Positions 1 through 64,000 of a DNA stretch of 64,000 bases are shown piece after piece; position 1 is the first letter of the stretch, and the number at the start of each line of letters is the position of its first letter. A program made the position numbers and the translations under genes. Under the pieces are notes generated by a model, which saw only the letters and a list, made by a program, of their open reading frames with translations, was not told where the DNA came from and searched no databases. This DNA comes from an uncultured Dehalococcoidia bacterium (lineage in GTDB: Bacteria > Chloroflexota > Dehalococcoidia > Lucifugimonadales > CATOSD01), in assembly GCA_951812395.1 (NCBI GenBank), contig CATOSD010000002.1:1106442-1170441 (forward strand), read 5' to 3'.

Positions 1-51
1 TCCACGCTCGTGGAGGTCGGCTACCTGGAGGGCACGCGGCTCTTCGCGTAG
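1..51 (+). CDS. C-terminal end of an upstream gene (partial)
   Basis: The first 51 bases read as an open frame ending ...VGYLEGTRLFA followed by TAG. The gene starts outside the window. The 16 visible residues are too few to assign a family. It lies 63 bases ahead of the UGSC-associated gene on the same strand, so the two could be co-transcribed. Confidence 0.5.
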   Translation, partial: STLVEVGYLEGTRLFA

Positions 52-114
52 GCCGCGCCGCCGCGTGTCAGGTGATCCTGCAGCGTCGAATTGGCGCAAT
101 ACAGAGGAAGAAAG

Positions 115-1185
115 ATGAACGACACAGACGCCGACCTTCAGGTTATCGAGTTCGACGACCCCATCGACGCAATCGAGCGCTGCTACGACTTGGGCTGGAC
201 CGACGGGCTTCCCGTCGTGCCGCCCACGAGTGAGCGCGTGGGCGCGTTCCTGGACTACGCCGGCCGGCCTGAGGACGAGGTGCTCGGCGGCGTGCCGGAG
301 CGCAGGCGCGAGGTGACCGTGGGCAAGGCGGCCGCTAACGCGGTGATGGCGGGCTGCCTTCCGGAGCACTTTCCGGTGGTGCTCGCCGCGTGCGAGGCTA
401 TGGTGGACCCGGTGTTCAATCTTGTCGGCCCTTCCTCCAGCCTGGGCGGGGCGGGAATTCTGCTGATTGTGAACGGCCCCGTGGCCCGGCGGCTCGGTAT
501 CAACTCGCGAAACAACCTGTTCGGACCGGGCAACCGGGCGAACGCAACCATCGGCAGATCGATCCGGCTGGTCCTGATGAACGCCTGCGCGGCGGTTCCC
601 GGGCTTTTCGACCGCAGCATACTTGGGCACCCCGGCAAGTACAGCTACTGCATCGCCGAGGCGGAGGATGATACGCACTGGAATCCGCTCCACGTCGAGC
701 GGGGGTTTGCGCGAGAGGACAGCGCGGTGACGGTATTCGCGTGCGAGGCGCCGCGCCAGGTGCGGACGACAGGTGACCCGGCCGCGATCATCGAGTCAGT
801 GGCGGACGTGGCCTCCACGATGGGCACGTCGATGTCGACCGTAGGCTCCACGGGGGACGAGTCGTCGATCGTGCGGCGCGGCGAGGTCGCGGTGGTTGTG
901 TCGGGGGACAGCGAGACCTGGAACGGCTGGAGCAAGGCCGACTTTCGAGAGGCGCTGTACCCCAAGCTGGCGCGCTCGATGTCCGACCTGAGACGGTCCG
1001 GCCACGTGAAGGGAGCGGCGCAGCCCGGCGACGACGAGCGCATGGTGTCGCTGGTTGCATCGCCCGACGATGTGCTCGTCGTGTTCGCCGGCGGCGAGGA
1101 AAACACCATGTGCGGCGTGATGCCGAGCTGGGGTCCCAAGGTGTCGTCCACGGCGGTGACAAGGCGCGTGCGCCCGCCCGCGTAG
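115..1185 (+). CDS. UGSC-associated family protein, function unknown
   Basis: The product is about 356 aa. It opens with a motif LGWTDGLPVVPPT followed by PERRREVTVGKAAANAVMAG, NSRNNLFGPGNRANATIGRS and LGHPGKYSYC. From memory, this pattern belongs to proteins associated with the UGSC (seleno)protein family, which are common in SAR202-type Chloroflexota and whose biochemical role is not established. No signal peptide or membrane segment is seen. The ORF track starts at a TTG at 91. I prefer the ATG at 115 because AGAGGAAGAAAG lies directly before it. A hairpin overlaps its stop codon and the pxp genes follow after 100 bases, so it is probably a separate transcription unit. Confidence 0.6.
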   Translation: MNDTDADLQVIEFDDPIDAIERCYDLGWTDGLPVVPPTSERVGAFLDYAGRPEDEVLGGVPERRREVTVGKAAANAVMAGCLPEHFPVVLAACEAMVDPVFNLVGPSSSLGGAGILLIVNGPVARRLGINSRNNLFGPGNRANATIGRSIRLVLMNACAAVPGLFDRSILGHPGKYSYCIAEAEDDTHWNPLHVERGFAREDSAVTVFACEAPRQVRTTGDPAAIIESVADVASTMGTSMSTVGSTGDESSIVRRGEVAVVVSGDSETWNGWSKADFREALYPKLARSMSDLRRSGHVKGAAQPGDDERMVSLVASPDDVLVVFAGGEENTMCGVMPSWGPKVSSTAVTRRVRPPA

Positions 1186-1214
1186 AGCCTGCCCCGCAAT
1201 CGATGCGGGTCTAC
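1182..1214 (+). terminator. Candidate terminator hairpin after the UGSC-associated gene
   Basis: CCCGCA and TGCGGG form a 6-bp stem with loop ATCGA. Outer GTAGA and TCTAC can extend it across an internal bulge. No U-run follows, so function as an intrinsic terminator is uncertain. Confidence 0.35.
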
Positions 1215-1238
1215 GCTGCCCGCTTCGGCCAAATCCTC

Positions 1239-1244
1239 TATAAT
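1239..1244 (+). promoter_or_regulatory. Possible -10 box for pxpA
   Basis: A perfect TATAAT lies 43 bases before the pxpA ATG, just downstream of the hairpin that closes the previous gene. No convincing -35 hexamer is found 16-18 bases upstream, so this rests on the -10 and its position only. Confidence 0.35.
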
Positions 1245-1287
1245 TGTACTTGACCCCGCACCAACCGACGCAAGGAGACCTCCATAC

Positions 1288-2052
1288 ATGGCCAACCGAA
1301 TAGATTTCAACTGCGACATGGGAGAGAGCTACGGTATGCACAAGATGGGCTACGACGAGGACGTCATCAAGCACATAACGTCCGCGAACGTCGCCTGCGG
1401 CTTCCACGCCGGGGACCCCATGTGGATGCGGCACACGGTGCGGCTGGCGGAGGAGCAGGGAGTCGCGATTGGGGCACACCCAAGCTACCCGGACCTGAAC
1501 GGCTTCGGGCGCAGGGACCTGTCGGTTACACCCGAAGAGGCGAAGAACGACGTCGTCTACCAGATAGGGGCTCTGGCGGCCTTCACGGAGTCGAAGAAGC
1601 TCCAGCACGTCAAGCCCCACGGCGCGATGTACAACAAGGCGGTCAACGACGAGCCGCTGGCGCGCGCCATCTGCGAGGCTGTGCTGGAAGTAGACTCCGA
1701 CATGATAATCCTGGCTCTCGCCGGTTCCAGGTGGATCGACATCGCGCGAGATATGGGGCTCAGGGTGGCGCAGGAGATATTCGCCGACCGCGCGCTCAAC
1801 CCCGACGGTACTCTGGTTTCCCGCTCACAGCCCGGCTCGGTTATCCACGACGTCGAGGACGTTCTGGAGCGCAGCATCAGGATGGTGACCGAGGGCAAGG
1901 CGACAGCCATCACCGGTGAGGTCATCGAGGTCCGCGCCGACAGCCTCTGCCTGCACGGGGACACACCTGGGGCTGTGGACATGGCCCGCGCACTCAGGCA
2001 GGGCCTCACCCAGGCGGGAGTGGAGATTACGCCGGTCGGCCAGATAGTGTGA
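1288..2052 (+). CDS. pxpA: 5-oxoprolinase subunit A (LamB/YcsF family)
   Basis: The product is 254 aa, the usual length for PxpA. It starts with the diagnostic IDFNCDMGESYG and carries ANVACGFHAGDP, GAHPSYPDLNGFGRR and KPHGAMYN, all typical of the LamB/YcsF family. PxpA works with PxpB and PxpC in the ATP-dependent opening of 5-oxoproline (pyroglutamate) to glutamate in the cytoplasm. The three subunits follow one another here, which strongly supports the assignment. AAGGAG lies ahead of the ATG. The stop overlaps the pxpB start (GTGATG), indicating translational coupling. Confidence 0.93.
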   Translation: MANRIDFNCDMGESYGMHKMGYDEDVIKHITSANVACGFHAGDPMWMRHTVRLAEEQGVAIGAHPSYPDLNGFGRRDLSVTPEEAKNDVVYQIGALAAFTESKKLQHVKPHGAMYNKAVNDEPLARAICEAVLEVDSDMIILALAGSRWIDIARDMGLRVAQEIFADRALNPDGTLVSRSQPGSVIHDVEDVLERSIRMVTEGKATAITGEVIEVRADSLCLHGDTPGAVDMARALRQGLTQAGVEITPVGQIV

Positions 2053-2783
2053 TGCAAGAGTCCCCTGCCCTGCTGCCGTGCGGCGACCAGGCGCTCGTCG
2101 TCGAGTTCGGCGACGCCATCGACTCCGATATCAACAGGCGTGTCCACGACCTGGCGTACGCCATCGAGGCCGCCGGTGTGAGGGGCGTGTACGACCTGGT
2201 GCCTACATACCGCTCGCTGCTGGTGTACTACAACCCCATGAGGACGAGTTGGCCGGAGCTGGAGGACAGCCTTCGCTCCATGCTGGCCGGCACTGGCGAC
2301 CGCGTCACGTCGACACCGCGAGTCGTGTTGCTGCCAACGCTGTACGGCGGCGAGCACGGCCCCGACCTAGAGTTCGTGGCTGTGAACGCCGGATTGACGA
2401 TCGACGAGGTGGTGAAACTCCATTCCGGCACAGATTACCTTGTATACATGATGGGATTCAGTCCCGGCTTTCCCTACCTGGGCGGTCTCGCGGAGCGGCT
2501 TGCCACGCCCCGGCTGGAGTCGCCAAGGCTGGAGATTCCCGCCGGTTCGGTTGGCATTGCCGAGAGCCAGACCGGAGTGTACCCGGTCGCGAGCCCCGGG
2601 GGGTGGCAGCTTATCGGGCGCACACCGTTGCGGCTGTTCGACGAGACGGCAGAGCAGCCGGCGCTTCTGCGGGCGGGAGACTACATCCGGTTCGTGCCAC
2701 TGGAGACTGAGTCCCGCTATCTGGAAATTCTCGGGGAGGTGGAGTCGGGCGAGTTCGAAGCGGAGATGGAGGCGGTAAGCTGA
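2052..2783 (+). CDS. pxpB: 5-oxoprolinase subunit B (KipI-like)
   Basis: The product is about 243 aa. It has the family hallmarks LVVEFGDAID near the start, YMMGFSPGFPYLGGL in the middle, and SVGIAESQTGVYPVASPGGWQLIGRTP toward the C-terminus, which is the carboxyltransferase subdomain 1 / KipI fold. The ATG at 2052 overlaps the pxpA stop in a TGATG arrangement. A GTG one codon upstream at 2049 is an alternative start. Its own stop overlaps the likely CTG start of pxpC. It is the partner subunit to PxpC in the 5-oxoprolinase complex. Confidence 0.92.
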   Translation: MQESPALLPCGDQALVVEFGDAIDSDINRRVHDLAYAIEAAGVRGVYDLVPTYRSLLVYYNPMRTSWPELEDSLRSMLAGTGDRVTSTPRVVLLPTLYGGEHGPDLEFVAVNAGLTIDEVVKLHSGTDYLVYMMGFSPGFPYLGGLAERLATPRLESPRLEIPAGSVGIAESQTGVYPVASPGGWQLIGRTPLRLFDETAEQPALLRAGDYIRFVPLETESRYLEILGEVESGEFEAEMEAVS

Positions 2784-3928
2784 GCGGCGCGGCGATTGAA
2801 ATCCTGGAACCCGGCCTGCTCACGACGGTCCAGGACAGGGGCCGCTACGGCTTTCAGCGATACGGCGTGCCGGTGTCCGGCGCCCTGGATGCCTTCGCGA
2901 TGCGGGCCGCGAACCTGCTCGCGGGCAACGACGACGGCGATGCAGGGCTGGAAATGACCGTGCTGGGCCCGCGCATCCGTTTCGGCGCGAGCACCTGGTT
3001 CGCGACTGCCGGCGCCGATCTCGCGCCCATGCTGGACGGCGACCCCATTCCGAACTGGCAGCGCGTGAAGGCGCCCGCAGGAAGCGTGCTCAGCTTCCAG
3101 GGAGCGCGCGACGGGATGCGGTCGTACCTGGCGGTGGCGGGCGGAATCGACGTCCCCAAGCTGATGGGAAGCCGGTCGACTTACGTCAAGGGCGGGTTCG
3201 GCGGGCTTGGCGGGCGACCACTACGGGCGGGCGACAAGCTGGAGACGCTGGGCTTCCCGCTTAAGGGCGATTTCGACGAGGTGGCGATGCCCGATTCGTT
3301 CGTATATCCGACATACGGCCATGACCACCGCGCCCGTGTGGTGCTCGGGCCGCAGCACGGGGCGTTCACCGATCAGGGCGTCGAGACGCTGCTGGGTTCC
3401 GAGTACAAGGTGTCTGTGCAATCGGACAGGATGGGTTACCGGCTGGACGGGCCCGCCATCGAGCACGTGTCCGGTCCCGACATCGTGTCGGATGGCACCT
3501 CGCTCGGCGCGGTGCAGGTGCCCGGTAACGGCTTTCCGATCATCCTCCTCGCCGACAGGGGCACCACCGGGGGGTACGCGAAGATAGCGACGGTCGTCAG
3601 TGTGGACATAGGCCGCCTGGCCCAGGCAATGCCGGGCGACGCCATACGTTTCGAGTCGGTGAGCGTGGAAGAAGCGCACGAGATGTTCGCCGAGCAGGAA
3701 GCAATGTTGTGGGATCTGGCCGAGGCCACGGGCGTCGTGCCGAGGCAAGGGTTGAGCGTGGTGGTCGACGGCGAGGTGTTCGAGGTCACCAACGAGGTTG
3801 GCGAGTTCGTGTCACTGCCGGATGGCCAGTCCGACGGCCCGGTCTGGAGTCACAGGGCCAGGGCTGTAGGCATCGGCAACGCGTTTGAGTTCGATATCAG
3901 TGTTCGGCAAGCGAGGACAGAGCAATGA
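2780..3928 (+). CDS. pxpC: 5-oxoprolinase subunit C, probable CTG start
   Basis: The family is carboxyltransferase domain 2 (KipA/PxpC type), with GVPVSGALDAFAMRAAN, QVPGNGFPIILLADRGTTGGYAKIATV and the rest of a normal-length protein. The ORF track begins at GTG 2867, but the frame upstream encodes the conserved N-terminus IEILEPGLLTTVQDRGRYG. No ATG, GTG or TTG precedes that segment in frame. A CTG at 2780 does, with GGAGG 7 bases upstream and a CTGA overlap with the pxpB stop. That start gives 382 aa. A sequencing change from ATGA or GTGA is the alternative explanation. The end overlaps the next gene by ATGA. Confidence 0.88.
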   Translation: MSGAAIEILEPGLLTTVQDRGRYGFQRYGVPVSGALDAFAMRAANLLAGNDDGDAGLEMTVLGPRIRFGASTWFATAGADLAPMLDGDPIPNWQRVKAPAGSVLSFQGARDGMRSYLAVAGGIDVPKLMGSRSTYVKGGFGGLGGRPLRAGDKLETLGFPLKGDFDEVAMPDSFVYPTYGHDHRARVVLGPQHGAFTDQGVETLLGSEYKVSVQSDRMGYRLDGPAIEHVSGPDIVSDGTSLGAVQVPGNGFPIILLADRGTTGGYAKIATVVSVDIGRLAQAMPGDAIRFESVSVEEAHEMFAEQEAMLWDLAEATGVVPRQGLSVVVDGEVFEVTNEVGEFVSLPDGQSDGPVWSHRARAVGIGNAFEFDISVRQARTEQ

Positions 3929-4974
3929 ACAAGAGCATAGGCATTCTGGGCGCGGGCGCTGTCGGCAGCTACCTCGGGGCGTTTCTCACGCGCGAGGGGT
4001 ATGACGTAACGCTGATCGATATGTGGGGCGCCCACGTGGACGCCATGAACGAGTCAGGGCTGAACGTGTCGGGCACGCAGGGCGACTTCAACGTCGAGGT
4101 GAACGCCGTCCACATGGCCGACGCCTACCAACTGCACAAGCGGTTCGACTACGCCTTCCTGGCGCTCAAGTCCTACGACACCGAGTGGGGCGCCCACTTC
4201 CTGAAGCGCTTCCTGTCGCCTACCGGGGCGATTGTCAGCTCCCAGAACTGCATGAACGACCGGCTGATCGCGTCCATCGTCGGCTACGAGCGTGAGATAC
4301 CTTGCGTCATGTCCGGCATCACGGTCGCGCTGTGGGAGCCGGGTCACGTGACTCGCGGCGGGCAGCCGGGGCGCGACCGGGGCCACGACGTGTTCCGGAT
4401 CGGCGAACACCACGGGCAGGTCACTCCCCGCGTGGAGGAGCTGGTGGAGATGGTGAGCTGCATTGACGGCGCCAAGACAACCACGAACATCTGGGGCGAG
4501 CGGTGGTCAAAGCTCACCACGAACGCGTCCGGCAACCCGATGCAGGGCATGACCGGCCTCGGATCGGGAGGCCTGTCGGCGATAGCGGGGGCGCGGCGCA
4601 TACAGGTGCAGATATGCAAGGAGTCCGCCCAGGTGGGCCTGGCCCACAACGTGCGCGTAGAGAGCATCAGCGGCGTCGAGGCCGAGGTGTGGGCGCGGGC
4701 TGACGAGGGCGACGTGTTGGAGGAGCTGGACGCCAAGTTCCGCGGCGGGCGGGGCGGCAGCGACTGGAAATCGTCCATGGGTCAGGATGTGGCGAAGGGA
4801 CGCAAGACTGAGGTGGAGTTCATGAACGGCTTCATCTCGAGGATGGGTCGCGAGATTGGCGTGCCCACACCGGTCAACGACGCAGTGGTGAGCGTGGTCA
4901 AGGACATCGACGACGGCAAGGCCGCGGCGGACCCGTCGAACATCGATCGAGTGCTGGAGCTGGCGGGCCTGTAG
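3925..4974 (+). CDS. Ketopantoate reductase (ApbA/PanE) family oxidoreductase
   Basis: The product is 349 aa. Its N-terminal Rossmann fold has SIGILGAGAVGSYLGAFL, and the ketopantoate-reductase C-terminal helical domain follows (GERWSKLTTNASGNPMQG, with a conserved lysine and asparagine). This family reduces 2-dehydropantoate or related 2-oxo acids using NADPH. It overlaps pxpC by ATGA, so it is translated with the 5-oxoprolinase genes. A catabolic substrate of the same pathway is therefore as likely as pantothenate synthesis, and no panE symbol is given. Confidence 0.8.
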   Translation: MNKSIGILGAGAVGSYLGAFLTREGYDVTLIDMWGAHVDAMNESGLNVSGTQGDFNVEVNAVHMADAYQLHKRFDYAFLALKSYDTEWGAHFLKRFLSPTGAIVSSQNCMNDRLIASIVGYEREIPCVMSGITVALWEPGHVTRGGQPGRDRGHDVFRIGEHHGQVTPRVEELVEMVSCIDGAKTTTNIWGERWSKLTTNASGNPMQGMTGLGSGGLSAIAGARRIQVQICKESAQVGLAHNVRVESISGVEAEVWARADEGDVLEELDAKFRGGRGGSDWKSSMGQDVAKGRKTEVEFMNGFISRMGREIGVPTPVNDAVVSVVKDIDDGKAAADPSNIDRVLELAGL

Positions 4975-4980
4975 GAAGTA

Positions 4981-5005
4981 CGCCGCCCTCCCCGGCCGGG
5001 CGGCG
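4981..5005 (+). terminator. Terminator-like hairpin after the pxp operon
   Basis: CGCCGCCC and GGGCGGCG form a perfect 8-bp GC stem with a 9-base loop, 6 bases after the stop of the previous gene. It is followed by a pyrimidine stretch CTTCTTCT, weaker than a true U-run. Confidence 0.5.
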
Positions 5006-5027
5006 CTTCTTCTGAGAAGCTCGGCCC

Positions 5028-5657
5028 ATGTTGGATTGGCTGCACGCTCTCGCCGACTGGACGCTGGACTTCGCCGACAGCGGCGCGGCCGTCGTGGCGC
5101 TCGTGCTGGTGTCTCTGAGCGAGTCGGTGTTCTTTCCGGTGCCGCCGGACCCGCTGCTCATCGCCATTGGCATCCGGCAACCGGAGGCCGCCATCTGGCT
5201 CGCGGCGCTGTGTACCGTCGCATCGGTCGCGGGGGCTGTCATCGGACGCTGGCTGGGCATTCGCTTCGGGCGTCCGCTGCTGCACAGGTTCGCGTCGCCG
5301 GACAAGGTGGACGCTGCCGAGCGCATGTACCGAAAGTACGGCGCCTGGGCTGTGATCGCGTCCGCCATAACGCCGATACCGTTCAAGGTTTTCACGGTTC
5401 TCTCGGGCGTGATGGGCATGGAACTCAAGGGGTTCGTGCTGGCCGCCCTGGTGGGGCGGGGGCTGCGATTCATGACCGTGGGCGTGCTGATCGCGCTATA
5501 CGGGGAATCGGTCGAGGAGCTGATACGCGAGCGATTCGAGTACGTCACAATCGGCGTGTTGGCCGCGGGAGTCGCACTGGTTGCCGTATTGCTGGCGGCC
5601 AGGCGGTTCCGGCGCAGGCCATCGTTCCCGGACGGCCGACCGAATGGCGACAACTGA
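5028..5657 (+). CDS. DedA/VTT-domain (YqaA-like) membrane protein
   Basis: The product is 209 aa with several hydrophobic helices. The segment SESVFFPVPPDPLLIAIG resembles the re-entrant loop of DedA/VTT (SNARE-associated) proteins, and GAWAVIASAITPIPFKVFTVLSGVMGM matches the second conserved half, the YqaA subgroup. These proteins are inner-membrane, with proposed roles in phospholipid flipping or membrane homeostasis. The C-terminus ends in an Arg-rich cytoplasmic tail. It sits between two hairpins, so it is probably monocistronic. Confidence 0.8.
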   Translation: MLDWLHALADWTLDFADSGAAVVALVLVSLSESVFFPVPPDPLLIAIGIRQPEAAIWLAALCTVASVAGAVIGRWLGIRFGRPLLHRFASPDKVDAAERMYRKYGAWAVIASAITPIPFKVFTVLSGVMGMELKGFVLAALVGRGLRFMTVGVLIALYGESVEELIRERFEYVTIGVLAAGVALVAVLLAARRFRRRPSFPDGRPNGDN

Positions 5658-5694
5658 AATCAGGATCGAGCGAGACTTGAAACGTCGATAAAGC

Positions 5695-5715
5695 GAAGGC
5701 GCGACGCGCGCCTTC
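5695..5715 (+). terminator. Intergenic hairpin after the DedA-like gene
   Basis: GAAGGCGCG and CGCGCCTTC form a perfect 9-bp stem with a 3-base loop, 37 bases past the stop codon. It lacks a trailing T-run, so it may be an RNA-stabilising hairpin rather than a terminator. Confidence 0.35.
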
Positions 5716-5724
5716 CGACAAGGG

Positions 5725-7158
5725 ATGGAAATGGTGACAGAGGAAAGGGAGATGCAAGAAGGCGGCGTAATCGTATGCCCCTACTGCGCGCACACGAACG
5801 ATTCGCGGTCTTCGCGGTGCGGACGATGCTGGTCGAGGCTGCGCGGCGCTCCGGTGGTGACCGAGGAGGAGGCCACCAGCATCGTCGGCAGATGGCTCTC
5901 GGTGCGGCGTTGGCGCAAGAGGGTTCGCTACGGAATCGTGGCCGCGGTGGTGTTGGTGTTTGTGGCGTGGATAACGTTCCTGAACGTCGGGACTACGCGA
6001 TTCCAGGGCCCGGCTTCCACAAACGTGAGCGCGGCGTCGACGCCGGGCAACTGGCCGATGTTCCAGCGTGACCACCTGCACTCTGGGATTGTGGCCGACG
6101 ACGATGCCCTGCCCGCGGGCAACCTCAAGTGGCGTTTCGACACCGACGGCCCGCTGTTTTCGGCTCCGGCCGTGGTGGACGGCACGCTGTACCTGACCAC
6201 CGGCGACAGGCGGATCGTCGCCCTGGACGAGGCGAGCGGTGAGCTGATCTGGGAACGCAAGACGACCGGGCCGGTCAACTCCTCGCCCGCCGTCGCGGGC
6301 GGGATCGTGTACTACGGGCTGCGGGATGGCAAGTTCTTCGCGCGGGACCGATACAGCGGCGAAGAGCTGTGGATGTACCAGACGGACAACTACATCTTCT
6401 CGTCCCCCGCGGTGCACAACGGCGTGGTTTACATAGGCTCAGGCGACGGGCTGCTGTACGCCTTCGACGCGCTTACGGGAGACGTGCGCTGGACCTATGA
6501 CGCCAGGGGACCGATACTCACGCCGCCCGCCGTGAACGACGAGGTTGTGACGCTGGTTTCCCAGCGCGGCATGCTCCACATAGTCGACACCAACACCGGC
6601 AATTTGCGCCTGGACTACTCCATGGTGAGCATATCGAACGGGTCGCCAACGATGCTCGGCAACCTGGTCTACTCTGCGGACGAGGCAGGCGGCATAAGGG
6701 CCGTCGACTGGCGCAAACGGGTGCTGCCCTTCGAGAAGTCCGCCAGGTGGCTCAGGACTCAGCTTTTCATCTGGGGGATGATCAACTCCATCCCGCCCCA
6801 GAAGGGGTACGTTTGGGCGGACCGCATTCGCGGAGGCGGGTTCTCCAGCACACCCGTGATTGCCGACGGCGTGCTCTACATCGGCTCTCATGGGAAGGAG
6901 TTGCTCGCGTTCGATGCCGAAACGGGCGAGCCGCTTTGGGAGTACTCCACCAAGTCGCCGATTCTCGCGTCTGCCTCTGTGGCGGGCGATACAGTGTACG
7001 TGGGCGACTCGGACGGCAACCTGTACGCCGTGGACGGCGAGACGGGCAAGCTGGAGTGGAGTTTCCAGACCGGGGAGCGGATCGACGCGGCGCCGGTGGT
7101 GGCGAACGGGGTGCTGTTCGTCACGTCGCGCGACGGCACGTTGTACGCCATCGAGTAG
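5725..7158 (+). CDS. Membrane-anchored PQQ-like beta-propeller protein with zinc ribbon
   Basis: The product is 477 aa. A zinc ribbon (CPYC at 18-21 and CGRC at 32-35) precedes one transmembrane helix at about 68-88. The rest is a BamB/PQQ-type beta-propeller: repeated blades such as LYLTTGDRRIVALDEASGELIWE, VVYIGSGDGLLYAFDALTGDVRW and VYVGDSDGNLYAVDGETGKLEW. The layout suggests a cytoplasmic zinc ribbon with an extracytoplasmic propeller. No catalytic residues are identifiable, so a scaffolding or sensory role is inference. Three ATGs compete; the third (5752) has GAGGAAAGGGAG before it. The ABC exporter follows on the same strand after 72 bases. Confidence 0.75.
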   Translation: MEMVTEEREMQEGGVIVCPYCAHTNDSRSSRCGRCWSRLRGAPVVTEEEATSIVGRWLSVRRWRKRVRYGIVAAVVLVFVAWITFLNVGTTRFQGPASTNVSAASTPGNWPMFQRDHLHSGIVADDDALPAGNLKWRFDTDGPLFSAPAVVDGTLYLTTGDRRIVALDEASGELIWERKTTGPVNSSPAVAGGIVYYGLRDGKFFARDRYSGEELWMYQTDNYIFSSPAVHNGVVYIGSGDGLLYAFDALTGDVRWTYDARGPILTPPAVNDEVVTLVSQRGMLHIVDTNTGNLRLDYSMVSISNGSPTMLGNLVYSADEAGGIRAVDWRKRVLPFEKSARWLRTQLFIWGMINSIPPQKGYVWADRIRGGGFSSTPVIADGVLYIGSHGKELLAFDAETGEPLWEYSTKSPILASASVAGDTVYVGDSDGNLYAVDGETGKLEWSFQTGERIDAAPVVANGVLFVTSRDGTLYAIE

Positions 7159-7230
7159 GGCCGCGTGGATTACGGCGATGCCCGAGTGTCGCGCATCTCC
7201 AGGTCGCCCGTCCCCGAAGATTGACGTCCC

Positions 7231-8412
7231 GTGATTTCCTTGCGCAACCTGACTCGGCGCAAGCTGCGCACGTCGCTGACCGTCATGGGCATCGCGGTGG
7301 GAATATGGGCGCTCGTGGTGATGGCCGCAATGGCGACCAAGCTGAGCGCCCTCGTTGAAGGCGGGTCCACCTACTTTCAGAACAAGGTCGTAGTAACCGA
7401 CGCGTCCAGCACTCCCTTTTCCCAGGTACTGACCCTGGCTCCGCTTCCCATCGACGTCGCCCAGCAGGTCCGGCAGTTGCCCGGTGTGGCGGCGGCGGTG
7501 CCCCGCGCGGTGCTGCTCCTGAATCCAGACGACCCGAGCAACGCGTTTCAACTCCCCACTTACGTGGTCGGATACACGGAGGGCGCCGATCTCGGGTATG
7601 AGTCGTTCCCCCTGCAGATTGCGGAAGGACGAGCCACGACAGCGGAGGACGAGGGGAAGCGCGTGGTGTTCCTGGGCTCGGATCTGGCGCGGGAGTACGA
7701 GAAGGGGCCGGGAGATACCTTCGAGATTCGGGGAACCGAGTTCGAGGTCGTAGGCGTCGGGGAACCGCGGCTGATGTTCTTCGACTCGTCCGCGGTAATC
7801 CCCTTCTCGGAAGCGCAGGCGATGCTGGCTAGAGAAGTTCCCGCCGTGGCCGGACGGGGTCTGGACGCGGGCGGGCTGGCGTCCATGGTGATGGTCTATC
7901 CCGAGGAGGGCCTGGACACCGGCGAGTTGGCGCAGAGAATCGAAGAGAGCGTACCACAGGTGCGCGCCGGCACCGGCGGCGATTACGACGACCAGTTCGG
8001 GTCGACCCTGGCGATCTTCAACACGATCATCCTCAGCGTGGCGCTCATCAGCGTAGTGGTGGGCGGTCTCTCAGTCATCAACACCATGACAATGAGCGTA
8101 GCCGAACGCACCCGCGAGATAGGCATCAAGCGGGCCATCGGCGCCCCGCGAGGCCGGATAATGAGAGAGTTACTGTCCGAAGCGGCATTCATCGGCCTCA
8201 TCGGGGGGCTGATCGGGCTGGCCGCCGGAGCGGTGTTCGTGTCCGGCGCGAACAGGCTCGGTGAAGAATCGGGAACGGTGCTGTTTCTGCTGACGCCCTG
8301 GATCGCCGTGCTGGCGGTGGTCTTCTCCGGGGCCCTCGGCGCCGTAGCCGGCGCCCTACCCGCCTGGAACGCGTCCGGCCTGGACCCAATCGAGGCGCTG
8401 CGGTACGAGTAG
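7231..8412 (+). CDS. MacB/FtsX-type ABC transporter permease
   Basis: The product is 393 aa. An N-terminal membrane helix (RKLRTSLTVMGIAVGIWALVVM) is followed by a periplasmic MacB-PCD-like domain at about 40-250. Three C-terminal helices begin around IILSVALISVVVGGLSVINTM, with the conserved ERTREIGIKRAIGAPRG loop. This is the permease of a type VII (MacB/LolCE) ABC system, which performs mechanotransmission or export rather than import. The ATPase gene starts 9 bases downstream. The start is GTG. The upstream propeller protein may be a periplasmic partner, which is inference from position. Confidence 0.87.
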   Translation: MISLRNLTRRKLRTSLTVMGIAVGIWALVVMAAMATKLSALVEGGSTYFQNKVVVTDASSTPFSQVLTLAPLPIDVAQQVRQLPGVAAAVPRAVLLLNPDDPSNAFQLPTYVVGYTEGADLGYESFPLQIAEGRATTAEDEGKRVVFLGSDLAREYEKGPGDTFEIRGTEFEVVGVGEPRLMFFDSSAVIPFSEAQAMLAREVPAVAGRGLDAGGLASMVMVYPEEGLDTGELAQRIEESVPQVRAGTGGDYDDQFGSTLAIFNTIILSVALISVVVGGLSVINTMTMSVAERTREIGIKRAIGAPRGRIMRELLSEAAFIGLIGGLIGLAAGAVFVSGANRLGEESGTVLFLLTPWIAVLAVVFSGALGAVAGALPAWNASGLDPIEALRYE

Positions 8413-8421
8413 GGACGATAG

Positions 8422-9114
8422 ATGGCCTTCCTGACGGCACGCAACCTCAACAAGACCTACCGGCTCAGCCGCCGCAACGTCGTCCACGCGCTGCGAGGTG
8501 TGGACGTGACGATCGAGGCCGGCGAGACGGTGGCGATCGCCGGGCCATCCGGGTCGGGCAAGAGTACCCTGATGCACATCCTCGGCCTCCTGCACCTGCC
8601 TGACAGGGGCTACGACCCGACCCCCATCCTGGTGTTCGACGGCGAGGACGTCACGGCGATGCCCGACAGGGACCGGACCCGGATGCGCGCCGAAAGGATC
8701 GGCTTCGTGTTCCAGGCCTTCAATCTCGTGCCGACTTTGACCGCGCTGGAGAACGTGGCTCTGCCCGCCGAGTACGCCGGCCAGAGTCGAAAAGCGGCGC
8801 GGGCCGCTGCTGAGGACGCGTTGGAGGTGATGGGGATAGCCGACCGGGCCGGCCATCGCCCCGTGGAGCTGTCCGGCGGCCAGCAACAGCGAGTGTCCAT
8901 CGCGCGGGCGCTGGTAAACGAGCCGGCGCTGCTGCTCGCGGACGAGCCCACCGGCAACCTCGACTCGCAGAACACCGCCGAGCTGCTAGAGCTGCTCCGC
9001 CGCTACAACGCCGAGAGAGGCCAGACAATGGTGCTGGTCACCCACGACCCGTTGGTGAGCGCGGCCTGCAGCCGAGTGCTGACTATGCGCGACGGCGTGA
9101 TTCTCGAGGAGTAG
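8422..9114 (+). CDS. MacB/LolD-type ABC transporter ATP-binding protein
   Basis: The product is 230 aa, normal for LolD-type ATPases. Walker A GPSGSGKST, Q-loop FQAFNLVPT, signature LSGGQQQR, Walker B LLLADEPTGNLD and the H-loop VLVTHD are all present. It powers the permease encoded just upstream. The substrate cannot be told from sequence. It is the last gene on the plus strand before a convergent minus-strand block. Confidence 0.92.
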   Translation: MAFLTARNLNKTYRLSRRNVVHALRGVDVTIEAGETVAIAGPSGSGKSTLMHILGLLHLPDRGYDPTPILVFDGEDVTAMPDRDRTRMRAERIGFVFQAFNLVPTLTALENVALPAEYAGQSRKAARAAAEDALEVMGIADRAGHRPVELSGGQQQRVSIARALVNEPALLLADEPTGNLDSQNTAELLELLRRYNAERGQTMVLVTHDPLVSAACSRVLTMRDGVILEE

Positions 9115-9130
9115 GCCGACAGCGGCTTGG

Positions 9131-9232
9131 CTACGCGCGGACGTACTTGACGATTCTGCGGCCGGTGCTGCCCTCGCCGGAGGTGGGTTGCACGAAGTAG
9201 ATGCTGCCCTGCGAGTCGCCCGCCGAGCCGTG
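9131..9232 (-). pseudogene. Duplicated 3' end of the NHL-repeat gene (102-bp repeat, copy A)
   Basis: These 102 bases match 9697-9798 with only three mismatches by eye. On the minus strand they encode the same C-terminal residues as the intact NHL gene (SIYFVQPTSGEGSTGRRIVKY then stop). Upstream, the frame continues for about a dozen residues (AWVRIAHWRHG) and then loses any similarity. It is therefore a leftover tail of a second NHL-type gene. The HEPN gene lies between the two copies. Confidence 0.8.
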
Positions 9233-9282
9233 GCGCCAGTGAGCAATGCGCACCCAGGCGTGGCTGGTTGTCGATTGCCGTC

Positions 9283-9666
9283 CTAAACCGCCGCCATCGC
9301 CTCGGCGTCCTGGATGTACTCGATAGTTTCCCGCACGTCGGCGATTATGTCCTCCGCCGGTTCCAGAATCCCGTCGTAGAAGCAAGCGCCGTGCAGGAAT
9401 GACTGACGGACGGCGTATTCCTTTCGCATGGGTTCTAGTGACGGGTCCTCCCGACGCAATGCCCGCAACATACGCATAGTCTGCCCCGATGTGCGAGGCT
9501 CCCGGCCGGTACGGGCAAGTATCAGCGCGTCGGTGGCCCGCTTGGTGGCGCACCATGCCTTCTCAGCGGCGTTTCGAAGCCGCCCCTGGTCGAGCATTTC
9601 CAGGGCGTCGTCGTACAGTCCCCTCGCGTCAGCGAACAGAACGTCTACTCGTTCAGTTTGAAGCAT
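9283..9666 (-). CDS. HEPN-domain protein (possible RNase)
   Basis: The product is 127 aa and all helical. NAAEKAWCATKRATDALI at about 32-49 is the typical first HEPN helix pair. RQSFLH at 87-92 fits the Rx4-6H active-site motif of HEPN ribonucleases. Such proteins often pair with MNT nucleotidyltransferases as toxin-antitoxin modules, but no MNT partner is adjacent, so it is an orphan. It is 30 bases downstream of the NHL gene stop and is flanked by two copies of a 102-bp direct repeat, as if a gene duplication or insertion had occurred here. Confidence 0.75.
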   Translation of the reverse strand: MLQTERVDVLFADARGLYDDALEMLDQGRLRNAAEKAWCATKRATDALILARTGREPRTSGQTMRMLRALRREDPSLEPMRKEYAVRQSFLHGACFYDGILEPAEDIIADVRETIEYIQDAEAMAAV

Positions 9667-9696
9667 GTGCCTTCGCTCCGCAAGCTCCTGCTGAAC

Positions 9697-9798
9697 CTAC
9701 GCCCGCACGTACTTGACGATTCTGCGGCCGGTGCTGCCCTCGCCGGAGGTGGGCTGCACGAAGTAGATGCTGCCCTGCGAGTCGCCCGCCGAGCCGTG
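9697..9798. repeat. 102-bp direct repeat, copy B (with 9131-9232)
   Basis: This is the 3' end of the intact NHL gene and is nearly identical to 9131-9232 (three differences by eye). The two copies are in the same orientation and bracket the HEPN gene. Confidence 0.9.
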
Positions 9799-10605
9799 AC
9801 ACGAGCGGTACTGCTCGCCTCCCCAGCGGGCCAGCCTTTCGCCGTCCAGCGTCAGGATGCTGAAGTAGCCGCCGTTGTGCTCGGGCACGAAGGCCGCGCC
9901 GTCCGAGTCTACCCAGATGGTGGCGGGTCCTATCAGCTCGGACTGCCACTCGTCCAAGTACTCGCCGTCCTGGCTGAAAGCCTGCACGCGGTCGTTCTCG
10001 CGGTCGGCCACCAGCACCCTGCCGCGGCTGTCGACGAACACGCCGTGCGGCAGCATGAACTGGCCCGGACCCGTGCCCGGCTCGCCCCACGACAGCGTGT
10101 GCTCGCCTTCCGCGGTGAAGCGATGTACGCGGCAGTTGGCGTAGCCGTCGGCCACGAATATGTCACCGGAAAGAGCTACCCCGACCCCGGCGGGCAGGTT
10201 GAACGGCTCGCCGCCGTGCGTGACCTGCTCGTGGAGCGAGCCGTACTCGCTGTTGTTGGCGCCGGTGTCGGAGCGGTGGCCCTGCTTGCCTATGGTGAGG
10301 AGCAGCTCGCCCTCCGGCGTGAACTTCATGATCTGGCAGTCGTTGCGCTCCACAATCCAGATATTGTCGTGCGGGTCGGCATAGATGGCGTGCGGGAACG
10401 GGAACTGGCCCTCTCCCCACGAGCTAAGGAAGTTGCCGTCGCGGTCGAACACGATGACCCTGTGCTCTCCGCGGTTGAAGCCGTACACCCTGTCCTGCGA
10501 GTCGATTGCCACCGCCGCCATGGGGGCGTCCCAGCCGTCCGGCAGCTTCGCCCAGTCTTCGATCACCTCGTACCTGTAGTCGCCGCTGCCTACGATGTTT
10601 GCCAT
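9697..10605 (-). CDS. NHL-repeat beta-propeller protein
   Basis: The product is 302 aa with NHL repeats such as RVYGFNRGEHRVIVFDRDGNFL, NIWIVERNDCQIMKFTPEGELL, DIFVADGYANCRVHRFTAEGEHTL and RVLVADRENDRVQAFSQDGEYL. This is a six-bladed propeller like those of peptidyl-alpha-hydroxyglycine lyase or gluconolactonase relatives. No signal peptide is seen. AAGGAAGGAG precedes the ATG. It follows the LLM oxidoreductase gene (64 bases) in a minus-strand run of metabolic genes. The reaction is not identifiable; a hydrolase or lyase role is a guess. Its last 102 bp are duplicated at 9131-9232. Confidence 0.8.
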   Translation of the reverse strand: MANIVGSGDYRYEVIEDWAKLPDGWDAPMAAVAIDSQDRVYGFNRGEHRVIVFDRDGNFLSSWGEGQFPFPHAIYADPHDNIWIVERNDCQIMKFTPEGELLLTIGKQGHRSDTGANNSEYGSLHEQVTHGGEPFNLPAGVGVALSGDIFVADGYANCRVHRFTAEGEHTLSWGEPGTGPGQFMLPHGVFVDSRGRVLVADRENDRVQAFSQDGEYLDEWQSELIGPATIWVDSDGAAFVPEHNGGYFSILTLDGERLARWGGEQYRSCHGSAGDSQGSIYFVQPTSGEGSTGRRIVKYVRA

Positions 10606-10668
10606 AGCCGGCTCCTTCCTTCTAGGTGACCTTCTTGTCCGTAGTTGATGAACCCAGCGCCAGGGTCC

Positions 10669-11724
10669 CTACCCCAGCAGCTCGGGTCGGCAGGCGCGTA
10701 TGGCCGCAAGCGTGGAGTCCACGCCGGGGCGGGCGGCTACTACCCTGACCATTGCGATGTCGAGGCCCTCGGCGAGCGCCCGGAAGTGGGCGGCGGCGCC
10801 GGCGGGCTTTCCGAAGTAGCCCACCTTGAGCAGGAGTTCGGCGGGAAACGCGTCCGCAACTTCCTCGCGTGCCGCACCGTTCGAGCGCATCTCGTCCAGC
10901 TCTCGGAGCGCGTCGGTGAAGCCCATGCGCTCGAAGTGCGCGCGGTATCCGAGCTGGCGCTGGCGCTCCGTTGGCACTCGGGCGCCGAGGGCGTAGTTCA
11001 TGGTGGAAAGCGCGAAGGCGCGACGTGCGGCATCCTCGTCGTCATCCACGCACACGCGGATGTACTCTGCCAGCTTGACCTCGGACGGGTCCCTGCCCGC
11101 CTTCCTGGCTCCGTCGTCGACGCGCTCGCGACTCCACGCCACGCGTTCGGAGTCGCACCAGTTGAGGCTGGCGCCGTCCGCCGCCTCGCCGGCAAGCTCC
11201 AGCATCCGCGGTCCCAGCGCGCCGAGGTAGACGGGCGTGTTCGGGGCGGGTCGTATGCCGAGGCGGCCGCCGCGCAGCGTTACCGTCTCTCCCTCATGTG
11301 TCACGCGCTCGCCGGCGACGAGGCCGCGGATGACGGTGAGGTAGTCCCGCATCATCTCCAGGGCCGAGACGCGGGCCATGCCGGTCTGCTGCCTGGCGCG
11401 GGGTTGGTACACGCCGCCCGCGCCGATGCCCATGTAGAACCGCCCGCCGGTTACCTGGCTCATCGTGCCTCCGCTCATCGCGAAAGCCATAGGCGAGCGC
11501 CACATCACGGGAGACACCGAGATGCCGGTGTGCAGGCCCTCCGGCACGACGTCGCGTGACGCCGACCAGCGATAGTTACACACCTGGAAGGAGTCCTGGC
11601 CGGTACCCTCCGGGGTCCAGATGCTGGTGTATCCCAGGCGCGCCGCCTCGCGCGACATCTCCATTTCGTCTTGGACCGACAGCCCCAGTGTGCCGTCGAG
11701 GCCTACGCCAAAATCCATTGTCAT
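10669..11724 (-). CDS. LLM-class flavin-dependent oxidoreductase
   Basis: The product is 351 aa with a luciferase-like monooxygenase TIM barrel: LGYTSIWTPEG near residue 30, GGRFYMGIGAGG near 130, and ALGPRMLELAGEAADG near 220. This class uses FMN or F420 to oxidise diverse organics. The pattern of residues is more like the F420-dependent subgroup, but the cofactor cannot be fixed by eye. It lies 18 bases downstream of a beta-hydroxyacid dehydrogenase gene and upstream of an NHL protein, suggesting a small catabolic operon. Confidence 0.85.
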   Translation of the reverse strand: MTMDFGVGLDGTLGLSVQDEMEMSREAARLGYTSIWTPEGTGQDSFQVCNYRWSASRDVVPEGLHTGISVSPVMWRSPMAFAMSGGTMSQVTGGRFYMGIGAGGVYQPRARQQTGMARVSALEMMRDYLTVIRGLVAGERVTHEGETVTLRGGRLGIRPAPNTPVYLGALGPRMLELAGEAADGASLNWCDSERVAWSRERVDDGARKAGRDPSEVKLAEYIRVCVDDDEDAARRAFALSTMNYALGARVPTERQRQLGYRAHFERMGFTDALRELDEMRSNGAAREEVADAFPAELLLKVGYFGKPAGAAAHFRALAEGLDIAMVRVVAARPGVDSTLAAIRACRPELLG

Positions 11725-11742
11725 GCTCCTAGTGGTGACTGA

Positions 11743-12639
11743 CTACTGGCCGCTGATCTTAGTGTTCGCCATGTCCTCGATGAAGTTGGCGATCGCTGAG
11801 TGGTCAAGATCGCCCTTGCCGTCGTTGACCAGCGAGCCGATCATCTGCTGCACCAGGCCGGTTACGGGCAGTGGGACGCCCAGTTCCTGGCCAGTGAGCA
11901 GGGCGTTCCGCAGGTCCTTCTGGTGAAGGTTGATGCGGAAGCCGGGCTGGAAGTCGCCCGCGATCATCATCGGCCCCTTGGCGTTCAGCACGGTGCTGCC
12001 GGCCAGGCCGCCCTTGATGGCGTCGAACACCACATTTGGATCGAGGCCGGCCTTCCTGGCCAATGTGAGCGCCTCGCCCACGGCCTCGATGTTGACGGCG
12101 ACGATGATCTGGTTGGCGAGCTTGGTGGTGTTGCCAGCGCCGTAGTCTCCGCACAGCACGATGCTCGTGCCCATGTGGCCGAGCAACTCGTAATGAGCGT
12201 CGAAGACGTCCTGTTTGCCACCCACCATGATTGCCAGCGTGCCGGCGATTGCGCCCGGCTCGCCGCCGCTTACCGGAGCGTCCAGGAAGCCGACGCCCTG
12301 CGCCTCGCAGGCGGCAGCGATCTTCTGGGAGCTGCCGGGCGCGATGGAGCTCATGTCGATGACCACCGAGCCGGCGGACGCGCCCTCGAGCACGCCGCCC
12401 TCGCCGAGAATGGCGGCCTCGGAGTGCGGCGAGTCCGGCACCATCGTTATGACGACGGGGGCATTCTCGGCGACCTCGCGGGCCGAAGAGGCGGCGGCCG
12501 CGCCCTCGGTGACCATCTCCTCGACTGCGGAGCCGACGATGTCGTACACCGTCAGCGAGTAGCCGGCCTTCAACAGGTTGCGGACCATGGGCCGGCCCAT
12601 GATGCCTAGTCCTACGAAACCAACGTCACCTTGTGGCAT
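11743..12639 (-). CDS. NAD(P)-dependent beta-hydroxyacid dehydrogenase (GarR/HIBADH family)
   Basis: The product is 298 aa. GFVGLGIMGRPMVRNLLKAG is the N-terminal dinucleotide-binding motif, DAPVSGGEPGAIAGTLAIMVGG the substrate-binding segment, and GAGNTTKLANQI carries the catalytic lysine. Members reduce tartronate semialdehyde or oxidise 3-hydroxyisobutyrate and related acids; the exact substrate is unresolved. It is probably the first gene of the minus-strand set with the LLM oxidoreductase, NHL protein and HEPN genes. AAAGGAAAG lies just upstream of the ATG. Confidence 0.87.
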   Translation of the reverse strand: MPQGDVGFVGLGIMGRPMVRNLLKAGYSLTVYDIVGSAVEEMVTEGAAAASSAREVAENAPVVITMVPDSPHSEAAILGEGGVLEGASAGSVVIDMSSIAPGSSQKIAAACEAQGVGFLDAPVSGGEPGAIAGTLAIMVGGKQDVFDAHYELLGHMGTSIVLCGDYGAGNTTKLANQIIVAVNIEAVGEALTLARKAGLDPNVVFDAIKGGLAGSTVLNAKGPMMIAGDFQPGFRINLHQKDLRNALLTGQELGVPLPVTGLVQQMIGSLVNDGKGDLDHSAIANFIEDMANTKISGQ

Positions 12640-12738
12640 GGTAGTGCTTTCCTTTCACTTCTGGATTCGAGTAGCGTTCCGTGCCGCCCATCAGCCAATC
12701 GTGGTTCTTCGAGGGCCGGGTGCTTCCTGAAAGCGCGG

Positions 12739-12993
12739 TTATCTGTACGCTTCCCGCCGATGCCGAAGGAACATCACTCTCACCAGCTGGGCGGGGTCAT
12801 CTACCTCGTAAATCACCCGAAACGTTCCGATTCGGACACGCCAGTCACTGTTGGTACCCGATATCTTGCGGCATCCACGAGGTCGAGGGTTCTCCGCAAG
12901 GCCCCTGATTGTTTCTACAACCCTGCCGTACTGCTCTGGGCTCAATCTCCTCAGAGATCGCCGTGCGGTGCGCTCGAGAAGGACCTCATACAC
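12739..12993 (-). CDS. RelE/ParE-family toxin
   Basis: The product is 84 aa from a GTG at 12993 (VYEVLLERTARRSLRRL). The motifs GLAENPRPRGCRKISG, DWRVRIGTFRVIYEVDD and the basic C-terminus RHRREAYR are classic for RelE/ParE-type mRNA interferases. The ORF track starts further upstream, inside the antitoxin. I moved the start to the GTG that overlaps the antitoxin stop (GTGTATGA), which fits coupled translation. It forms a toxin-antitoxin pair with the gene just upstream. Confidence 0.87.
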   Translation of the reverse strand: MYEVLLERTARRSLRRLSPEQYGRVVETIRGLAENPRPRGCRKISGTNSDWRVRIGTFRVIYEVDDPAQLVRVMFLRHRREAYR

Positions 12994-13195
12994 CCGGGAC
13001 GTCTTCTTGCAAGAAGTGCTCGAGGCTTTGGAACTCCAGCGGCTTGCTCCGCATTTCACGTAGTGTCTGGAGGTCCTCGAAGTCCTCTAGTCTCTCCAGT
13101 ATCTCCATGTACTCCTGCAGGTCCAGGATCACTGCCGAAGGCTGTCCGTCCTGAAACACCACTTGTATTGGTCTTCGTCCCACTCTTCCCTCCAC
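12986..13195 (-). CDS. Phd/YefM-type antitoxin
   Basis: The product is 69 aa. RRPIQVVFQDGQPSAVILDLQEYMEILERLED resembles the beta-alpha core of Phd/YefM antitoxins, though the protein lacks an obvious long N-terminal DNA-binding segment. The acidic C-terminal half would wrap the toxin. It precedes and overlaps the RelE/ParE toxin gene by 8 bases, the usual gene order for type II modules. Autoregulation is likely from family knowledge, but no operator palindrome is clear upstream. Confidence 0.78.
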   Translation of the reverse strand: MEGRVGRRPIQVVFQDGQPSAVILDLQEYMEILERLEDFEDLQTLREMRSKPLEFQSLEHFLQEDVPGV

Positions 13196-13233
13196 ATCCG
13201 CGCTTAGTCTTTAGCGAGACGCAACAGCAAACC

Positions 13234-14166
13234 CTACCCCGCCGCGGCCATCACCTCAATGAGCTCGCGCACGGCGTCGGCGGAGTGCTGGAGTGCGGAG
13301 GCCTCGGCTGGCGTGAGCTGGAACTCGATGACCTGCTCCACACCGCCGGCGCCGAGCTTGACCGGAACGCCGACGTAGATTCCGTCTATGCCGTACTCTC
13401 CCTCCAGGTACGCGGTGCACGGCAGTATCTGCTTCTTGTCGAACAGGATGGACTCGACCATCTGAACGATAGCGGCGGACGGGGCGTAGTAGGCGCTGCC
13501 GCTCTTGAGCAGGTTCACAATCTCCGCGCCGCCGTCCTGGGTGCGCTTCACCAACGCGTCCACGCGCTCCGGCGGCAGCAGCTCGGACAGCGGCGTGCCC
13601 CCGACGGTGGTGCTGGCGGCGATGGGCACCATGGTGTCGCCGTGGCCGCCCAGCACAAACGTGGCCACCGCCTCGACCGAGACGCCAAGCTCCTGGGCGA
13701 TGAAGGTGCGGAATCGCGCGGTGTCCAGAATGCCGGCCATGCCGAACACGCGCTCCTTGGGCAGGCCGCTCACCTGGTAGGCGCGCTGCACCATGGCGTC
13801 GAGCGGGTTAGTCACGACGAGCAGCATGGCGTTCGGGGAATGCTCCACAACCTGCGTGACGACGCTGGTGATGATGTTCATGTTGGTCAGCAGCAGGTCG
13901 TCGCGGCTCATGCCGGGCCTGCGCGCCACGCCGGAGGTGATGACCACGATGTCCGATCCGGCGGTATCGACGTAGTCGTTTGTGCCGAGGATGGAGGCGT
14001 CCGTACCGAGGATGGGGCCGGCCTCCAGCATGTCGAGGGCCTTCCCCTGGGGAAGCCCCTCGACTATGTCGACCAGCACCACGTCGGCGTAGCCCTTGTC
14101 GTATATGCGTTGTGCGGCGGTCGCGCCGACGTTGCCGGCGCCTACCACTGTTACCTTGCTGCGCAT
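13234..14166 (-). CDS. mdh: Malate dehydrogenase (LDH-like type)
   Basis: The product is 310 aa from the ATG at 14166 ([18 protein letters not shown]). The track ORF adds 42 implausible residues. NAD binding is through [10 protein letters not shown], the substrate loop is [15 protein letters not shown] with the double-arginine pattern expected for malate rather than lactate, and the catalytic histidine lies in [10 protein letters not shown]. It interconverts malate and oxaloacetate in the TCA cycle. It follows the PHA-system and isocitrate-dehydrogenase-like genes on the minus strand, forming a central-carbon cluster. Citrate synthase is 40 kb away. Confidence 0.95.
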
Positions 14167-14245
14167 GTCCGTTGCGTACTCCGATCTTTCAAGATTGGCG
14201 TCGTTAGCGTAGGGGCGGTCCGCGACCCGCCCGCCGAACGGCCGA

Positions 14246-14542
14246 TCAGGCCTCCAGGAAGTCGTCCAGTCCCTCTTCCAGCTTCTCCGCAACGAGCCCC
14301 TCGAAGGGCCGAAGCGCGAGCGGTATCGAGAGGTCGATCTCGTAGTCGGCGTCAGTTACTTCCAGGGTGCCCTTGAAGTTGAGGCCGCGGGCCCTGAACT
14401 CAAACTCCATCGTGTCGCCCGACCAAGTGCGGGTTACCCCGGATACCGTGTCATCGAAGCCCGACACGAACTCGTCGAAGCTTGACACGATCCTTTCGGC
14501 GGCCGCGTCCCGGGTCATGTTGTGTGCCCTGACTACCTTCAA
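14246..14542 (-). CDS. Polyhydroxyalkanoic acid system family protein
   Basis: The product is 98 aa. It matches the small PHA-system family (PF09650-like) in layout: an N-terminal helix with H/N-rich start [16 protein letters not shown], a central beta segment [24 protein letters not shown], then [25 protein letters not shown]. Proteins of this family sit near PHA granule genes in some bacteria, but their function is not firmly known, and no PHA synthase is in this window. It sits between the isocitrate-dehydrogenase-like gene and mdh on the same strand. Confidence 0.7.
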
Positions 14543-14578
14543 TGTCGAGCGCGTCCTCCCTCCTGGCTTGCTCCAGGC

Positions 14579-15787
14579 TTAGCCAACGGTTTCGACGTAC
14601 TCCTGCCACCTGTCCTCGACGGTCGGGTCTTCGACGGTGGACATGATGTACTGGCCGTATTCCTGGCTGGTCGCGCCAGTGTTGCGGCCGGTGGTGATGA
14701 CCTTGCGTTCGTACTGTCCGCAGATGTCCAGCGCCTTATGCAGCTTGCCGCCCAGGCCCTCGAAGCCGATGTGCTCCAGCATCATCGCGCCGGCGCGGAG
14801 CAGCGAGCTGGGGTCCGCGTACTGGGCCCTGCCCTCCTGCACCATGCGGGGCGCGCTGCCGTGGATAGCCTCGAACATCGCGTAGCGCTTGCCTACGTTG
14901 GCGCTTCCCGCGGTGCCGACGCCGCCCTGGATCTGGGCCGCCTCGTCGGTAAGGATGTCGCCGTAGAGGTTCGGCAGAGCCAGAACCTGGAAGTCCTTTT
15001 GGCGAGCGGGGTTAATGAGAGCGGCGGTCATGATGTCGATGTACCAGCCGTCCCAATCAATTCCGGGGTAGCGCTCGGACACCTTACGGGCGATGTCCAG
15101 GAACTTGCCGTCGGTGGTCTTGACGACGTTGGCCTTGGTGACGATGGTCACTTTGTCCCTGCCCGTGCGCTGTGCGTGCGCAAATGCCGCGTCGATGATG
15201 CGCTCGGAGCCCTGGCTGGTGATGACGCGGAAGTCGATGGCCAGATCGTCGGTGGCGTTCAGGCCCTGGCTGCCCACCGCGTACATGTCCTCGGTGTTCT
15301 CGCGGAAGAACGTCCAGTCCACGCCCTGGCTTGGTATGCGCACCGGGCGAACGTTAGCGAACAGGTCCAGCTCCTTGCGCATGGAAACGTTGGCGCTCTC
15401 GATGTTGGGCCAGCCGTCGCCCTGCTCCGGCGTGTGGGTAGGACCCTTCAGCGTGACGTGGCATTCCTTGATCTCGGCGAGGACGTCGTCCGGGATGGAC
15501 TGCAACTTCTCTGCCCGGTTCTCGATGGTCAGGCCGTCGATGACGCGGAACTCCACCTTGCCGGATGCTACTTCGTCTCGCAGCAGGTATGCCAACACGG
15601 CCTGTGTCTCCGCGCTGATGGAGGGTCCGATGCCGTCTCCGCCCAACATGCCGATGATGATGGGGCTGATGGAAGAGTAGTCGGTCCAGTCGCCCTCTTC
15701 CTTGAGCATTTCTACGCGCTCCAACTGTTGCTGGAGCACGGTGCCGAAATGCTCTTTGGCGGACTCGATAACCTGTTCGTATGCCAT
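14579..15787 (-). CDS. icd: Isocitrate/isopropylmalate dehydrogenase family protein, likely isocitrate dehydrogenase
   Basis: The product is 402 aa from ATG 15787, which has AAAGGAG ahead of it. Motifs include IIGMLGGDGIGP, the phosphate/substrate loop region LFANVRPVRIPSQG, FRENTEDMYAVGS, the conserved NLYGDILTDEAAQIQGGVGTAGSAN and AIHGSAP. FRENTEDMY is typical of decarboxylating beta-hydroxyacid dehydrogenases. Its place beside mdh argues for isocitrate dehydrogenase in the TCA cycle. An N-terminal helix of about 35 residues before the Rossmann-like core is somewhat longer than usual. Isopropylmalate or homoisocitrate activity cannot be excluded. Confidence 0.83.
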   Translation of the reverse strand: MAYEQVIESAKEHFGTVLQQQLERVEMLKEEGDWTDYSSISPIIIGMLGGDGIGPSISAETQAVLAYLLRDEVASGKVEFRVIDGLTIENRAEKLQSIPDDVLAEIKECHVTLKGPTHTPEQGDGWPNIESANVSMRKELDLFANVRPVRIPSQGVDWTFFRENTEDMYAVGSQGLNATDDLAIDFRVITSQGSERIIDAAFAHAQRTGRDKVTIVTKANVVKTTDGKFLDIARKVSERYPGIDWDGWYIDIMTAALINPARQKDFQVLALPNLYGDILTDEAAQIQGGVGTAGSANVGKRYAMFEAIHGSAPRMVQEGRAQYADPSSLLRAGAMMLEHIGFEGLGGKLHKALDICGQYERKVITTGRNTGATSQEYGQYIMSTVEDPTVEDRWQEYVETVG

Positions 15788-15877
15788 TGAGACTCCTTTC
15801 ACGTTTCTGGTCAGTCTACGCGATTCATGCTGGTCGGTCCGGCCTTGCGCTGCAGCCGCCCTCTTAGGGCCGAGTCG

Positions 15878-17725
15878 TCAAGGCGCTATGACCGCCAGAA
15901 CGTCATCTTTCGAAACGGTTACGCCCGCATCGAACGAAAGCGACTTCACCAAGCCGCTGATCGGCGAAGGAAGCGTATTCTCCATCTTCATAGCCTCGAG
16001 CACGAGCACGGGGTCGCCGGCGGCCACGCTCTGGCCGACCTCGACGACGTACCGCAGCACGATACCCGGCATTGGCGCCGTGATGGCCGCCTCGCCCTCG
16101 GCGGCGAGAGTAGGCGCGGAGGCGGCGGCAGCGGCGGCCGGCGCAGGGGCGGCGGTCGGACGCTGCGGCTGGGCCGCGATTGCTGATGGCGTGGATTGCA
16201 GTGGGTCCACCTCGACCGAGTAGACGGACCCCTCGACGAAGACGTTGAAGGCGCGCGCTCGCGAGCTCTTCTCCGGCAGCGTCTCGGGCTGCTCTGGGGA
16301 CTGCGCGGCGGGCGCCGAACTGCCGGGCCGCGGGTCCATGCCGTACTTGACGCGCAGGAATCTCATGCCGGTGGACGGAAACAGCGCGTATGTGAGCACG
16401 TCCTCGAGGTCGTCGGAGAGCGGCCTGACCTGCTCGGCGGCGCGCTCCAATTCGGGCGCAAGCAGGGCCGACGGCTTGCCCGTAATGGGCCGGCCGTCTC
16501 GCGCGTCTCCTCGGAGCGCGATGCTACGAACCTCGGGGTCGAGCAGGGCCGGCGGGCGTCCGTACATGCCGGAGGCGTACTCCCGCACCTGGTCAGATAC
16601 CATAGCGTACCTGCCGAACAACACGTTGCTCACGGACTGAGAGCCGATCATCTGGCTCATGGGCGTGACCAGAGGCGGGTTGCCCAGGTCTCGTCTCGTC
16701 CTTGGCAATTCGGCCAGCACCTCTTCGAGCCTGTCGAGAGCGTTCGCCTCGCGTAGCTGCGAGATGAGGTTGCTCGCCATGCCGCCGGGTATCTGGTGGT
16801 CCAGTACACGAACGTCGATGACGGCGGACTTCGAGTCCTGCATCAGGTGGCGGTACTTGGGCAGGACGGATTCCAGGTAATCTCCCACCTCCAGGATTGC
16901 CGCGAGGTCGAGGCCGCAATCGCGCTCGGTGCCTCGCAGCGCCACCTCCAGCGGTTCGATGGCGGGCTGCGCCGTGCGCATCGCCAGCGGCGCGAGGCAC
17001 GTGTCTACGACGTCCACGCCGGCCTCGATTGCCTTCAGCACCGTCATCGACGCCATCCCGCTCGTGTAGTGCGTGTGGAGCTGCAATGGCACGTTCAGCA
17101 CGGGCTTGAGCGCGGTCACCAGGTCGAAGGCATCGTACGGCGCCAGCAGACCTCCCATGTCCTTGATGCAGATGCTGTCGGCGCCCATGTCCTGGAAGCG
17201 CCTGGCCCTATCGACGTAGTAGTCGAGGGAATATATGGGGCCACCCAGCCGCCCGCCTTCCGTGATGGAGTAGCAGATCGCCATCTGTAGGTGCTTGCCG
17301 CTGGCCTTGACGGCGCGGGCCGCCTGTTCGAGGTTCCATTCGTCGTTGAGGGCGTCGAACACGCGGAAGATGTCTATGCCCACCTGGGCCGCGCGGTCGA
17401 TGAAGGTGTCCACTACGTCGTCGGCGTATGCGCGGTATCCTACGAGGCTCTGGCCTCTGAGCAGCATCATTAGCGGAGTGTTGGGCATGAGTCGCTTGAA
17501 CGTGCGCAGCCGCTCCCACGGGTCCTCGTTCAAGAACCGGGTGGCGGCATCGAAGGTAGCACCGCCCCACACCTCCATCGAATGGAAACCTATCTCGTCC
17601 ATGGCGGCAGCGACAGGTTCCATGTCCGCCATCTCGAGCCGCGTGGCGAGTAGGCTCTGGTGGGCGTCTCTGAAGGTGGTGTCGGTTATCTTGATAGGGT
17701 TGGCGGCCAATTCTGCAAATCTCAC
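15878..17725 (-). CDS. pycB: Biotin-dependent carboxyltransferase/decarboxylase alpha subunit (PycB/OadA type)
   Basis: The product is about 615 aa from GTG 17725; the track ORF extends through the preceding gene. The N-terminal HMGL-like barrel has ITDTTFRDAHQSLLATR and the metal site LHTHYTSGM. A conserved carboxylase domain follows, then an Ala/Pro-rich linker (PTAAPAPAAAAAASAP), and a biotinyl domain ends with VLEAMKMENTLPS, where the lysine is biotinylated. It would transfer CO2 between biotin and pyruvate/oxaloacetate. The upstream neighbours are an OadG-like small gene and an acyl-CoA carboxylase beta subunit. The start is uncertain because no strong ribosome site is seen. Confidence 0.88.
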   Translation of the reverse strand: MRFAELAANPIKITDTTFRDAHQSLLATRLEMADMEPVAAAMDEIGFHSMEVWGGATFDAATRFLNEDPWERLRTFKRLMPNTPLMMLLRGQSLVGYRAYADDVVDTFIDRAAQVGIDIFRVFDALNDEWNLEQAARAVKASGKHLQMAICYSITEGGRLGGPIYSLDYYVDRARRFQDMGADSICIKDMGGLLAPYDAFDLVTALKPVLNVPLQLHTHYTSGMASMTVLKAIEAGVDVVDTCLAPLAMRTAQPAIEPLEVALRGTERDCGLDLAAILEVGDYLESVLPKYRHLMQDSKSAVIDVRVLDHQIPGGMASNLISQLREANALDRLEEVLAELPRTRRDLGNPPLVTPMSQMIGSQSVSNVLFGRYAMVSDQVREYASGMYGRPPALLDPEVRSIALRGDARDGRPITGKPSALLAPELERAAEQVRPLSDDLEDVLTYALFPSTGMRFLRVKYGMDPRPGSSAPAAQSPEQPETLPEKSSRARAFNVFVEGSVYSVEVDPLQSTPSAIAAQPQRPTAAPAPAAAAAASAPTLAAEGEAAITAPMPGIVLRYVVEVGQSVAAGDPVLVLEAMKMENTLPSPISGLVKSLSFDAGVTVSKDDVLAVIAP

Positions 17726-17748
17726 TCGGTGGCTGTTCGGGGCGCGGG

Positions 17749-17955
17749 CTAGCGGCCTCTCCAGGAGAGAGCCCGCACGGTCGGGGATTCGAAGGACGGG
17801 TTGCGGGCGGCGAGCTTCCAGGCGCGCCCCACGCGTGTGCACTGAGCAGTGGGCAGTTGCGCCGCCTCCTGATTCAGGAACGCCTGCACCGCCGCGGTTA
17901 TGGCGGCAACCAGCCTCTGGTCTGGAGCCGGGCGACCGCCCGCGGGCGATATCAA
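17749..17955 (-). CDS. Small OadG-like carboxylase accessory protein (hidden gene)
   Basis: This 68-aa frame is missed as a gene by the ORF track, where it is only the tail of a longer shadow ORF. It starts at a TTG overlapping the stop of the carboxylase beta gene (CTTTGA). It reads RLVAAITAAVQAFLNQE, then RAWKLAARNPSFESPTVRALSWRGR. From memory, this helix followed by a W-LA-R segment is characteristic of the C-terminal part of OadG-related small subunits found between carboxyltransferase genes. No transmembrane helix is present. It ends 23 bases before pycB. The start codon is the weakest part of the call. Confidence 0.62.
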   Translation of the reverse strand: MISPAGGRPAPDQRLVAAITAAVQAFLNQEAAQLPTAQCTRVGRAWKLAARNPSFESPTVRALSWRGR

Positions 17956-19514
17956 AGCGGGATGCTCCCATGCTTCTTGAATGGCATCGCGTCCCGCTTG
18001 TTGGCGAGCATGTCCAGCGCGTGGGAGATACGCCGCCGGGTCTCGGCGGGATCGATCACGTCGTCTATCATGCCGCGGTTGGCGGCGATGTACGGGTTCA
18101 TCAACCGTTCGTCGTAGTCGCGTATCAGGTCCGCCCGAAGCTCCTCGGGACGGTCGGAGTCTCTCAGCTCCCCGCGATACACGATGTTGACTGCCCCGTC
18201 GGCCCCCATCACGGCGATCTCGCCGGTGGGCCAGGCGTAATTGATGTCCCCCTCCAGGTTCTTGCTGCTCATCACGATGTAGGCGCCGCCGTATGCCTTG
18301 CGGGTAATGACGCTGACCTTGGGCACGGTGGCCTCGGCGTAGGCGAAAATGAGCTTCGCGCCGTGGCGGATGATTCCGCTGTGTTCCTGGGTTGTGCCGG
18401 GCATAAAGCCGGGCACGTCGATGAATGTCACCAAAGGGAAGTCGAAAGCGTCGCAGAATCTGACGAATCTGGCGGCCTTGACCGACGAGTCGATGTCCAG
18501 CACGCCCGCCAGGAAGAAGGGCTGGTTGGCAACGATGCCGACGGGCCGGCCATTGATCCTGGCGAATCCCACCACGACGTTGCCGGCGAACCGCTCGTGC
18601 ACCTGCATGAACTCGCCGTCGTCGACTACGCGGCCAATCACCTCGAGCATGTCGTACGGCTGGTTCGGGTTGTCCGGGATGAGCTCCGCGAGCGCCTCGT
18701 CCCAAAACTCGGCGTCATCGCGAGGAGGTTGGCGCGGCGGCTCCTCCATGTTGTTCTGCGGAAGGAACGACAGCAGCCGGGCAATCTGGGCGAAGCACTC
18801 CTGTTCGCTCGCAAAGGCGAAGTGGGCCACGCCGCTCTTGGCCGCGTGGCTCGACGCGCCGCCTAGCTCCTCGTGGCTCACGTCCTCGCCGGTCACGGAG
18901 CGAATGACGTCGGGGCCTGTGATGTACATCTGCCCGACGCCCTCGACCATGAAGACGAAGTCGGTCAGAGCGGGCGAGTAGGTCGCGCCGCCAGCCGCAG
19001 GGCCCAAGATTACCGATATCTGTGGTATCACGCCCGACGCGCGAACGTTGCGATGAAAAATCGAGCTGTAGCCCGCAAGGCTGTCCACGCCCTCCTGTAT
19101 GCGGGCGCCGCCTGAGTCGATGAGGCCCAAGATAGGAGCGCCGGTGGAGGCGGCGAGGTCCATGACCTTGCACACCTTCTGGGACACAGCCTCTGAGAGC
19201 GACCCGCCCAGTATGGTGAAGTCCTGGGAGTAGACAAAGACCAGCCGACCGTTCACCTTGCCATATCCGGTAACGACCGCGTCGCCAAGGAACTTCTGGT
19301 TTTCGAGGCCGAACTCGGTGGCTCGATGTAGTACGAAGGCGTCGATCTCCTCGAACGAGCCCTCGTCGAGGAGCATGGCTATCCGCTCTCGCGCGGTGAG
19401 TTTGCCGCGTCGGTGCTGCCCCTCGATGCGGCGGGCGCCGCCGCCAAGCAGCGCCTCTTCCCGCTTCTCTCGAAGCTCTTCTCGTTTTTGGTCGACTGCG
19501 CGGCGCACAACCAT
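17952..19514 (-). CDS. Acyl-CoA carboxylase beta subunit (PccB/MmdA family)
   Basis: The product is 520 aa, the standard length for the acyl-CoA carboxyltransferase beta subunit. Key segments are LTARERIAMLLDEGSF, LIDSGGARIQEGVDSLAGY, ILGPAAGGATYSPALTDFVFMVE, VTFIDVPGFMPGTTQEHSGIIRHGAKLIFAYAEATVPK and the C-terminal GGAYIVMSSKNLEGDINYAWP. It moves a carboxyl group from biotin to propionyl- or acetyl-CoA (or the reverse in methylmalonyl-CoA decarboxylases). It heads the operon with the OadG-like protein and PycB. A matching biotin carboxylase is not intact in this window. Confidence 0.93.
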   Translation of the reverse strand: MVVRRAVDQKREELREKREEALLGGGARRIEGQHRRGKLTARERIAMLLDEGSFEEIDAFVLHRATEFGLENQKFLGDAVVTGYGKVNGRLVFVYSQDFTILGGSLSEAVSQKVCKVMDLAASTGAPILGLIDSGGARIQEGVDSLAGYSSIFHRNVRASGVIPQISVILGPAAGGATYSPALTDFVFMVEGVGQMYITGPDVIRSVTGEDVSHEELGGASSHAAKSGVAHFAFASEQECFAQIARLLSFLPQNNMEEPPRQPPRDDAEFWDEALAELIPDNPNQPYDMLEVIGRVVDDGEFMQVHERFAGNVVVGFARINGRPVGIVANQPFFLAGVLDIDSSVKAARFVRFCDAFDFPLVTFIDVPGFMPGTTQEHSGIIRHGAKLIFAYAEATVPKVSVITRKAYGGAYIVMSSKNLEGDINYAWPTGEIAVMGADGAVNIVYRGELRDSDRPEELRADLIRDYDERLMNPYIAANRGMIDDVIDPAETRRRISHALDMLANKRDAMPFKKHGSIPL

Positions 19515-19674
19515 GTTGGAATCAGGTCACCATCAGTAGGAATATCAGGCATTGACACTATCAGATAACGCATATCGCCGCAAGTTTCAGCTACGGGCGG
19601 AAACCGATCTAGCACGGTCAGACGCTGCCGAAGTGCGACCTGCCTACAGAGCCGGCAACAAAGGGCTAACCTCA

Positions 19675-19703
19675 TTGACCTGCAAGCACATCCGTGCTAT
19701 TAT
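19675..19703 (+). promoter_or_regulatory. Sigma70-type promoter at the head of repeat copy 1
   Basis: TTGACC, a 17-base spacer ending in TGC, and TATTAT. This is a near-consensus promoter with an extended TGC just before the -10. It points toward the methyltransferase gene 360 bases downstream. Confidence 0.6.
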
Positions 19704-19912
19704 CTCCATGACGAACCGACACCCCCGTTCGGCAACCACCACCGGCCCGGCAGTGACATCCCGCCGGCTGTCCCACAATTGTCGGAGTTTTCGTTCTTTC
19801 AGTCCAAAGGCCGCTGTAGTGTCCACCGTAGGCGGTCCCGGCGGCAAGTGCTCCCAGCTACGGGACGGAACAAAACGGAACAGTTTGGAACACATTTCGG
19901 TGAATTCCCCCC
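19675..19912 (+). repeat. Dispersed intergenic element, copy 1
   Basis: It begins with a promoter (TTGACC, 17 bases, TATTAT) and GCACATCCGTGCTATTATCTCC, and continues ACCGACACCC-CGTTCGGCA-CCAC. It ends near GGAACACATTTCGGTGAATTCCCC. Matching segments in the same order occur at 59468-59750 (plus) and 44880-45134 (minus). Similarity is patchy between the conserved ends. Confidence 0.6.
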
Positions 19913-19956
19913 AATCGGCGGCTCGCAGCCTCTCCCCCGCCGTCAATTCGCGCCGT

Positions 19957-19985
19957 TTGACGCACGTGCCGAGCGGTGCTATCGT
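19957..19985 (+). promoter_or_regulatory. Promoter nearest the methyltransferase gene
   Basis: TTGACG, exactly 17 bases, then TATCGT, again preceded by TGC. It would give a leader of roughly 70 bases before the ATG at 20065. Confidence 0.5.
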
Positions 19986-20064
19986 TTGGCGTGCTTTGCG
20001 GGCAGCGGTTTCTGGCACGCCCGTGAGACTGACGACAGACCAGAAAAGGGATGAGTTCACAACG

Positions 20065-20850
20065 ATGGAAGACACCTCGGCCGCGCCGCGCCAACTCGCC
20101 TCTATAGACTATTTCGGCAAGCGCGCCGGACGCTACAGGGAGAGCCACGGTAACCTGGAGGCACTCGAGCAATTGGTGCGTATGGCAGCGCCGCGAGGCG
20201 ACGAGGTCGTGCTGGACGTGGGAACCGGCCCGGGCCACTTGGCCTGCGCGTTTGCTCCGCACGTGGGCCGCGTGGTCGCGAGCGACGTGACCATGCTGAT
20301 GCTTAGGGAGATTCCGGTCGTGATGCGCGACAGGGACGTCGCCAACGTGTGGCGCGTGGCCGCCGACGCGCAGGCCCTGCCGTTCGTGGACGAACAGTTC
20401 GACATCGTGACCTCGCGGCTGGCGGCTGCTCACTTTCCGGACCATCCGGGTGCGGTGCGGGAGATGGCCCGTGTGTGCCGGACTGGCGGCATCGTACTCG
20501 TTGCCGACAGTATGGGTCCCGAGGACCCGGAGGCGAGGGCATACGTCGATGATCTGGAGTGGTTGCGGGATTCCAGCCACGGCAGCAATCACAGCTTCAA
20601 CGAGTGGAACGACGCCTATCGAGCGGCGGGACTCGAGGTCAGCGAGGTCTACGTCACCAGCGGGCGCCTGAGCTCGATGGAGAACTGGATGGACCGCGCA
20701 GACACTCCGCCCGAAAACCGCGAGCGCATCTACGACCTGATAGAGAACGCCCCGGAAACGCTAAAGCGGCACGTGGACATAGGACGCGATGGCGATGGCA
20801 GGCTGTTCTTCACCACGTCGCAGATCCGCATTCTGGGCCGCAAACGCTAG
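20065..20850 (+). CDS. Class I SAM-dependent methyltransferase (Methyltransf_11/UbiE-like)
   Basis: The product is 261 aa from ATG 20065. The track ORF adds about 170 residues of translated non-coding repeat. SAM motif I is VVLDVGTGPGHLACAFA, followed by acidic VASDVT and motif region ALPFVDEQFDIVTSRLAAAHFPD and GGIVLVADSMGP. The substrate is unknown; UbiE/menaquinone-type and small-molecule enzymes share this pattern. A Trm112-like zinc-ribbon protein follows 36 bases downstream. Trm112 proteins activate class I methyltransferases in eukaryotes and archaea, so a working pair is plausible. Confidence 0.82.
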   Translation: MEDTSAAPRQLASIDYFGKRAGRYRESHGNLEALEQLVRMAAPRGDEVVLDVGTGPGHLACAFAPHVGRVVASDVTMLMLREIPVVMRDRDVANVWRVAADAQALPFVDEQFDIVTSRLAAAHFPDHPGAVREMARVCRTGGIVLVADSMGPEDPEARAYVDDLEWLRDSSHGSNHSFNEWNDAYRAAGLEVSEVYVTSGRLSSMENWMDRADTPPENRERIYDLIENAPETLKRHVDIGRDGDGRLFFTTSQIRILGRKR

Positions 20851-20886
20851 GCCTAAGCTACGGCGAGTCTCAGGAGGTACGTGGCG

Positions 20887-21069
20887 TTGAAAGATGAGCT
20901 GATGGACATACTAGTCTGCCCGCTGTGCAGGGGCGAACTGGGCCTCACCGTCGACCGGCGCCAGGGCGACGAGATTGTGGAAGGAAGCCTGCGCTGCTCC
21001 GAATGCGGCGAAGTCTTCCCAATCGAGGACACCATCCCCAACCTGCTTCCTCCCGAACTCCGCGTCTGA
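20887..21069 (+). CDS. Trm112-family (YcaR-like) small zinc-ribbon protein
   Basis: The product is 60 aa. MKDELMDILVCPLCRGELGL, then CSECGEVFPIEDTIPNLLP, is the textbook Trm112/UPF0434 pattern with four cysteines in two CxxC pairs. The track starts at GTG 20881, which is only 3 bases after AGGAGG. The TTG at 20887 has a 9-base spacing and yields the usual MKDELL-type N-terminus, so I prefer it. The gene follows the methyltransferase closely and is likely co-transcribed. Confidence 0.87.
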   Translation: MKDELMDILVCPLCRGELGLTVDRRQGDEIVEGSLRCSECGEVFPIEDTIPNLLPPELRV

Positions 21070-21085
21070 TCAGTCGCGTGGCGCG

Positions 21086-21583
21086 CTAGCTAGAAATTGC
21101 AATCTCGTACAGCGCCGCGAGCAGATCTGCCAGCAGAAAAACGAGCACACCCAGAATCGCCACGAGGTTGTAGCCCGACAGGGCGCGTGAGACCCGCGCG
21201 AGACGTCCGGTCGCTGGCTCCGGTTCTTCTAGTGGCATTGGCGAACGCCGGGGCCTGCGCCTGCGCCACGCGATGGCGAACATGACCACAGCGAGCGCAA
21301 CCTTTGCCGCGAGCACCGAGACGTAGGCGGCGCCGACGGAGGCTGATTCGAGCCGGTGAAACGTGAGCACGCCGCCTGTGACGATCAACACGATGACGCA
21401 GGTGTCGACGAGCGCGCGGAACTCGTTCGCGGTGGCATCCCCCAGGAGAGTGGTCGCGCCCGGCGAACGCCGCGAAGCGGGGCGCAGCACCAACAGGTAG
21501 AAGATGCTGCCGCCCACCCAGGCCACCGCGGATATCACGTGCAGCCATCGGACCACGAGCATGAAAACGTCGGTGACGCTCAT
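21086..21583 (-). CDS. CopD-like integral membrane protein
   Basis: The product is 165 aa from ATG 21583; the longer track ORF is rejected because its first 49 residues are low-complexity and hydrophilic. Four hydrophobic helices are visible. The first, LVVRWLHVISAVAWVGGSIFYLLVL, has the WLH...WVGG signature of the CopD/CopC-associated and related haem/copper membrane families. The role is probably inner-membrane copper or haem handling, but this is weakly supported. It follows the TlpA-type thioredoxin gene on the same strand, a combination seen in cytochrome/copper maturation clusters. Confidence 0.62.
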   Translation of the reverse strand: MSVTDVFMLVVRWLHVISAVAWVGGSIFYLLVLRPASRRSPGATTLLGDATANEFRALVDTCVIVLIVTGGVLTFHRLESASVGAAYVSVLAAKVALAVVMFAIAWRRRRPRRSPMPLEEPEPATGRLARVSRALSGYNLVAILGVLVFLLADLLAALYEIAISS

Positions 21584-21669
21584 CTCAGGTGTAGCATCTA
21601 ACTGGCCGCCCTCCAGAACTCGCGCATCACGCAGGATCCTTCTACCCGGAATGCCAGCGGCGCGCAACA

Positions 21670-22257
21670 CTAAGGGAGTATCTCGTCGACCAGCTCCTCG
21701 AGCTTCTCCCGGTTTAGCGGGCCGCTCCACTTGCGCACAATTCCGTGATTGGCGTCCAGGAAGAATGTGGTGGGAAAGCCCTGCACCTCGTACTTCTGGA
21801 AAGCGATATCGCCCTCACGGTCAGGGCCGAGAGCGTAGGTCACGCCAAGCCTGTCGACGAACTCCTGCCCGTTCTGCTCGCTGTCCACGCCGACAAGTTG
21901 CACGCCGATAAAGGCGAGGCCGGCGTCCTTGTGCTCCTGGAATGAGGCTTCGAGGTCGGGCATTTCAGCTACGCACGGCGGGCACGACGGGAACCAGAAG
22001 TTCAGCACGACGGGCCGGCCTTCCAACTCGGACAGGGTGAGGGTGTCGCCGGCGGTGTAGTTGGCGTTGCCGAACAGCGGCAGCTCGAAGTCCGGCGCGG
22101 GGTCTGCCGGCGCGGCGTCTGCGGTCGCGGCCGGCTCAGAGTCGTCGGCTTCGGCGGAACCACCCCCGCAGCCGGCTAGCAGTGCTAGACAGAGGGCCGC
22201 CAACAGCACGACTGCCAGCAGCGAGGGGGCATTCGAACGCGAGTTAAGATTGTCCAA
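21670..22257 (-). CDS. TlpA-like thioredoxin-fold lipoprotein
   Basis: The product is 195 aa. A signal peptide ends in lipobox LLAGC (Cys30), so it is a lipoprotein facing outward. A low-complexity Ala/Asp/Pro linker leads to a redoxin domain with VVLNFWFPSCPPCVAEMPDLEAS, in which CPPC at 92-95 is the redox pair, and the cis-proline loop GFPTTFFLD. Such proteins reduce disulfides outside the membrane, for example during cytochrome c maturation. The start lies 3 bases after the SbcD stop, so the two are translated from one message. Confidence 0.88.
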   Translation of the reverse strand: MDNLNSRSNAPSLLAVVLLAALCLALLAGCGGGSAEADDSEPAATADAAPADPAPDFELPLFGNANYTAGDTLTLSELEGRPVVLNFWFPSCPPCVAEMPDLEASFQEHKDAGLAFIGVQLVGVDSEQNGQEFVDRLGVTYALGPDREGDIAFQKYEVQGFPTTFFLDANHGIVRKWSGPLNREKLEELVDEILP

Positions 22258-22260
22258 CAG

Positions 22261-23520
22261 TCAGACTTCCTCCACAATCAGCTCTTCCGCCCTGCCAATC
22301 AGGATAGCCGCCCTATCCTCTGCCACGTTCTTGCTGTCTAGGTACAGACGCAGCAACTCCTGTGGTGTGGCGCCCTTGGAGTAGGCCGCGCCAAGTCTGC
22401 TCTTGGGCTGCTCGATGGGCGTCTTGGAGACGGAGGCGACGTAGAATGCGCCGTTGAGGGCCTGCCGGATGTCGGCGTCTCTCAGGTGTCCCTGCAGCTC
22501 GACGGGAAACTCGATGCCGAGCTTGACTATCGCTCCTTCGACGCGCTGCCGATTGATCTCTTCCAACACCGTGGCGGTTGGATCCAGGTCTCCGGACCGC
22601 AGCCTGACGTCGATGGTGATGAACCTTCGCGCGTTCACCTCCTGGAATCTGAATGACTTCAAGCGTGACCCAGCTGGAAGCGAAGAGTCCAGCTCGACAA
22701 CGCAAAAGCCCTTGTCGTCGCCCTCCTCGCCAAAGTCCACACGCTCGAGGCTGCCGGCGTAGGCCATCATGGGCCGCTCGCTGACAACCTGGTGCTTGTG
22801 AATGTGACCCAGAGCCACGTAGTCGAACTGCGGACGCGCCAGGCTGCTGCGGAGCAGCACGTGGTCCCGGCCCAGCATCATGCTGCGTTCGGAGCCGTGA
22901 CGCACGCCGTCGCGAGTGGAGCCGCCGACCACTGCGGAGCTTACGGTCACGTGGGCGGCCAGCACGGCGGGCATGGACGGGTCGAGGCTTTCTGCGAGAG
23001 TCTTCACGCCTTCGGTCAGGCGGTCCTGGATTAGGGCGTTAATCGCGTCGATGTTCAGCCCGCTCCGCTCATCTGACGCCAGGAAGTGGCTGCGCCTGAT
23101 CCAGGGAACGGAGACGATCTGGAGCGATCCGGCAGGCGTATCGACGACGCGGGCGGCCAGGCGCTCGCCTACGTGCACCATGCGGACGCCCAGCGTGTCG
23201 AAAATCTCGAGCGCAGTCGCGGGGCCGGCGGTGAGTGGCATGTCGTGGTTGCCGACCACAAGGAACACCGGAATGCCGGCGTTGGTGAGCCGGGCGATAC
23301 GGGCGGCGAACTCGCGCTGGTGCGTCTGGCTCGGGTTGCGGCTCTTGTAGGCGTCGCCCGTGAACAGCGCGAGATCGGCTCGTTCGCCGATCGCGTATTC
23401 GACCACCTCGTCGAAAGTAGATAGAAAGTCGGCCAGCCGCGCTGATAGCCCTGTGTCGGGGTCGATCCGGCCGTAGTTTTCGACACCTATGTGTACGTCG
23501 CTGAAGTGTACTATCTTCAT
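22261..23520 (-). CDS. sbcD: SbcD/Mre11-like DNA repair exonuclease
   Basis: The product is 419 aa from ATG 23520 (MKIVHFSDVHIG). Metallophosphoesterase motifs are intact: FSDVHIG, DLALFTGDAYKS, VVGNHDMP, LAAHVTVS and ALGHIHKHQ. SbcD, with the SMC-like SbcC, processes hairpins and DNA ends. No sbcC is adjacent; the next gene is a thioredoxin. It is therefore either an orphan nuclease or one whose partner lies elsewhere. The capping region (residues about 290-400) is present. Confidence 0.85.
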   Translation of the reverse strand: MKIVHFSDVHIGVENYGRIDPDTGLSARLADFLSTFDEVVEYAIGERADLALFTGDAYKSRNPSQTHQREFAARIARLTNAGIPVFLVVGNHDMPLTAGPATALEIFDTLGVRMVHVGERLAARVVDTPAGSLQIVSVPWIRRSHFLASDERSGLNIDAINALIQDRLTEGVKTLAESLDPSMPAVLAAHVTVSSAVVGGSTRDGVRHGSERSMMLGRDHVLLRSSLARPQFDYVALGHIHKHQVVSERPMMAYAGSLERVDFGEEGDDKGFCVVELDSSLPAGSRLKSFRFQEVNARRFITIDVRLRSGDLDPTATVLEEINRQRVEGAIVKLGIEFPVELQGHLRDADIRQALNGAFYVASVSKTPIEQPKSRLGAAYSKGATPQELLRLYLDSKNVAEDRAAILIGRAEELIVEEV

Positions 23521-23536
23521 GCGCGTGCTTGCCGGT

Positions 23537-23809
23537 CTACCAGCTGAAGTAGAGCGCCACAAAATCGCTGGGGTCGAATGGCAGGCCCTCGATCCATCGC
23601 CGTATCTGGTCGCGCTCCTCCGGCGAAGCCGGATTCGATTCGCAGTACCGTCTCGCCTCGCTTACGAGGTCGTCCCTGGAATAGAACCCGAAGGCGATGC
23701 CGGGTCCCCAAGCGTCCGATCCCTCCACAAGGCTGTTCGCGAAGCTGTGGACCGTCCCGGTGGGTGCTTCGAGCCAGTTCATGGTGATTTCGGCGACCTC
23801 GAGGCCCAT
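23537..23809 (-). CDS. Conserved-looking small protein, unknown function
   Basis: The product is 90 aa (MGLEVAEITMNWLEAPTGTVHSFANSLVEG...). It is acidic, with no signal or membrane helix and no motif I recognise. A ribosome-site-like GAGAGGGA lies 11 bases before the ATG. It ends 16 bases before sbcD and shares its strand, which supports it as a real gene of the same operon. A start at the internal ATG (residue 10) is also possible. Confidence 0.55.
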   Translation of the reverse strand: MGLEVAEITMNWLEAPTGTVHSFANSLVEGSDAWGPGIAFGFYSRDDLVSEARRYCESNPASPEERDQIRRWIEGLPFDPSDFVALYFSW

Positions 23810-23875
23810 GTCGACGCACTTTCCCTCTCGAGTTCTTTTGGCGTGCCTGACTAACGGGGCCGGGTCATCCGCCAG

Positions 23876-25216
23876 TCAGCCCGCCAGGCGACCCGCCAGC
23901 TCGCCCGGCAGCGCGTCGATGGCTACGCGGGTCTGCGCCATCGAGTCGCGCTCGCGTATGGTGACGGCGTTGTCGTCGAGCGAGTCGAAGTCCACCGTGA
24001 CGCATATGGGCGTGCCTATCTCGTCCTGCCGGCGGTAACGCCGCCCGATGCTCTGGGCCGAGTCGTATTGCACGACGCCGTTCCTGCCCGACGAGCGCCT
24101 GACGCTTTCGAAGACGCTCCGGGCCAGTGGCTCCAGCCTCTGGTTTCGGCTGAGCGGCAGCACCGCGACCTTCACCGGCGCGAGTGACGGATGAAGACGT
24201 AGGAGGACGCGCCGCTCCGTACGACCCGACGTTGTGGGAGCCTCCTCTTCGGCGTAGGCGTCCACCAGAAACGTCATCAAGGCGCGGTCGACGCCGGCGG
24301 ACGGCTCGACTACGAACGGCACCACCCGCTGGCCGGCGTCGTCGTCGAACCAGGACAGCGACTCACCACTCGCTGACCCGTGGGCGGACAGATCGTAGTC
24401 CGTCCGGTTGGCGATGCCCTGTATCTCTCCCCAGCCCCAGGGAAAGCGGTACTCAATATCGTGCGTGGCCTTGGAGTAGTGGGCCAGCTCGCTGCCCTCG
24501 TGCGCCCGGACCCGCAGCCGTTCGGGACTGATGCCCAGTTCGCGGTACCAGTCCAGGCACTCCTCCACCCACACGCGGTGGCACTCGTCGTCGTCACCCG
24601 GTTTCACGAAATACTCGATCTCCATGATCTCGAACTCGCGGGTGCGGAAGATGAAGTTGCCGGTTGTGATTTCATTGCGGAAGGCCTTTCCGATCTGCGC
24701 CACGCCGAAAGGCAGCTTGCGCCGGGTGGTATTGAGGACGTTGTTGAAGTTGACAAATATGCCCTGGGCCGTTTCGGGCCTGAGGTAGACGGTCGACGCT
24801 TCCTCCTCGACCGGCCCCATGTAGGTCCGGAACATCAGGTTGAAGTTGCGGGAGTCGGTCAGAAGGCCGCCACAGTCTGGGCAGCGCGGCTCGTCTAGCT
24901 GATCCTCGCGCCAGCGCTTGCGGCAATCGCGACAGTCCACGAGCGGGTCGGTGAAACTGTCCAAATGGCCGCTGGCACGCCAGACATCCGGATGCATGAT
25001 GATGGCCGAGTCCAGGCCCACCATGTCGTCCCGGCCCCAAACGAACTTGCGCCACCAGGCATCCTTGACGTTGCGCTTTAGCTCGACGCCAAGCGGCCCG
25101 TAGTCATACGTGCTTGACAGGCCTCCGTAGACCTCGCTGCTTTGGAATATGAAGCCCCGCCGCTTGCACAGCGACACTATCTTCTCCAGGTCGATTGGTG
25201 TTGCGTCGTCGGTCAC
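23876..25216 (-). CDS. glyS: Glycyl-tRNA synthetase (single-chain class II)
   Basis: The product is 446 aa and of the dimeric class II type rather than the alpha2beta2 type. SSEVYGGLSSTYDYGPLG is at the N-terminus. A zinc-binding segment follows with CRDCRKRW and CPDCGG. Motif 2 is FRNEITTGNFIFRTREFE, and the C-terminal anticodon-binding domain has KVAVLPLSRN and GRRYRRQDEIGTPICVTVD. It charges tRNA-Gly. The start is GTG. An extended -10 promoter lies 44 bases upstream. Confidence 0.96.
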   Translation of the reverse strand: MTDDATPIDLEKIVSLCKRRGFIFQSSEVYGGLSSTYDYGPLGVELKRNVKDAWWRKFVWGRDDMVGLDSAIIMHPDVWRASGHLDSFTDPLVDCRDCRKRWREDQLDEPRCPDCGGLLTDSRNFNLMFRTYMGPVEEEASTVYLRPETAQGIFVNFNNVLNTTRRKLPFGVAQIGKAFRNEITTGNFIFRTREFEIMEIEYFVKPGDDDECHRVWVEECLDWYRELGISPERLRVRAHEGSELAHYSKATHDIEYRFPWGWGEIQGIANRTDYDLSAHGSASGESLSWFDDDAGQRVVPFVVEPSAGVDRALMTFLVDAYAEEEAPTTSGRTERRVLLRLHPSLAPVKVAVLPLSRNQRLEPLARSVFESVRRSSGRNGVVQYDSAQSIGRRYRRQDEIGTPICVTVDFDSLDDNAVTIRERDSMAQTRVAIDALPGELAGRLAG

Positions 25217-25259
25217 AGGTGGTCCTTAAGGCGTGTGTTTCTCCACAGATGCATAGCAA

Positions 25260-25268
25260 ATTATAGCA
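25260..25268 (-). promoter_or_regulatory. Extended -10 promoter of glyS
   Basis: On the minus strand the sequence reads TGCTATAAT: a perfect TATAAT preceded directly by TGC, 44 bases before the glyS GTG. No clear -35 is seen, as is usual for extended -10 promoters. Confidence 0.55.
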
Positions 25269-25295
25269 CGCAGGAACTGTACCGCGCGGCATTGC

Positions 25296-25327
25296 GGCCT
25301 CGCGGCGCCATTGTGGCCCGCGAGGCC
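25296..25327 (-). terminator. Hairpin between the response regulator and glyS
   Basis: GGCCTCGCGG and CCGCGAGGCC form a perfect 10-bp stem with a 12-base loop. It lies about 53 bases past the stop of the upstream response-regulator gene and before the glyS promoter. No U-run follows, so it may act with Rho or protect the 3' end. Confidence 0.45.
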
Positions 25328-25379
25328 CGGAGCGCCGGCGGCAAGCCGTCCCGGAGCAAGGCGTCAGACGGCTCCTCGG

Positions 25380-26252
25380 TTAGCCGCCGAACGGCCACCA
25401 CCAGCGCTTACGAGGAGCGGCCGGCTCACTCTCCTGTCTCGGCGCCCGCGCCGGTTGAGGTCGTGCGCCGAAGAGTCTGGGGTCGATTGCCATCAGCCTG
25501 CCGCGGTCCTCTTCCGAGAAGTCCTCGCTCAGGCGCTGAGAAATCGCTACGTGAAGCATGGCCTGTTCGGACGACAAGAGTTGTACACCCGTGCTGTACG
25601 TATTGGCGATGGTCTTCGCGGCTTCCTCGTCCATCTGGAGCAGGACGCGCAGCCTGGTTGCCATAATCCCGCGTATCCCGTCCGCCTGCATGTCGTGCTC
25701 GGCGCGGAGCAGGGTTGCCACACGATCCGAACGCTCTCGGTCGTCGAGCGCGGCGATCTCGGAAAACTTCTCCAGAATCGCCGGCTCTCTCTCCTGGTCG
25801 GGCTGAGTGCTGAGGGCGGACCAGGCGACGTACTCCTCCGACCTCAGCCACCCCAGGATGTCATTGAACCGAGTGATAGGCAGGGGCTTGGTGCAATACC
25901 GGCCTGGGCTGACATTGGAGAACTGCAGCCGGTCTCTCTCGGCCTGCGTCGAGGTCAGAATCAGGATCGGAATGCGATCCAGGTCCTGGCTCTGGCTCAT
26001 CTCCTGCAACACTTCGTATCCGTTCATCCTGGGCATGTTCAGGTCCAACAGTACGAGGTCGGGCGTAGGCGTGTCGGAGTGTTCTCCAACCTTGCGCAGC
26101 ATCGCCATCGCCACTTCCCCGTCCTCGGCAACGGTGATGCGCAGGGGGTGATCGGAGTCTCTCAGTATTCGCTCCGTCAACTCCACGTCCGCGGGGTTGT
26201 CTTCTACCAACAGTACGTCGACGGGTCTGATGTCCGAATCTTCAACTACCAT
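25380..26252 (-). CDS. Response regulator with an unassigned C-terminal helical domain
   Basis: The product is 290 aa. Residues about 10-140 are a CheY/Rcp1-type receiver (VDVLLVEDNPADVELTERIL; phospho-acceptor D70 in VLLDLNMP; TSTQAERD; conserved lysine in CTKPLP). Residues about 150-265 form a helical, charged domain (ILEKFSEIAALDDRERSDR, then AEHDMQADGIRG) that I cannot assign. The end is RKRWWWPFGG. No DNA-binding fold is visible. It overlaps the kinase gene upstream by 11 bases, so both are made together. Confidence 0.82.
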   Translation of the reverse strand: MVVEDSDIRPVDVLLVEDNPADVELTERILRDSDHPLRITVAEDGEVAMAMLRKVGEHSDTPTPDLVLLDLNMPRMNGYEVLQEMSQSQDLDRIPILILTSTQAERDRLQFSNVSPGRYCTKPLPITRFNDILGWLRSEEYVAWSALSTQPDQEREPAILEKFSEIAALDDRERSDRVATLLRAEHDMQADGIRGIMATRLRVLLQMDEEAAKTIANTYSTGVQLLSSEQAMLHVAISQRLSEDFSEEDRGRLMAIDPRLFGARPQPARAPRQESEPAAPRKRWWWPFGG

Positions 26253-27390
26253 GGTCAGCCTCCTCTTCTAGTGACGTCGAGATTGTGAAATGGAAGGTAG
26301 ACCCCTTGCCCGGTTCGGACTCTACCCAGATTCTTCCTCCGTGCCTTTCAACGATTTTCTGGCATACCGCCAGCCCGATTCCCGATCCGGGATACTCGCT
26401 TCGATGGTGCAGCCGCTGGAACATCTGAAAGATGCGCTCCGAGTGACGGGGCTCGATACCAATTCCGTTGTCGCGGACCGAGAAGGCCCACGCATCACGC
26501 CGTCTCTCGGCGCAGACGTGCACTCGCGGGGCAACGTCTCGCCTGTACTTTAGCGAGTTGCTCAGAAGGTTTTGCAGCAGCTGCGTCAGTTGGGTGTCAT
26601 CGCCCGTCAATATCGGCAGTTCCGAATACGTTACCCTGCCGCCACATTCATCCAGGGCGCGGGCCTGGTCCATCAGCACGCGCTCCACTATAAAGTTGCA
26701 ATCGGCGGGACCGAATGGCTTCCCCTGCGTTCCAACGCGCGAGTAAGTAAGAAGGTCGTTGATGAGGCCCTTCATTCGTGTCGCGCCATCTAACACGTAG
26801 CCGATGAACCTGTCGGCGTCGACGTCCAGCCGGCCGGAGTAGTCCTCCGCGAGGATTTCGACGTAGCTGGAGACCATGCGCAGTGGCTCTTGCAAGTCGT
26901 GGGATGCCACGTATGCGAACTGCTCCAGTTCGGCATTAGAGCGTCTCAAGTCTTCGTTGACACGTGCGAGCTCGTCGGACTGCCTCACCATCTCGGCCAA
27001 CAGATTCTGCCTTTCGATCGCGTAACGCAGGGAACGGACGAGCAATTGGCCTTCCATCCGGCTCTTCGAGAGGTAGTCCTGCGCTCCTAGTTGCACCGCC
27101 TGCACAGCCAGCTCTTCGTCGTCCAATCCGGTCAGGAGGATTATGGGAGTCTCGGGAGCATGCGAGTGCGCCGTGGCAAAGGTGTCCAGGCCGTGGCTAT
27201 CGGGAAGGGACAAGTCGAGCAGCACCACGTCGGCACTGCCCACAGACAACTCTTCCAGCCCCTCCGACAGCCTCTCGGCGTGGATCCATTCGAACGATCC
27301 GCCGTCAGCGTCGGCAAGCATCTCCCGGATCAGCAGCGCGTCGTCCGGATTGTCTTCTACAAGCAGTATGGTTGTTCGCCCTTCAGCCAC
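26242..27390 (-). CDS. Hybrid receiver-histidine kinase
   Basis: The product is 382 aa. An N-terminal receiver (8-125; D59 in DVVLLDLSLP) is followed by a short coiled coil (LARVNEDLRRSNAELEQFAYVA). The phosphoacceptor is H164 in ASHDLQEPLR of the bacteriophytochrome-type HisKA, and the HATPase domain has NLLSNSLKYR, DNGIGIEP and GSGIGLAV. There is no transmembrane segment, so it is cytosolic and takes its input through the receiver. It probably relays phosphate from another kinase in the cluster. It overlaps the downstream response regulator gene. Confidence 0.9.
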   Translation of the reverse strand: MAEGRTTILLVEDNPDDALLIREMLADADGGSFEWIHAERLSEGLEELSVGSADVVLLDLSLPDSHGLDTFATAHSHAPETPIILLTGLDDEELAVQAVQLGAQDYLSKSRMEGQLLVRSLRYAIERQNLLAEMVRQSDELARVNEDLRRSNAELEQFAYVASHDLQEPLRMVSSYVEILAEDYSGRLDVDADRFIGYVLDGATRMKGLINDLLTYSRVGTQGKPFGPADCNFIVERVLMDQARALDECGGRVTYSELPILTGDDTQLTQLLQNLLSNSLKYRRDVAPRVHVCAERRRDAWAFSVRDNGIGIEPRHSERIFQMFQRLHHRSEYPGSGIGLAVCQKIVERHGGRIWVESEPGKGSTFHFTISTSLEEEADHGS

Positions 27391-27448
27391 GGCCCATCCC
27401 TCGCCTGTGCTACCTGGCGCAACTTCGCGCAGATCGCCGGCGTTTATA

Positions 27449-27922
27449 TCAGGCCCCGCCGCATGGCAACTGCGCCTGGTGCAGCCAGAAGTCTTCGATT
27501 GAATTGATCGCCGCGAAAAACTGGTCCAGTTCCACCGGCTTCGTAATGTAGCAGTTCGCGTGGAGTTGGTAGCTCTTCAGGATATCCTCTTCGGCCTGGG
27601 AGGTGGTCAGCACTACTACTGGAATGTGCTTCAGTGCCTCGTCGGTCTTGATCTCCTCCAGCACCTGGCGTCCGTCCATCTTCGGCAAGTTCAAGTCGAG
27701 CAGGATGATGTCGGGGTCGGGCGCGCCGGCGTATTCCCGCTGCTTGCGTAGGAACGCAAGAGCCTCCACGCCATCGGGCAAGGCAGTCAGGTTGTACGGC
27801 AGGCTGCTGTCCTTCAGGCCCTCAAGCGTCAGCTCAACGTCGTCAGGAGAGTCCTCGACGTGAAGTATCTCGATTGTCCGCGTCAACTTTCTCGCTTGCA
27901 TTCGCTTCTCCAAGCCTTTCAA
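27449..27922 (-). CDS. Single-domain response regulator (Rcp1-like)
   Basis: The product is 157 aa, a receiver domain only: IEILHVEDSPDDVELTLEGL, phospho-acceptor D76 in IILLDLNLPKMDG, LTTSQAEEDI, and the conserved lysine in ITKPVELDQF. Response regulators of this Rcp1 type act as phosphate carriers or through protein contact. It lies between two kinase genes, 18 bases from the large one, and probably links them. The start may be Met1 or the internal Met8. Confidence 0.88.
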   Translation of the reverse strand: MKGLEKRMQARKLTRTIEILHVEDSPDDVELTLEGLKDSSLPYNLTALPDGVEALAFLRKQREYAGAPDPDIILLDLNLPKMDGRQVLEEIKTDEALKHIPVVVLTTSQAEEDILKSYQLHANCYITKPVELDQFFAAINSIEDFWLHQAQLPCGGA

Positions 27923-27940
27923 ACTGGGCTGAGAAACCGG

Positions 27941-29755
27941 CTAAAGGGATTCCTCCATCGCGCGCCTCGCGGTGTCGCCCACCGACCCCCGGCCCAACTG
28001 AGCGGGCACGGTGAAACAGAAGGTGGAGCCCTGTCCTAACCGGGACTCCACCCATATTCGCCCGCCCAGGCGTTCCACGGCCTTCTTACTGATCGACAGG
28101 CCGATGCCGGTGCCGGGGTACTTCTCGCGTGGGTGAAGGCGTTGGAAGATCGTGAAGATTCGGTCTGCGAACTGGGGGTCGATGCCTATGCCGTTGTCTC
28201 GCACGACGAACTTCCACTCATCGCCCAAGTTCTCGGCCGAGACGTGGACTTCAGGCGGGTTTTCGCCGCGATACTTGATGGCATTACCTACGAGATTGCG
28301 AAACACGTGCCCCAAGAGAGTGGAGTCGGTCTTAATGGTGGGCAACGCTCCGCGGGTTATACGCGCCCCGCTATCTTCGATAGACGCATGGAGCGAGTCC
28401 AGTTCGTGATCGAGCAGTACGCGGACGTCCACGCTCTCGAAGTCGTCCATGTTTCGGCCAACACGGCTGTAGGACAAAAGGTCGTTTATCAGGCCCTGCA
28501 TCCTGGAAGCGGCGGCCGCCGCTCTCCCGATGAACCTGTCCGCGTCTTCGTCCATGCTACCGCTGTAGCGCCGCGACAGCAGGCTCGTGAAGCCTACAAC
28601 CGACCGGAGCGGCTCCTGGAGGTCGTGCGAGGCGACGTAAGCGAACTGTTCCAGGTCGGCGTTCGACCTGGCCAGCTCCGCCGCCCGCTGTTCCAATGTC
28701 TCCTGCAGCCGCGCGTTTTCCAGCAGCGCCCCGACTCCCCCGGCGATGGTGGTGAGGAACCTGACCCGGTCGGCAGTGAAGTGGTCGGGAAGGCTCGATA
28801 GGATGTTGATCACACCGATTGTTCGCCCCGTAACCTTGACCGGCAAAGAGGCCATAGACCCGATCCCCCTGGCCAGGAGGGGTGGAATGGCCATGTCGCT
28901 GTTGCGATAGTCGTTCACGATGACCGGTTCACCCAGCGTGAAGGCCCTGCCGGTCACACTCTGGGAATAAGGGAGCAAGTACTGCCTGTCCCCGCCGACT
29001 GCCGGCCCGACCACGGCCAGCACAACCAACCCTTTGCCACTCTGGTCGGGCACCCTCAAGCCCACTTGGTCGGCGTGGGTCAGATCGACCAGGGCCTCGA
29101 GGAGACTGGTTACGCGCTCGGTGTAGCTTCCCGGCTGAGCCAGCGTTTGGGCCATGATGTAGAGTGCTGCCGTCTCCTCGGAACGGCGCCGATTCTCTTC
29201 CTCTGCTCTTCTGCGTTCGGTCACGTCTCGCAGAACGGCAAAGGTCGCCCGACGGCCCAGAAAGGCCGTGGCCACTGCCGTGGCTTCAACCGTGCGCGCC
29301 TCGCCGTCCGAGCGATTGATTCTGTACTCGAAGACCCCCGGTACGGGTTCGCCGCGTTCCCTGGCCGCCATGTAGTCGCCGACTATCGGGCGGTCTTCGG
29401 GAACGACGAAGTGGTCAAGCGGAAGACCCGACACCTCAGACTCGTCAGTGAGGCCGTGCAGTGTCAAGAACGCACGGTTCATCAGCACACGCCGGCTCCC
29501 GACGTTGATCACGATCGCGTCGGCCACGTTGTCGAATGCAGCCTTGTAGTGGGCCGCGTCGCTTCCAACGGCCTCCCACAAGGTCGGTCTTCTTTCTAAG
29601 GAGGCCTCCAACTCGCCGACTCGCTTGCGCAAAGCGGCCAGTTCGGCTTGGGCATCCTGCGTTGCCGTCACGTGTTCAGTCACTTCCAACTCGTCGTTTA
29701 CCGCGTATCGTGTAATCTGTGCCCGAAGGTTAAAGAGAAGGCGCATCCTTGTCAA
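27941..29755 (-). CDS. PAS-GAF histidine kinase
   Basis: The product is 604 aa by the track start (TTG); the true start may be some residues downstream. A coiled coil at 30-58 is followed by a PAS domain (about 68-182: AFDNVADAIVINVGSRRVLMNRAFL, ending RDVTERRRAEEENRR). A GAF domain at about 200-347 has SVTGRAFTLGEPVIVNDYRNS. HisKA has H377 in ASHDLQEPLRSV, and the HATPase has NLVGNAIKYRGEN, DNGIGIDP and GTGIGLSI. No membrane segment is present, so it is a soluble sensor. It is the first gene of the phosphorelay cluster and is divergent from the amidohydrolase. Confidence 0.92.
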   Translation of the reverse strand: MTRMRLLFNLRAQITRYAVNDELEVTEHVTATQDAQAELAALRKRVGELEASLERRPTLWEAVGSDAAHYKAAFDNVADAIVINVGSRRVLMNRAFLTLHGLTDESEVSGLPLDHFVVPEDRPIVGDYMAARERGEPVPGVFEYRINRSDGEARTVEATAVATAFLGRRATFAVLRDVTERRRAEEENRRRSEETAALYIMAQTLAQPGSYTERVTSLLEALVDLTHADQVGLRVPDQSGKGLVVLAVVGPAVGGDRQYLLPYSQSVTGRAFTLGEPVIVNDYRNSDMAIPPLLARGIGSMASLPVKVTGRTIGVINILSSLPDHFTADRVRFLTTIAGGVGALLENARLQETLEQRAAELARSNADLEQFAYVASHDLQEPLRSVVGFTSLLSRRYSGSMDEDADRFIGRAAAAASRMQGLINDLLSYSRVGRNMDDFESVDVRVLLDHELDSLHASIEDSGARITRGALPTIKTDSTLLGHVFRNLVGNAIKYRGENPPEVHVSAENLGDEWKFVVRDNGIGIDPQFADRIFTIFQRLHPREKYPGTGIGLSISKKAVERLGGRIWVESRLGQGSTFCFTVPAQLGRGSVGDTARRAMEESL

Positions 29756-29818
29756 CTTTGCAAGGAACTATCCCCCGCCGGCCGTTACGTTTCGAACGTG
29801 TGGAGGGACAGGTCTTGC

Positions 29819-29847
29819 TTACAGTTGAGCGCTCGCGCTGCTATACT
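29819..29847 (+). promoter_or_regulatory. Promoter of the amidohydrolase gene
   Basis: TTACAG, a 17-base spacer ending in TGC, then TATACT, 52 bases before the ATG at 29900. It lies in the divergent region shared with the PAS-GAF kinase gene. Confidence 0.55.
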
Positions 29848-29899
29848 GCGCTTGGCCGCCGGCAGGGGCCAAGCCGAGCGCCGTTTCACGAGGTGGTCG

Positions 29900-31033
29900 A
29901 TGGGGAAGCACGGGTACAGAATCCTGGACAGCGACATCCACGTGATGGAGCCGCCGGACATGTTCGACCGCTATCTCGACCCCAGAATGAGGGTGCACAC
30001 CGGATCGGGGCAATACTTCGACATGGTAACCGAGCCTCCCGACGCTGGAAGTCCGGAGTTCGAGGCCAACCGGCAGAAGATGCTCAGGGCTCAGGCTATA
30101 CTGGGCGCGCGGGTGCAGGACCGCTACGTCGAGGAGCAGATGCGCGGCTACACCGCGGAATTGCTGCTGGAGGCCATGGACAAAGAGGGCGTGGAAGTGG
30201 CGGTGCTGTTCCGCTCCCGCAGCCACATGTACGTGGACCGCGACGACCTGGACGCCGAGTACGCGACCGCTATCTGCCGGGCGTACAACGACTGGCTCGC
30301 GGAGTTCGCCACCCCGGAGCCAACGAGGCTGTTGCCGTCGGCCATCGTCACGCTGCACGACCCGAGTCTGGCGGCGCAAGAGGCCCGGCGGGCCGTCGAC
30401 GAACTGGGGATGAAGGCGGTAACCCTTCTGCCGCATCCGGTGAGGGGCCGATACCTGCACGATCCGGACGTGGACGTGCTTTGGTCCGCGCTCCAGGAGC
30501 TTGACGTTCCCGCGACGTTTCACAGCCAGTCCGGGGGATATGCGATCGAGAGCCCTGGCAACTGGTTCCGGGACCATCCCAATCCCACCGTGCTATCCCA
30601 CGCCTTCACCGCTCCTCTCAACATCATGTGGGCCATCGGCTCTGTCGTCCTGGGCGGCGTTCTGGAGCGGTTTCCAAGTCTGCGTATGGGGTTCCTTGAG
30701 GGCAACTGCGCATGGCTGCCGTGGCTGTTGTGGCGTCTCGACGAGCAGTGGGAGTTATTCGAGGAGACAGAGGAGATACCGCTCAGTCTGAAGCCATCCG
30801 AGTACTTTCTGCGGCAGTGCTACATCGCCGTCGATCCGGCGGAGGCGCTCGTTTCTCAGGTGATAGATGACATAGGCGACGATAACATTGTAATATCTAC
30901 GGACTACCCGCACCTGGACTCGCTTTATCCGGAGGCGATGAAGACGTTCATCGACCTTCCCAACGTAAGCGAGCGGTCCAAGCGCAAGATACTTTGGGAC
31001 AACTGCGCGAGGCTTTACAACGTCAGCGGCTAG
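29900..31033 (+). CDS. Amidohydrolase family 2 (TIM-barrel metal-dependent hydrolase/decarboxylase)
   Basis: The product is 377 aa from ATG 29900 with GAGG 6 bases before it; the track's upstream extension covers the promoter and is rejected. YRILDSDIHVMEPPDMFDRYLD has the DxH metal motif. Later segments are LPHPVRGRYLHDPDVDVLW, FHSQSGG, LRMGFLEGNCAWLPWLLWRLDE and IVISTDYPHLDSLYPEA. This matches the amidohydrolase_2 (ACMSD-like) group, which decarboxylates or hydrolyses aromatic-type acids. The true substrate is unknown. The PEP-mutase-like and CoA-transferase genes follow and suggest a catabolic pathway. Confidence 0.87.
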   Translation: MGKHGYRILDSDIHVMEPPDMFDRYLDPRMRVHTGSGQYFDMVTEPPDAGSPEFEANRQKMLRAQAILGARVQDRYVEEQMRGYTAELLLEAMDKEGVEVAVLFRSRSHMYVDRDDLDAEYATAICRAYNDWLAEFATPEPTRLLPSAIVTLHDPSLAAQEARRAVDELGMKAVTLLPHPVRGRYLHDPDVDVLWSALQELDVPATFHSQSGGYAIESPGNWFRDHPNPTVLSHAFTAPLNIMWAIGSVVLGGVLERFPSLRMGFLEGNCAWLPWLLWRLDEQWELFEETEEIPLSLKPSEYFLRQCYIAVDPAEALVSQVIDDIGDDNIVISTDYPHLDSLYPEAMKTFIDLPNVSERSKRKILWDNCARLYNVSG

Positions 31034-31106
31034 TTTAGCGCCGCGGCAACTTACGCCGCGCCGTCCCGCCGGCACAGCACCCGTAAATCAGCAGGAGGTT
31101 CAGCAC

Positions 31107-32096
31107 ATGCCGCCCACCAACCCGGAGATGACAAGGAAGCTGAGGGAGATATTCTACCGCCCCGGTCTGACCATCGTGCCGGGCGGCTCCACGCCCTATC
31201 ACGCCATGCTGACCGAGCGGGCCGGATACGAGGCGTTCTACATGTCCGGCTCTATGACCTCCGGCTGGACCATAGGCTGGCCCGACGTAGGCGTCATCTC
31301 GATGAAGGAAATGGCCGACAATGCCGGTAGAATCGCGAGGACGGTCAACATTCCCGTCTTCGCCGATATCGACACCGGCTACGGCAACGCGTTGAATGTC
31401 TATCGCTCCATCAAGGAGTACATCAGCCAAGGCGTCGCGGGCGTACACCTGGAAGACCAGGACTTCCCCAAGAAGTCGGGCAGCATGGCGGGCCGCCGGC
31501 TCATCAGCACTGATGAGGCCGTCGGCAAGTACAAGGCCGCCATCGACGCCCGCAACGAGCTCGACCCCAACTTCGTGATTGTGGCGCGCAGCGACGCCCG
31601 CGGCGCGGAGGGTGGCGGATTCGACGAAGTGCTGGCTCGCGGCAAGGCGTACGAAGAGGCCGGCGTGGACGTCATCTTCTTCGAGTCGCTCCAGTCGTGG
31701 GAGGAGTGCAAGATAGCGATGGCGTCAGTGGACCTGCCGTCCTTCTGCCTGCTCCACGACGTGATCTACCGCGACGACGAGGGCAACTACATTCCCGGCC
31801 CGACGCTGGAAGAGCAGGAGGCCGACGGGCAGAAGATCGCGCTCTATGTCGGGCTCTCAGGTGGGCCCATGGGCCAGGCAGGCTGGGAGGCGCTGCTAGA
31901 CTTCAAGGAGCGCGGCGTGCAATCGCTGTACGAGTGGCGCAAAGAGGTCGATGCCAAGCCGCCCGAGCGCCAGCTTCCCGCAGATCTGCTGTCGATCGCA
32001 CGGGTGCGCGAACTCGAAGAGACCTACCTGCCGAAGGAACTCCAGCGCGACTACGACTCGACTATCGGCAGGAGGGCAGGCGACCCCGGAACGTAG
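31107..32096 (+). CDS. Isocitrate lyase/PEP mutase family protein, not a true isocitrate lyase
   Basis: The product is 329 aa. GTCs of the superfamily are present: GGSTPYHAMLTERAGYEAFYMSG, the metal loop PVFADIDTGYGN (D87, D89) and VHLEDQDFPKKSG (E116). Isocitrate lyase has a catalytic Cys in KKCGH; here the motif reads KKSG, so glyoxylate-cycle activity is unlikely. Oxaloacetate hydrolase, 2-methylisocitrate lyase-like or carboxyvinyl-phosphonate-type reactions are alternatives. AGGAGG precedes the ATG. The double CoA-transferase gene begins 31 bases downstream. Confidence 0.85.
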   Translation: MPPTNPEMTRKLREIFYRPGLTIVPGGSTPYHAMLTERAGYEAFYMSGSMTSGWTIGWPDVGVISMKEMADNAGRIARTVNIPVFADIDTGYGNALNVYRSIKEYISQGVAGVHLEDQDFPKKSGSMAGRRLISTDEAVGKYKAAIDARNELDPNFVIVARSDARGAEGGGFDEVLARGKAYEEAGVDVIFFESLQSWEECKIAMASVDLPSFCLLHDVIYRDDEGNYIPGPTLEEQEADGQKIALYVGLSGGPMGQAGWEALLDFKERGVQSLYEWRKEVDAKPPERQLPADLLSIARVRELEETYLPKELQRDYDSTIGRRAGDPGT

Positions 32097-32127
32097 GCAA
32101 CCGCCGGAGCGGCCCAGGAGGGGCGAA

Positions 32128-34554
32128 TTGCGACAGGTTCTCGAGGGCATCCGCGTCCTGGACTTTACTAAGGGCATGGCAGGCTCAGTCGCCACAATGG
32201 TTCTCTCCGACTTCGGGGCCGAAGTAATCAAGGTCGAGCCTCCTGGTGGAGACTCGTTCAGGGCTTTCCCCGCCTCGGTGCTCTGGCACCGGGGCAAAAA
32301 GAGCGTGTGCCTCGACATGACGTCACCCGAAGGCCACCGCGACGCTCTCGGCCTGGCTCGCCGGTCGGATGTCGCGGTGGTCGGTTACCGCCCCGCCACG
32401 GTAAAGAGACTCGGCATCGGCTACGACACGCTCAAGGGGCAGCGTCCCGACCTGGTCTACGCCTCGATAACCGGATTCGGGCCGAAGGGCCCCTACGCAA
32501 ACTATCGGGGCTATGAGGGCCTCGTGCAGGCCAAGACCGGCAGGCTCATGAACTTCGCCGGCCAGACCCCCCGGCAGGGACCTCACCACGCCGCCGTGAA
32601 GGTGGCGAACCACGCCGCCGCCATGGCGACAGTGCGGGGAGTAGTCGGCGCGCTCGTAGTGCGGGACAGGACGGGCGTGGGCCAGCTAGTAGAGACCAGC
32701 CTGATGCAAGCCGTTACCTACTACGACATGCTCCAGTGGCTAATCTGGCAGATGATGATCAAGGACCCCGACAGCTTCCCGGAGGATCAGACGGTCAATC
32801 TGAGGCGGTCGGGGCCTATCCAGTATCTCCCCTCGCGCACGAAAGATGGCAAGTGGATGCAGCTCGCGAACCTCATGGTCAGGCTGTTCCACGCCGAAAT
32901 TCGCGCGTTGGAGCTCGATTACATCTACGAGGACCCGCGCTTCAAGAACGCCCCCACTCTGCTGGATGAGGAGCGAGACGCGCTACGCGAGATCATTCTG
33001 GAGAGGGTCGGCCAGAAGACGCTCGACGAGTGGATGTCGCTGTTCGTCAGCGAAACGAGCGACGTTGCCGCGGAGCCGTTCTTGACTTCCGGAGAGGCCT
33101 TGGACCACGTTCAAATGGTGCATAACGGCCACGTCCAGCGCCTGTTCGACCCGGCCGTGGGTCTTACCAGGCAGCTCGGGCCCCTATGCGCGATGAACGC
33201 CACGCCGCCCAGAATCCAGGGGCCGGCTCCCAGGCCGGGACAGCACACGGCAGAGGTTCTCGCCGGGCTGAACGAGGCCGAACAGACGGACCGAGACTGC
33301 TCGACGAGCGACGAGCTGCCCAGCCATCCCTTCGAGGGCGTGACGGTACTGGACCTGTCCACCGTCATTGCCGGTCCCCTGGGTGGTTCGCTGGTCGCCG
33401 AGTTGGGGGCGCGGGTCATACGCATCGAGACTCTCGATGGCGACTGGATGCGCCGGATGAACAACGGCATCGCGGCGAACCGGACGATGGCCGGCACACA
33501 AGGGCTGTCCATCGACCTGAAGACGCCGGAAGGACAGGCGATTCTCTTCTCGCTGGTGGAAAAGGCCGACGTGCTCATGCACAACATGCGGCCCGGCGCG
33601 CCCGAGCGGCTCGGCGTCGGCCTGGAGCAGGCCAGAAAGCTGAATCCGAACATCGTCTACGTGTACGTGGGCGGCTACGGCTCCACCGGGCCGTACCACC
33701 GCCGGCCGGCCATGCATCCCATCGGCGGCGCCGTATCCGGCGGCGCGATGGCGCAGGCCGGGAGGGACGCGCTTCCGGCCCCGGACGCGGCCATGACCAT
33801 GGACGAGATCGTGGAAGTGTCGCGGATGCTGGGCCGCGCCCAGGACGTGAACCCCGACCCGAACACCTCCATGGTGGCGTCGACAGCGGTCGCGCTGGGG
33901 CTCTACGCCCGCGACCGGTTCGGTGAGGGCCAGTACATCGAGACGACGATGATCGGCGCGAATGCGTACGCCAACGCGGACGACTTCTTCGACTACGAGG
34001 GCAAGCCTCCGAGGGAGGTGTCCGACGCAGCTGGATACGGCCCAAACGCGCTGTACCGGCTCTACGAGGCCGACCGCGGCTGGGTATACCTCGCCTGTCC
34101 TCTCGCCAGGGAGTGGAGGCCTCTCTGCGACGCTGTCGGGCGGCCGGAGCTTGCTTACGACCCCCGATTCGCCACTGCCGACGCGCGGCGCGCCAACGAC
34201 GCGGAGCTTGCCGGCGAACTTGGCGCTGCATTCGCCACCGCGTCCGCCGACCACTGGGAGCGTGCGCTTACAGCCGCCGACCTTGGTTGCGTGGAGGTCG
34301 AGGAACGCGGCATGTACCACTTCTTCAATGACGACGAACACGTCGCCGAGAATGGCTTCATTACGGAGGTCGAGAGCGAGAGCCTGGGCAGCTTCTGGAG
34401 ATACAGTCCGGTGCTTAAGTTCTCCCGAACGCCGAGCAAGGCGGGTCCCGGCATCACCAGGGGCCAGCACACGTTCGAGATACTGGGCGAACTGGGCTAC
34501 TCCAGGGAAGAGGTGCTGGGGCTGCGCGAGCGCCGCGTTCTCGACTGGGAGTAG
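32128..34554 (+). CDS. Tandem (fused) CaiB/BaiF-type CoA-transferase
   Basis: The product is 808 aa from TTG 32128, which has AGGAGG before it; the track start at 31951 lies inside the previous gene. Two complete class III CoA-transferase halves are fused. Half 1 (about 1-385) starts VLDFTKGMAGSVATMVLSDFGAEVIKVEPPGGD. Half 2 (about 405-805) starts VLDLSTVIAGPLGGSLVAELGARVIRIE. Normal members are about 400 aa and work as interlocked homodimers, so this protein may be a covalent dimer. The position of the catalytic Asp of formyl-CoA transferase appears as Gln (SLMQAV) and Gly (TMIGAN); this alignment was done by eye. Confidence 0.88.
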   Translation: MRQVLEGIRVLDFTKGMAGSVATMVLSDFGAEVIKVEPPGGDSFRAFPASVLWHRGKKSVCLDMTSPEGHRDALGLARRSDVAVVGYRPATVKRLGIGYDTLKGQRPDLVYASITGFGPKGPYANYRGYEGLVQAKTGRLMNFAGQTPRQGPHHAAVKVANHAAAMATVRGVVGALVVRDRTGVGQLVETSLMQAVTYYDMLQWLIWQMMIKDPDSFPEDQTVNLRRSGPIQYLPSRTKDGKWMQLANLMVRLFHAEIRALELDYIYEDPRFKNAPTLLDEERDALREIILERVGQKTLDEWMSLFVSETSDVAAEPFLTSGEALDHVQMVHNGHVQRLFDPAVGLTRQLGPLCAMNATPPRIQGPAPRPGQHTAEVLAGLNEAEQTDRDCSTSDELPSHPFEGVTVLDLSTVIAGPLGGSLVAELGARVIRIETLDGDWMRRMNNGIAANRTMAGTQGLSIDLKTPEGQAILFSLVEKADVLMHNMRPGAPERLGVGLEQARKLNPNIVYVYVGGYGSTGPYHRRPAMHPIGGAVSGGAMAQAGRDALPAPDAAMTMDEIVEVSRMLGRAQDVNPDPNTSMVASTAVALGLYARDRFGEGQYIETTMIGANAYANADDFFDYEGKPPREVSDAAGYGPNALYRLYEADRGWVYLACPLAREWRPLCDAVGRPELAYDPRFATADARRANDAELAGELGAAFATASADHWERALTAADLGCVEVEERGMYHFFNDDEHVAENGFITEVESESLGSFWRYSPVLKFSRTPSKAGPGITRGQHTFEILGELGYSREEVLGLRERRVLDWE

Positions 34555-34580
34555 ACCGCTGGCCCGTTGCGGCCATTCCG

Positions 34581-34651
34581 GTCGTCTCGCGCGTTCGAAC
34601 CCGCTTCTGAATCCCCGACCCTGGTTCCGGCTTGGGGGCCGAAAAGACGAC
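34581..34651. repeat. Inverted repeat in a convergent intergenic region
   Basis: GTCGTCT (34581-34587) pairs with AGACGAC (34645-34651). A smaller CGGC/GCCG hairpin lies inside. The region separates the plus-strand CoA-transferase gene from the minus-strand SRPBCC gene and may end transcription from both sides. Confidence 0.4.
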
Positions 34652-34665
34652 TGAGCTACGGTCTC

Positions 34666-35112
34666 CTAGACTGGCGGTGGGAACCGCTCCCTGACAGGAC
34701 CGAACAAGTCTCGGCTCATACGCCTCCCTTGAACCAGCCAGAAGAACGCGGCCTGCAACAGGCCCCTGTAGCCGCCCATCTTGGTGCGCCACCGGATGTG
34801 CCAGCGTGTGCCTCCGTTCTCGGCGGCAAATGTATCCTCGCGGTCAGCCCACGACGAGTCCACCGCGACCATCTGTCTTCGCGCCGGGAAATCGAAAAAG
34901 CACTGCCAGCGCACTATGTCGGGCGGGTCGTCCGGGAATCGCGCAACATCCTCGTCGATTTCCAGCGAGCCGCCGTCCCTCTCCACGATTGTGCCGTAGT
35001 GCGATGCGAAACGCGCCTCGTCGGTGGGCCCGTCGCCGTCCCAGAGCGTGACGTGTCGGAACACCTCCTCCGGAGGAGCGTCGATATGGGTGTTGATTCG
35101 CAGTATTGGCAT
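34666..35112 (-). CDS. SRPBCC/START-like domain protein
   Basis: The product is 148 aa from ATG 35112 (MPILRINTHIDAPPEEVFRHV), the typical N-terminus of polyketide cyclase/SRPBCC proteins; the longer track start adds unlikely residues. A central GGSLEIDEDVARFPDDP and C-terminal WFLVQGRRMSRDLFGP-type helix complete the fold. Such proteins bind hydrophobic ligands in a helix-grip cavity; the ligand is unknown. It is transcribed opposite to both neighbours and is probably monocistronic. Confidence 0.72.
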   Translation of the reverse strand: MPILRINTHIDAPPEEVFRHVTLWDGDGPTDEARFASHYGTIVERDGGSLEIDEDVARFPDDPPDIVRWQCFFDFPARRQMVAVDSSWADREDTFAAENGGTRWHIRWRTKMGGYRGLLQAAFFWLVQGRRMSRDLFGPVRERFPPPV

Positions 35113-35318
35113 TTTCGCACCGTGGTCGGATGTCGGCCTGTGTGGGTCTGACCGCGCGCCAATGGTATACGCCACCACCGTGGTTGTTCAACTCCGGCGC
35201 GGCGGAACCCGCGGCCACAGACTGACGCGCCGGGCCCGATGGCGTACAATGGGGCCGCCGCTAAGCGGCGCGGGACGACCGTGCGGTCGATGATCATTGG
35301 TTAGACTGGAGGCGAAAA

Positions 35319-36275
35319 ATGGGCGAGAAGCGCATCGGCGTGGCCGCTATGGGCGGCGACAGCAAGGACGTTCTGGCGCGAATCGAGGACCTGGAGAGGC
35401 GCAGCATCGGTGCCGCGTGGCTCACCACTGGAGGCGCCGGAATCGACGGTATCACGTTGTTCGCGGCGGCGGCGGCGCGCACCGAGAACATCCTGCTCGG
35501 CACCTGCATCACGCCGACCTATCCGAGGCACCCGATAACCACCGTTCAGCAGGTGCAGGTTGTGGCACAGCTCGCACCGGGCCGCTTCCGGCTCGGACTC
35601 GGCCCCAGCCACAAAATCAGCATCGAGCCAACTTACGGAATCGAGCACACGGCGCCGCTGACCAACCTGAAGGAGTACATCCAGGTGTGCAAGTCACTGT
35701 TGTGGGACGGCGAGGTTGACTACGATGGCACGCAGTACCACGCCCACGCGCGGCTGGCGAACGACCCCATACCCGACGTACCCGTGATGGCGTCGGCGCT
35801 TCGGAGGCGGTCGTTCGAGGCGTGTGGAGAGGTGGCGGACGGCGCGATAAGCTGGGTCTGCCCGGGCAACTACCTGCGCGACGTCGCCCTGCCCGCCATG
35901 CGGCGCGGCGCGGAGCGCGCCGGACGCCCGACGCCGCCGCTCGTCGCGCACGCGCCAGTGTGCGTCCACGACAACGCCGACGAGGCGCGCGCCGCTTCCA
36001 GAGAGCAGCTTTCCAACTACCCACGCTCGCCGTTTTACCAGCAGATGTTCGCCGCCTCAGGCCACCCGGAGGCGTCTTCCGGCGAGTGGACCGACGGCAT
36101 GATCGACGACGTTGTGTTCATGGGCGGCGAGGAAGCGGTTGCGGACCGGCTAAGGGAACTCTTCGCTATGGGCGCGACTGAGGTCATAGCCCATCCGGTG
36201 CTGGCGGGCGCTGATCGTGAAGCAACGGCGAATCGCTCCCTCGAAGTCATAGCCGCCGTCGGGCGCACGTTGTAA
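35319..36275 (+). CDS. F420/FMN-dependent LLM-class oxidoreductase
   Basis: The product is 318 aa. Motifs include RRSIGAAWLTTGGAGIDG, ENILLGTCITPTYPRHP, VVAQLAPGRFRLGLGPSH and MASALRRRSFEACGEVADGAISW. The PTYPRHP and GRFRLGLGPSH segments are typical of the F420-dependent TIGR03564-like branch. GGAGG precedes the ATG at 35319. Substrate unknown. A degraded biotin carboxylase gene starts 22 bases after its stop, possibly once part of the same operon. Confidence 0.87.
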   Translation: MGEKRIGVAAMGGDSKDVLARIEDLERRSIGAAWLTTGGAGIDGITLFAAAAARTENILLGTCITPTYPRHPITTVQQVQVVAQLAPGRFRLGLGPSHKISIEPTYGIEHTAPLTNLKEYIQVCKSLLWDGEVDYDGTQYHAHARLANDPIPDVPVMASALRRRSFEACGEVADGAISWVCPGNYLRDVALPAMRRGAERAGRPTPPLVAHAPVCVHDNADEARAASREQLSNYPRSPFYQQMFAASGHPEASSGEWTDGMIDDVVFMGGEEAVADRLRELFAMGATEVIAHPVLAGADREATANRSLEVIAAVGRTL

Positions 36276-36297
36276 CGACGGCCTACCGGCAGCGAGC

Positions 36298-37530
36298 TTG
36301 TTCAACCGGATTCTGATCGCGAACCGCGTCGAAGTGTCTTGCCGCGCAGTTGCCACCTGTCGCCGCCTGGGCGTCGAGACCGTTGCCGTGTTCGCCGAGT
36401 CGGAGCGCGGCGCGACGGAGCGGCGCGGAGGCCGTGCATCCGGGCTACGGCTTCCTCTCAGAGAACGCGGACTTCGCCCGCGCGTGCGAGAGAGCGGGGC
36501 TCGCTTTTTGTCGGGCCGCCGCTCTCCGCAACGGAGGCGATGGCCGACAAGTGGCAGGCGCGACAGTTTGTGGCGCGGTTCGGCGTGCCCGTGCTGCCCG
36601 CGGCATTCGTGGTGGACCAGGCCGCGCTCGGCGACACGGGGAACGACGTGGGCTTCCCGCTGATGGTCAAGGCCAGCGCGGGCGGCGGCGGCATTGGCCT
36701 GGAGGTGGCCGACTCTCCGACCCGGCTCATGCGTGCCGCCAACAGGGCGCGGTCCTCCGCGAGCAGGGCATCTGGCAGCGGTGAACTGTACCTGGAAAAG
36801 TCCATTCTAGGGGCGCGCCACGTGGAGGCACAAGTGCTGCCCGACGGCGAGCGCAACTGCTCGGTGCAGCGCAGGCACCAGAAGGTAATCGAAGAGACGC
36901 CCTCCCCCCGCCCTGTCAGCAGCGCAACGTGTCGACCTGTTGGAAAACGCGTTGGTCGCGGCGAGGGGGATCGGCTACCTGAACGCCGGCACGTTCGAGT
37001 TTCTGCGGGCGCCCGACGGCGCCTGCTACTTCTTGGAGGCCAACACGCGCCTCCAGGTGGAGCACGGCATAACCGAGCTCACGACGGGAGTCGACCTGGT
37101 GGAGCTTCAGCTCAGGATCGCCCCGGGGGAGCCGCTCGCGCTCCGGCAGGATGACATCGCTCCGCGTGGCCACGCTCTGGAATGCCGCGTGTACGCCGAG
37201 CAGCCCGACACGTTGCTGCCATCGCCCGGTACGCTCTCCACGTGGCGTCCGCCGTCGAGCGTCGGCGTGCGCGTCGATACCGGCGTGCGGCAGGGCGACG
37301 AGGTCACTCCCTACTTCGACCCGTTGATTGCCAAGTTGATGGTGCACAGGGATTCCAGGGACGCTGCAATCGACGCCATGGCGGACGCCCTGGGTGATTT
37401 CGCAGTCGAGGGAGTGGCCACCAACATCCCATTCCTGTTGCGGGCGCTGGCCTCGCCGCAGTTTCGCTCAGGCGACTACGACACCGGCCTTGTGGGGGAG
37501 CTGTTGGGCCGGCCCTCCGGCCGTCAGTAG
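36298..37530 (+). pseudogene. Decayed biotin carboxylase (accC-like), frameshifted and with deletions
   Basis: The family is recognisable in three frames: [16 protein letters not shown], then [19 protein letters not shown], then [30 protein letters not shown], and finally YLNAGTFEFL, FLEANTRLQVEHGITE and ECRVYAEQP. Lesions: loss of about 35-40 residues with a frame change near 36420; one extra T in a T5 run near 36506; a shortening of about 8-10 residues before GERNCS near 36845; and one extra C in a C6 run near 36907. The two homopolymer shifts could be sequencing errors, but the deletions cannot. The C-terminal third reads intact. Confidence 0.82.
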
Positions 37531-37617
37531 GAGTTCGGCCAGCAGCGTTTTCCCCGCATGTCCAGGCCTTTCGTGGATCGCTCACTCCAGGTTACGTCTC
37601 CCACATGTACAGCCAGG

Positions 37618-37662
37618 GGAATTAGCCCACACACCCCGCTTCACAACGCTCTGGCTAATTCC
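37618..37662. repeat. Perfect 10-bp inverted repeat upstream of the iron-transporter promoter
   Basis: GGAATTAGCC (37618-37627) and GGCTAATTCC (37653-37662) are exact inverted copies 25 bases apart, in an unusually AT-rich stretch. It could be a paired operator or a terminator-like structure for the pseudogene upstream. Confidence 0.5.
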
Positions 37663-37673
37663 ACTAGTAAGTG

Positions 37674-37705
37674 TTGTAACATCAATTTAGTTAGTATATG
37701 CTAAC
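37674..37705 (+). promoter_or_regulatory. Promoter and overlapping palindromic operator of the iron ABC importer
   Basis: TTGTAA, 17 bases, TATGCT. The palindrome GTTAG-TATATG-CTAAC overlaps the -10. TTAG/CTAA half-sites recall DtxR/IdeR-type metal boxes, but the spacing differs, so the regulator is not identified. The gene start is 62 bases further on. Confidence 0.45.
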
Positions 37706-37767
37706 CACTGCAATTAGCATGGGCTGTTACGCAGGGCGTGCCCGTACTTAGTTGTTAGGAAGACGAA

Positions 37768-38793
37768 ATGACGCAACTCAAACTAGTCCCGTTCTTGCTG
37801 CTGGCAATCGCGCTCGTCTCCGTTGTAATGACTTCCTGTGGAGGGACTTCGGACGATGGGAACTCTGAAGGCAGCCTCGTCATCTATTCGGGGCGGAGCG
37901 AGTCCCTGGTCAAGCCAATCATCGACCAGTTCGCCGAGGCCACCGGGATAGACGTCTCAGTTAAGTACGGTAGCACAGCCGAGATCGCGGCGACGTTGCT
38001 GGAAGAGGGCGACAACGCACGGGCGGACGTCTTCTTCGCTCAGGACCCGGGCGGTCTCGGCTCGGTGGCCGCGATGCTCGGCCAGATACCGGACGAGGTG
38101 CTGAATCTCGCGCCGGACTGGGCCCGCTCACCGCAGGGCAAGTGGGTTGGCGCGTCCGGGCGGGCCAGGGTCGTCACCTACAACACCTCGAGGCTCGTCG
38201 AGGATGACCTGCCTGACACGCTGTGGGGGTTCACCGAGCCACAGTGGAAGGGCCGCATAGGCTGGCCGCCAACCAACGCCTCGTTCCAGACTATGGTCAC
38301 CGCAATGCGTTTGACCTGGGGCGAAGACCGAACGCGCGAGTGGCTGAGAGGAATCCTCGCCAACAAACCGGCGGCCTATCCCAAGAACACGCCCGCTGTG
38401 GCGGCGACCGCGTCCGGTGAGGTAGACGTGGCATTCGTCAACCACTACTATCTGCACCGGTTTCTCGCCGAAGAGGGCGAGGACTTTGCAGCCCGCAACT
38501 ACCACCTTCCGGGCGGCGGTCCCGGCAGCATCGTGATGGTAGCGGGCGTGGGGATTCTTGACGGAGCGGAGAACCGGGAAAACGCCGAGCGATTCGTGAA
38601 CTTCCTGCTCTCGACGGTGGCGCAGCAGTACTTCGCCAGCCAGACCTACGAGTACCCGCTGGTGGATGGTGTGAAAACTGACCGGCTGCTCACACCACTG
38701 GACGAAATCAACAATCACGTGGTCGACATGGCCTCACTGCACGACTTGTCCGGCACGCAGACGTTGCTCAGGGAGCTGGGGATTGTGCAGTAA
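37768..38793 (+). CDS. Fe(III)-type ABC importer substrate-binding lipoprotein
   Basis: The product is 341 aa. A signal peptide ends with lipobox VMTSC (Cys24). The mature part SLVIYSGRSESLVKPIIDQF, VKYGSTAEIAATLLEEG, DVFFAQDPGGLGSVA and GRARVVTYNTSRL is typical of FbpA/FutA/AfuA-type binding proteins of the class that also includes thiamine binders. The paired-tyrosine region appears as VNHYYLHRFL. AGGAAG precedes the ATG. The permease and ATPase genes follow, giving a complete importer. Iron as substrate is family inference. Confidence 0.88.
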   Translation: MTQLKLVPFLLLAIALVSVVMTSCGGTSDDGNSEGSLVIYSGRSESLVKPIIDQFAEATGIDVSVKYGSTAEIAATLLEEGDNARADVFFAQDPGGLGSVAAMLGQIPDEVLNLAPDWARSPQGKWVGASGRARVVTYNTSRLVEDDLPDTLWGFTEPQWKGRIGWPPTNASFQTMVTAMRLTWGEDRTREWLRGILANKPAAYPKNTPAVAATASGEVDVAFVNHYYLHRFLAEEGEDFAARNYHLPGGGPGSIVMVAGVGILDGAENRENAERFVNFLLSTVAQQYFASQTYEYPLVDGVKTDRLLTPLDEINNHVVDMASLHDLSGTQTLLRELGIVQ

Positions 38794-38822
38794 CGCGACC
38801 GGACTGAGGGAAGACTAGGCGC

Positions 38823-40469
38823 TTGGCCACCACCGGGCACAGCATGTACGGACTCGCTTCCTACGCCGCGGCGGGCGGCATGTGGCGACGCATGTCACGG
38901 TCGCTGCCGCCAGCCGCGTTCCTTGTGCCGGCGCTCCTTGTCGGCGCGGCGATGCTGCTGCCGCTCGTCTACCTCGTCCTCCGTGGCTCCGGTGCGACGG
39001 CTGAGGCCTGGGGCCTGCTGTTCCGCGCCCAGACACTCTACACGCTCGGCCGCACCCTGTTGCTGATGGCGAGCGTGACTCTGATTTCGGGCGCCATCGC
39101 GGTGCCTCTGGCCTGGCTCACGGTTAGAACCGACCTGCCGTTCCGCAGGGTCTGGGGCGTTGTGAGCGTGCTCCCATTGGTAATCCCCAGCTTCGTTGGA
39201 GCGTTCCTGTACATCTCCGTGCTTGGGCCGAGAGGGCTGCTTCAGGGGGTGCTGCAAGATGTGTTCGGCCTGGAGAGGCTGCCGGAGATATACGGTCTGC
39301 CGGGAGCAACGCTTACATTGGCCCTGCTCAGCTTCCCGTACATGCTGCTCACCATAAGAGCGTCGCTGTCCAACCTCGACCCTGTAACGGAAGAGTCTGC
39401 CCGTGGCCTGGGCTGCGGGCCGCTCGCGACGCTTTGGCGCGTCACGCTGCCCCAGCTTCGACCTTCGATAGCATCGGGCGGACTCCTCGTCGCGCTGTAC
39501 ACGCTCAGCGACTTCGGCGCCGTATCGCTGATGCGCTACCAAACATTCACCTGGGTCATTTATCAGCAGTACGAATCGGCCTACGACCGCTCCGTGGCCG
39601 CCGTGTTGTCGCTGGGGCTGGTCGCCATGGCCGCCGTAGTGCTGGTGCTGGTGCACGTGACCCAGGGCCGCGAGCGGTACTACCAGTCCAACGCCGCCGC
39701 CGCGCGGGTGCCCCGGCGTCTCCGCCTGGGCCGGTGGAAGTGGCCGGCGCTGACGTTCTGCGGCGGTGTGGCTCTGTTTTCGCTCGGGTTGCCGATGGCG
39801 ATGCTCGCCTACTGGCTGGTGCGCGGCCTTGGACTCGGCGAGCCGCTTCAGCCGCTCTGGGAAGCGACCCGCAACTCCGTGGTGGCTTCCGGCTTGGCGG
39901 CGTTCGCCACCGCCGCGTTTGCGATTCCGATCGCCGTCATTATCGTGCGCCACAGGAGCAGGCTTAGCCGCGCTCTCGAGACGGCGAGCTTTACGGGCTA
40001 CGCCCTGCCCGGCGTGGTCATTGCGCTAGCGCTCGTGTACTTCGGCGCGAACTATGCCCGTCCCCTCTACCAGACGCTCTGGCTGTTGGTCTTCGCCTAC
40101 GTTGTGCTGTTCTTTCCCGTCGCGCTAGGGGCGGTCAGCTCGAGGCTACAGCAGATCAGCCCACGGCTCGAGGACGCCGCTCGGGGGTTGGGGAGGCGTC
40201 CCTGGCAGGTGCTCGGGTCCATCACGATGCCGCTACTCAGTCCGGGCATCCTCATGGGAGCGGCTCTCGCCTTTCTCATAACCATAAAGGAGCTTCCGGC
40301 GACTCTGATACTTGGGCCGCTGGGGTTCGGCACGCTTGCCACGGCGGTGTGGTCCGCATCGTCCGAGGCATTCTTCGCGCGCGCAGCGGCTCCGGCCATG
40401 ATGCTCGTGCTCATCTCTTCCATACCGATGGCCTTCGTGCTGGCCGCGTCCGGGAGGACCAGGGATTGA
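38823..40469 (+). CDS. Fe(III)-type ABC importer permease (fused two-domain)
   Basis: The product is 548 aa with two copies of the BPD permease domain (FbpB type). The first EAA loop is ESARGLGCGPLATLWRVTLPQLRPSIASGG, and the second is DAARGLGRRPWQVLGSITMPLLSPGI. About 12 transmembrane helices are expected. The start is TTG at 38823 by the track; later ATGs are alternatives. The stop overlaps the TTG start of the ATPase gene. It forms the membrane channel of the importer. Confidence 0.9.
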   Translation: MATTGHSMYGLASYAAAGGMWRRMSRSLPPAAFLVPALLVGAAMLLPLVYLVLRGSGATAEAWGLLFRAQTLYTLGRTLLLMASVTLISGAIAVPLAWLTVRTDLPFRRVWGVVSVLPLVIPSFVGAFLYISVLGPRGLLQGVLQDVFGLERLPEIYGLPGATLTLALLSFPYMLLTIRASLSNLDPVTEESARGLGCGPLATLWRVTLPQLRPSIASGGLLVALYTLSDFGAVSLMRYQTFTWVIYQQYESAYDRSVAAVLSLGLVAMAAVVLVLVHVTQGRERYYQSNAAAARVPRRLRLGRWKWPALTFCGGVALFSLGLPMAMLAYWLVRGLGLGEPLQPLWEATRNSVVASGLAAFATAAFAIPIAVIIVRHRSRLSRALETASFTGYALPGVVIALALVYFGANYARPLYQTLWLLVFAYVVLFFPVALGAVSSRLQQISPRLEDAARGLGRRPWQVLGSITMPLLSPGILMGAALAFLITIKELPATLILGPLGFGTLATAVWSASSEAFFARAAAPAMMLVLISSIPMAFVLAASGRTRD

Positions 40470-41518
40470 CCTCGCCCGTCCTGTCGTGCCGAGAGGTGAG
40501 CAAGGCATTCGGCGCGGTGCAGGCCGTCAGGCGAGCCACTCTCCACCTTGAGCAGGGCGAGATTCTTGCCATTCTCGGTGACAGCGGTTGCGGAAAGACG
40601 ACACTGCTACGCCTTATAGCGGGGTTCGAGTATCTCGACTCCGGGGTGATCGAGATCCTGGGTCAGCGGGTGTCGCAGTCCACGGACCACATGGCGCCTG
40701 AGCGCCGCAACGTGGGCATGGTGTTCCAGGAGTACGCGCTCTTCCCACACCTCACGGTCGGCCAGAACGTCGAGTTCGGGCTGCGAAAGCTGCGCGGGGA
40801 ACTGCGCCAGGAGCGGCTGCGGCAGGTTCTCGACTTGGTGCAGCTCGCACGGCTTGAGCACAGCTATCCCCACGAGCTATCGGGCGGACAGCAGCAGCGG
40901 GTTGCCCTTGCCAGGACGCTGGCGCCGCGTCCCGTAACGATGCTCTTGGACGAGCCTTTCAGCAACCTGGACGCGCAGATGGCGACGCGAATGCGCCAGC
41001 AGGTCGAGGAGATTCTGCGGGCCGGCGAGATCGCGACCGTCCTGGTCACGCACAACCGCCAGGAGGCGTTCGCGATGGCCGACCGCATTGCCGTGATGAA
41101 CGCAGGGCACATCGATCAGATCGACACCCCGGCCAGGATCTACAGCATGCCCGCGACGGCGTTCGTTGCTAGGATGACCCGCACTTGCGACCTGCTGCCG
41201 GGCAGGCACTCTTGCGGCGTCGCATACGGCGACGCGGGAGCGCTGCCCGTGACCTGTCCGGGCAGTCCGTTGGAGGAGGATACCGCCGTAGACGTGCTCG
41301 TGCATCTGGACGACTTCCGGGCCGTGCCCGACCAGGACGGCTCTTGCGTCGTGCGCTCTTCAGAGTACCTTGGCGACAGGGTAGTCCTGTACGTGCAAAC
41401 GCCTTCCGGGTTCACCGTCAGGTGCAGCCACCCGCTCGACGAACAAATCGAACCGGCGACACGCGTAACTCTGCATTCTCGGCGAAATGGCCCGTTCATA
41501 GCCTTTCAGCGGGAGTAA
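40466..41518 (+). CDS. Fe(III)-type ABC importer ATP-binding protein
   Basis: The product is 350 aa from the TTG at 40466, which overlaps the permease stop (TTGA); the track start is too far upstream. Walker A GDSGCGKTT, Q-loop FQEYALFPHLTV, signature LSGGQQQR, Walker B TMLLDEPFSNLD and H-loop VLVTHNRQEA are intact. A TOBE-like C-terminal domain at about 240-350 is consistent with FbpC/PotA-type regulatory ATPases. It completes the importer. Confidence 0.92.
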   Translation: MTSPVLSCREVSKAFGAVQAVRRATLHLEQGEILAILGDSGCGKTTLLRLIAGFEYLDSGVIEILGQRVSQSTDHMAPERRNVGMVFQEYALFPHLTVGQNVEFGLRKLRGELRQERLRQVLDLVQLARLEHSYPHELSGGQQQRVALARTLAPRPVTMLLDEPFSNLDAQMATRMRQQVEEILRAGEIATVLVTHNRQEAFAMADRIAVMNAGHIDQIDTPARIYSMPATAFVARMTRTCDLLPGRHSCGVAYGDAGALPVTCPGSPLEEDTAVDVLVHLDDFRAVPDQDGSCVVRSSEYLGDRVVLYVQTPSGFTVRCSHPLDEQIEPATRVTLHSRRNGPFIAFQRE

Positions 41519-41639
41519 GCCGCTCGCGGTCAGCGAATCCGCAGCTCAAGTTGCAACCCACGCTGCGGGCAATTTCCCAAGCAGTTCCCCTTTGAAGTAT
41601 CATGTCCGCAGTCAAACGCTACACGGAGGCTCTCGCTCG

Positions 41640-42752
41640 ATGACCAATTCAATAACTCGCGTCAGGGACCTCGGCCAGTCGATCTGGTACGACAACATCA
41701 GCCGTGCGCACCTGCGGTCGGGCGAGTTGCAGCGCCTGATCAACCTCGGCGTCAGCGGACTGACATCGAATCCGACCATCTTCGAAAAGGCGATCTCGGA
41801 GAGTTCTGACTACGACGCCGACCTCGACGCGCTGATAGGCGCGGGTAAGGGGCCGTCGGCGGTGTTCGAAGCGCTTGCCCGCGACGACATCCGGGCTGCG
41901 GCTGACATGCTGCGCCCGGTCCACGACGCCGCAGTCGGCGCAGACGGCTTCGCCTCCTTCGAGGTCAGCCCTCACCTGGCCCATGACACGGAGGGCACGG
42001 TACGCGCCGCCACGCGACTGTTCGCGGAACTGGACAGGCCCAACGTGATGATTAAGGTGCCCGGTACGCCTGCGGGCATCCCAGCCATTCGCCGGCTCAT
42101 CGGAAGCGGCGTCAACGTAAACGTTACTCTCATCTTCTCACTGGAGGCGTACGCCAGCGTCAGAGAGGCATACATCAGCGGCCTGGAAGACCTCGCCGCC
42201 GCCGGGGAGGATGTGTCGCGCGTGGCGTCGGTGGCGTCGTTCTTTGTCAGCCGGGTGGATACGTCCGTGAACGCGAGGTTGGCCGAGCTGGGTAGAGACG
42301 CGGAATCTCGGCTGGCGAGCAGGGCCGCCATCGCGAATGCCAAACTGGCATACCGTGACTTCAAGACGACGTTCGGCACGCCAAGGTTCTCGGAGCTCGC
42401 CGCTAAGGGCGCGAAGGCACAACGTCCACTCTGGGCGAGCACCAGCACCAAGAATCCGGCTCTGAGCGATGTGCTGTACGTCGAGAGCCTGATCGGTCCG
42501 GACACCGTGAACACGATGCCAGACGCGACGCTCGGGGCGTTTCTCGACCACGGAAAGGTTGCGCCGACGCTGGAGAAAGAGGTGGAGGCGGCGGAAGTGC
42601 ACGTGACGGCCCTGGAGGCTGCGGGCGTCAGCATGGCGAGCACGACGGCGGACCTGCTCGACTCGGGCGTGAAGGCATTCGCGGATTCGTACGACGCGCT
42701 GCTGGCGAACATCGAGGCGAAGGCGAAGAGGCTGGCGGCAGCGGGCGCGTGA
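41640..42752 (+). CDS. tal: Transaldolase
   Basis: The product is 370 aa from ATG 41640 with GGAGG upstream; the track's earlier start is rejected. LINLGVSGLTSNPTIFEKAI is the N-terminal transaldolase signature. K139 in NVMIKVPGT is the Schiff-base lysine, and NVTLIFSLEAY and STSTKNPALSDVLYVESL complete the pattern. It exchanges dihydroxyacetone units in the non-oxidative pentose phosphate pathway. Its length and partner are those of the bacterial class often fused to Pgi. Here the genes are separate but coupled by a TGATG overlap. Confidence 0.95.
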   Translation: MTNSITRVRDLGQSIWYDNISRAHLRSGELQRLINLGVSGLTSNPTIFEKAISESSDYDADLDALIGAGKGPSAVFEALARDDIRAAADMLRPVHDAAVGADGFASFEVSPHLAHDTEGTVRAATRLFAELDRPNVMIKVPGTPAGIPAIRRLIGSGVNVNVTLIFSLEAYASVREAYISGLEDLAAAGEDVSRVASVASFFVSRVDTSVNARLAELGRDAESRLASRAAIANAKLAYRDFKTTFGTPRFSELAAKGAKAQRPLWASTSTKNPALSDVLYVESLIGPDTVNTMPDATLGAFLDHGKVAPTLEKEVEAAEVHVTALEAAGVSMASTTADLLDSGVKAFADSYDALLANIEAKAKRLAAAGA

Positions 42753-44392
42753 TGGTGGAGGGGCCGGCAGATCACGAGCTGTTGACCGAGCTCACCTGCG
42801 AGGAAATCGACCGGCGGGACATCATCGGCAGGATATGGCGGCGCGACCACACCGTCTGGAAGCCCAACCCAGACGAGATTGCGAACAGGCTGGGTTGGCT
42901 GGACGTTTCGGTCGCTATGCGAACGGAACTGCCCTCGCTGCGGAGTTTCGCGGACGAGGTTCGTGCCGACGGCTTTGATAGCGTGCTGCTGCTCGGCATG
43001 GGCGGCAGCAGCTTGGGGCCGGAGGCGCTGGCCCGAACCTTCGGTAGCGCGGACGAGTACCCAGGCTTGCGCGTGTTGGACTCGGTGTTGCCTTCGGAAG
43101 TCCACGCCGCCACGGAGGCCATCAAACCCAGGCGTACGCTGTTCCTCGTCTCTTCCAAGTCCGGCACGACCATTGAGACGAACGCACTCTACCGCCACTT
43201 CAGGCGCGTGTTGGACTCGAGCGTTGGCGCAGACGCCGCGGGCCGCCACTTCGTGGCCATCACCGACCCAGGTACACCGCTGGCCGCGCTCGGAGAGCGG
43301 GAAAGCTTCCGGCGCGTGTTCGTCAACCCTCCCGACATTGGCGGTCGCTACTCGGTGCAATCGCTGTTCGGCCTCGTGCCTGCGGCCCTGATGGGCCACG
43401 ACCTGTACGCCGCTCTCGACGAGGTCGACGCAATGTCCAGGCGCTGCTCGCAATACCGGCCGGCTCGCGACAACCCCGGCGCTGGGCTCGGGGCGGCCAT
43501 CGCCGCCCATGCGGTGCGGGAACACTGCAGGCTGACGCTGCTCATGTCGCCGTCGGTTGCGTCCTTTGCGCCGTGGGCGGAGCAGCTTGTGGCTGAGAGC
43601 CTGGGCAAGGAGGGCAAGGGGATAGTGCCGGTCGTCGACGAGCCGAACGCGGCATCGGCACATCTCAGCGGCGACCGGCTGCTTGTCTATGTGCGGCTGC
43701 ATGGGGATGACAACGCTGCGACGGACGCGGTGGCCGATGCTGCCGCGCGAGACCGCCGGCCGCTCATAACCCTGAATCTTGGCGAGAGGAATGAGCTATG
43801 GGGGGAGTTCTTTCGCTGGGAGTTCGCAACGGCTGTCGCGGGCGCACTGCTCGGCGTGAATCCATTCGACCAGCCGGACGTCGAGGTGTCCAAGCGTATG
43901 GCGACGAGCGCCCTCGACAGAGCGGCCGGCGCGGACGACTCTGCAAATGGCGTATCGCCGGGCACGCTTCTGGCCGATGCGCAGCCGGGGTGCTACCTTG
44001 CCATTCTTGCGTTCGTTCGCCGCTCCGCCGAGCTAGACTCAGCGCTGGCAGAACTGCGCCGCACAGTTGGCGAGACATACCGTGTCCCAACGACTACGGG
44101 CTACGGGCCCCGTTACCTGCACTCCACCGGCCAACTCCACAAGGGAGGTCCGGCCAACGGGCGCTTTCTTCAGCTACTGGAGAAGCCGCTCGCCGATTGC
44201 GCCGGTGAAGTGGACGTCCCGGGCACAGACTACGCTTTCGGCCGGCTGGCGAGGGCGCAGGCCGACGGCGACCTCGGCGCACTGGCGTCGGTGGGCCGGC
44301 CCGTATCGAGGGTGTGCGTCGAGGGCACGGGCGCGGAGGATGTACTGGCTATGGCGGCTTCGCTGCGCCGCCGGGCGGGAGGAACCGCCTAG
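42752..44392 (+). CDS. pgi: Glucose-6-phosphate isomerase (Tal-associated type)
   Basis: The product is 546 aa from the ATG at 42752, which shares its A with the transaldolase stop. SVLLLGMGGSSLGPEALA, FLVSSKSGTTIETNALYRHF, ITDPGTPL and PDIGGRYSVQSLFGLVPAALMG are the sugar-isomerase motifs. The C-terminal half contains YGPRYLHSTGQLHKGGP, typical of the Pgi part of fused Tal-Pgi enzymes. It interconverts glucose-6- and fructose-6-phosphate. The end overlaps the convergent OsmC gene by 4 bases. Confidence 0.94.
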   Translation: MVEGPADHELLTELTCEEIDRRDIIGRIWRRDHTVWKPNPDEIANRLGWLDVSVAMRTELPSLRSFADEVRADGFDSVLLLGMGGSSLGPEALARTFGSADEYPGLRVLDSVLPSEVHAATEAIKPRRTLFLVSSKSGTTIETNALYRHFRRVLDSSVGADAAGRHFVAITDPGTPLAALGERESFRRVFVNPPDIGGRYSVQSLFGLVPAALMGHDLYAALDEVDAMSRRCSQYRPARDNPGAGLGAAIAAHAVREHCRLTLLMSPSVASFAPWAEQLVAESLGKEGKGIVPVVDEPNAASAHLSGDRLLVYVRLHGDDNAATDAVADAAARDRRPLITLNLGERNELWGEFFRWEFATAVAGALLGVNPFDQPDVEVSKRMATSALDRAAGADDSANGVSPGTLLADAQPGCYLAILAFVRRSAELDSALAELRRTVGETYRVPTTTGYGPRYLHSTGQLHKGGPANGRFLQLLEKPLADCAGEVDVPGTDYAFGRLARAQADGDLGALASVGRPVSRVCVEGTGAEDVLAMAASLRRRAGGTA

Positions 44393-44829
44393 TCCAGCGA
44401 GGCCTCCACGCTCAGTTCGACGTTGCCGGACAGGGCCTGCGAGATTGGGCAGCCGTCCTTGGCACCTTCGGCTGCCTGCCGGAAGGCGTCCTCGTCGATG
44501 CCGTCGACCTTCCCCTGAACTGTCAGGGCGCTCGACACGACCTTGAAACCGCCGTCCACGTTGTCGAACGTAACCGTCGCGCTCACTCGCAATTGCTGTG
44601 GCGGCGTGCCCGCCCTGCCGAGCCCGGCCGAGAGCGCCATCGAGAAGCAACTCGCGTGGGCGGCTGCGATCAGCTCTTCCGGGCTGGTGCGCCCGTCCGG
44701 CTGCTCGGTCCGTGCGGGCCAGCTCACGCCGAGGTCGGCGAACGCCTGGCTTGTGGTCGCTGTCACTACACCGCTGCCGGAGGGAAGGTCGCCGGTCCAG
44801 GTGGCGTCGGCTCTTCTTACTGCTGCCAT
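44389..44829 (-). CDS. OsmC/Ohr-family peroxiredoxin
   Basis: The product is 146 aa. RTSPEELIAAAHASCFSMALSAGL contains the first redox cysteine, and AAEGAKDGCPISQALSG the second, matching OsmC. It removes organic hydroperoxides using the Cys pair. It is convergent with pgi (4-base overlap) and is transcribed away from copy 3 of the dispersed element, whose promoter points toward it 277 bases upstream. Confidence 0.92.
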   Translation of the reverse strand: MAAVRRADATWTGDLPSGSGVVTATTSQAFADLGVSWPARTEQPDGRTSPEELIAAAHASCFSMALSAGLGRAGTPPQQLRVSATVTFDNVDGGFKVVSSALTVQGKVDGIDEDAFRQAAEGAKDGCPISQALSGNVELSVEASLD

Positions 44830-44879
44830 GAAAGTCTCCCGTGCTGTGAAGGTTGTGGTTCCGCGGGCATTGTATCACC

Positions 44880-45134
44880 AACCGGGGGAACCTCGCGGAA
44901 AGTGTCTCATTTTGTTTCGTACATATCTGGAGGCCGTATCGTCGGGTGTGTCTTGTGTCAGGCAATCGTCGCAGTTTCCGGCTTGCGAGAACCAGAACCG
45001 GGACGCCGGGAGTCGGAATGGGATGGAGTGTCGCACCGGGCCGAGCGCGGCGACTGCCAGGGCTGACTCTGGGGACGGAAAGTTGGTTGTGGTTGGCATG
45101 TAAGCAGAGTAGCACGGATGTGCGAGCGAGTCAA
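44880..45134 (-). repeat. Dispersed intergenic element, copy 3
   Basis: On the minus strand it starts TTGACT, then GCACATCCGTGCTACTCTGCTTACATG-CCAACCACAAC, and ends GAGACACTTTCCGCGAGGTTCCCCC, close to copies 1 and 2 at both ends. It lies upstream of the OsmC-family gene in the same direction. Confidence 0.55.
45106..45134 (-). promoter_or_regulatory. Promoter at the head of repeat copy 3, toward the OsmC gene
   Basis: TTGACT, 17 bases ending in TGC, then TACTCT on the minus strand. It is back-to-back with the gcvT promoter; the two -35 boxes are 17 bases apart. Confidence 0.5.
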
Positions 45135-45151
45135 CAGGGGAATGAGGCGCG

Positions 45152-45180
45152 TTGACACTGTCTGGGCGAGCGCTTACCAT
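45152..45180 (+). promoter_or_regulatory. Promoter of the gcvTHPAPB operon
   Basis: TTGACA, exactly 17 bases, then TACCAT, about 90 bases before the gcvT ATG. The -35 is consensus and the -10 moderate. Confidence 0.6.
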
Positions 45181-45271
45181 TGTTCCGGTTTGCGCGCCTG
45201 CCCGAAATTGCGATCGGGTGGTATTGGCGGGCGCGAAACACTAACCGAATTCTGGTGGACGACAGGCGAGT

Positions 45272-46375
45272 ATGACCGAGGCCTTAAGGCGAACGCCGCT
45301 TTACGATACGCACGTAGAGCTTGGCGGCAGGATGGTGCCATTCTCCGGTTGGGAGATGCCCATCCAGTATGACAGCATTCTTCTCGAAACGAGGCTGGTG
45401 CGCTTCGGTGTCGGCCTGTTCGATGTCTCTCACATGGGGCGAGTCGAGATCAGCGGGCCGGGGGCGGGTCCCCTTCTCAGCAGCGTGCTCAGCGTGAGCG
45501 CCATGGGTCTGCGCGTGGGCACGGCCCGCTACAACGTCATCTGCGACGAACAGGGCGGCATCATCGACGACGGCATCGTGTACCGGAAAGGCGATGAGCA
45601 GTTCCTGGTGATTCCGAACGCGGGCAACCGGGCCGCCGTGCTCGACTGGATCGTGAGCTGGAACAACGGGCCCGAACCGGCGGATATCGTGGACGTGTCC
45701 GACGACTACGCGATGATAGCCTGCCAGGGGCCGGCGGCCGAGTTCATCCTTGAACCCGTGGCTTCGGTTGACCTGTCCAAAATCCGGCCGTTCCGCTACG
45801 CGGACGCACAGCTCGACGGTGTGGACACGATGTTCGCGCGGACCGGCTACACGGGCGAGGACGGTTTCGAGCTTATCCTTCCCAGCGAAAGCGCTGAGCG
45901 CATCTGGTCGCTGCTGATGGACAAGGGAGCCATCGCGGCAGGACTCGGAGCGAGAGACGTGCTGCGCATGGAGGCCGGGCTGCTACTGCACGGGAGCGAC
46001 ATGAGTACGTCGGTGAATCCATACGAGGCAGCGTTGGAGAGATTCGTCCGGCCCAATCGCAGGCGGTACATCGCTGGGGAAGCGCTTCGACGCATACGTG
46101 ACGAGGGCGTCAGCAGGCGTATGGTCGGCTTCAATATGGTGGAGCGAGGCATACCCCGGCACGGTTACGCCATACTGGGCGAGTCGGGACAGATAGGTGA
46201 GGTCACAAGCGGGGGCTATTCGCCAACTCTTGACAGAAGTATCGGCATGGGCTACGTTCAGACCGAGTATTCGAACGAAGGCTCGCGCTTCACAATCGAC
46301 ATCAGAGGGAGGAGCGTAGAGGCCGAGGTGACGGGCCTGCCGTTTTACACTCGGAGGCGGAGAAGCAACTCATGA
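45272..46375 (+). CDS. gcvT: Glycine cleavage system T protein (aminomethyltransferase)
   Basis: The product is 367 aa. Motifs include LGGRMVPFSGWEMPIQYDS, GVGLFDVSHMGRVEISGPGA, FARTGYTGEDGFELILPSE and ARDVLRMEAGLLLHGSDM, followed by a C-terminal GcvT domain ending in TGLPFYTR. It transfers the methylene unit from the lipoyl arm of GcvH to tetrahydrofolate, releasing ammonia. First gene of the operon; its stop overlaps gcvH by ATGA. Confidence 0.96.
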   Translation: MTEALRRTPLYDTHVELGGRMVPFSGWEMPIQYDSILLETRLVRFGVGLFDVSHMGRVEISGPGAGPLLSSVLSVSAMGLRVGTARYNVICDEQGGIIDDGIVYRKGDEQFLVIPNAGNRAAVLDWIVSWNNGPEPADIVDVSDDYAMIACQGPAAEFILEPVASVDLSKIRPFRYADAQLDGVDTMFARTGYTGEDGFELILPSESAERIWSLLMDKGAIAAGLGARDVLRMEAGLLLHGSDMSTSVNPYEAALERFVRPNRRRYIAGEALRRIRDEGVSRRMVGFNMVERGIPRHGYAILGESGQIGEVTSGGYSPTLDRSIGMGYVQTEYSNEGSRFTIDIRGRSVEAEVTGLPFYTRRRRSNS

Positions 46376-46761
46376 ACCCTGCCGACCTGAGGTATTCGAA
46401 GGAGCACGAATGGCTGCGAATGGAGTCTGACGACATCGGAGTTGTGGGTATCACCGAGTTTGCCGCGGACAGCCTGGGCGACGTGGTCTTCGTGGAGTTG
46501 CCGGAAGTCGGGGCGACGCTGGCTCAGTTCGAGAAGATGGGCGAGATTGAGTCGGTCAAGGCCGTCTCGGACCTGTTCACGCCGATCAGCGGAGAGGTGC
46601 TCGAGGTTAACGAGGGGCTTGTGGACGGCCCACAGCTCGTGAACGAATCCCCATTCCACTTCGGGTGGATGCTGCGGGTCCAACTCAGTGAAAAGACCGA
46701 TGTTGACAACCTGTTGAGCGCGGAGGAGTACGACGCCTTGATCTCCGCGGAGGAGGCTTAA
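46372..46761 (+). CDS. gcvH: Glycine cleavage system H protein
   Basis: The product is 129 aa. The lipoyl-carrier domain contains GITEFAADSLGDVVFVELPEVG and EIESVKAVSDLF, in which K63 is the lipoylated lysine. It shuttles the aminomethyl group from P to T protein. It is coupled to gcvT through an ATGA overlap and precedes gcvPA by 8 bases. Confidence 0.97.
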   Translation: MNPADLRYSKEHEWLRMESDDIGVVGITEFAADSLGDVVFVELPEVGATLAQFEKMGEIESVKAVSDLFTPISGEVLEVNEGLVDGPQLVNESPFHFGWMLRVQLSEKTDVDNLLSAEEYDALISAEEA

Positions 46762-46769
46762 CCGCCCAT

Positions 46770-48101
46770 ATGGAGAATGGCAACTTCGTTTCTCCCTACG
46801 TACCAAGCACAGAGAGCGACCGCAGGTACATGCTCGACGCCATAGGCGTCGATTCGGTCGAAGAGCTGTTCCAGGACATACCCGAACAGCATCGCAATCC
46901 CACGCTGGACCTTCCCCCTCCCAAGTCAGAGTTCGAGTTGATGCGACACGTCGCGGCCCTTTCCGCGATGAACAAGGTGCCGGGCGACTACGCCTGCTTC
47001 CTGGGCGCCGGCTCATACCGTCACCACGTACCCGCCATAGTGCGGCAGATAACCAGCCGCAGCGAGTACGTGACCTCGTACACGCCCTATCAACCCGAGG
47101 TGTCGCAGGGCACGCTTCAGACCGAGTTCGAGTTCCAGACCCTGTGTGCCCAGCTAACGGGCATGGAGGTTGCCAACGCCGGGATGTACGACGGCTCCAC
47201 GTCACTCGCCGAGGGCGTCCTGATGGCCGCGCGGGTGACCAGGCGCGACCGCGTCGCGGTCCTGTCCAGCGTCTCGCCGATGTACACGGAGGTGCTGGAC
47301 ACCTACACGCAGGCGCCGGGCATCGAACTGTATTCCGTGCCGAGCGACGCCTCTGAACTGCGGGAGGGCACGGCCTGCTTGGTGGTGCAGCAGCCTAACT
47401 TCTTCGGCTATATGGAGGAGATGGAGCGGCTGTCGGAGCTGGCGCACTCCAGCGGCGCGCTGCTTGTCTGCTACGTGGACCCGCTGTCTCTGGGCATGTT
47501 CGTGCCGCCGGGCGAGTACGACGCCGACATAGTGGCGGCAGAGGGCCAGGCTCTGGGAGTCGCGCCGACCTACGGGGGGCCATACGTGGGCATATTCGCC
47601 TGTAAGGAGCGATACATGCGCCAGATGCCCGGACGCATAGTCGGGCGCACCGTCGACACACGGGGCCGCACCGCCTACGTGCTGACGCTCCAGACCAGAG
47701 AGCAGCACATCCGCCGGGAGCGCGCCACGTCCAACATCTGCACCAGCGTTGCGCTGATCGCGTTGATGACCACCGTGTACATGACGGCCAACGGAAGGCG
47801 GGGCCTTCGGCACATCGCCGAGCTGACTTACCACAAGTCTCACTATGCGGCCTCGCTGATCGAGGAGATTCCTGTCTACTCCCTTCCCATGAATGGACCG
47901 TTCTTCCAGGAGTTCGTGGTCAGTTGCCCGCTGCCTCCCGCGGAATTGAACGAGCGGTTGCTCGAGCACAAGATCATCGGTGGATTGGACGTGAGTGACC
48001 AGGTGCCGAACGGCATGCTGCTGTGCGTCACAGAGGTCAACAGCAGGGATGAGATCGAGCGGCTCGCGACGGCCCTCGAGGAGATAGGCGCGAAGGCATG
48101 A
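46770..48101 (+). CDS. gcvPA: Glycine dehydrogenase (decarboxylating) subunit 1
   Basis: The product is 443 aa, the N-terminal half of split P protein. FLGAGSYRHHVPAIVRQI, YTPYQPEVSQGTLQTEFEFQT, MYDGSTSLAEGVLMA and the C-terminal TSVALIALMTTVYM are typical. It pairs with GcvPB to decarboxylate glycine. Its stop overlaps gcvPB by ATGA. The split P form is common in Gram-positives, Chloroflexota and archaea. Confidence 0.96.
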   Translation: MENGNFVSPYVPSTESDRRYMLDAIGVDSVEELFQDIPEQHRNPTLDLPPPKSEFELMRHVAALSAMNKVPGDYACFLGAGSYRHHVPAIVRQITSRSEYVTSYTPYQPEVSQGTLQTEFEFQTLCAQLTGMEVANAGMYDGSTSLAEGVLMAARVTRRDRVAVLSSVSPMYTEVLDTYTQAPGIELYSVPSDASELREGTACLVVQQPNFFGYMEEMERLSELAHSSGALLVCYVDPLSLGMFVPPGEYDADIVAAEGQALGVAPTYGGPYVGIFACKERYMRQMPGRIVGRTVDTRGRTAYVLTLQTREQHIRRERATSNICTSVALIALMTTVYMTANGRRGLRHIAELTYHKSHYAASLIEEIPVYSLPMNGPFFQEFVVSCPLPPAELNERLLEHKIIGGLDVSDQVPNGMLLCVTEVNSRDEIERLATALEEIGAKA

Positions 48102-49585
48102 ACCCACTGCTTGATAGATACGAGCGCGACCGCCGGCGCCTCCTGATGGAGCGCAGCGTGAGCGGCCGGCTCGGCACTACCCTGCAGCCCCTGGACGTGC
48201 CGGAACAGCCGTTGCCCCCGTCCGATATGCTGCGCGGGGATTTGCCTATGCCGGAAGTGAGCGAAGGGGAGATAGTCCGCTACTTTTCGCAGCTCAGCCA
48301 GTTCAACTTCTCGATCGACCACAACTTCTACCCGCTTGGCAGTTGTACTATGAAATACAACCCCAAGCTGAACGACGAAATCTCGTCCACACCGGGCATG
48401 GCCCAGCTCCACCCATACCAGCCGGAGTCCACGGTGCAGGGCGCTCTGAAGCTAATGTACGAGCTGCAGGGCTACCTGAACGAGATTACCGGCATGTCCG
48501 CAAACTCGCTCGCCCCGATGGCGGGCGCGGACGGCGAGTTGGCAGGGATGCTGATGACGCGGGCCTACCACCTCGCCAACGGCGACGCGCAGCGCAAGTA
48601 CGTGCTGATCCCGGACAGCGCCCACGGAACCAATCCGGCGTCGGCCGCGATGGCGGGGTTCGAGGTCGTCACGCTGCCGTCGGACGCGAGGGGTGATACC
48701 GACCTCGACGCGCTGCGAAGCTCGGTCAGCGACGAGCTCGCCGGACTGATGATCACCCTGCCGAGCACGCTTGGGCTGTTCGACGGGCACATCCTGGAGG
48801 TGTGTCGCGTCGTCAGCGAGGCGGGCGGCATCGTCTACGGAGACGGCGCGAACCTCAACGCGCTACTGGGCCGTGTGAAGCTGGGCGACCTGGGATTCGA
48901 CGTCGTCCACTCCAACCTGCACAAGACCTTCACCCAGCCGCACGGCGGAGGCGGGCCGGGCGCCGGTCCGGTGATTGCCGGACCGAAGCTGGAGCCATAC
49001 CTGCCGACACCGATCGTCACCCGCCACGTGGAGGAAGACGGCTCGGAGCGCTACTCGCTGTCCGCTCCTGAGAACAGCATTGGCCGCATGGGCGCGTTCC
49101 ACGGCAACTTCGGTGCGCTTCTCCGCGCCTACGCCTACATCGCCACCCTCGGAGCACCGGGCATCGCCGGCATCAGCGAGGACGCGGTCATCAACGCGAA
49201 TTACATACTGAGCCGGCTCAAGGACGACTTCGATCTGCCCTACGACCGAGTCTGTATGCACGAGGTGGTGTTATCCGCCCGAAGTATGAAGCGGGCGCAC
49301 GGCGTGAACGCGCTCGACGTCGCCAAACGACTGATCGACTACGGCATACACCCTCCCACGATGTACTTCCCTCTCATCGTGGAGGAGGCGCTGATGATCG
49401 AGCCGACCGAAACCGAGTCCAGGGAGACGCTGGACTACTTCATCGAAGTGATGAAGACCATCGCGCAAGAGGCCGCCGACGAGCCGGACCTGCTCCACGA
49501 CGCGCCGCACGACACGCCCAACACGCGGCTGGACGAGGCGCTGGCCGCCCGCCGGCCATATCTGCGCTGGCGCCCCGAACCCTAA
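48098..49585 (+). CDS. gcvPB: Glycine dehydrogenase (decarboxylating) subunit 2
   Basis: The product is 495 aa. SIDHNFYPLGSCTMKYNPK near residue 72, PDSAHGTNPASAAMAGFEV near 175, and the PLP lysine K276 in HSNLHKTFTQPHGGGGPG are all present. It carries the PLP cofactor of the P protein. Last of the four gcv genes; the seleno-peroxiredoxin candidate starts 49 bases later on the same strand. Confidence 0.96.
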   Translation: MNPLLDRYERDRRRLLMERSVSGRLGTTLQPLDVPEQPLPPSDMLRGDLPMPEVSEGEIVRYFSQLSQFNFSIDHNFYPLGSCTMKYNPKLNDEISSTPGMAQLHPYQPESTVQGALKLMYELQGYLNEITGMSANSLAPMAGADGELAGMLMTRAYHLANGDAQRKYVLIPDSAHGTNPASAAMAGFEVVTLPSDARGDTDLDALRSSVSDELAGLMITLPSTLGLFDGHILEVCRVVSEAGGIVYGDGANLNALLGRVKLGDLGFDVVHSNLHKTFTQPHGGGGPGAGPVIAGPKLEPYLPTPIVTRHVEEDGSERYSLSAPENSIGRMGAFHGNFGALLRAYAYIATLGAPGIAGISEDAVINANYILSRLKDDFDLPYDRVCMHEVVLSARSMKRAHGVNALDVAKRLIDYGIHPPTMYFPLIVEEALMIEPTETESRETLDYFIEVMKTIAQEAADEPDLLHDAPHDTPNTRLDEALAARRPYLRWRPEP

Positions 49586-49634
49586 CCGGCCATCCAGAAG
49601 CAGCTCAACACCAATTCAGAGCCAGGAGAAGCAA

Positions 49635-50093
49635 ATGATAGAGGTAGGCCAAGCCGCGCCCGACTTTACCCTACGGGCCCATAATGGCGAGAGTGTTACT
49701 CTCAGCCAGTACAAAGGCGACAAGAACGTAGTCCTGTCGTTCCACCTGTTCTCCTTCACAGGCGGTTGAACGCATCAGGTCTCCTCTTTCCGAATGGCCA
49801 ACGCGGCCTTCGAGAGGAAGGATACCCAGGTTCTGGGTATTAGCACCGATGCTGCCCCCACACAAACTGCCTTCGCGTCGTCCATAGGCGGATTGCCGTA
49901 TCCTCTGCTGGGCGACTTCCACCCGAAGGGAAGCGTCGCTCAACTCTTCGGCATCTACAACGACGACCGAGGCACGTCCAACCGCGCAATCATAATTGTC
50001 GACAAGGATGGCGTGGTGCGGTATGTGCGCACCTACGAGAGCATGGCCGGGCTCAGCCCGGAGGCCATTCTGGAAGAGGTGGACAAGCTTTAG
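49635..50093 (+). CDS. Peroxiredoxin, probable selenoprotein (in-frame UGA as Sec45)
   Basis: The ATG at 49635 with AGGAG upstream opens a frame MIEVGQAAPDFTLRAHNGES...VVLSFHLFSFTGG, then TGA, then THQVSSFRMANAAFERKD...GVVRYVRTYES to a TAG at 50091. The reading frame is intact on both sides and totals 152 residues with position 45 as the TGA. In AhpC/TSA peroxiredoxins this is exactly the peroxidatic Cys (FTxxC). The protein contains no cysteine at all, so without selenocysteine it would be inactive. The ORF track shows only the part after the TGA (49794-50093). Alternatives are a Cys-to-stop mutation or a sequencing error. Confidence 0.82.
49782..49818 (+). promoter_or_regulatory. Candidate bacterial SECIS element
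   Basis: Directly downstream of the UGA: TCCTCT and AGAGGA form a lower 6-bp stem, a 3-base bulge UUC follows, then CGAA and UUCG, a single bulged U, GGCC and GGCC, and loop AACGC. The bulged U and an apical loop about 30 bases after UGA resemble bacterial SECIS rules, although the loop G is at position 4 rather than 1-2. Confidence 0.45.
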
Positions 50094-50157
50094 CGCCGGT
50101 GCGGCGGACGGGGCCGGGGCGAACCGGCGCCGGCGCCCTGCCGCGCTTGGAGCGCCG

Positions 50158-50982
50158 ATGCACGCGAACGCCACACGAGCGCCCGAATTCAGGGAGGGCG
50201 ACTCGGCACTGCTGATAGACCGCAAGGGCCGGCGCTACATGGTGCGTCTCGAGCGGTCCGCGGAGTTCCACACCCACATCGGTCACTTCAGCCACGACGA
50301 GCTGCTGGGCCAGGATGAGGGCGCGTGGCTCCTAACGTCCAAGGGCCACTACCTCCTCGCGGTCAAGCCGACGATGGCCGACTTCACGCTGGAGATGCCT
50401 CGCATCGCCACCGTCGTCTATCCCAAGGACCTCGGCGCAATACTGGTGTACGGCGACATCTTCCCTGGGGCCAGGGTGCTCGAAGCGGGCGCCGGGTCGG
50501 GCGCGCTCACGGCGACGCTGCTGAGGGCCGTCGGGCCAACGGGGTTCGTGGCCTCCTACGACGTGAGGTCGGACATGCTCGAGCGGGCGCGGTCTAACGT
50601 GGACTCGCTGTTTCCGGACTCGAACAATCTCAGCCTGAAACTCGGCGACGTGGGCGAGGGCTTCTCCGAGGAGGGCCTCGACCGCATCGTGCTCGACCTG
50701 CCGGAGCCCTGGCACGTGGCCCCGCACGCCGAAGAGCGGTTGCTGCCCGGCGGCATATTTCTGAGCTTTCTGCCGACCATCCTGCAGGTGCACCAGCTCA
50801 CGGAGACGCTCCGTGAGCTTCGCACTTTCGACCTGATCGAGACGTTCGAGGTAATGCAGCGCGGCTGGACCGTGGGCCGGCGCAACGTGCGCCCGGACCA
50901 CCGCATGGTGGCGCATACCGGTTTCGTCACCACGGCCCGCAGGTGCTCGCCGCGCCCTCAGGCCGACGGCGGCGGCGCATAG
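50158..50982 (+). CDS. trmI: tRNA (adenine-N1)-methyltransferase, TrmI family
   Basis: The product is 274 aa from ATG 50158 (GGAG upstream); the track's earlier start runs into the peroxiredoxin. The N-terminal barrel has LLIDRKGRRYMVRLERSAEFHTHIGHFSHDEL, followed by TMADFTLEMPRIATVVYPKDLGAILVYGDIFPGARVLEAGAGSGALTATLL with SAM motif I, and the conserved VLDLPEPWHV. It methylates A58 in the T loop of tRNA. Confidence 0.92.
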   Translation: MHANATRAPEFREGDSALLIDRKGRRYMVRLERSAEFHTHIGHFSHDELLGQDEGAWLLTSKGHYLLAVKPTMADFTLEMPRIATVVYPKDLGAILVYGDIFPGARVLEAGAGSGALTATLLRAVGPTGFVASYDVRSDMLERARSNVDSLFPDSNNLSLKLGDVGEGFSEEGLDRIVLDLPEPWHVAPHAEERLLPGGIFLSFLPTILQVHQLTETLRELRTFDLIETFEVMQRGWTVGRRNVRPDHRMVAHTGFVTTARRCSPRPQADGGGA

Positions 50983-51058
50983 CGGGCGCGGCCAGCCCAC
51001 GGCACAAGGCGGGCGGGATTCTCCCGCCCAGGAGAATTGCCGGTAGCGGAGGTGATTC

Positions 51059-51616
51059 ATGGACAGCATAACGGCAAAAGAGGTTGTGGAAGAGTACGCC
51101 AAGAGCGATAGCCTGCGCAAACACCTGCGCGCCGTCGAGACATGCATGAGGGCCTACGCCCGCAAATACGGCGAGGACGAGGAGTTGTGGGGTATCGCGG
51201 GCCTGGTCCACGACTTCGATTGGGAGGTCTGCCCTACCCCGGAGTCCCATCCCACCTACGGCGCTGAGATTCTGCGCTCCCGCGGCTTTCCCGAGGAAAT
51301 CGTCCGCGCGGTGCTCTCGCACGGCAACCACACCGGCATAGCCCGCGAGACCCAACTTGAGAAGGCCCTCTTCGCCTGCGACGAGCTGTCGGGTTTCGTG
51401 ACTGCGGTCGCGCTCGTCCGGCCCACGAAAAGCCTGTCCGACACCAAGGTCAGGTCGGTCAAGCGGAAGTTCAAGGACAAGCGCTTCGCTGCCTCGGTGA
51501 GCAGAGAGGACATCTTCCAGGGCGCCGAGGAGCTGGAAGTGGACCTGGACGAGCACATCGCGTTCATCATCGAGTCTCTCAAGCCGGTTGCGGCGGAGCT
51601 GGGCCTCAACGAGTAG
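51059..51616 (+). CDS. HD-domain protein (HDIG-like)
   Basis: The product is 185 aa. KHLRAVETCMRAYA supplies the first His, GLVHDFDWE the HD pair, and ILRSRGFPEEIVRAVLSHGNH a further His-rich segment, all consistent with an HD metal-dependent phosphohydrolase. CFAC-type residues near ALFACDELSG are conserved in this subgroup. The substrate is unknown. GGAGG precedes the ATG. It converges with the MidA-type gene, 7 bases away. Confidence 0.82.
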   Translation: MDSITAKEVVEEYAKSDSLRKHLRAVETCMRAYARKYGEDEELWGIAGLVHDFDWEVCPTPESHPTYGAEILRSRGFPEEIVRAVLSHGNHTGIARETQLEKALFACDELSGFVTAVALVRPTKSLSDTKVRSVKRKFKDKRFAASVSREDIFQGAEELEVDLDEHIAFIIESLKPVAAELGLNE

Positions 51617-51623
51617 GGCGCTT

Positions 51624-52868
51624 CTAGTTTCGGCCGGGATCTTGCCCGAACGGCCATAGCCGCCCGAGGTCCGGCGGTATGCCCTCCGCGGCGTGCGGAT
51701 AGCGTCCGGCGATCAGCCTCGCGTGTTCGTCGCTGAGCAGCGGCGGCTCCAGCGACTCCGGCGGCGCGATGGCTGGTTCCTCGAGTTGGCTCTCGTTTCC
51801 GACGCGGCGCTGTAACAGCACCCGAAAATCCCCCAGGCCCCCCGGTCTGACCAAGTCGAGCATCCCCATCCGGTTCGCGTTTCGCTCAGCGTCACTCAGC
51901 GCCACAGTTCGGAGTCGCTGGAGCATGTCGCCGAATCCTAGGTGACGCAGGAACTGCGCCTGCGGACCAAAGGCCACAGGCTCGAGTCCTGCCTCTCGCC
52001 CCTCCGACATGACTGTCGTGAAGTCCACGTGGGCGGTTATGTCCTGCTGTCCTATCCTGGCGAATGGGTCACTGCCGCTGGTGTGCCTGTAGTGCGTCTG
52101 AAGTGTGCCGGCCATGCGTTCCGGGGCGTACAGCTCGCCAGCGGGGAAGCCGTAGTCGATCGTGAGCAGGTAGCCGACGTCCAACGCCGCCGCGACGTTT
52201 CTCAGCCAGGGCCGCAGCTCAAGGCAGACTTCGCCCCGAAAGCCCTCCGGCAGGGACAGTCCCAGGCTCTCCAGTCGTTCTGCCAGCAGAGGTGAGGACG
52301 GTTCGCCCACCTCCTCCGCCAACCCTCCCTCGCTGTCCGGCACGATATACATTTCACGAATTGCGCCTTCCTCTATGCGGAATCGGTGGAATGGCAGGGC
52401 GTCCAGCAGTTCGTTAGCGATGACGCACCCGGTCACGCCGCTAAGCGGCAGGCGGTCGCTGATTATTGGCTGCACCTGATCGCGTGCCGGCGACGCGCCG
52501 CTCGCCCTGCGGACGTCGACCGCAACGTAGGCCAGCGCCGCCGAGAACTCCGGCGATAGCCGGTCGGCATAGGAGCAGATGTCGCGGGCCAGCAGCCCGT
52601 CTCCGGCGCCAAGCTCGACCGTGGTAAATCGCGAAGGGCGCCCCAGCCACTGCCACATCCGCCAGATCTGCACGCATAACAGAGCGCCAAAAGCGGGATG
52701 CGCCGTGGGGCTGGTGTAGAAGTCGCCGCCCTTCCCTATGCGGCCGACCTGGGTGTAGTAGCCGCCCGCGGGGTGGTACAGCGCCATCGCCATGAACTCC
52801 GCGAACGTCAGCCTGCCCCTGGCTTCCGCCTCTGCCCTGACAATGGCGCCGAGCGAGCTAGCGGACAC
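51624..52868 (-). CDS. MidA/NDUFAF7-like SAM-dependent methyltransferase
   Basis: The product is 414 aa. ARGRLTFAEFMAMALYHPAGGYYT, GDFYTSPTAHPAFGALL, TVELGAGDGLLARDI and SGVTGCVIANELLDALPFHRF are the family hallmarks, as is LLTIDYGFPAGELYAPERMAGTLQTHYRHT. NDUFAF7 methylates an arginine of complex I; bacterial orthologues are less studied, and no nuo genes are in this window. It is transcribed convergently with the HD gene. Confidence 0.88.
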   Translation of the reverse strand: MSASSLGAIVRAEAEARGRLTFAEFMAMALYHPAGGYYTQVGRIGKGGDFYTSPTAHPAFGALLCVQIWRMWQWLGRPSRFTTVELGAGDGLLARDICSYADRLSPEFSAALAYVAVDVRRASGASPARDQVQPIISDRLPLSGVTGCVIANELLDALPFHRFRIEEGAIREMYIVPDSEGGLAEEVGEPSSPLLAERLESLGLSLPEGFRGEVCLELRPWLRNVAAALDVGYLLTIDYGFPAGELYAPERMAGTLQTHYRHTSGSDPFARIGQQDITAHVDFTTVMSEGREAGLEPVAFGPQAQFLRHLGFGDMLQRLRTVALSDAERNANRMGMLDLVRPGGLGDFRVLLQRRVGNESQLEEPAIAPPESLEPPLLSDEHARLIAGRYPHAAEGIPPDLGRLWPFGQDPGRN

Positions 52869-53182
52869 GGAACGAACGAAGGGCGTCGCTCACGGCCGCG
52901 GTGAGGCGATGCTTGACAGTGTCGGTTGACGCTACGCGGCTGCCGGCTGTCGCGGCGAATAGGAGGTGGGGGCTGTGTTCGGAATTGGGAGGGGGCATAG
53001 TGAAGCGGGCGAAGGCGGGGAGTGGAAGGGCCGGTGTCGTCAAAACGGCAGGGCGTGTATCCCTGCCGTTGGGTTCATGTGGCGGTTCGGTTCTCTGGGG
53101 CGGACCTTCGCCTCTCCTTCGAGGGTGCCGAGTGCTCGCCAGGATATGGCAAGCAAGCCGTTCCGGGCCTTCAGGTGCGCGC
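52869..53182. other. 314-bp non-coding stretch with a terminator
   Basis: It holds a strong minus-strand terminator (53044-53070) and otherwise no supported gene. The 173-aa minus-strand ORF at 52858-53379 spans it but looks like a shadow frame across the small zinc protein. Confidence 0.6.
53044..53070 (-). terminator. Rho-independent terminator for the citrate synthase/zinc-protein unit
   Basis: AACGGCAGGG and CCCTGCCGTT form a perfect 10-bp stem with a 7-base loop. On the minus strand the hairpin is followed by TTTT, so it ends transcription from the upstream minus-strand genes. Confidence 0.75.
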
Positions 53183-53386
53183 TTAGCCGCCGCGCGCCTG
53201 GCGGGCCCTTCTGCTCTGCGCGCTCTCCCTGTCCCAGCCGGAGCCGGGTATGGAGTTGCGAAACTCAGCCTGCGCGCCACACAGCTTGCACTCGCCCATA
53301 CTGGTTGGCCCATTTGGGCTGGCAATCTTCCAGTGGTGTTGGCAGTCTGACTCTTCCGCTTCGTCCTGAGTCTCTTCATCCACCAA
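53183..53386 (-). CDS. Small zinc-ribbon-like protein
   Basis: The product is 67 aa: an acidic start, then CQHHWKIASPNGPTSMGECKLCGAQAEFRNSIPG and a basic tail. Cys/His spacing (CxHH ... CxxC) suggests one zinc-binding site. From memory, similar short proteins occur in Dehalococcoidia and related Chloroflexota, without known function. It lies 45 bases downstream of the citrate synthase stop and is followed by a terminator, so it is probably the second gene of that unit. Confidence 0.72.
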   Translation of the reverse strand: MVDEETQDEAEESDCQHHWKIASPNGPTSMGECKLCGAQAEFRNSIPGSGWDRESAQSRRARQARGG

Positions 53387-53431
53387 AATCTTTTCCTCTG
53401 CGAACTAACGGATCGGAGGTACTTGCGCCGC

Positions 53432-54571
53432 CTACTCTCTTTCGTCGATGGACGTGTACTCGAGGTCCATCGGTCCCGTGTACTGGAGTCTCGGCCTCAG
53501 CAGAATGTTGTTCTCGAACTGTTCGACCACCTGGGAGGTCCAACCGGGTATGCGGCCCATGGTGAAGATGGATATGAACAGGTCGTCGGGGATGTCGAGT
53601 AGGTAGTAGATAGATCCGGACCAGAAATCGACGTTTTCGCAGATACCCCTGCGGGCGTAGGGCTCCATTACCTCCGAGACGGTCTGCAGGATGGAGAACC
53701 ACTTGGGTTGGCCTTTTCGCTCGCCGAGCGCCTTCGCGTCGGGGCGCAAGTGGTTGGCGCGGGGGTCCACGGCCTTGTAGACGCGGTGTCCAAAGCCCAT
53801 CACCCTTTCGCGCCTGCTGAGCATGTCTCGGACGTAGCTCTCTGCATTCTCTTCATTGCCAATGTCCAGGGCCATCTTCATGACTTCTTCGGCCGCGCCG
53901 CCGTGCGAAGGCCCCTTGAGGACTGACACGCCTGTCGCGACGGCGCAATGAAGGTCGGCTTGAGTGGAGGCGGCGACCCTGGCGCCGAATGAGGAAGCAT
54001 TGACGCCGTGCTCCGCGTGAAGCACAAAGTCCTTGTCGATGAGGCGAACGTCCTCAGGCTCCGGTAACTCGCCGGAGAGCATGTAGAGGAAATTGCCCGC
54101 GTGGCTCAGAGACTCGTTGGGAGTAACCGGGTCCTTGCCCTCTCGTATGCGGGCGTGAGAGGCAACAATGGTTGGGGCCTGGGCCGTCAGGCGTACGCCC
54201 TTGCGCAGCGTCGCCTCTTTCGAGTTGTCGTCCACTTCCGGGTCGAACGTTGCGAGGGCTGAAATGGCCGTTCGCAGCACGTCCATGGGGTGGGCGTTCT
54301 TGGTCAGCTTGATGATGTCGATTATTTCGCCCGGCAGCCGGCGGTTAGCTTTCAACACCGCGTCGAACTCATCGAGCTCCGCTCTGTTCGGCAGCTTGCC
54401 GTAAAGTAGCAGGTAGATTGTCTCCTCGAAGGAGGCGTTCTCTGCCAGATCGTCTATGTTGTAGCCTCTATAGAGGAGCTTACCGATATTTCCATCGATG
54501 AAGCTCGAAGTCGTCCTGTCTATGTATACGTCGCGGAGGCCACGATGTAGCTCGACCTTCTCTTCGGTCAT
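53432..54571 (-). CDS. gltA: Citrate synthase
   Basis: The product is 379 aa, the compact Gram-positive/archaeal type. KLLYRGYNIDDLAENASFEETIYLLLYGKLP starts the family pattern; catalytic His residues sit in DFVLHAEHGVNASSFGARVAAS and VMGFGHRVYK, and the Asp in ICENVDFWSGSIYYLLDIP. It condenses acetyl-CoA with oxaloacetate. A consensus promoter (TTGACA-17-TAGAAT) lies about 110 bases upstream on the minus strand. With mdh and the isocitrate-dehydrogenase-like gene it covers three TCA steps in this window. Confidence 0.96.
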   Translation of the reverse strand: MTEEKVELHRGLRDVYIDRTTSSFIDGNIGKLLYRGYNIDDLAENASFEETIYLLLYGKLPNRAELDEFDAVLKANRRLPGEIIDIIKLTKNAHPMDVLRTAISALATFDPEVDDNSKEATLRKGVRLTAQAPTIVASHARIREGKDPVTPNESLSHAGNFLYMLSGELPEPEDVRLIDKDFVLHAEHGVNASSFGARVAASTQADLHCAVATGVSVLKGPSHGGAAEEVMKMALDIGNEENAESYVRDMLSRRERVMGFGHRVYKAVDPRANHLRPDAKALGERKGQPKWFSILQTVSEVMEPYARRGICENVDFWSGSIYYLLDIPDDLFISIFTMGRIPGWTSQVVEQFENNILLRPRLQYTGPMDLEYTSIDERE

Positions 54572-54681
54572 ATGACAACCCTCCCAGGCCTCGATTGCAG
54601 TTTCACCATGCGCGTGCGCTCACAAAATCGAACGCGTTGGTCGCCCGGGGTGAGGCATCTTCACACCCTCGAAGCAGGCTG

Positions 54682-54710
54682 ATTCTAGCACCCCCTAATT
54701 TGGGTGTCAA
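54682..54710 (-). promoter_or_regulatory. Promoter of citrate synthase
   Basis: On the minus strand TTGACA, 17 bases ending in TGC, TAGAAT. Consensus -35 and good -10 with the TGC extension seen at other promoters here. Confidence 0.7.
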
Positions 54711-54759
54711 CAAAACTGCCCGGCCCATGGAGTCGACCTGCACAAAGCAACCCAGGACT

Positions 54760-54788
54760 TTGAAAAGCGCGCCCGCGTCCTATAAAAT
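54760..54788 (+). promoter_or_regulatory. Promoter of the Lrp/AsnC gene
   Basis: TTGAAA, 17 bases, TAAAAT, in a locally AT-rich stretch about 120 bases before the ATG. Confidence 0.5.
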
Positions 54789-54908
54789 ATACCTAGAAAT
54801 TCAGCGTAAAGAGAGCATTTCCCGCCGGAGTCAAGACCCGTTCACGGCGAACGCGGATGCCACGCAAGCTGAACCGCTACCTAGCAAGACGAGGTTGAAT
54901 CCAATAAC

Positions 54909-55388
54909 ATGACCTACCAGTTGGATGCCCTTGACGTTGCCATAGTTTCGCACCTCCAGAAGAACGGATCGCTCACGAACGCAGGGATAGCCGAGCACGT
55001 TCCCGTTAGTGAAGAGACGGTCCGGCGCCGCATAAAGCGGTTGGTCAAAGAGGGCCTGATAAGGATTGTCGCGGTCCCGAACCCTAACAAACTTGGCTAC
55101 GAATCCGAGGTCCTCATCGGCGTACAGGTGGAGGCCGATAAGGTGGGCGACGTAGCGGACGCGCTCACCGGCATACCCGACATCACCTGGGTTACCGTGA
55201 GCACAGGTGCGTACGACGTGTTCGCCTGGGCGACGCTCAAGACTGCCGCCGAACTGAGTAACCTGCTGCTGACCAAGGTCGGTGTCATTCCTGGCGTGCG
55301 AAAGACCGAGACCTTCATCAACCTCGACATCCGCAAGCGCCTCTATGGCCTCGATATCAGCACCTACGACCTCGAAAACGGGAAGTAG
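54909..55388 (+). CDS. Lrp/AsnC-family transcriptional regulator
   Basis: The product is 159 aa. The N-terminal winged helix DALDVAIVSHLQKNGSLTNAGIAEHVPVSEETVRRRIKRLVKEGLI and the C-terminal RAM ligand-binding domain (VGVQVEADKVGDVADAL, TGAYDVFAWATLKTAAEL) are both complete. It is a DNA-binding regulator usually responding to an amino acid. It is divergent from citrate synthase and convergent with the peptide transporter, either of which might be a target. Confidence 0.9.
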   Translation: MTYQLDALDVAIVSHLQKNGSLTNAGIAEHVPVSEETVRRRIKRLVKEGLIRIVAVPNPNKLGYESEVLIGVQVEADKVGDVADALTGIPDITWVTVSTGAYDVFAWATLKTAAELSNLLLTKVGVIPGVRKTETFINLDIRKRLYGLDISTYDLENGK

Positions 55389-55393
55389 GCGGG

Positions 55394-56257
55394 CTATCTC
55401 TGCCCTACGCCGATGCTGCCTCGCAGCCTGGGGTCAAGTATGTCCCGCAGTGCGTCCCCGATGATGTTCATCGCCAGAACCGAAATCATTATCGCCACAC
55501 CGGGGAAGGTTGCGTACCAACTCGCCCTGCCCATGTACGTCCGCGCGGACGACAGCATCGCTCCCCACTCCGGCGATGGTGGCCGGGCGCCAAGCCCCAG
55601 AAAACTCAGACCGGCTATGGCCAGTATCGACGTCGCCATCCCGAGCGTGCCGAGCACGATTATGGGTGCCGCCACATTCGGCAGAATGTGCCGCCATATG
55701 ATGCGCAGCGTGCCCGCCCCAACCGCCTGCGACGACTCCACGTACTGCGTCTGCTTCACCTGCAGCGTGGAGCCGCGTACCGTGCGCGCGTACCACGGGA
55801 CGGCGCTTATGCCGACGGCTATCATAAGGTTGACGAGGCTCGGTCCGAGCACTGCCATTATGAGAATTGCCAATATGATGCTGGGAAACGCCATCAGGCC
55901 GTCGATGAAGCGCATTATGGCCGTGTCTATGAGCCCGCCTACGTAGCCCGACAGCAGGCCAAGCGTGCTGCCCACCAACACCGCAATGGCTACAGCAATG
56001 ATGCCCACGGAGAGCGAGATTCTGCCTCCGTAGACGATTCGGCTGAACAGGTCCCGCCCAAACTCGTCGGTCCCCATCCAGTGCGAGGCGGACGGCGGCT
56101 GAAGTAGATCGGCGCTCTGTTTCAGTGGCTCGTGCGTAGCGACCAGTGGCGCGAACAGCGCGATAAGCCAGATTGCAGCCAGAATCACTATCCACAGCGA
56201 GGCGACTTTGTTGTGCCTGAGATAAGTGGCTGTGTTGGCCACCCACGCCTTGCTCAA
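55394..56257 (-). CDS. Peptide/nickel-type ABC importer permease (DppC-like)
   Basis: The product is 287 aa. LLQPPSASHWMGTDEFGRDLFSRIVYGGRISLSVG is the DppC-type signature, and the EAA loop is ESSQAVGAGTLRIIWRHILPNVAAPIIV. About six membrane helices. Third gene of SBP-DppB-DppC on the minus strand. No DppD/DppF ATPase genes follow; the next gene in the direction of transcription is convergent citrate-side DNA, so the ATPases must be elsewhere. Confidence 0.92.
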   Translation of the reverse strand: MSKAWVANTATYLRHNKVASLWIVILAAIWLIALFAPLVATHEPLKQSADLLQPPSASHWMGTDEFGRDLFSRIVYGGRISLSVGIIAVAIAVLVGSTLGLLSGYVGGLIDTAIMRFIDGLMAFPSIILAILIMAVLGPSLVNLMIAVGISAVPWYARTVRGSTLQVKQTQYVESSQAVGAGTLRIIWRHILPNVAAPIIVLGTLGMATSILAIAGLSFLGLGARPPSPEWGAMLSSARTYMGRASWYATFPGVAIMISVLAMNIIGDALRDILDPRLRGSIGVGQR

Positions 56258-56314
56258 TTCTCCTCTCCAATTCCTGGTACACTACCGGGCAGCATTTCAG
56301 TTCCCATGTCTCGA

Positions 56315-57238
56315 CTACTCGTACCGGATGCGTGGATCGAGAAAGCCGTAGCTGATGTCCACCAGCAGATTGGTTATGACGTAGATCACCGCGAAGAACA
56401 TCACCACCCCGAGTACCAATGGAATGTCCCGCTGTTGTATGGCGTCGATGGCCACCCTACCCACTCCTGCCCGAGCGAACACCGACTCTATGATTACAGT
56501 GCCGCCAAGCAGGTTTCCGAACTGGATTCCACTCACTGTAACAATCGGGATCAGGGCGTTGCGCAGCGCGTGCCTATATATGACTACCTGCTCGCGCAAG
56601 CCCTTCGACCGGGCGGTCCTGATGTAATCCTGCCTTACCACCTCGAGCATACTCGAACGCGTGAGCCTGGCAAGCACTGCCCCCGACGACACGCCGAGCG
56701 TTATGGCGGGCAGCACGAGCGACCGTATGCCGGACCCGCCGAGGACCGGGAACCACCCAAGCTGGACACCGAAGAACAGTATGAGCATCAGCCCCAGCCA
56801 GAAGTTGGGCATGGATATGCCGAACAGAGCGCCCACCATGATGGAAAATCCGGCGCCGGGCACCCGTGTGACCGCGGCGAGTATCCCGAGAACCAGCCCG
56901 ATTACCAACGCGACGCCCATGCCGGCAAAGGCGAGCTGCACCGTACTCGGGAACCTGAGCAGAATTTCGTCCAGTACGGGCGCCCGGGTAGTGATAGAGC
57001 GTCCCAGGTCTCCACGGGTGACGCCCCATAGGTAGCGGAAGTACTGCACGTGCAGCGGCTTGTCCAGGCCGTACTGCTCCCTTAGCATCCGCTCGACTTC
57101 GGGGCCGGGCTGGATTTCCTCGATCATCTCCGTTATCGGGTCGCCCGGCGTGGCGTTCAGAGCGAGGAAGGTGATGGTGACAATAGCCCATAACAATGGG
57201 ATGAGTATGACCAGTCGTCGAAGGATGTAACGGTACAT
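56315..57238 (-). CDS. Peptide/nickel-type ABC importer permease (DppB-like)
   Basis: The product is 307 aa from ATG 57238; the track start nine codons earlier is less typical. MYRYILRRLVILIPLLWAIVTITFLALNATPGDP, YLWGVTRGDLGRSITT, and the EAA loop IRTARSKGLREQVVIYRHALRNALIPIVTV identify DppB. It forms the transmembrane channel with DppC. A strong hairpin separates it from the binding-protein gene. Confidence 0.92.
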   Translation of the reverse strand: MYRYILRRLVILIPLLWAIVTITFLALNATPGDPITEMIEEIQPGPEVERMLREQYGLDKPLHVQYFRYLWGVTRGDLGRSITTRAPVLDEILLRFPSTVQLAFAGMGVALVIGLVLGILAAVTRVPGAGFSIMVGALFGISMPNFWLGLMLILFFGVQLGWFPVLGGSGIRSLVLPAITLGVSSGAVLARLTRSSMLEVVRQDYIRTARSKGLREQVVIYRHALRNALIPIVTVSGIQFGNLLGGTVIIESVFARAGVGRVAIDAIQQRDIPLVLGVVMFFAVIYVITNLLVDISYGFLDPRIRYE

Positions 57239-57317
57239 ATGCCATGCCCGAGCGGGGAGTCCCAAGGGTGTCGATGGGCGCCCTCTCCGCGTTCATGATG
57301 TGGGCCGCCCTGGTTAT

Positions 57318-57352
57318 CCCGCGCGTGCCGATTGACTTTCGGCTCGCGCGGG
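57318..57352 (-). terminator. Hairpin between binding protein and permease genes
   Basis: CCCGCGCG-T-GCCG pairs with CGGC-T-CGCGCGGG (12 pairs with one mismatch) around a 9-base loop. Placed after the binding-protein gene, it may protect the abundant SBP message or partially terminate before dppB, a common arrangement. Confidence 0.5.
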
Positions 57353-57422
57353 CAGGTTAACCTGGAGGCTGCCGCGCCGCCGCGCCGCCGTTTGGCCTCC
57401 GGCGACGTCGGCGGCGCTGGTC

Positions 57423-59120
57423 CTACTGCTTAATCCAGGCGTCGTTGATTTTCCAATCCATCGAGTTACGGTGCGCGATGAACCCCTGCACACGGCTGTT
57501 GACCAGAGTGTTTGAATTCGGGTTTATCAGAGGGATCACCATGGCCTGGTCGCGGAAATACTTCTGCACTTCGTGGTTGGCCGCGGCCCTGGCGTCGCCC
57601 AGGTTGTGCCGCGCCGCGTCCAGTAGTTCCGCGAAAGTCTGGTCCGTTATGCGGTCCAGATTGGAACTCTGGGTCGGGTGCCAGAAGAAGGACAAGATGT
57701 CCGCCGTCAGCGTCGCGTAGCCGGAATGACGCAAATCGAATTCGCCTTCCTTTCGCCTCGCGTTGTGAGTTGCGGACTCCAGGGTCTCAAGCTTGACGGC
57801 AATGCCTAACTCTTCGAGTTGGGCCTGGAGCAGGCTTCCCATTCTGACGTTTCGCTCCGATCCGGTCTGTATGAAGGTGAACTCCAGTAGACCGCCGTTC
57901 TTACTCAGCTTGCCGTCGCTGTCTTTGATCCAACCGGCCTGGCCCAGCAGATCGAGCGCGCGGTCCGGGTCGTAGGCGTTCATCACCGCGGACTCGTCCT
58001 CGAATGTCTGGTCATAGAATGGCAGAGCGCGCACTACCTGGCCGTACTGCGGGAAGCCCTCGCCCTGCTCCATAACTTGGATTATCCTGTCGCGGTCCAC
58101 GGCCACCATCAGCGCCTGCCGGACTTTCACGTCGTCCAGCGGCTCGGCCTCGTGGTTCATCGACAGCGCGCTCAGCCGGCCCGAACGCCTAGTGTGAAAC
58201 TCGAAGCGATCGTCGTCGCGGAGATCCGCGGCGAACTGGTTGGGCACGTAGACGACGTCGATCTCTTCCGCCTGCACCGCCGCGTTGAGAACTGCTTCTT
58301 CCTCGATGAACTTGATGTAAATGCCGTCGACGTACGGAGCGCTGCGGTTCTTGTAGAAAGCGGGGCCCCAATCGTAGTCGGCGTTTCGCGACAACGAGGC
58401 GTTGTCTCCGCGAACCCACTCGTCGAAGCGGAACGCGCCCGTGCCTATGGGTTGCGTGCCGTAGTCTTCTTCACCGACAAGGGCGCGGTGGTGTTCGGCG
58501 GTCACGATGAACCATGCGGGCCAGGAAATATGGTCCAGCATGGGACCATAAATCTTGGGGGACTTTATCACAAACGTCGTGGCGTCCTGAGCGAATATGT
58601 CGGCCTCGGGCGGGAGGTAGATCTTAGGCACCCACCCGACGTCGGCTCCGTGCCTATAGGAGGCAGCCATGGCCTCGGCGTCGAAAGGCGTGTCGTCGTG
58701 GAACGTGATGCCTTGCTTGAGGTTGAACGTCCAAGTGAGCATGTCTTCGGACACATCCCATGAGTTTGCCAGTCCGCCCGCAAGAAACTCGTAAGTCTCC
58801 GGGTGGCGCGAAACAAGCACGTCACCGTACATGCCGGCGATGTTGCCGGCGACGACCGACCAGGTCGCCTGCGGGTCGAAGCTGTTGGGCTCAGGGATCC
58901 CGAGCCTGAGAGTGCCGCCCGTCTGCGGCGCGTCGTCCGCGGGAGCGGTTTCCGGCGCCGGTGCGGTGGTCGGTTGCGCCTGCGTGGTCACCGGGGCCGA
59001 AGTAGGAGCCGCCGGTTGCTCCGCCTCTTCTTCCGCGCCCGTACACGCTGCCAAAACCATCAATGCCGCCACCAGGAAAACAAGCGCGGCGCCGCCTGCC
59101 CCTACGATTCTCAAACTCAT
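57423..59120 (-). CDS. Peptide/nickel-type ABC importer substrate-binding lipoprotein
   Basis: The product is 565 aa. A signal peptide ends in lipobox VLAAC (Cys26), followed by a Glu/Ala/Pro/Thr-rich linker. The solute-binding family 5 core includes TLRLGIPEPNSFDPQATWSVV, WTFNLKQGITFHDDTPFDAEAMAAS, GTGAFRFDEWVRGDNASLSRN, VRQALMVAVDRDRIIQV and RALPFYDQTFEDESAVM. It captures a peptide-like solute outside the cell for DppBC. A consensus promoter lies about 115 bases upstream. Confidence 0.93.
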   Translation of the reverse strand: MSLRIVGAGGAALVFLVAALMVLAACTGAEEEAEQPAAPTSAPVTTQAQPTTAPAPETAPADDAPQTGGTLRLGIPEPNSFDPQATWSVVAGNIAGMYGDVLVSRHPETYEFLAGGLANSWDVSEDMLTWTFNLKQGITFHDDTPFDAEAMAASYRHGADVGWVPKIYLPPEADIFAQDATTFVIKSPKIYGPMLDHISWPAWFIVTAEHHRALVGEEDYGTQPIGTGAFRFDEWVRGDNASLSRNADYDWGPAFYKNRSAPYVDGIYIKFIEEEAVLNAAVQAEEIDVVYVPNQFAADLRDDDRFEFHTRRSGRLSALSMNHEAEPLDDVKVRQALMVAVDRDRIIQVMEQGEGFPQYGQVVRALPFYDQTFEDESAVMNAYDPDRALDLLGQAGWIKDSDGKLSKNGGLLEFTFIQTGSERNVRMGSLLQAQLEELGIAVKLETLESATHNARRKEGEFDLRHSGYATLTADILSFFWHPTQSSNLDRITDQTFAELLDAARHNLGDARAAANHEVQKYFRDQAMVIPLINPNSNTLVNSRVQGFIAHRNSMDWKINDAWIKQ

Positions 59121-59234
59121 TGGGCCCTCCTCGATAATCGTAATGGTGGCGCGGTCCCGGCCTGATGACTGAGGTCAGCGTCTGGAGTGTCTCGCACAAC
59201 CCGCCCATCCGGACCACTCCCGGCCGCCGCCCGA

Positions 59235-59263
59235 ATCATACTGACCTGTTAATGCACTGTCAA
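59235..59263 (-). promoter_or_regulatory. Promoter of the peptide-binding protein gene
   Basis: On the minus strand TTGACA, exactly 17 bases, TATGAT. One of the best matches to consensus in the window. Confidence 0.7.
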
Positions 59264-59467
59264 CAAGGCCGCGAGCGGCGAGCCACGCGGCATAAATCGA
59301 CGCGAGGATGCTTCTCATAGCCGCGAAGCCTCAGTGTTGCGCATGTCTCAATATGGCCGGCGCCGAGCCTATCTCAGATTGCCAGGTGCGCCCAACACCG
59401 TCACTTCCGCGAACGCGGGAACCTCACGAGGACGGCCCCTGCCCTATCCCAACCCTGTCAACCCCTC

Positions 59468-59750
59468 TTGAACTTAACCGCACAGCCGTGCTATTCTCTC
59501 TCCATTCCAGACCGACACCCTCATTCGGCAGCCACGAAAACCCCTTCTGCAGGTGGCCTGTCGACCTATCCGCCACTCCTGAAAACTCAAGCCGCCCGTG
59601 CGCCCAGCTATGAGATGTCTGAGAATGTTCCACTTATCACGGCCTTCCTTGCGAAACCCGGCCTCGAACAGCCTCCCGAACGGCGCCGGCCCGCAGAGCT
59701 CCCTGCAACCAAATGCATCAGTTTGCAACACATTTCGCGGTTTCCCCGCC
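59468..59750 (+). repeat. Dispersed intergenic element, copy 2
   Basis: Starts TTGAAC, 18 bases, TATTCT, with GCACAGCCGTGCTATTCTCTCTCC and ACCGACACCCTCATTCGGCAGCCAC, and ends CAGTTTGCAACACATTTCGCGGTTTCCCCGCC. The ends match copy 1 closely; the middle is longer by about 44 bases. It is upstream of the GreA-like gene in the same direction. Confidence 0.6.
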
Positions 59751-59937
59751 TACAGACCACCTATGCAGCGTCCTTTACGCCCGCCAGATCGCCACGGAAA
59801 CGGATGTTGAGCGCGAATCTGTCTCAGATCTCCAGGCGGAAAACACGGAGGCCTTGGCCCTTGGATTCCCGCTTGCGCGGGAAAGACGATCTCTCGCGCA
59901 CCTACTAATTTGAGACAGGCTCCGGGCGCCCGAAAGT

Positions 59938-59972
59938 TTGACACGCAGCTTCATACTTCATTAACATGAAGC
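59938..59972 (+). promoter_or_regulatory. Promoter and inverted repeat before the GreA-like gene
   Basis: TTGACA, 18 bases, TAACAT. The 7-bp inverted repeat GCTTCAT...ATGAAGC (59948-59954 and 59966-59972) overlaps the spacer and -10, so it could be an operator. AAGGAGG precedes the ATG further on. Confidence 0.5.
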
Positions 59973-60002
59973 TAACGGACTTATGGCGAAGGAGGCCGAT
60001 CC

Positions 60003-60881
60003 ATGGAATCCAAAGAGACCAACGAGTCCATAACTATCCTACAGGCTGCGGGCAAGTACGCCGAGCATGTGGCTGCGCGCAACGCCAGGCGGGCTAGCGC
60101 CAAGTCTCGCGCCGCCAAGAGCGAGACTGATACGGTCCCTGCCCCCCGAAACAATACGGAGCTGGACAAGTTTATAAGGTGGTGCAAGCCAGACACGCCC
60201 TTCGCCAAGGTGAAACCCGCGGATATTGGCGCCTACGCTGAAAGGATGGCCGGCAACGGCACCACTCCGCAAGCCGCCGAGCGGCTCCAGATAGTGCGAG
60301 AGTTCCTCACCTACTCTCACAAGAGCGGGTTTACCGACCAGAAGCTCGCTCTGCACCTCCGAATCCGCCGGCCCCGCAACAGCGCGGTGAAGACCGGCAA
60401 CGCGGACAAGCAGGCGCCCAACGAGATCACTCGCGAAGGGTACGAGCAGCTGGCGGAGGAACTGGGTAAGCTGAAGTCCGAACGTACCAAGACGGCTGCC
60501 CAGATACAACGGGCCGCCGCGGACAAGGACGTCCGCGAGAACGCTCCCCTGGAGGCCGCCAGGGAACAGATGGGCCTGGTCGAGTCCCGAATCCGTTCGA
60601 TAGAATCGACCCTCGAGTCCTCGGTTGTAATCGAGGCCAGGACCGGCGGAATTGTCACCACGGTGAGACTTGGAATGCGCGTCCAGGTGCGAGAGTCCAA
60701 GACTAAGCGGGAACAGACCTACATGCTGGTCAGCCGAAGCGAAGCGAACTCGCTCGAGAGAAAGATCTCCGACGTATCTCCGCTCGGCAAGGCGCTCATC
60801 GGCCAGAAGAAGGGCCAAACGGTCGAGGTGCAGACGCCCCGAGGCAAGTCTCACTATTCGATCATCAACATAACGGCCTAG
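60003..60881 (+). CDS. GreA-like factor fused to an integrase-type SAM-like N-terminal domain
   Basis: The product is 292 aa. Residues about 50-125 (ELDKFIRWCKPDTPFAKVKPADIGAYAERM ... REFLTYSHKSGFTDQKLALHLRI) look like the core-binding (SAM-like) domain of tyrosine recombinases, without a catalytic domain. Residues about 145-292 are GreA/GreB: a coiled coil with DVRENAPLEAAREQM, where the D-x-x-E tip pair expected to aid RNA cleavage is present, then a C-terminal FKBP-like domain ending SPLGKALIGQKKGQTVEVQTPRG. It probably binds RNA polymerase; the role of the N-domain is unknown. I recall similar fusions in Dehalococcoidia. AAGGAGG precedes the ATG. Confidence 0.8.
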   Translation: MESKETNESITILQAAGKYAEHVAARNARRASAKSRAAKSETDTVPAPRNNTELDKFIRWCKPDTPFAKVKPADIGAYAERMAGNGTTPQAAERLQIVREFLTYSHKSGFTDQKLALHLRIRRPRNSAVKTGNADKQAPNEITREGYEQLAEELGKLKSERTKTAAQIQRAAADKDVRENAPLEAAREQMGLVESRIRSIESTLESSVVIEARTGGIVTTVRLGMRVQVRESKTKREQTYMLVSRSEANSLERKISDVSPLGKALIGQKKGQTVEVQTPRGKSHYSIINITA

Positions 60882-60946
60882 CAGACACTCGCACCTTACG
60901 CCCCCACTCACCCAGTCGCAGGCTAGCCCCAGGAGGTTGAGCGCCC

Positions 60947-61867
60947 ATGCGCGTTCTCTATGAAAAAAAGGGCCATGTCGCGCACATCACTCTCAACAAC
61001 CCTGAGAAGGCGAACATTCTCGACCGTCCAACGGCCGAAGAGTTGAGCGAGGTCTGGAAAGAGACGTGGGAGGACATGGACGTGCGGGTGGCGATCCTGA
61101 CCGCAGTCGGGCAACGCCACTTCTGCGCGGGCCACAATCTGGCGGTGCGGCCGGACATAACGGCCGAGGAGCGAGAGCGTGCGCGCACCGAGGCCATTTT
61201 CTGGCCGCTCGCGGGCAGCGTCAACGGCGCTGCCAGGTTCGGCGCGGACGGCCGCCTGGGCGACCACTATCCCCAGATCTGGAAGCCGGTCATCGGCGCT
61301 ATCAATGGCTGGGCGGCCGGAGCAGGCTTCTACCTGATGTTGACTTCGACCGATATACGCATCGCATGCGAAGAGCACGCCCGCTTCAAGTACGCGCTGC
61401 TCAGCCAGGGCTGGGTGGGAAACGGCCCTGGCGCGACCTACCTGCCGCGCCAAGTGTCCTACGTCGACGCGATGCGCATTCTTCTGACCGACGAACCATT
61501 CGACGCGAAGGAGGCCCTGCGCATCAACCTCATCAACGAGGTCACGCCACACGAGAACCTCATGTCGCGTGCAGAGGAGCTAGCGGACTCAATCGCTAAG
61601 ATGCCGCCGCTGGCCGTGCGTATGATGAAGGAGTTCGTAATCAGGTTCAGCGACATTCCGGTCACGGAGGCCTGGCGCGTCCAGACGCTGATGAATACGC
61701 TCGTAACGCAGATGAGCACCGACGGCGACGAAGGCCGCAAGGCGTTCTTCGAGAAGCGGCCACCTGAGTTCCGCGGCACGCTCAGAATGCCCGGCGAACC
61801 CTATCCCGAAGTCGATCCGGACGACAGGGAACGCCGGGAAGAAGTGCGCCGCGAGCTGTTCAGCTAG
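60947..61867 (+). CDS. Enoyl-CoA hydratase/isomerase family protein
   Basis: The product is 306 aa. VAHITLNNPEKANILDRPTAEELSEVWKE, AILTAVGQRHFCAGHNLAV (oxyanion-hole segment) and AINGWAAGAGFYLMLTSTDIRIA are crotonase-fold motifs. The usual catalytic Glu in the second loop region is not obvious, so a hydratase, isomerase or other crotonase activity cannot be told apart. CAGGAGG precedes the ATG. The aminotransferase gene follows on the same strand, after 57 bases. Confidence 0.85.
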   Translation: MRVLYEKKGHVAHITLNNPEKANILDRPTAEELSEVWKETWEDMDVRVAILTAVGQRHFCAGHNLAVRPDITAEERERARTEAIFWPLAGSVNGAARFGADGRLGDHYPQIWKPVIGAINGWAAGAGFYLMLTSTDIRIACEEHARFKYALLSQGWVGNGPGATYLPRQVSYVDAMRILLTDEPFDAKEALRINLINEVTPHENLMSRAEELADSIAKMPPLAVRMMKEFVIRFSDIPVTEAWRVQTLMNTLVTQMSTDGDEGRKAFFEKRPPEFRGTLRMPGEPYPEVDPDDRERREEVRRELFS

Positions 61868-61924
61868 CGCGGTTTAGTCCCGGTGGAGTGCTTTGATAGC
61901 CTGCTTGACAAGGCCGCAGGTCCG

Positions 61925-62806
61925 ATGCCAGCATTGATGTACTTGAACGGCCGGTTCGTTACCCAGGACGAGGGTCTCCTGGAAATGCAGCAGATGGGAC
62001 AGTCCATCGGCGGCTACTACGACACCGAGCGGACGTTCGACGGCGAACCGTTCCGGTTGCGGGCCCACCTCGATCGGCTCTACAACGGGATCATCTACTC
62101 GGGCATCGATGCCGGGCTCTCTATCGACGAGATGGAGGCACTCACCCTGAAGGTGCTCGATGCCAACCGGCCATTACCTGAGGGCAGCGAGCTTACTATC
62201 ACCCAATTGGTCGCGCTGAGCCAACCCGAGACTCCCGATGACCCTCCGCGTGTAACGGTAGCCATCTACTGCCAGCCGCTCGACGTTGGCGCGTTCGGCA
62301 GCAGTTACATACGGGGCGTAAAGGTGGTGACGCCCGTAACGTATGGTACACCCAGCACCGGCGGTTCGGACGCGAAGGCCGGTAGTCCGAGGCAGCTCTT
62401 GCTCATGACCGGATCGAGCGGTCACATCACGGAGTGCCAGGGCGCGAATTTCATGTTCGTTTGCGATGGTCGCGTAAAGCTACCCAACCGCCGCAACGTG
62501 CTGCCGGGTGTGAGCATGCGCACCGCGCTGGAGTTGTGCGACTCCCTCGGCATAGAGGTCGACGAAGCCGAGTACGCCATCGGCGACCTCTATCACGCCA
62601 GCGAGGCGTTCGTGTCCAGCACGCGGTTTTGCCTACTTCCGGTAGCGACTGTCAACGGCTATCGCCTGGGCGGCCAGACGCCTGGACCTGTTACGATGAG
62701 GCTTCTTGCCGCCTGGCGAAACCTGGTGGGTGTCAACTTTATCCGGCAAGCCATCGAACAGATGCCCAGAGAGTCCGGCCCGACCGGATCAGAGGGCCAG
62801 TCATAG
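61925..62806 (+). CDS. Class IV (branched-chain/D-amino-acid type) aminotransferase
   Basis: The product is 293 aa from ATG 61925 (MPALMYLNGRFVTQDEGLLE); the track GTG at 61883 adds 14 residues. RTFDGEPFRLRAHLDRLYNGI, LMTGSSGHITECQGANFMFVCDG and LPGVSMRTALELCDSLGIEV are typical of PLP class IV enzymes. The lysine in SDAKAGSPRQ is the likely Schiff-base residue, but the surrounding motif differs from standard BCAT. It could be an aminodeoxychorismate-lyase-like or transaminase enzyme. Confidence 0.8.
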   Translation: MPALMYLNGRFVTQDEGLLEMQQMGQSIGGYYDTERTFDGEPFRLRAHLDRLYNGIIYSGIDAGLSIDEMEALTLKVLDANRPLPEGSELTITQLVALSQPETPDDPPRVTVAIYCQPLDVGAFGSSYIRGVKVVTPVTYGTPSTGGSDAKAGSPRQLLLMTGSSGHITECQGANFMFVCDGRVKLPNRRNVLPGVSMRTALELCDSLGIEVDEAEYAIGDLYHASEAFVSSTRFCLLPVATVNGYRLGGQTPGPVTMRLLAAWRNLVGVNFIRQAIEQMPRESGPTGSEGQS

Positions 62807-63143
62807 GCGGCTCAAACCGCGGCCGGCCGGTTCCCGCTGGAGCGCCAAGCCCGGAATGAAGACTGCAAACATGCTTGCCATGTCCCGCTTGCCCAAATCG
62901 CGCAATCGTCGATTGACAAGCTCGTACCGGCCCGCCTATACTTTGCCGAGCGCAAGGACAGGCGGCCCAGTTCCACGCCATGGACGTTCCCAAACCGGCA
63001 CGCGGCCTCCCGGATCCGGCGGCGGCCAAACGCCAAAGCGCCAAATCCGTCCTCTTGAAATGCCACCCCCGAGCAGACCTGTTGTCGCGTCCGGCGCATT
63101 GCGATGCGCTGTGCCGCGCGGCACAGGATAGGAGCGCCAACGA
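62807..63143. other. 337-bp non-coding region upstream of pyrG
   Basis: No supported gene. It carries a strong plus-strand promoter (62913-62942), which leaves a long leader of about 190 bases ahead of pyrG. No attenuator structure was resolved by eye. Confidence 0.6.
62913..62942 (+). promoter_or_regulatory. Promoter of pyrG
   Basis: TTGACA, 18 bases, TATACT. Near consensus apart from the 18-base spacer. Confidence 0.6.
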
Positions 63144-64000
63144 TTGGGCGTCTGCGCTGAACCAACCAAGTTCGTGTTCGTTACCGGCGGGGTCGTAAGC
63201 TCCGTTGGTAAGGGAGTGACGGTCGGCTCGATTGGCCGCATCCTCAAGAGCATGGGCATCACGGTCTCTCTCCTGAAGCTCGACCCCTACCTCAACGTCG
63301 ACCCGGGAACGATGTCCCCCTATCAGCACGGTGAGGTTTTCGTCACCAGCGACGGAAGTGAGACAGACCTGGACCTCGGCCATTACGAGCGATTCATCGA
63401 CGCTCACCTGACCAGCTCCTGCAACGTGACTGCCGGGCAGGTGTACAGCGACGTCATCTCCCGCGAGCGCAAAGGCGAGTTCCTGGGCGGCACCATACAG
63501 ACCGTGCCTCACGTAACCGACGCGATCAAGCAGCGCATTCTCGGCTTGGCCGCGGAGAGCGAGGCTCAGGTCATCGTCGTCGAGGTCGGGGGCACCGTAG
63601 GCGACATCGAGGGCCTCCCATTTCTCGAAGCGATCCGGCAGATGCGCAACGAGGTTGGTCGGGACAACGTCCTCTACATGCACGTGACCTTTCTACCCTA
63701 CATCACGTCGACCGGCGAGCTCAAGACAAAGCCGACGCAGCACAGCGTCAGGGAGCTTCGGAGCATCGGCATCCACCCCGACGCCATTGTGTGCCGCAGT
63801 GACCAGGAGGTCACCGACGAGATACGCCACAAGATTACCGTACACTGCGACGTGCCAGGCGACGCCGTCTTCAAACTTCCTACAGTCTCCACCATTTACG
63901 AAGTCCCGCTCATCTTGGATGAGCAGGGACTGGGTGAACTCATCGTCGAGAGCCTGGACCTCCCGGCGGAACAGCGTGACCTTGTCGATTGGCAAGAGAT
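63144..64000 (+). CDS. pyrG: CTP synthase, 3'-truncated by the window end
   Basis: The frame has no stop before position 64000, so it is absent from the ORF track. It starts at a TTG with GGAG 9 bases upstream (residues MGVCAEPTKFVFVTGG). Recognised motifs are TGGVVSSVGKGVTVGSIGRIL, KLDPYLNVDPGTMSPYQHGEVFVTSDGSETDLDLGHYERF, GGTIQTVPHVT and EVGGTVGDIEGLPFLEA, all from the N-terminal amidoligase domain. About 285 of roughly 540 residues are in the window; the glutamine amidotransferase domain lies beyond. It makes CTP from UTP. Confidence 0.94.
   Translation, partial: MGVCAEPTKFVFVTGGVVSSVGKGVTVGSIGRILKSMGITVSLLKLDPYLNVDPGTMSPYQHGEVFVTSDGSETDLDLGHYERFIDAHLTSSCNVTAGQVYSDVISRERKGEFLGGTIQTVPHVTDAIKQRILGLAAESEAQVIVVEVGGTVGDIEGLPFLEAIRQMRNEVGRDNVLYMHVTFLPYITSTGELKTKPTQHSVRELRSIGIHPDAIVCRSDQEVTDEIRHKITVHCDVPGDAVFKLPTVSTIYEVPLILDEQGLGELIVESLDLPAEQRDLVDWQE

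Follow-up and report, generated by a model that had tools for sequence, protein, structure and literature searches.

The gene at 60003..60881 lies on the forward strand of the window (the whole stretch of 64,000 nucleotides that was analysed) and encodes a protein of 292 amino acids, in which a core-binding domain of the tyrosine-recombinase type is joined through a basic linker to a GreA module. Its orthologues across the class are of similar length, and the open reading frame is preceded by a ribosome-binding site, AGGAGG at 59990-59995, seven bases 5' of the ATG at 60003. The features of the locus are these:

59938..59967, forward strand: sigma-70-type promoter, TTGACA-18-TAACAT, matching at 10 of 12 positions
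59947..59973, no strand assigned: perfect 8-bp inverted repeat, AGCTTCAT-N11-ATGAAGCT, which overlaps the promoter and is a candidate operator
60003..60881, forward strand: greA-like gene, with open reading frame, ribosome-binding site and start codon
60024..60371, forward strand: tyrosine-recombinase core-binding (SAM-like) domain, residues about 8-123, from hhalign, PDB profile, Foldseek and AlphaFold2 (AF2)
60333..60422, forward strand: basic C-terminal edge of that domain and flexible linker, residues about 111-140, with an NLAxHxRxRK motif and disorder at 126-135
60426..60629, forward strand: GreA N-terminal coiled coil, residues 142-209, PF03449 (GreA_GreB_N) at E=5e-16, matching 1grj and 3aoi
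60528..60539, forward strand: D-V-R-E tip, residues 176-179, where D176 and E179 correspond to D41 and E44 of Escherichia coli GreA
60660..60875, forward strand: GreA C-terminal globular domain, residues 220-291, PF01272 (GreA_GreB) at E=2e-21, with the IS..SP.G.A loop

The original prediction, made from the letters alone, had placed a promoter with an inverted repeat before the gene, and both elements are real; promoter-like sites this good number two in the region, against a mean of 0.4 in shuffled sequence. Neither the rest of the window nor the rest of the 3.7-Mb genome holds another full match to the inverted repeat, and nothing comparable was seen upstream of the fused genes of relatives. 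For these two reasons we rejected a conserved operator, and the repeat across the promoter is possibly a local one. The gene had also been said to follow the second copy of a repeat, and this was not borne out: the 722 bases upstream of the gene have no second copy in the window at E<=1e-3, and a looser limit returned only short matches at chance level. The same upstream region holds an isolated palindromic element, TGGATTCCCGCTTGCGCGGGAA, at 59862-59883, which is present once in the window and looks like an element of the REP/dRS3 type. By eye, the neighbours in the window are oligopeptide ABC transporter genes upstream and an enoyl-CoA-hydratase-like gene downstream. In many relatives, rnpA stands divergently upstream of the fused greA and a gene for a FAD-linked oxidase/Fe-S protein or for TerC stands downstream, a neighbourhood that is not common to the window's own locus; yidC and jag were also noticed, by eye, beside rnpA at these loci. 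We set synteny aside as a clue to function, reading the surroundings in relatives as a housekeeping neighbourhood.

The C-terminal half of the protein is readily recognized, for residues 140-291 form a complete GreA module. Both Pfam domains pass their cut-offs (59 bits against 24.5 for PF03449, 76 bits against 26.9 for PF01272), the RNA-polymerase-binding loop IS..SP.G.A is conserved, and D176 and E179 are in place, which bears out the earlier reading of a GreA/GreB module that retains its D-x-x-E tip. The coiled-coil tip of GreA from E. coli engages the catalytic Mg2+ through D41 and E44 (PMC7527559). The fused protein shares with that factor (1grj) both Gre domains, the equivalents of these two residues and the polymerase-binding loop, at 34% identity and a TM score of 0.90 by target length; it differs in carrying about 140 additional N-terminal residues, which hold the core-binding domain, and in reading 'NAPL' after the tip, where GreA has 'NAEY'. 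It also misses the NCBIfam cut-offs for GreA (124.2 against 139 for TIGR01462, 132.6 against 145 for NF001263), and the gene is therefore filed as a variant of the GreA family and not as plain GreA. An acidic tip is necessary but not sufficient for cleavage, since Gfh1 keeps its acidic tip residues and does not cleave (PMC4598747). The Gre module of the window's species is itself mildly basic (net charge +5), so that basicity by itself is not a specific sign.

Single-sequence searches say little about the N-terminal part. On their own, the first 141 residues matched nothing in Pfam, the sole hint from NCBIfam was XerD at E=0.012, and single-sequence searches of Pfam, PHROGs and the PDB gave nothing usable. 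When individual members of the family were scanned against Pfam, SAM-like families headed the list, weakly (best E 0.002), and they did so weakly for the basal members from outside the class as well. Profiles are far more telling. A family profile of 53 orthologous N-termini (A2), aligned by hhalign with a comparison profile of XerD N-terminal domains from the window's order (A3), gave 96.5% at E=9e-10, while 30 column shuffles reached at most 1.1%, reversed columns 0.08% and the Gre part 0.10%. Against the PDB, A2 had its best match in 3nrw, the N-terminal domain of a phage integrase/site-specific recombinase, at E=3e-4. The relation also appears from the other side, for when 30 genomes of the order are scanned with a standard XerD HMM, three fused greA genes come up at E of about 1e-6 to 1e-5, with coordinates that agree with fused loci found independently. 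In the reciprocal search of the window's genome, the domain profile returned only this gene, at 8.6e-32, and, next, a XerD gene at 0.0076; across the class, five further matches below 1e-6 that we read comprised four tyrosine recombinases that are intact and carry H-x-[LF]-R-H motifs, and a second fused GreA.

The predicted structure agrees with the profiles. In the AlphaFold2 models the domain is helical and predicted with confidence (pLDDT 88 at full length, 83 for the domain alone), with helices at residues 12-35, 51-61, 72-83, 89-107 and 115-118, and a Foldseek search with the domain model found integrase or recombinase core-binding domains in all of its best 25 matches, at probabilities up to 1.00 and TM scores up to 0.64, with no E-value below 0.04. 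The catalytic domain (RKHRH/Y) is absent: after residue 123 come the disordered linker and then GreA. We regard it as confirmed that residues about 8-123 are the four-helix core-binding domain of tyrosine recombinases without its catalytic partner. An integrase-type SAM-like domain lacking the catalytic part is what had been predicted, and a sensitive profile search of the N-terminus did find the recombinase match, though single-sequence Pfam missed the domain; automated annotation consequently misses the added domain. As an example of a core-binding domain taken from a recombinase and reused without the catalytic half, the protein is clear-cut.

Compared with XerC/D and lambda Int (the Phage_int_SAM families), the domain shares the four-helix fold, profile homology, basic residues and an NxA-basic exit motif, but it has no catalytic domain, is attached to an RNA polymerase factor, and has not kept the Xer-invariant T26, Y30 and R81 (numbering of the order's XerD). 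In a divergent set of the fused proteins, the position of K56 is basic in 89%, R94 in 96%, R99 in 100%, R120 in 98%, and R122 and R123 in 96%; H118 is histidine in 94%, and the hydrophobic core of F57, W60, F101, L102 and L115 is conserved. R94 and R99 lie on the helix that aligns with the one bearing K82/K88 in the order's XerD, and the conserved basic residues fall on the helices and the edge that face DNA in recombinases; in XerH, the helical bundle of the N-terminal domain and helix F insert in the major groove (PMC5241119). Among 75 fused proteins, residues 111-140 have a median net charge of +4 and the linker (124-140) is 14-28 amino acids long, with pLDDT below 50 at residues 126-135 in the AF2 model. 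Since T26, Y30 and R81 are not retained, contact with DNA, if there is any, has changed, and from the pattern of conservation we infer that the domain may still bind nucleic acid, in a changed and probably non-specific mode, and that it probably grips nucleic acid beside RNA polymerase. The putative DNA-binding anchor of the original prediction would fit the conserved basic positions, while the loss of T26, Y30 and R81 tells against it, so that the prediction is supported in part.

The same pattern can be read in another way, in which the core-binding fold has become a protein-protein module that docks on RNA polymerase, on another elongation factor or on the ribosome and binds no nucleic acid. 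The loss of the Xer-invariant T, Y and R positions would suit such a module, as would the fact that the strongest conservation includes the core and surface aromatics F57, W60 and Y/F104, plus H118. We nevertheless consider it rather unlikely, though a serious rival, because R94, R99, R120, R122 and R123 are kept in 96-100% of the divergent set, as nucleic-acid contact would predict.

The fused gene is found in 56 of the 59 genomes of the order, intact in 54 and interrupted by contig ends or a stop in two; among the exceptions, one genome (G004) has a tip-less short GreA only and two have neither. A survey of other Chloroflexota, which had been proposed together with the original prediction, extends this range: the phylum sample has the fusion in 44 of 46 other genomes of the class, including single-contig genomes of 1.4-2.1 Mb that are, by size, probably Dehalococcoidaceae, and in some three dozen genomes from beyond the class. 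With the domain profile alone, it is recovered from 124 of 135 good class genomes and, counted by genus, from 98 of 107 (SAR202/Dehalococcoidia). On a tree of 113 Gre modules, a single change divides the fused from the unfused genes, and the class's short paralogs fall together in one clade (99/97). This single change, together with the spread through the class, means that the fusion is old and mainly vertical in descent, a housekeeping gene handed down within nearly all of the class. The thought that it is debris, a broken recombinase joined in frame to greA recently or by chance, has the absence of the catalytic domain in its favour and nothing further; with the fusion kept in so large a share of the class genomes and traceable to one change on the tree, we reject it and give it next to no credence. 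In phage records the Gre module alone finds matches, and none spans the fusion. The fused GreAs of three families outside the class (f85, f109 and f123; L204-L207) branch apart from the main fused clade and have a more Xer-like NPA / DP..RVRLPR exit motif with a canonical tip of the GDLRENAAY type, as would be expected of an intermediate or basal lineage.

It is at the tip that fused and unfused genes part most sharply. Within the class, the fused proteins have D in 53 of 53 and E in 52 of 53, so that D..E is intact in 52 of 53 and the exception is D..D; outside the class, it is intact in 22 of 22. The short GreA paralogs of the class, in contrast, have D..E in none of the 36 whose tip is readable (L169-L188, L233-L250): the 18 from the same order have GGTVDN or a near variant there (G..D, for example GGTVDNAEY), and in the 18 from other orders the tip is S..N, G..N or the like. 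Among short GreAs from the rest of the phylum, 19 of 20 have [DE]..E. In the class members sampled, therefore, only the fused gene encodes a Gre factor whose tip is intact. Besides it, no other Gre gene was found in the window's 3.69-Mb genome or in the complete genome of 'Ca. Lucifugimonas marina' JH1073, and 24 of the 44 class genomes from other orders have a fused match only. Apparently, the fused gene is the normal Gre factor of the class and not an oddity beside one, to judge from these genomes. Neither this nor the inheritance through nearly all of the class was part of the original prediction. The loss of the tip in all 36 short paralogs suggests that they are a class-wide, non-cleaving secondary-channel factor of the Gfh kind. 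The fused protein does share the fold of the secondary-channel factors Gfh1 and Rnk (Foldseek matches 3aoi and 2f23), but unlike Gfh1 it bears an added N-terminal domain along with its canonical D-x-x-E tip; the tip-less short paralogs fit the Gfh1 type better, and Gfh1/Rnk are their likely model. One genome has a second core-binding-GreA fusion (L270, G460:C103:5000-6416) whose tip region is degenerate (SGMPLDDAPSVDW), a lineage-specific duplicate that probably does not cleave.

GreA is usually regarded as a small, uniform and freely diffusing factor. Longer proteins that end in a GreA module are on record, among them PRK14720, of 906 positions, and PRK06330, of 718, which is titled 'transcript cleavage factor/unknown domain fusion protein', but their N-terminal parts are unlike that of the fused protein and the match is confined to the Gre end. 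In the TPR-GreA/B-C-PIN conflict proteins, a GreA-derived domain likewise brings another domain to RNA polymerase; these fast-evolving proteins carry only GreA/B-C, with TPR, PIN and variable effectors (PMC8195603), whereas the fused protein has the full Gre module, is encoded by a conserved housekeeping gene and shows no TPR or PIN in Pfam. Gre fusions are known and so are core-binding domains, and it is their combination that would be the new element; no earlier description of a core-binding-GreA fusion was found in the literature searched, which covers few subscription journals.

We think it rather likely that the Dehalococcoidia, as a class, have as their main transcript-cleavage (anti-arrest) factor a GreA with an exapted recombinase core-binding domain, through which it would grip nucleic acid near the polymerase. 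In this model, the core-binding domain, without its catalytic partner, would have been joined once, and early, to the N-terminus of GreA. As in the rest of the GreA family, the globular domain would dock at the mouth of the secondary channel of RNA polymerase while the coiled coil brings D176/E179 to the active-site Mg2+ and stimulates cleavage of backtracked RNA. Because the added domain is tied to the base of the coiled coil by a linker of 14-28 residues, Gre geometry would leave it outside the channel, where, with its basic surface, it may hold duplex DNA, or other nucleic acid, close to the elongation complex, increasing the factor's local occupancy or its retention where polymerases have arrested. 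In many relatives, the tip-less short GreA would then be a Gfh-like competitor or regulator that does not cleave. A bolder version, which we advance only tentatively, is that the whole class has been rewired, such that its only cleavage-competent Gre is tethered to nucleic acid by the exapted domain and its unfused GreA is a tip-dead competitor.

The same geometry invites a different partner. A domain near the channel mouth, where RNA emerges, with a basic surface and a basic linker, might bind long backtracked RNA by its 3' end at the exit of the secondary channel and thereby extend cleavage to deeply backtracked complexes. The parent fold, however, is a binder of duplex DNA, and no precedent for RNA binding by a core-binding domain was found in this analysis; we judge this idea improbable, though a rival to reckon with. 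Less probable still, and very unlikely in our view, is that the fusion directs the factor to specific places in the DNA (dif-like sites, the terminus) and so resolves conflicts of transcription with replication or recombination. In its favour, the domain derives from the Xer/integrase superfamily, and E. coli GreA is reported to influence fork collisions and break repair (PMC3078854, PMC6829880); against it, the Xer residues that read bases are not conserved, and xer was not seen in synteny with the fused gene in the neighbourhoods examined.

An ecologically important class, the SAR202 marine bacteria and, by lineage, the organohalide-respiring Dehalococcoidia, appears to have as its sole tip-intact GreA a version with an added DNA-binding fold, and the basic transcription-rescue machinery of the Dehalococcoidia seems to be built unlike the textbook one. 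This raises the question whether the recruitment of anti-arrest factors is a limiting step that tethering can solve. In Dehalococcoides mccartyi CBDB1, the GreA CbdbA743 has been detected in the proteome and is acetylated in stationary phase, strongly so at K17 (PMC7918482). The likely Dehalococcoides genomes of the sample carried the fused gene and no other Gre match. If CbdbA743 is the fused form, residue 17, in the numbering as published, would fall in the added domain.
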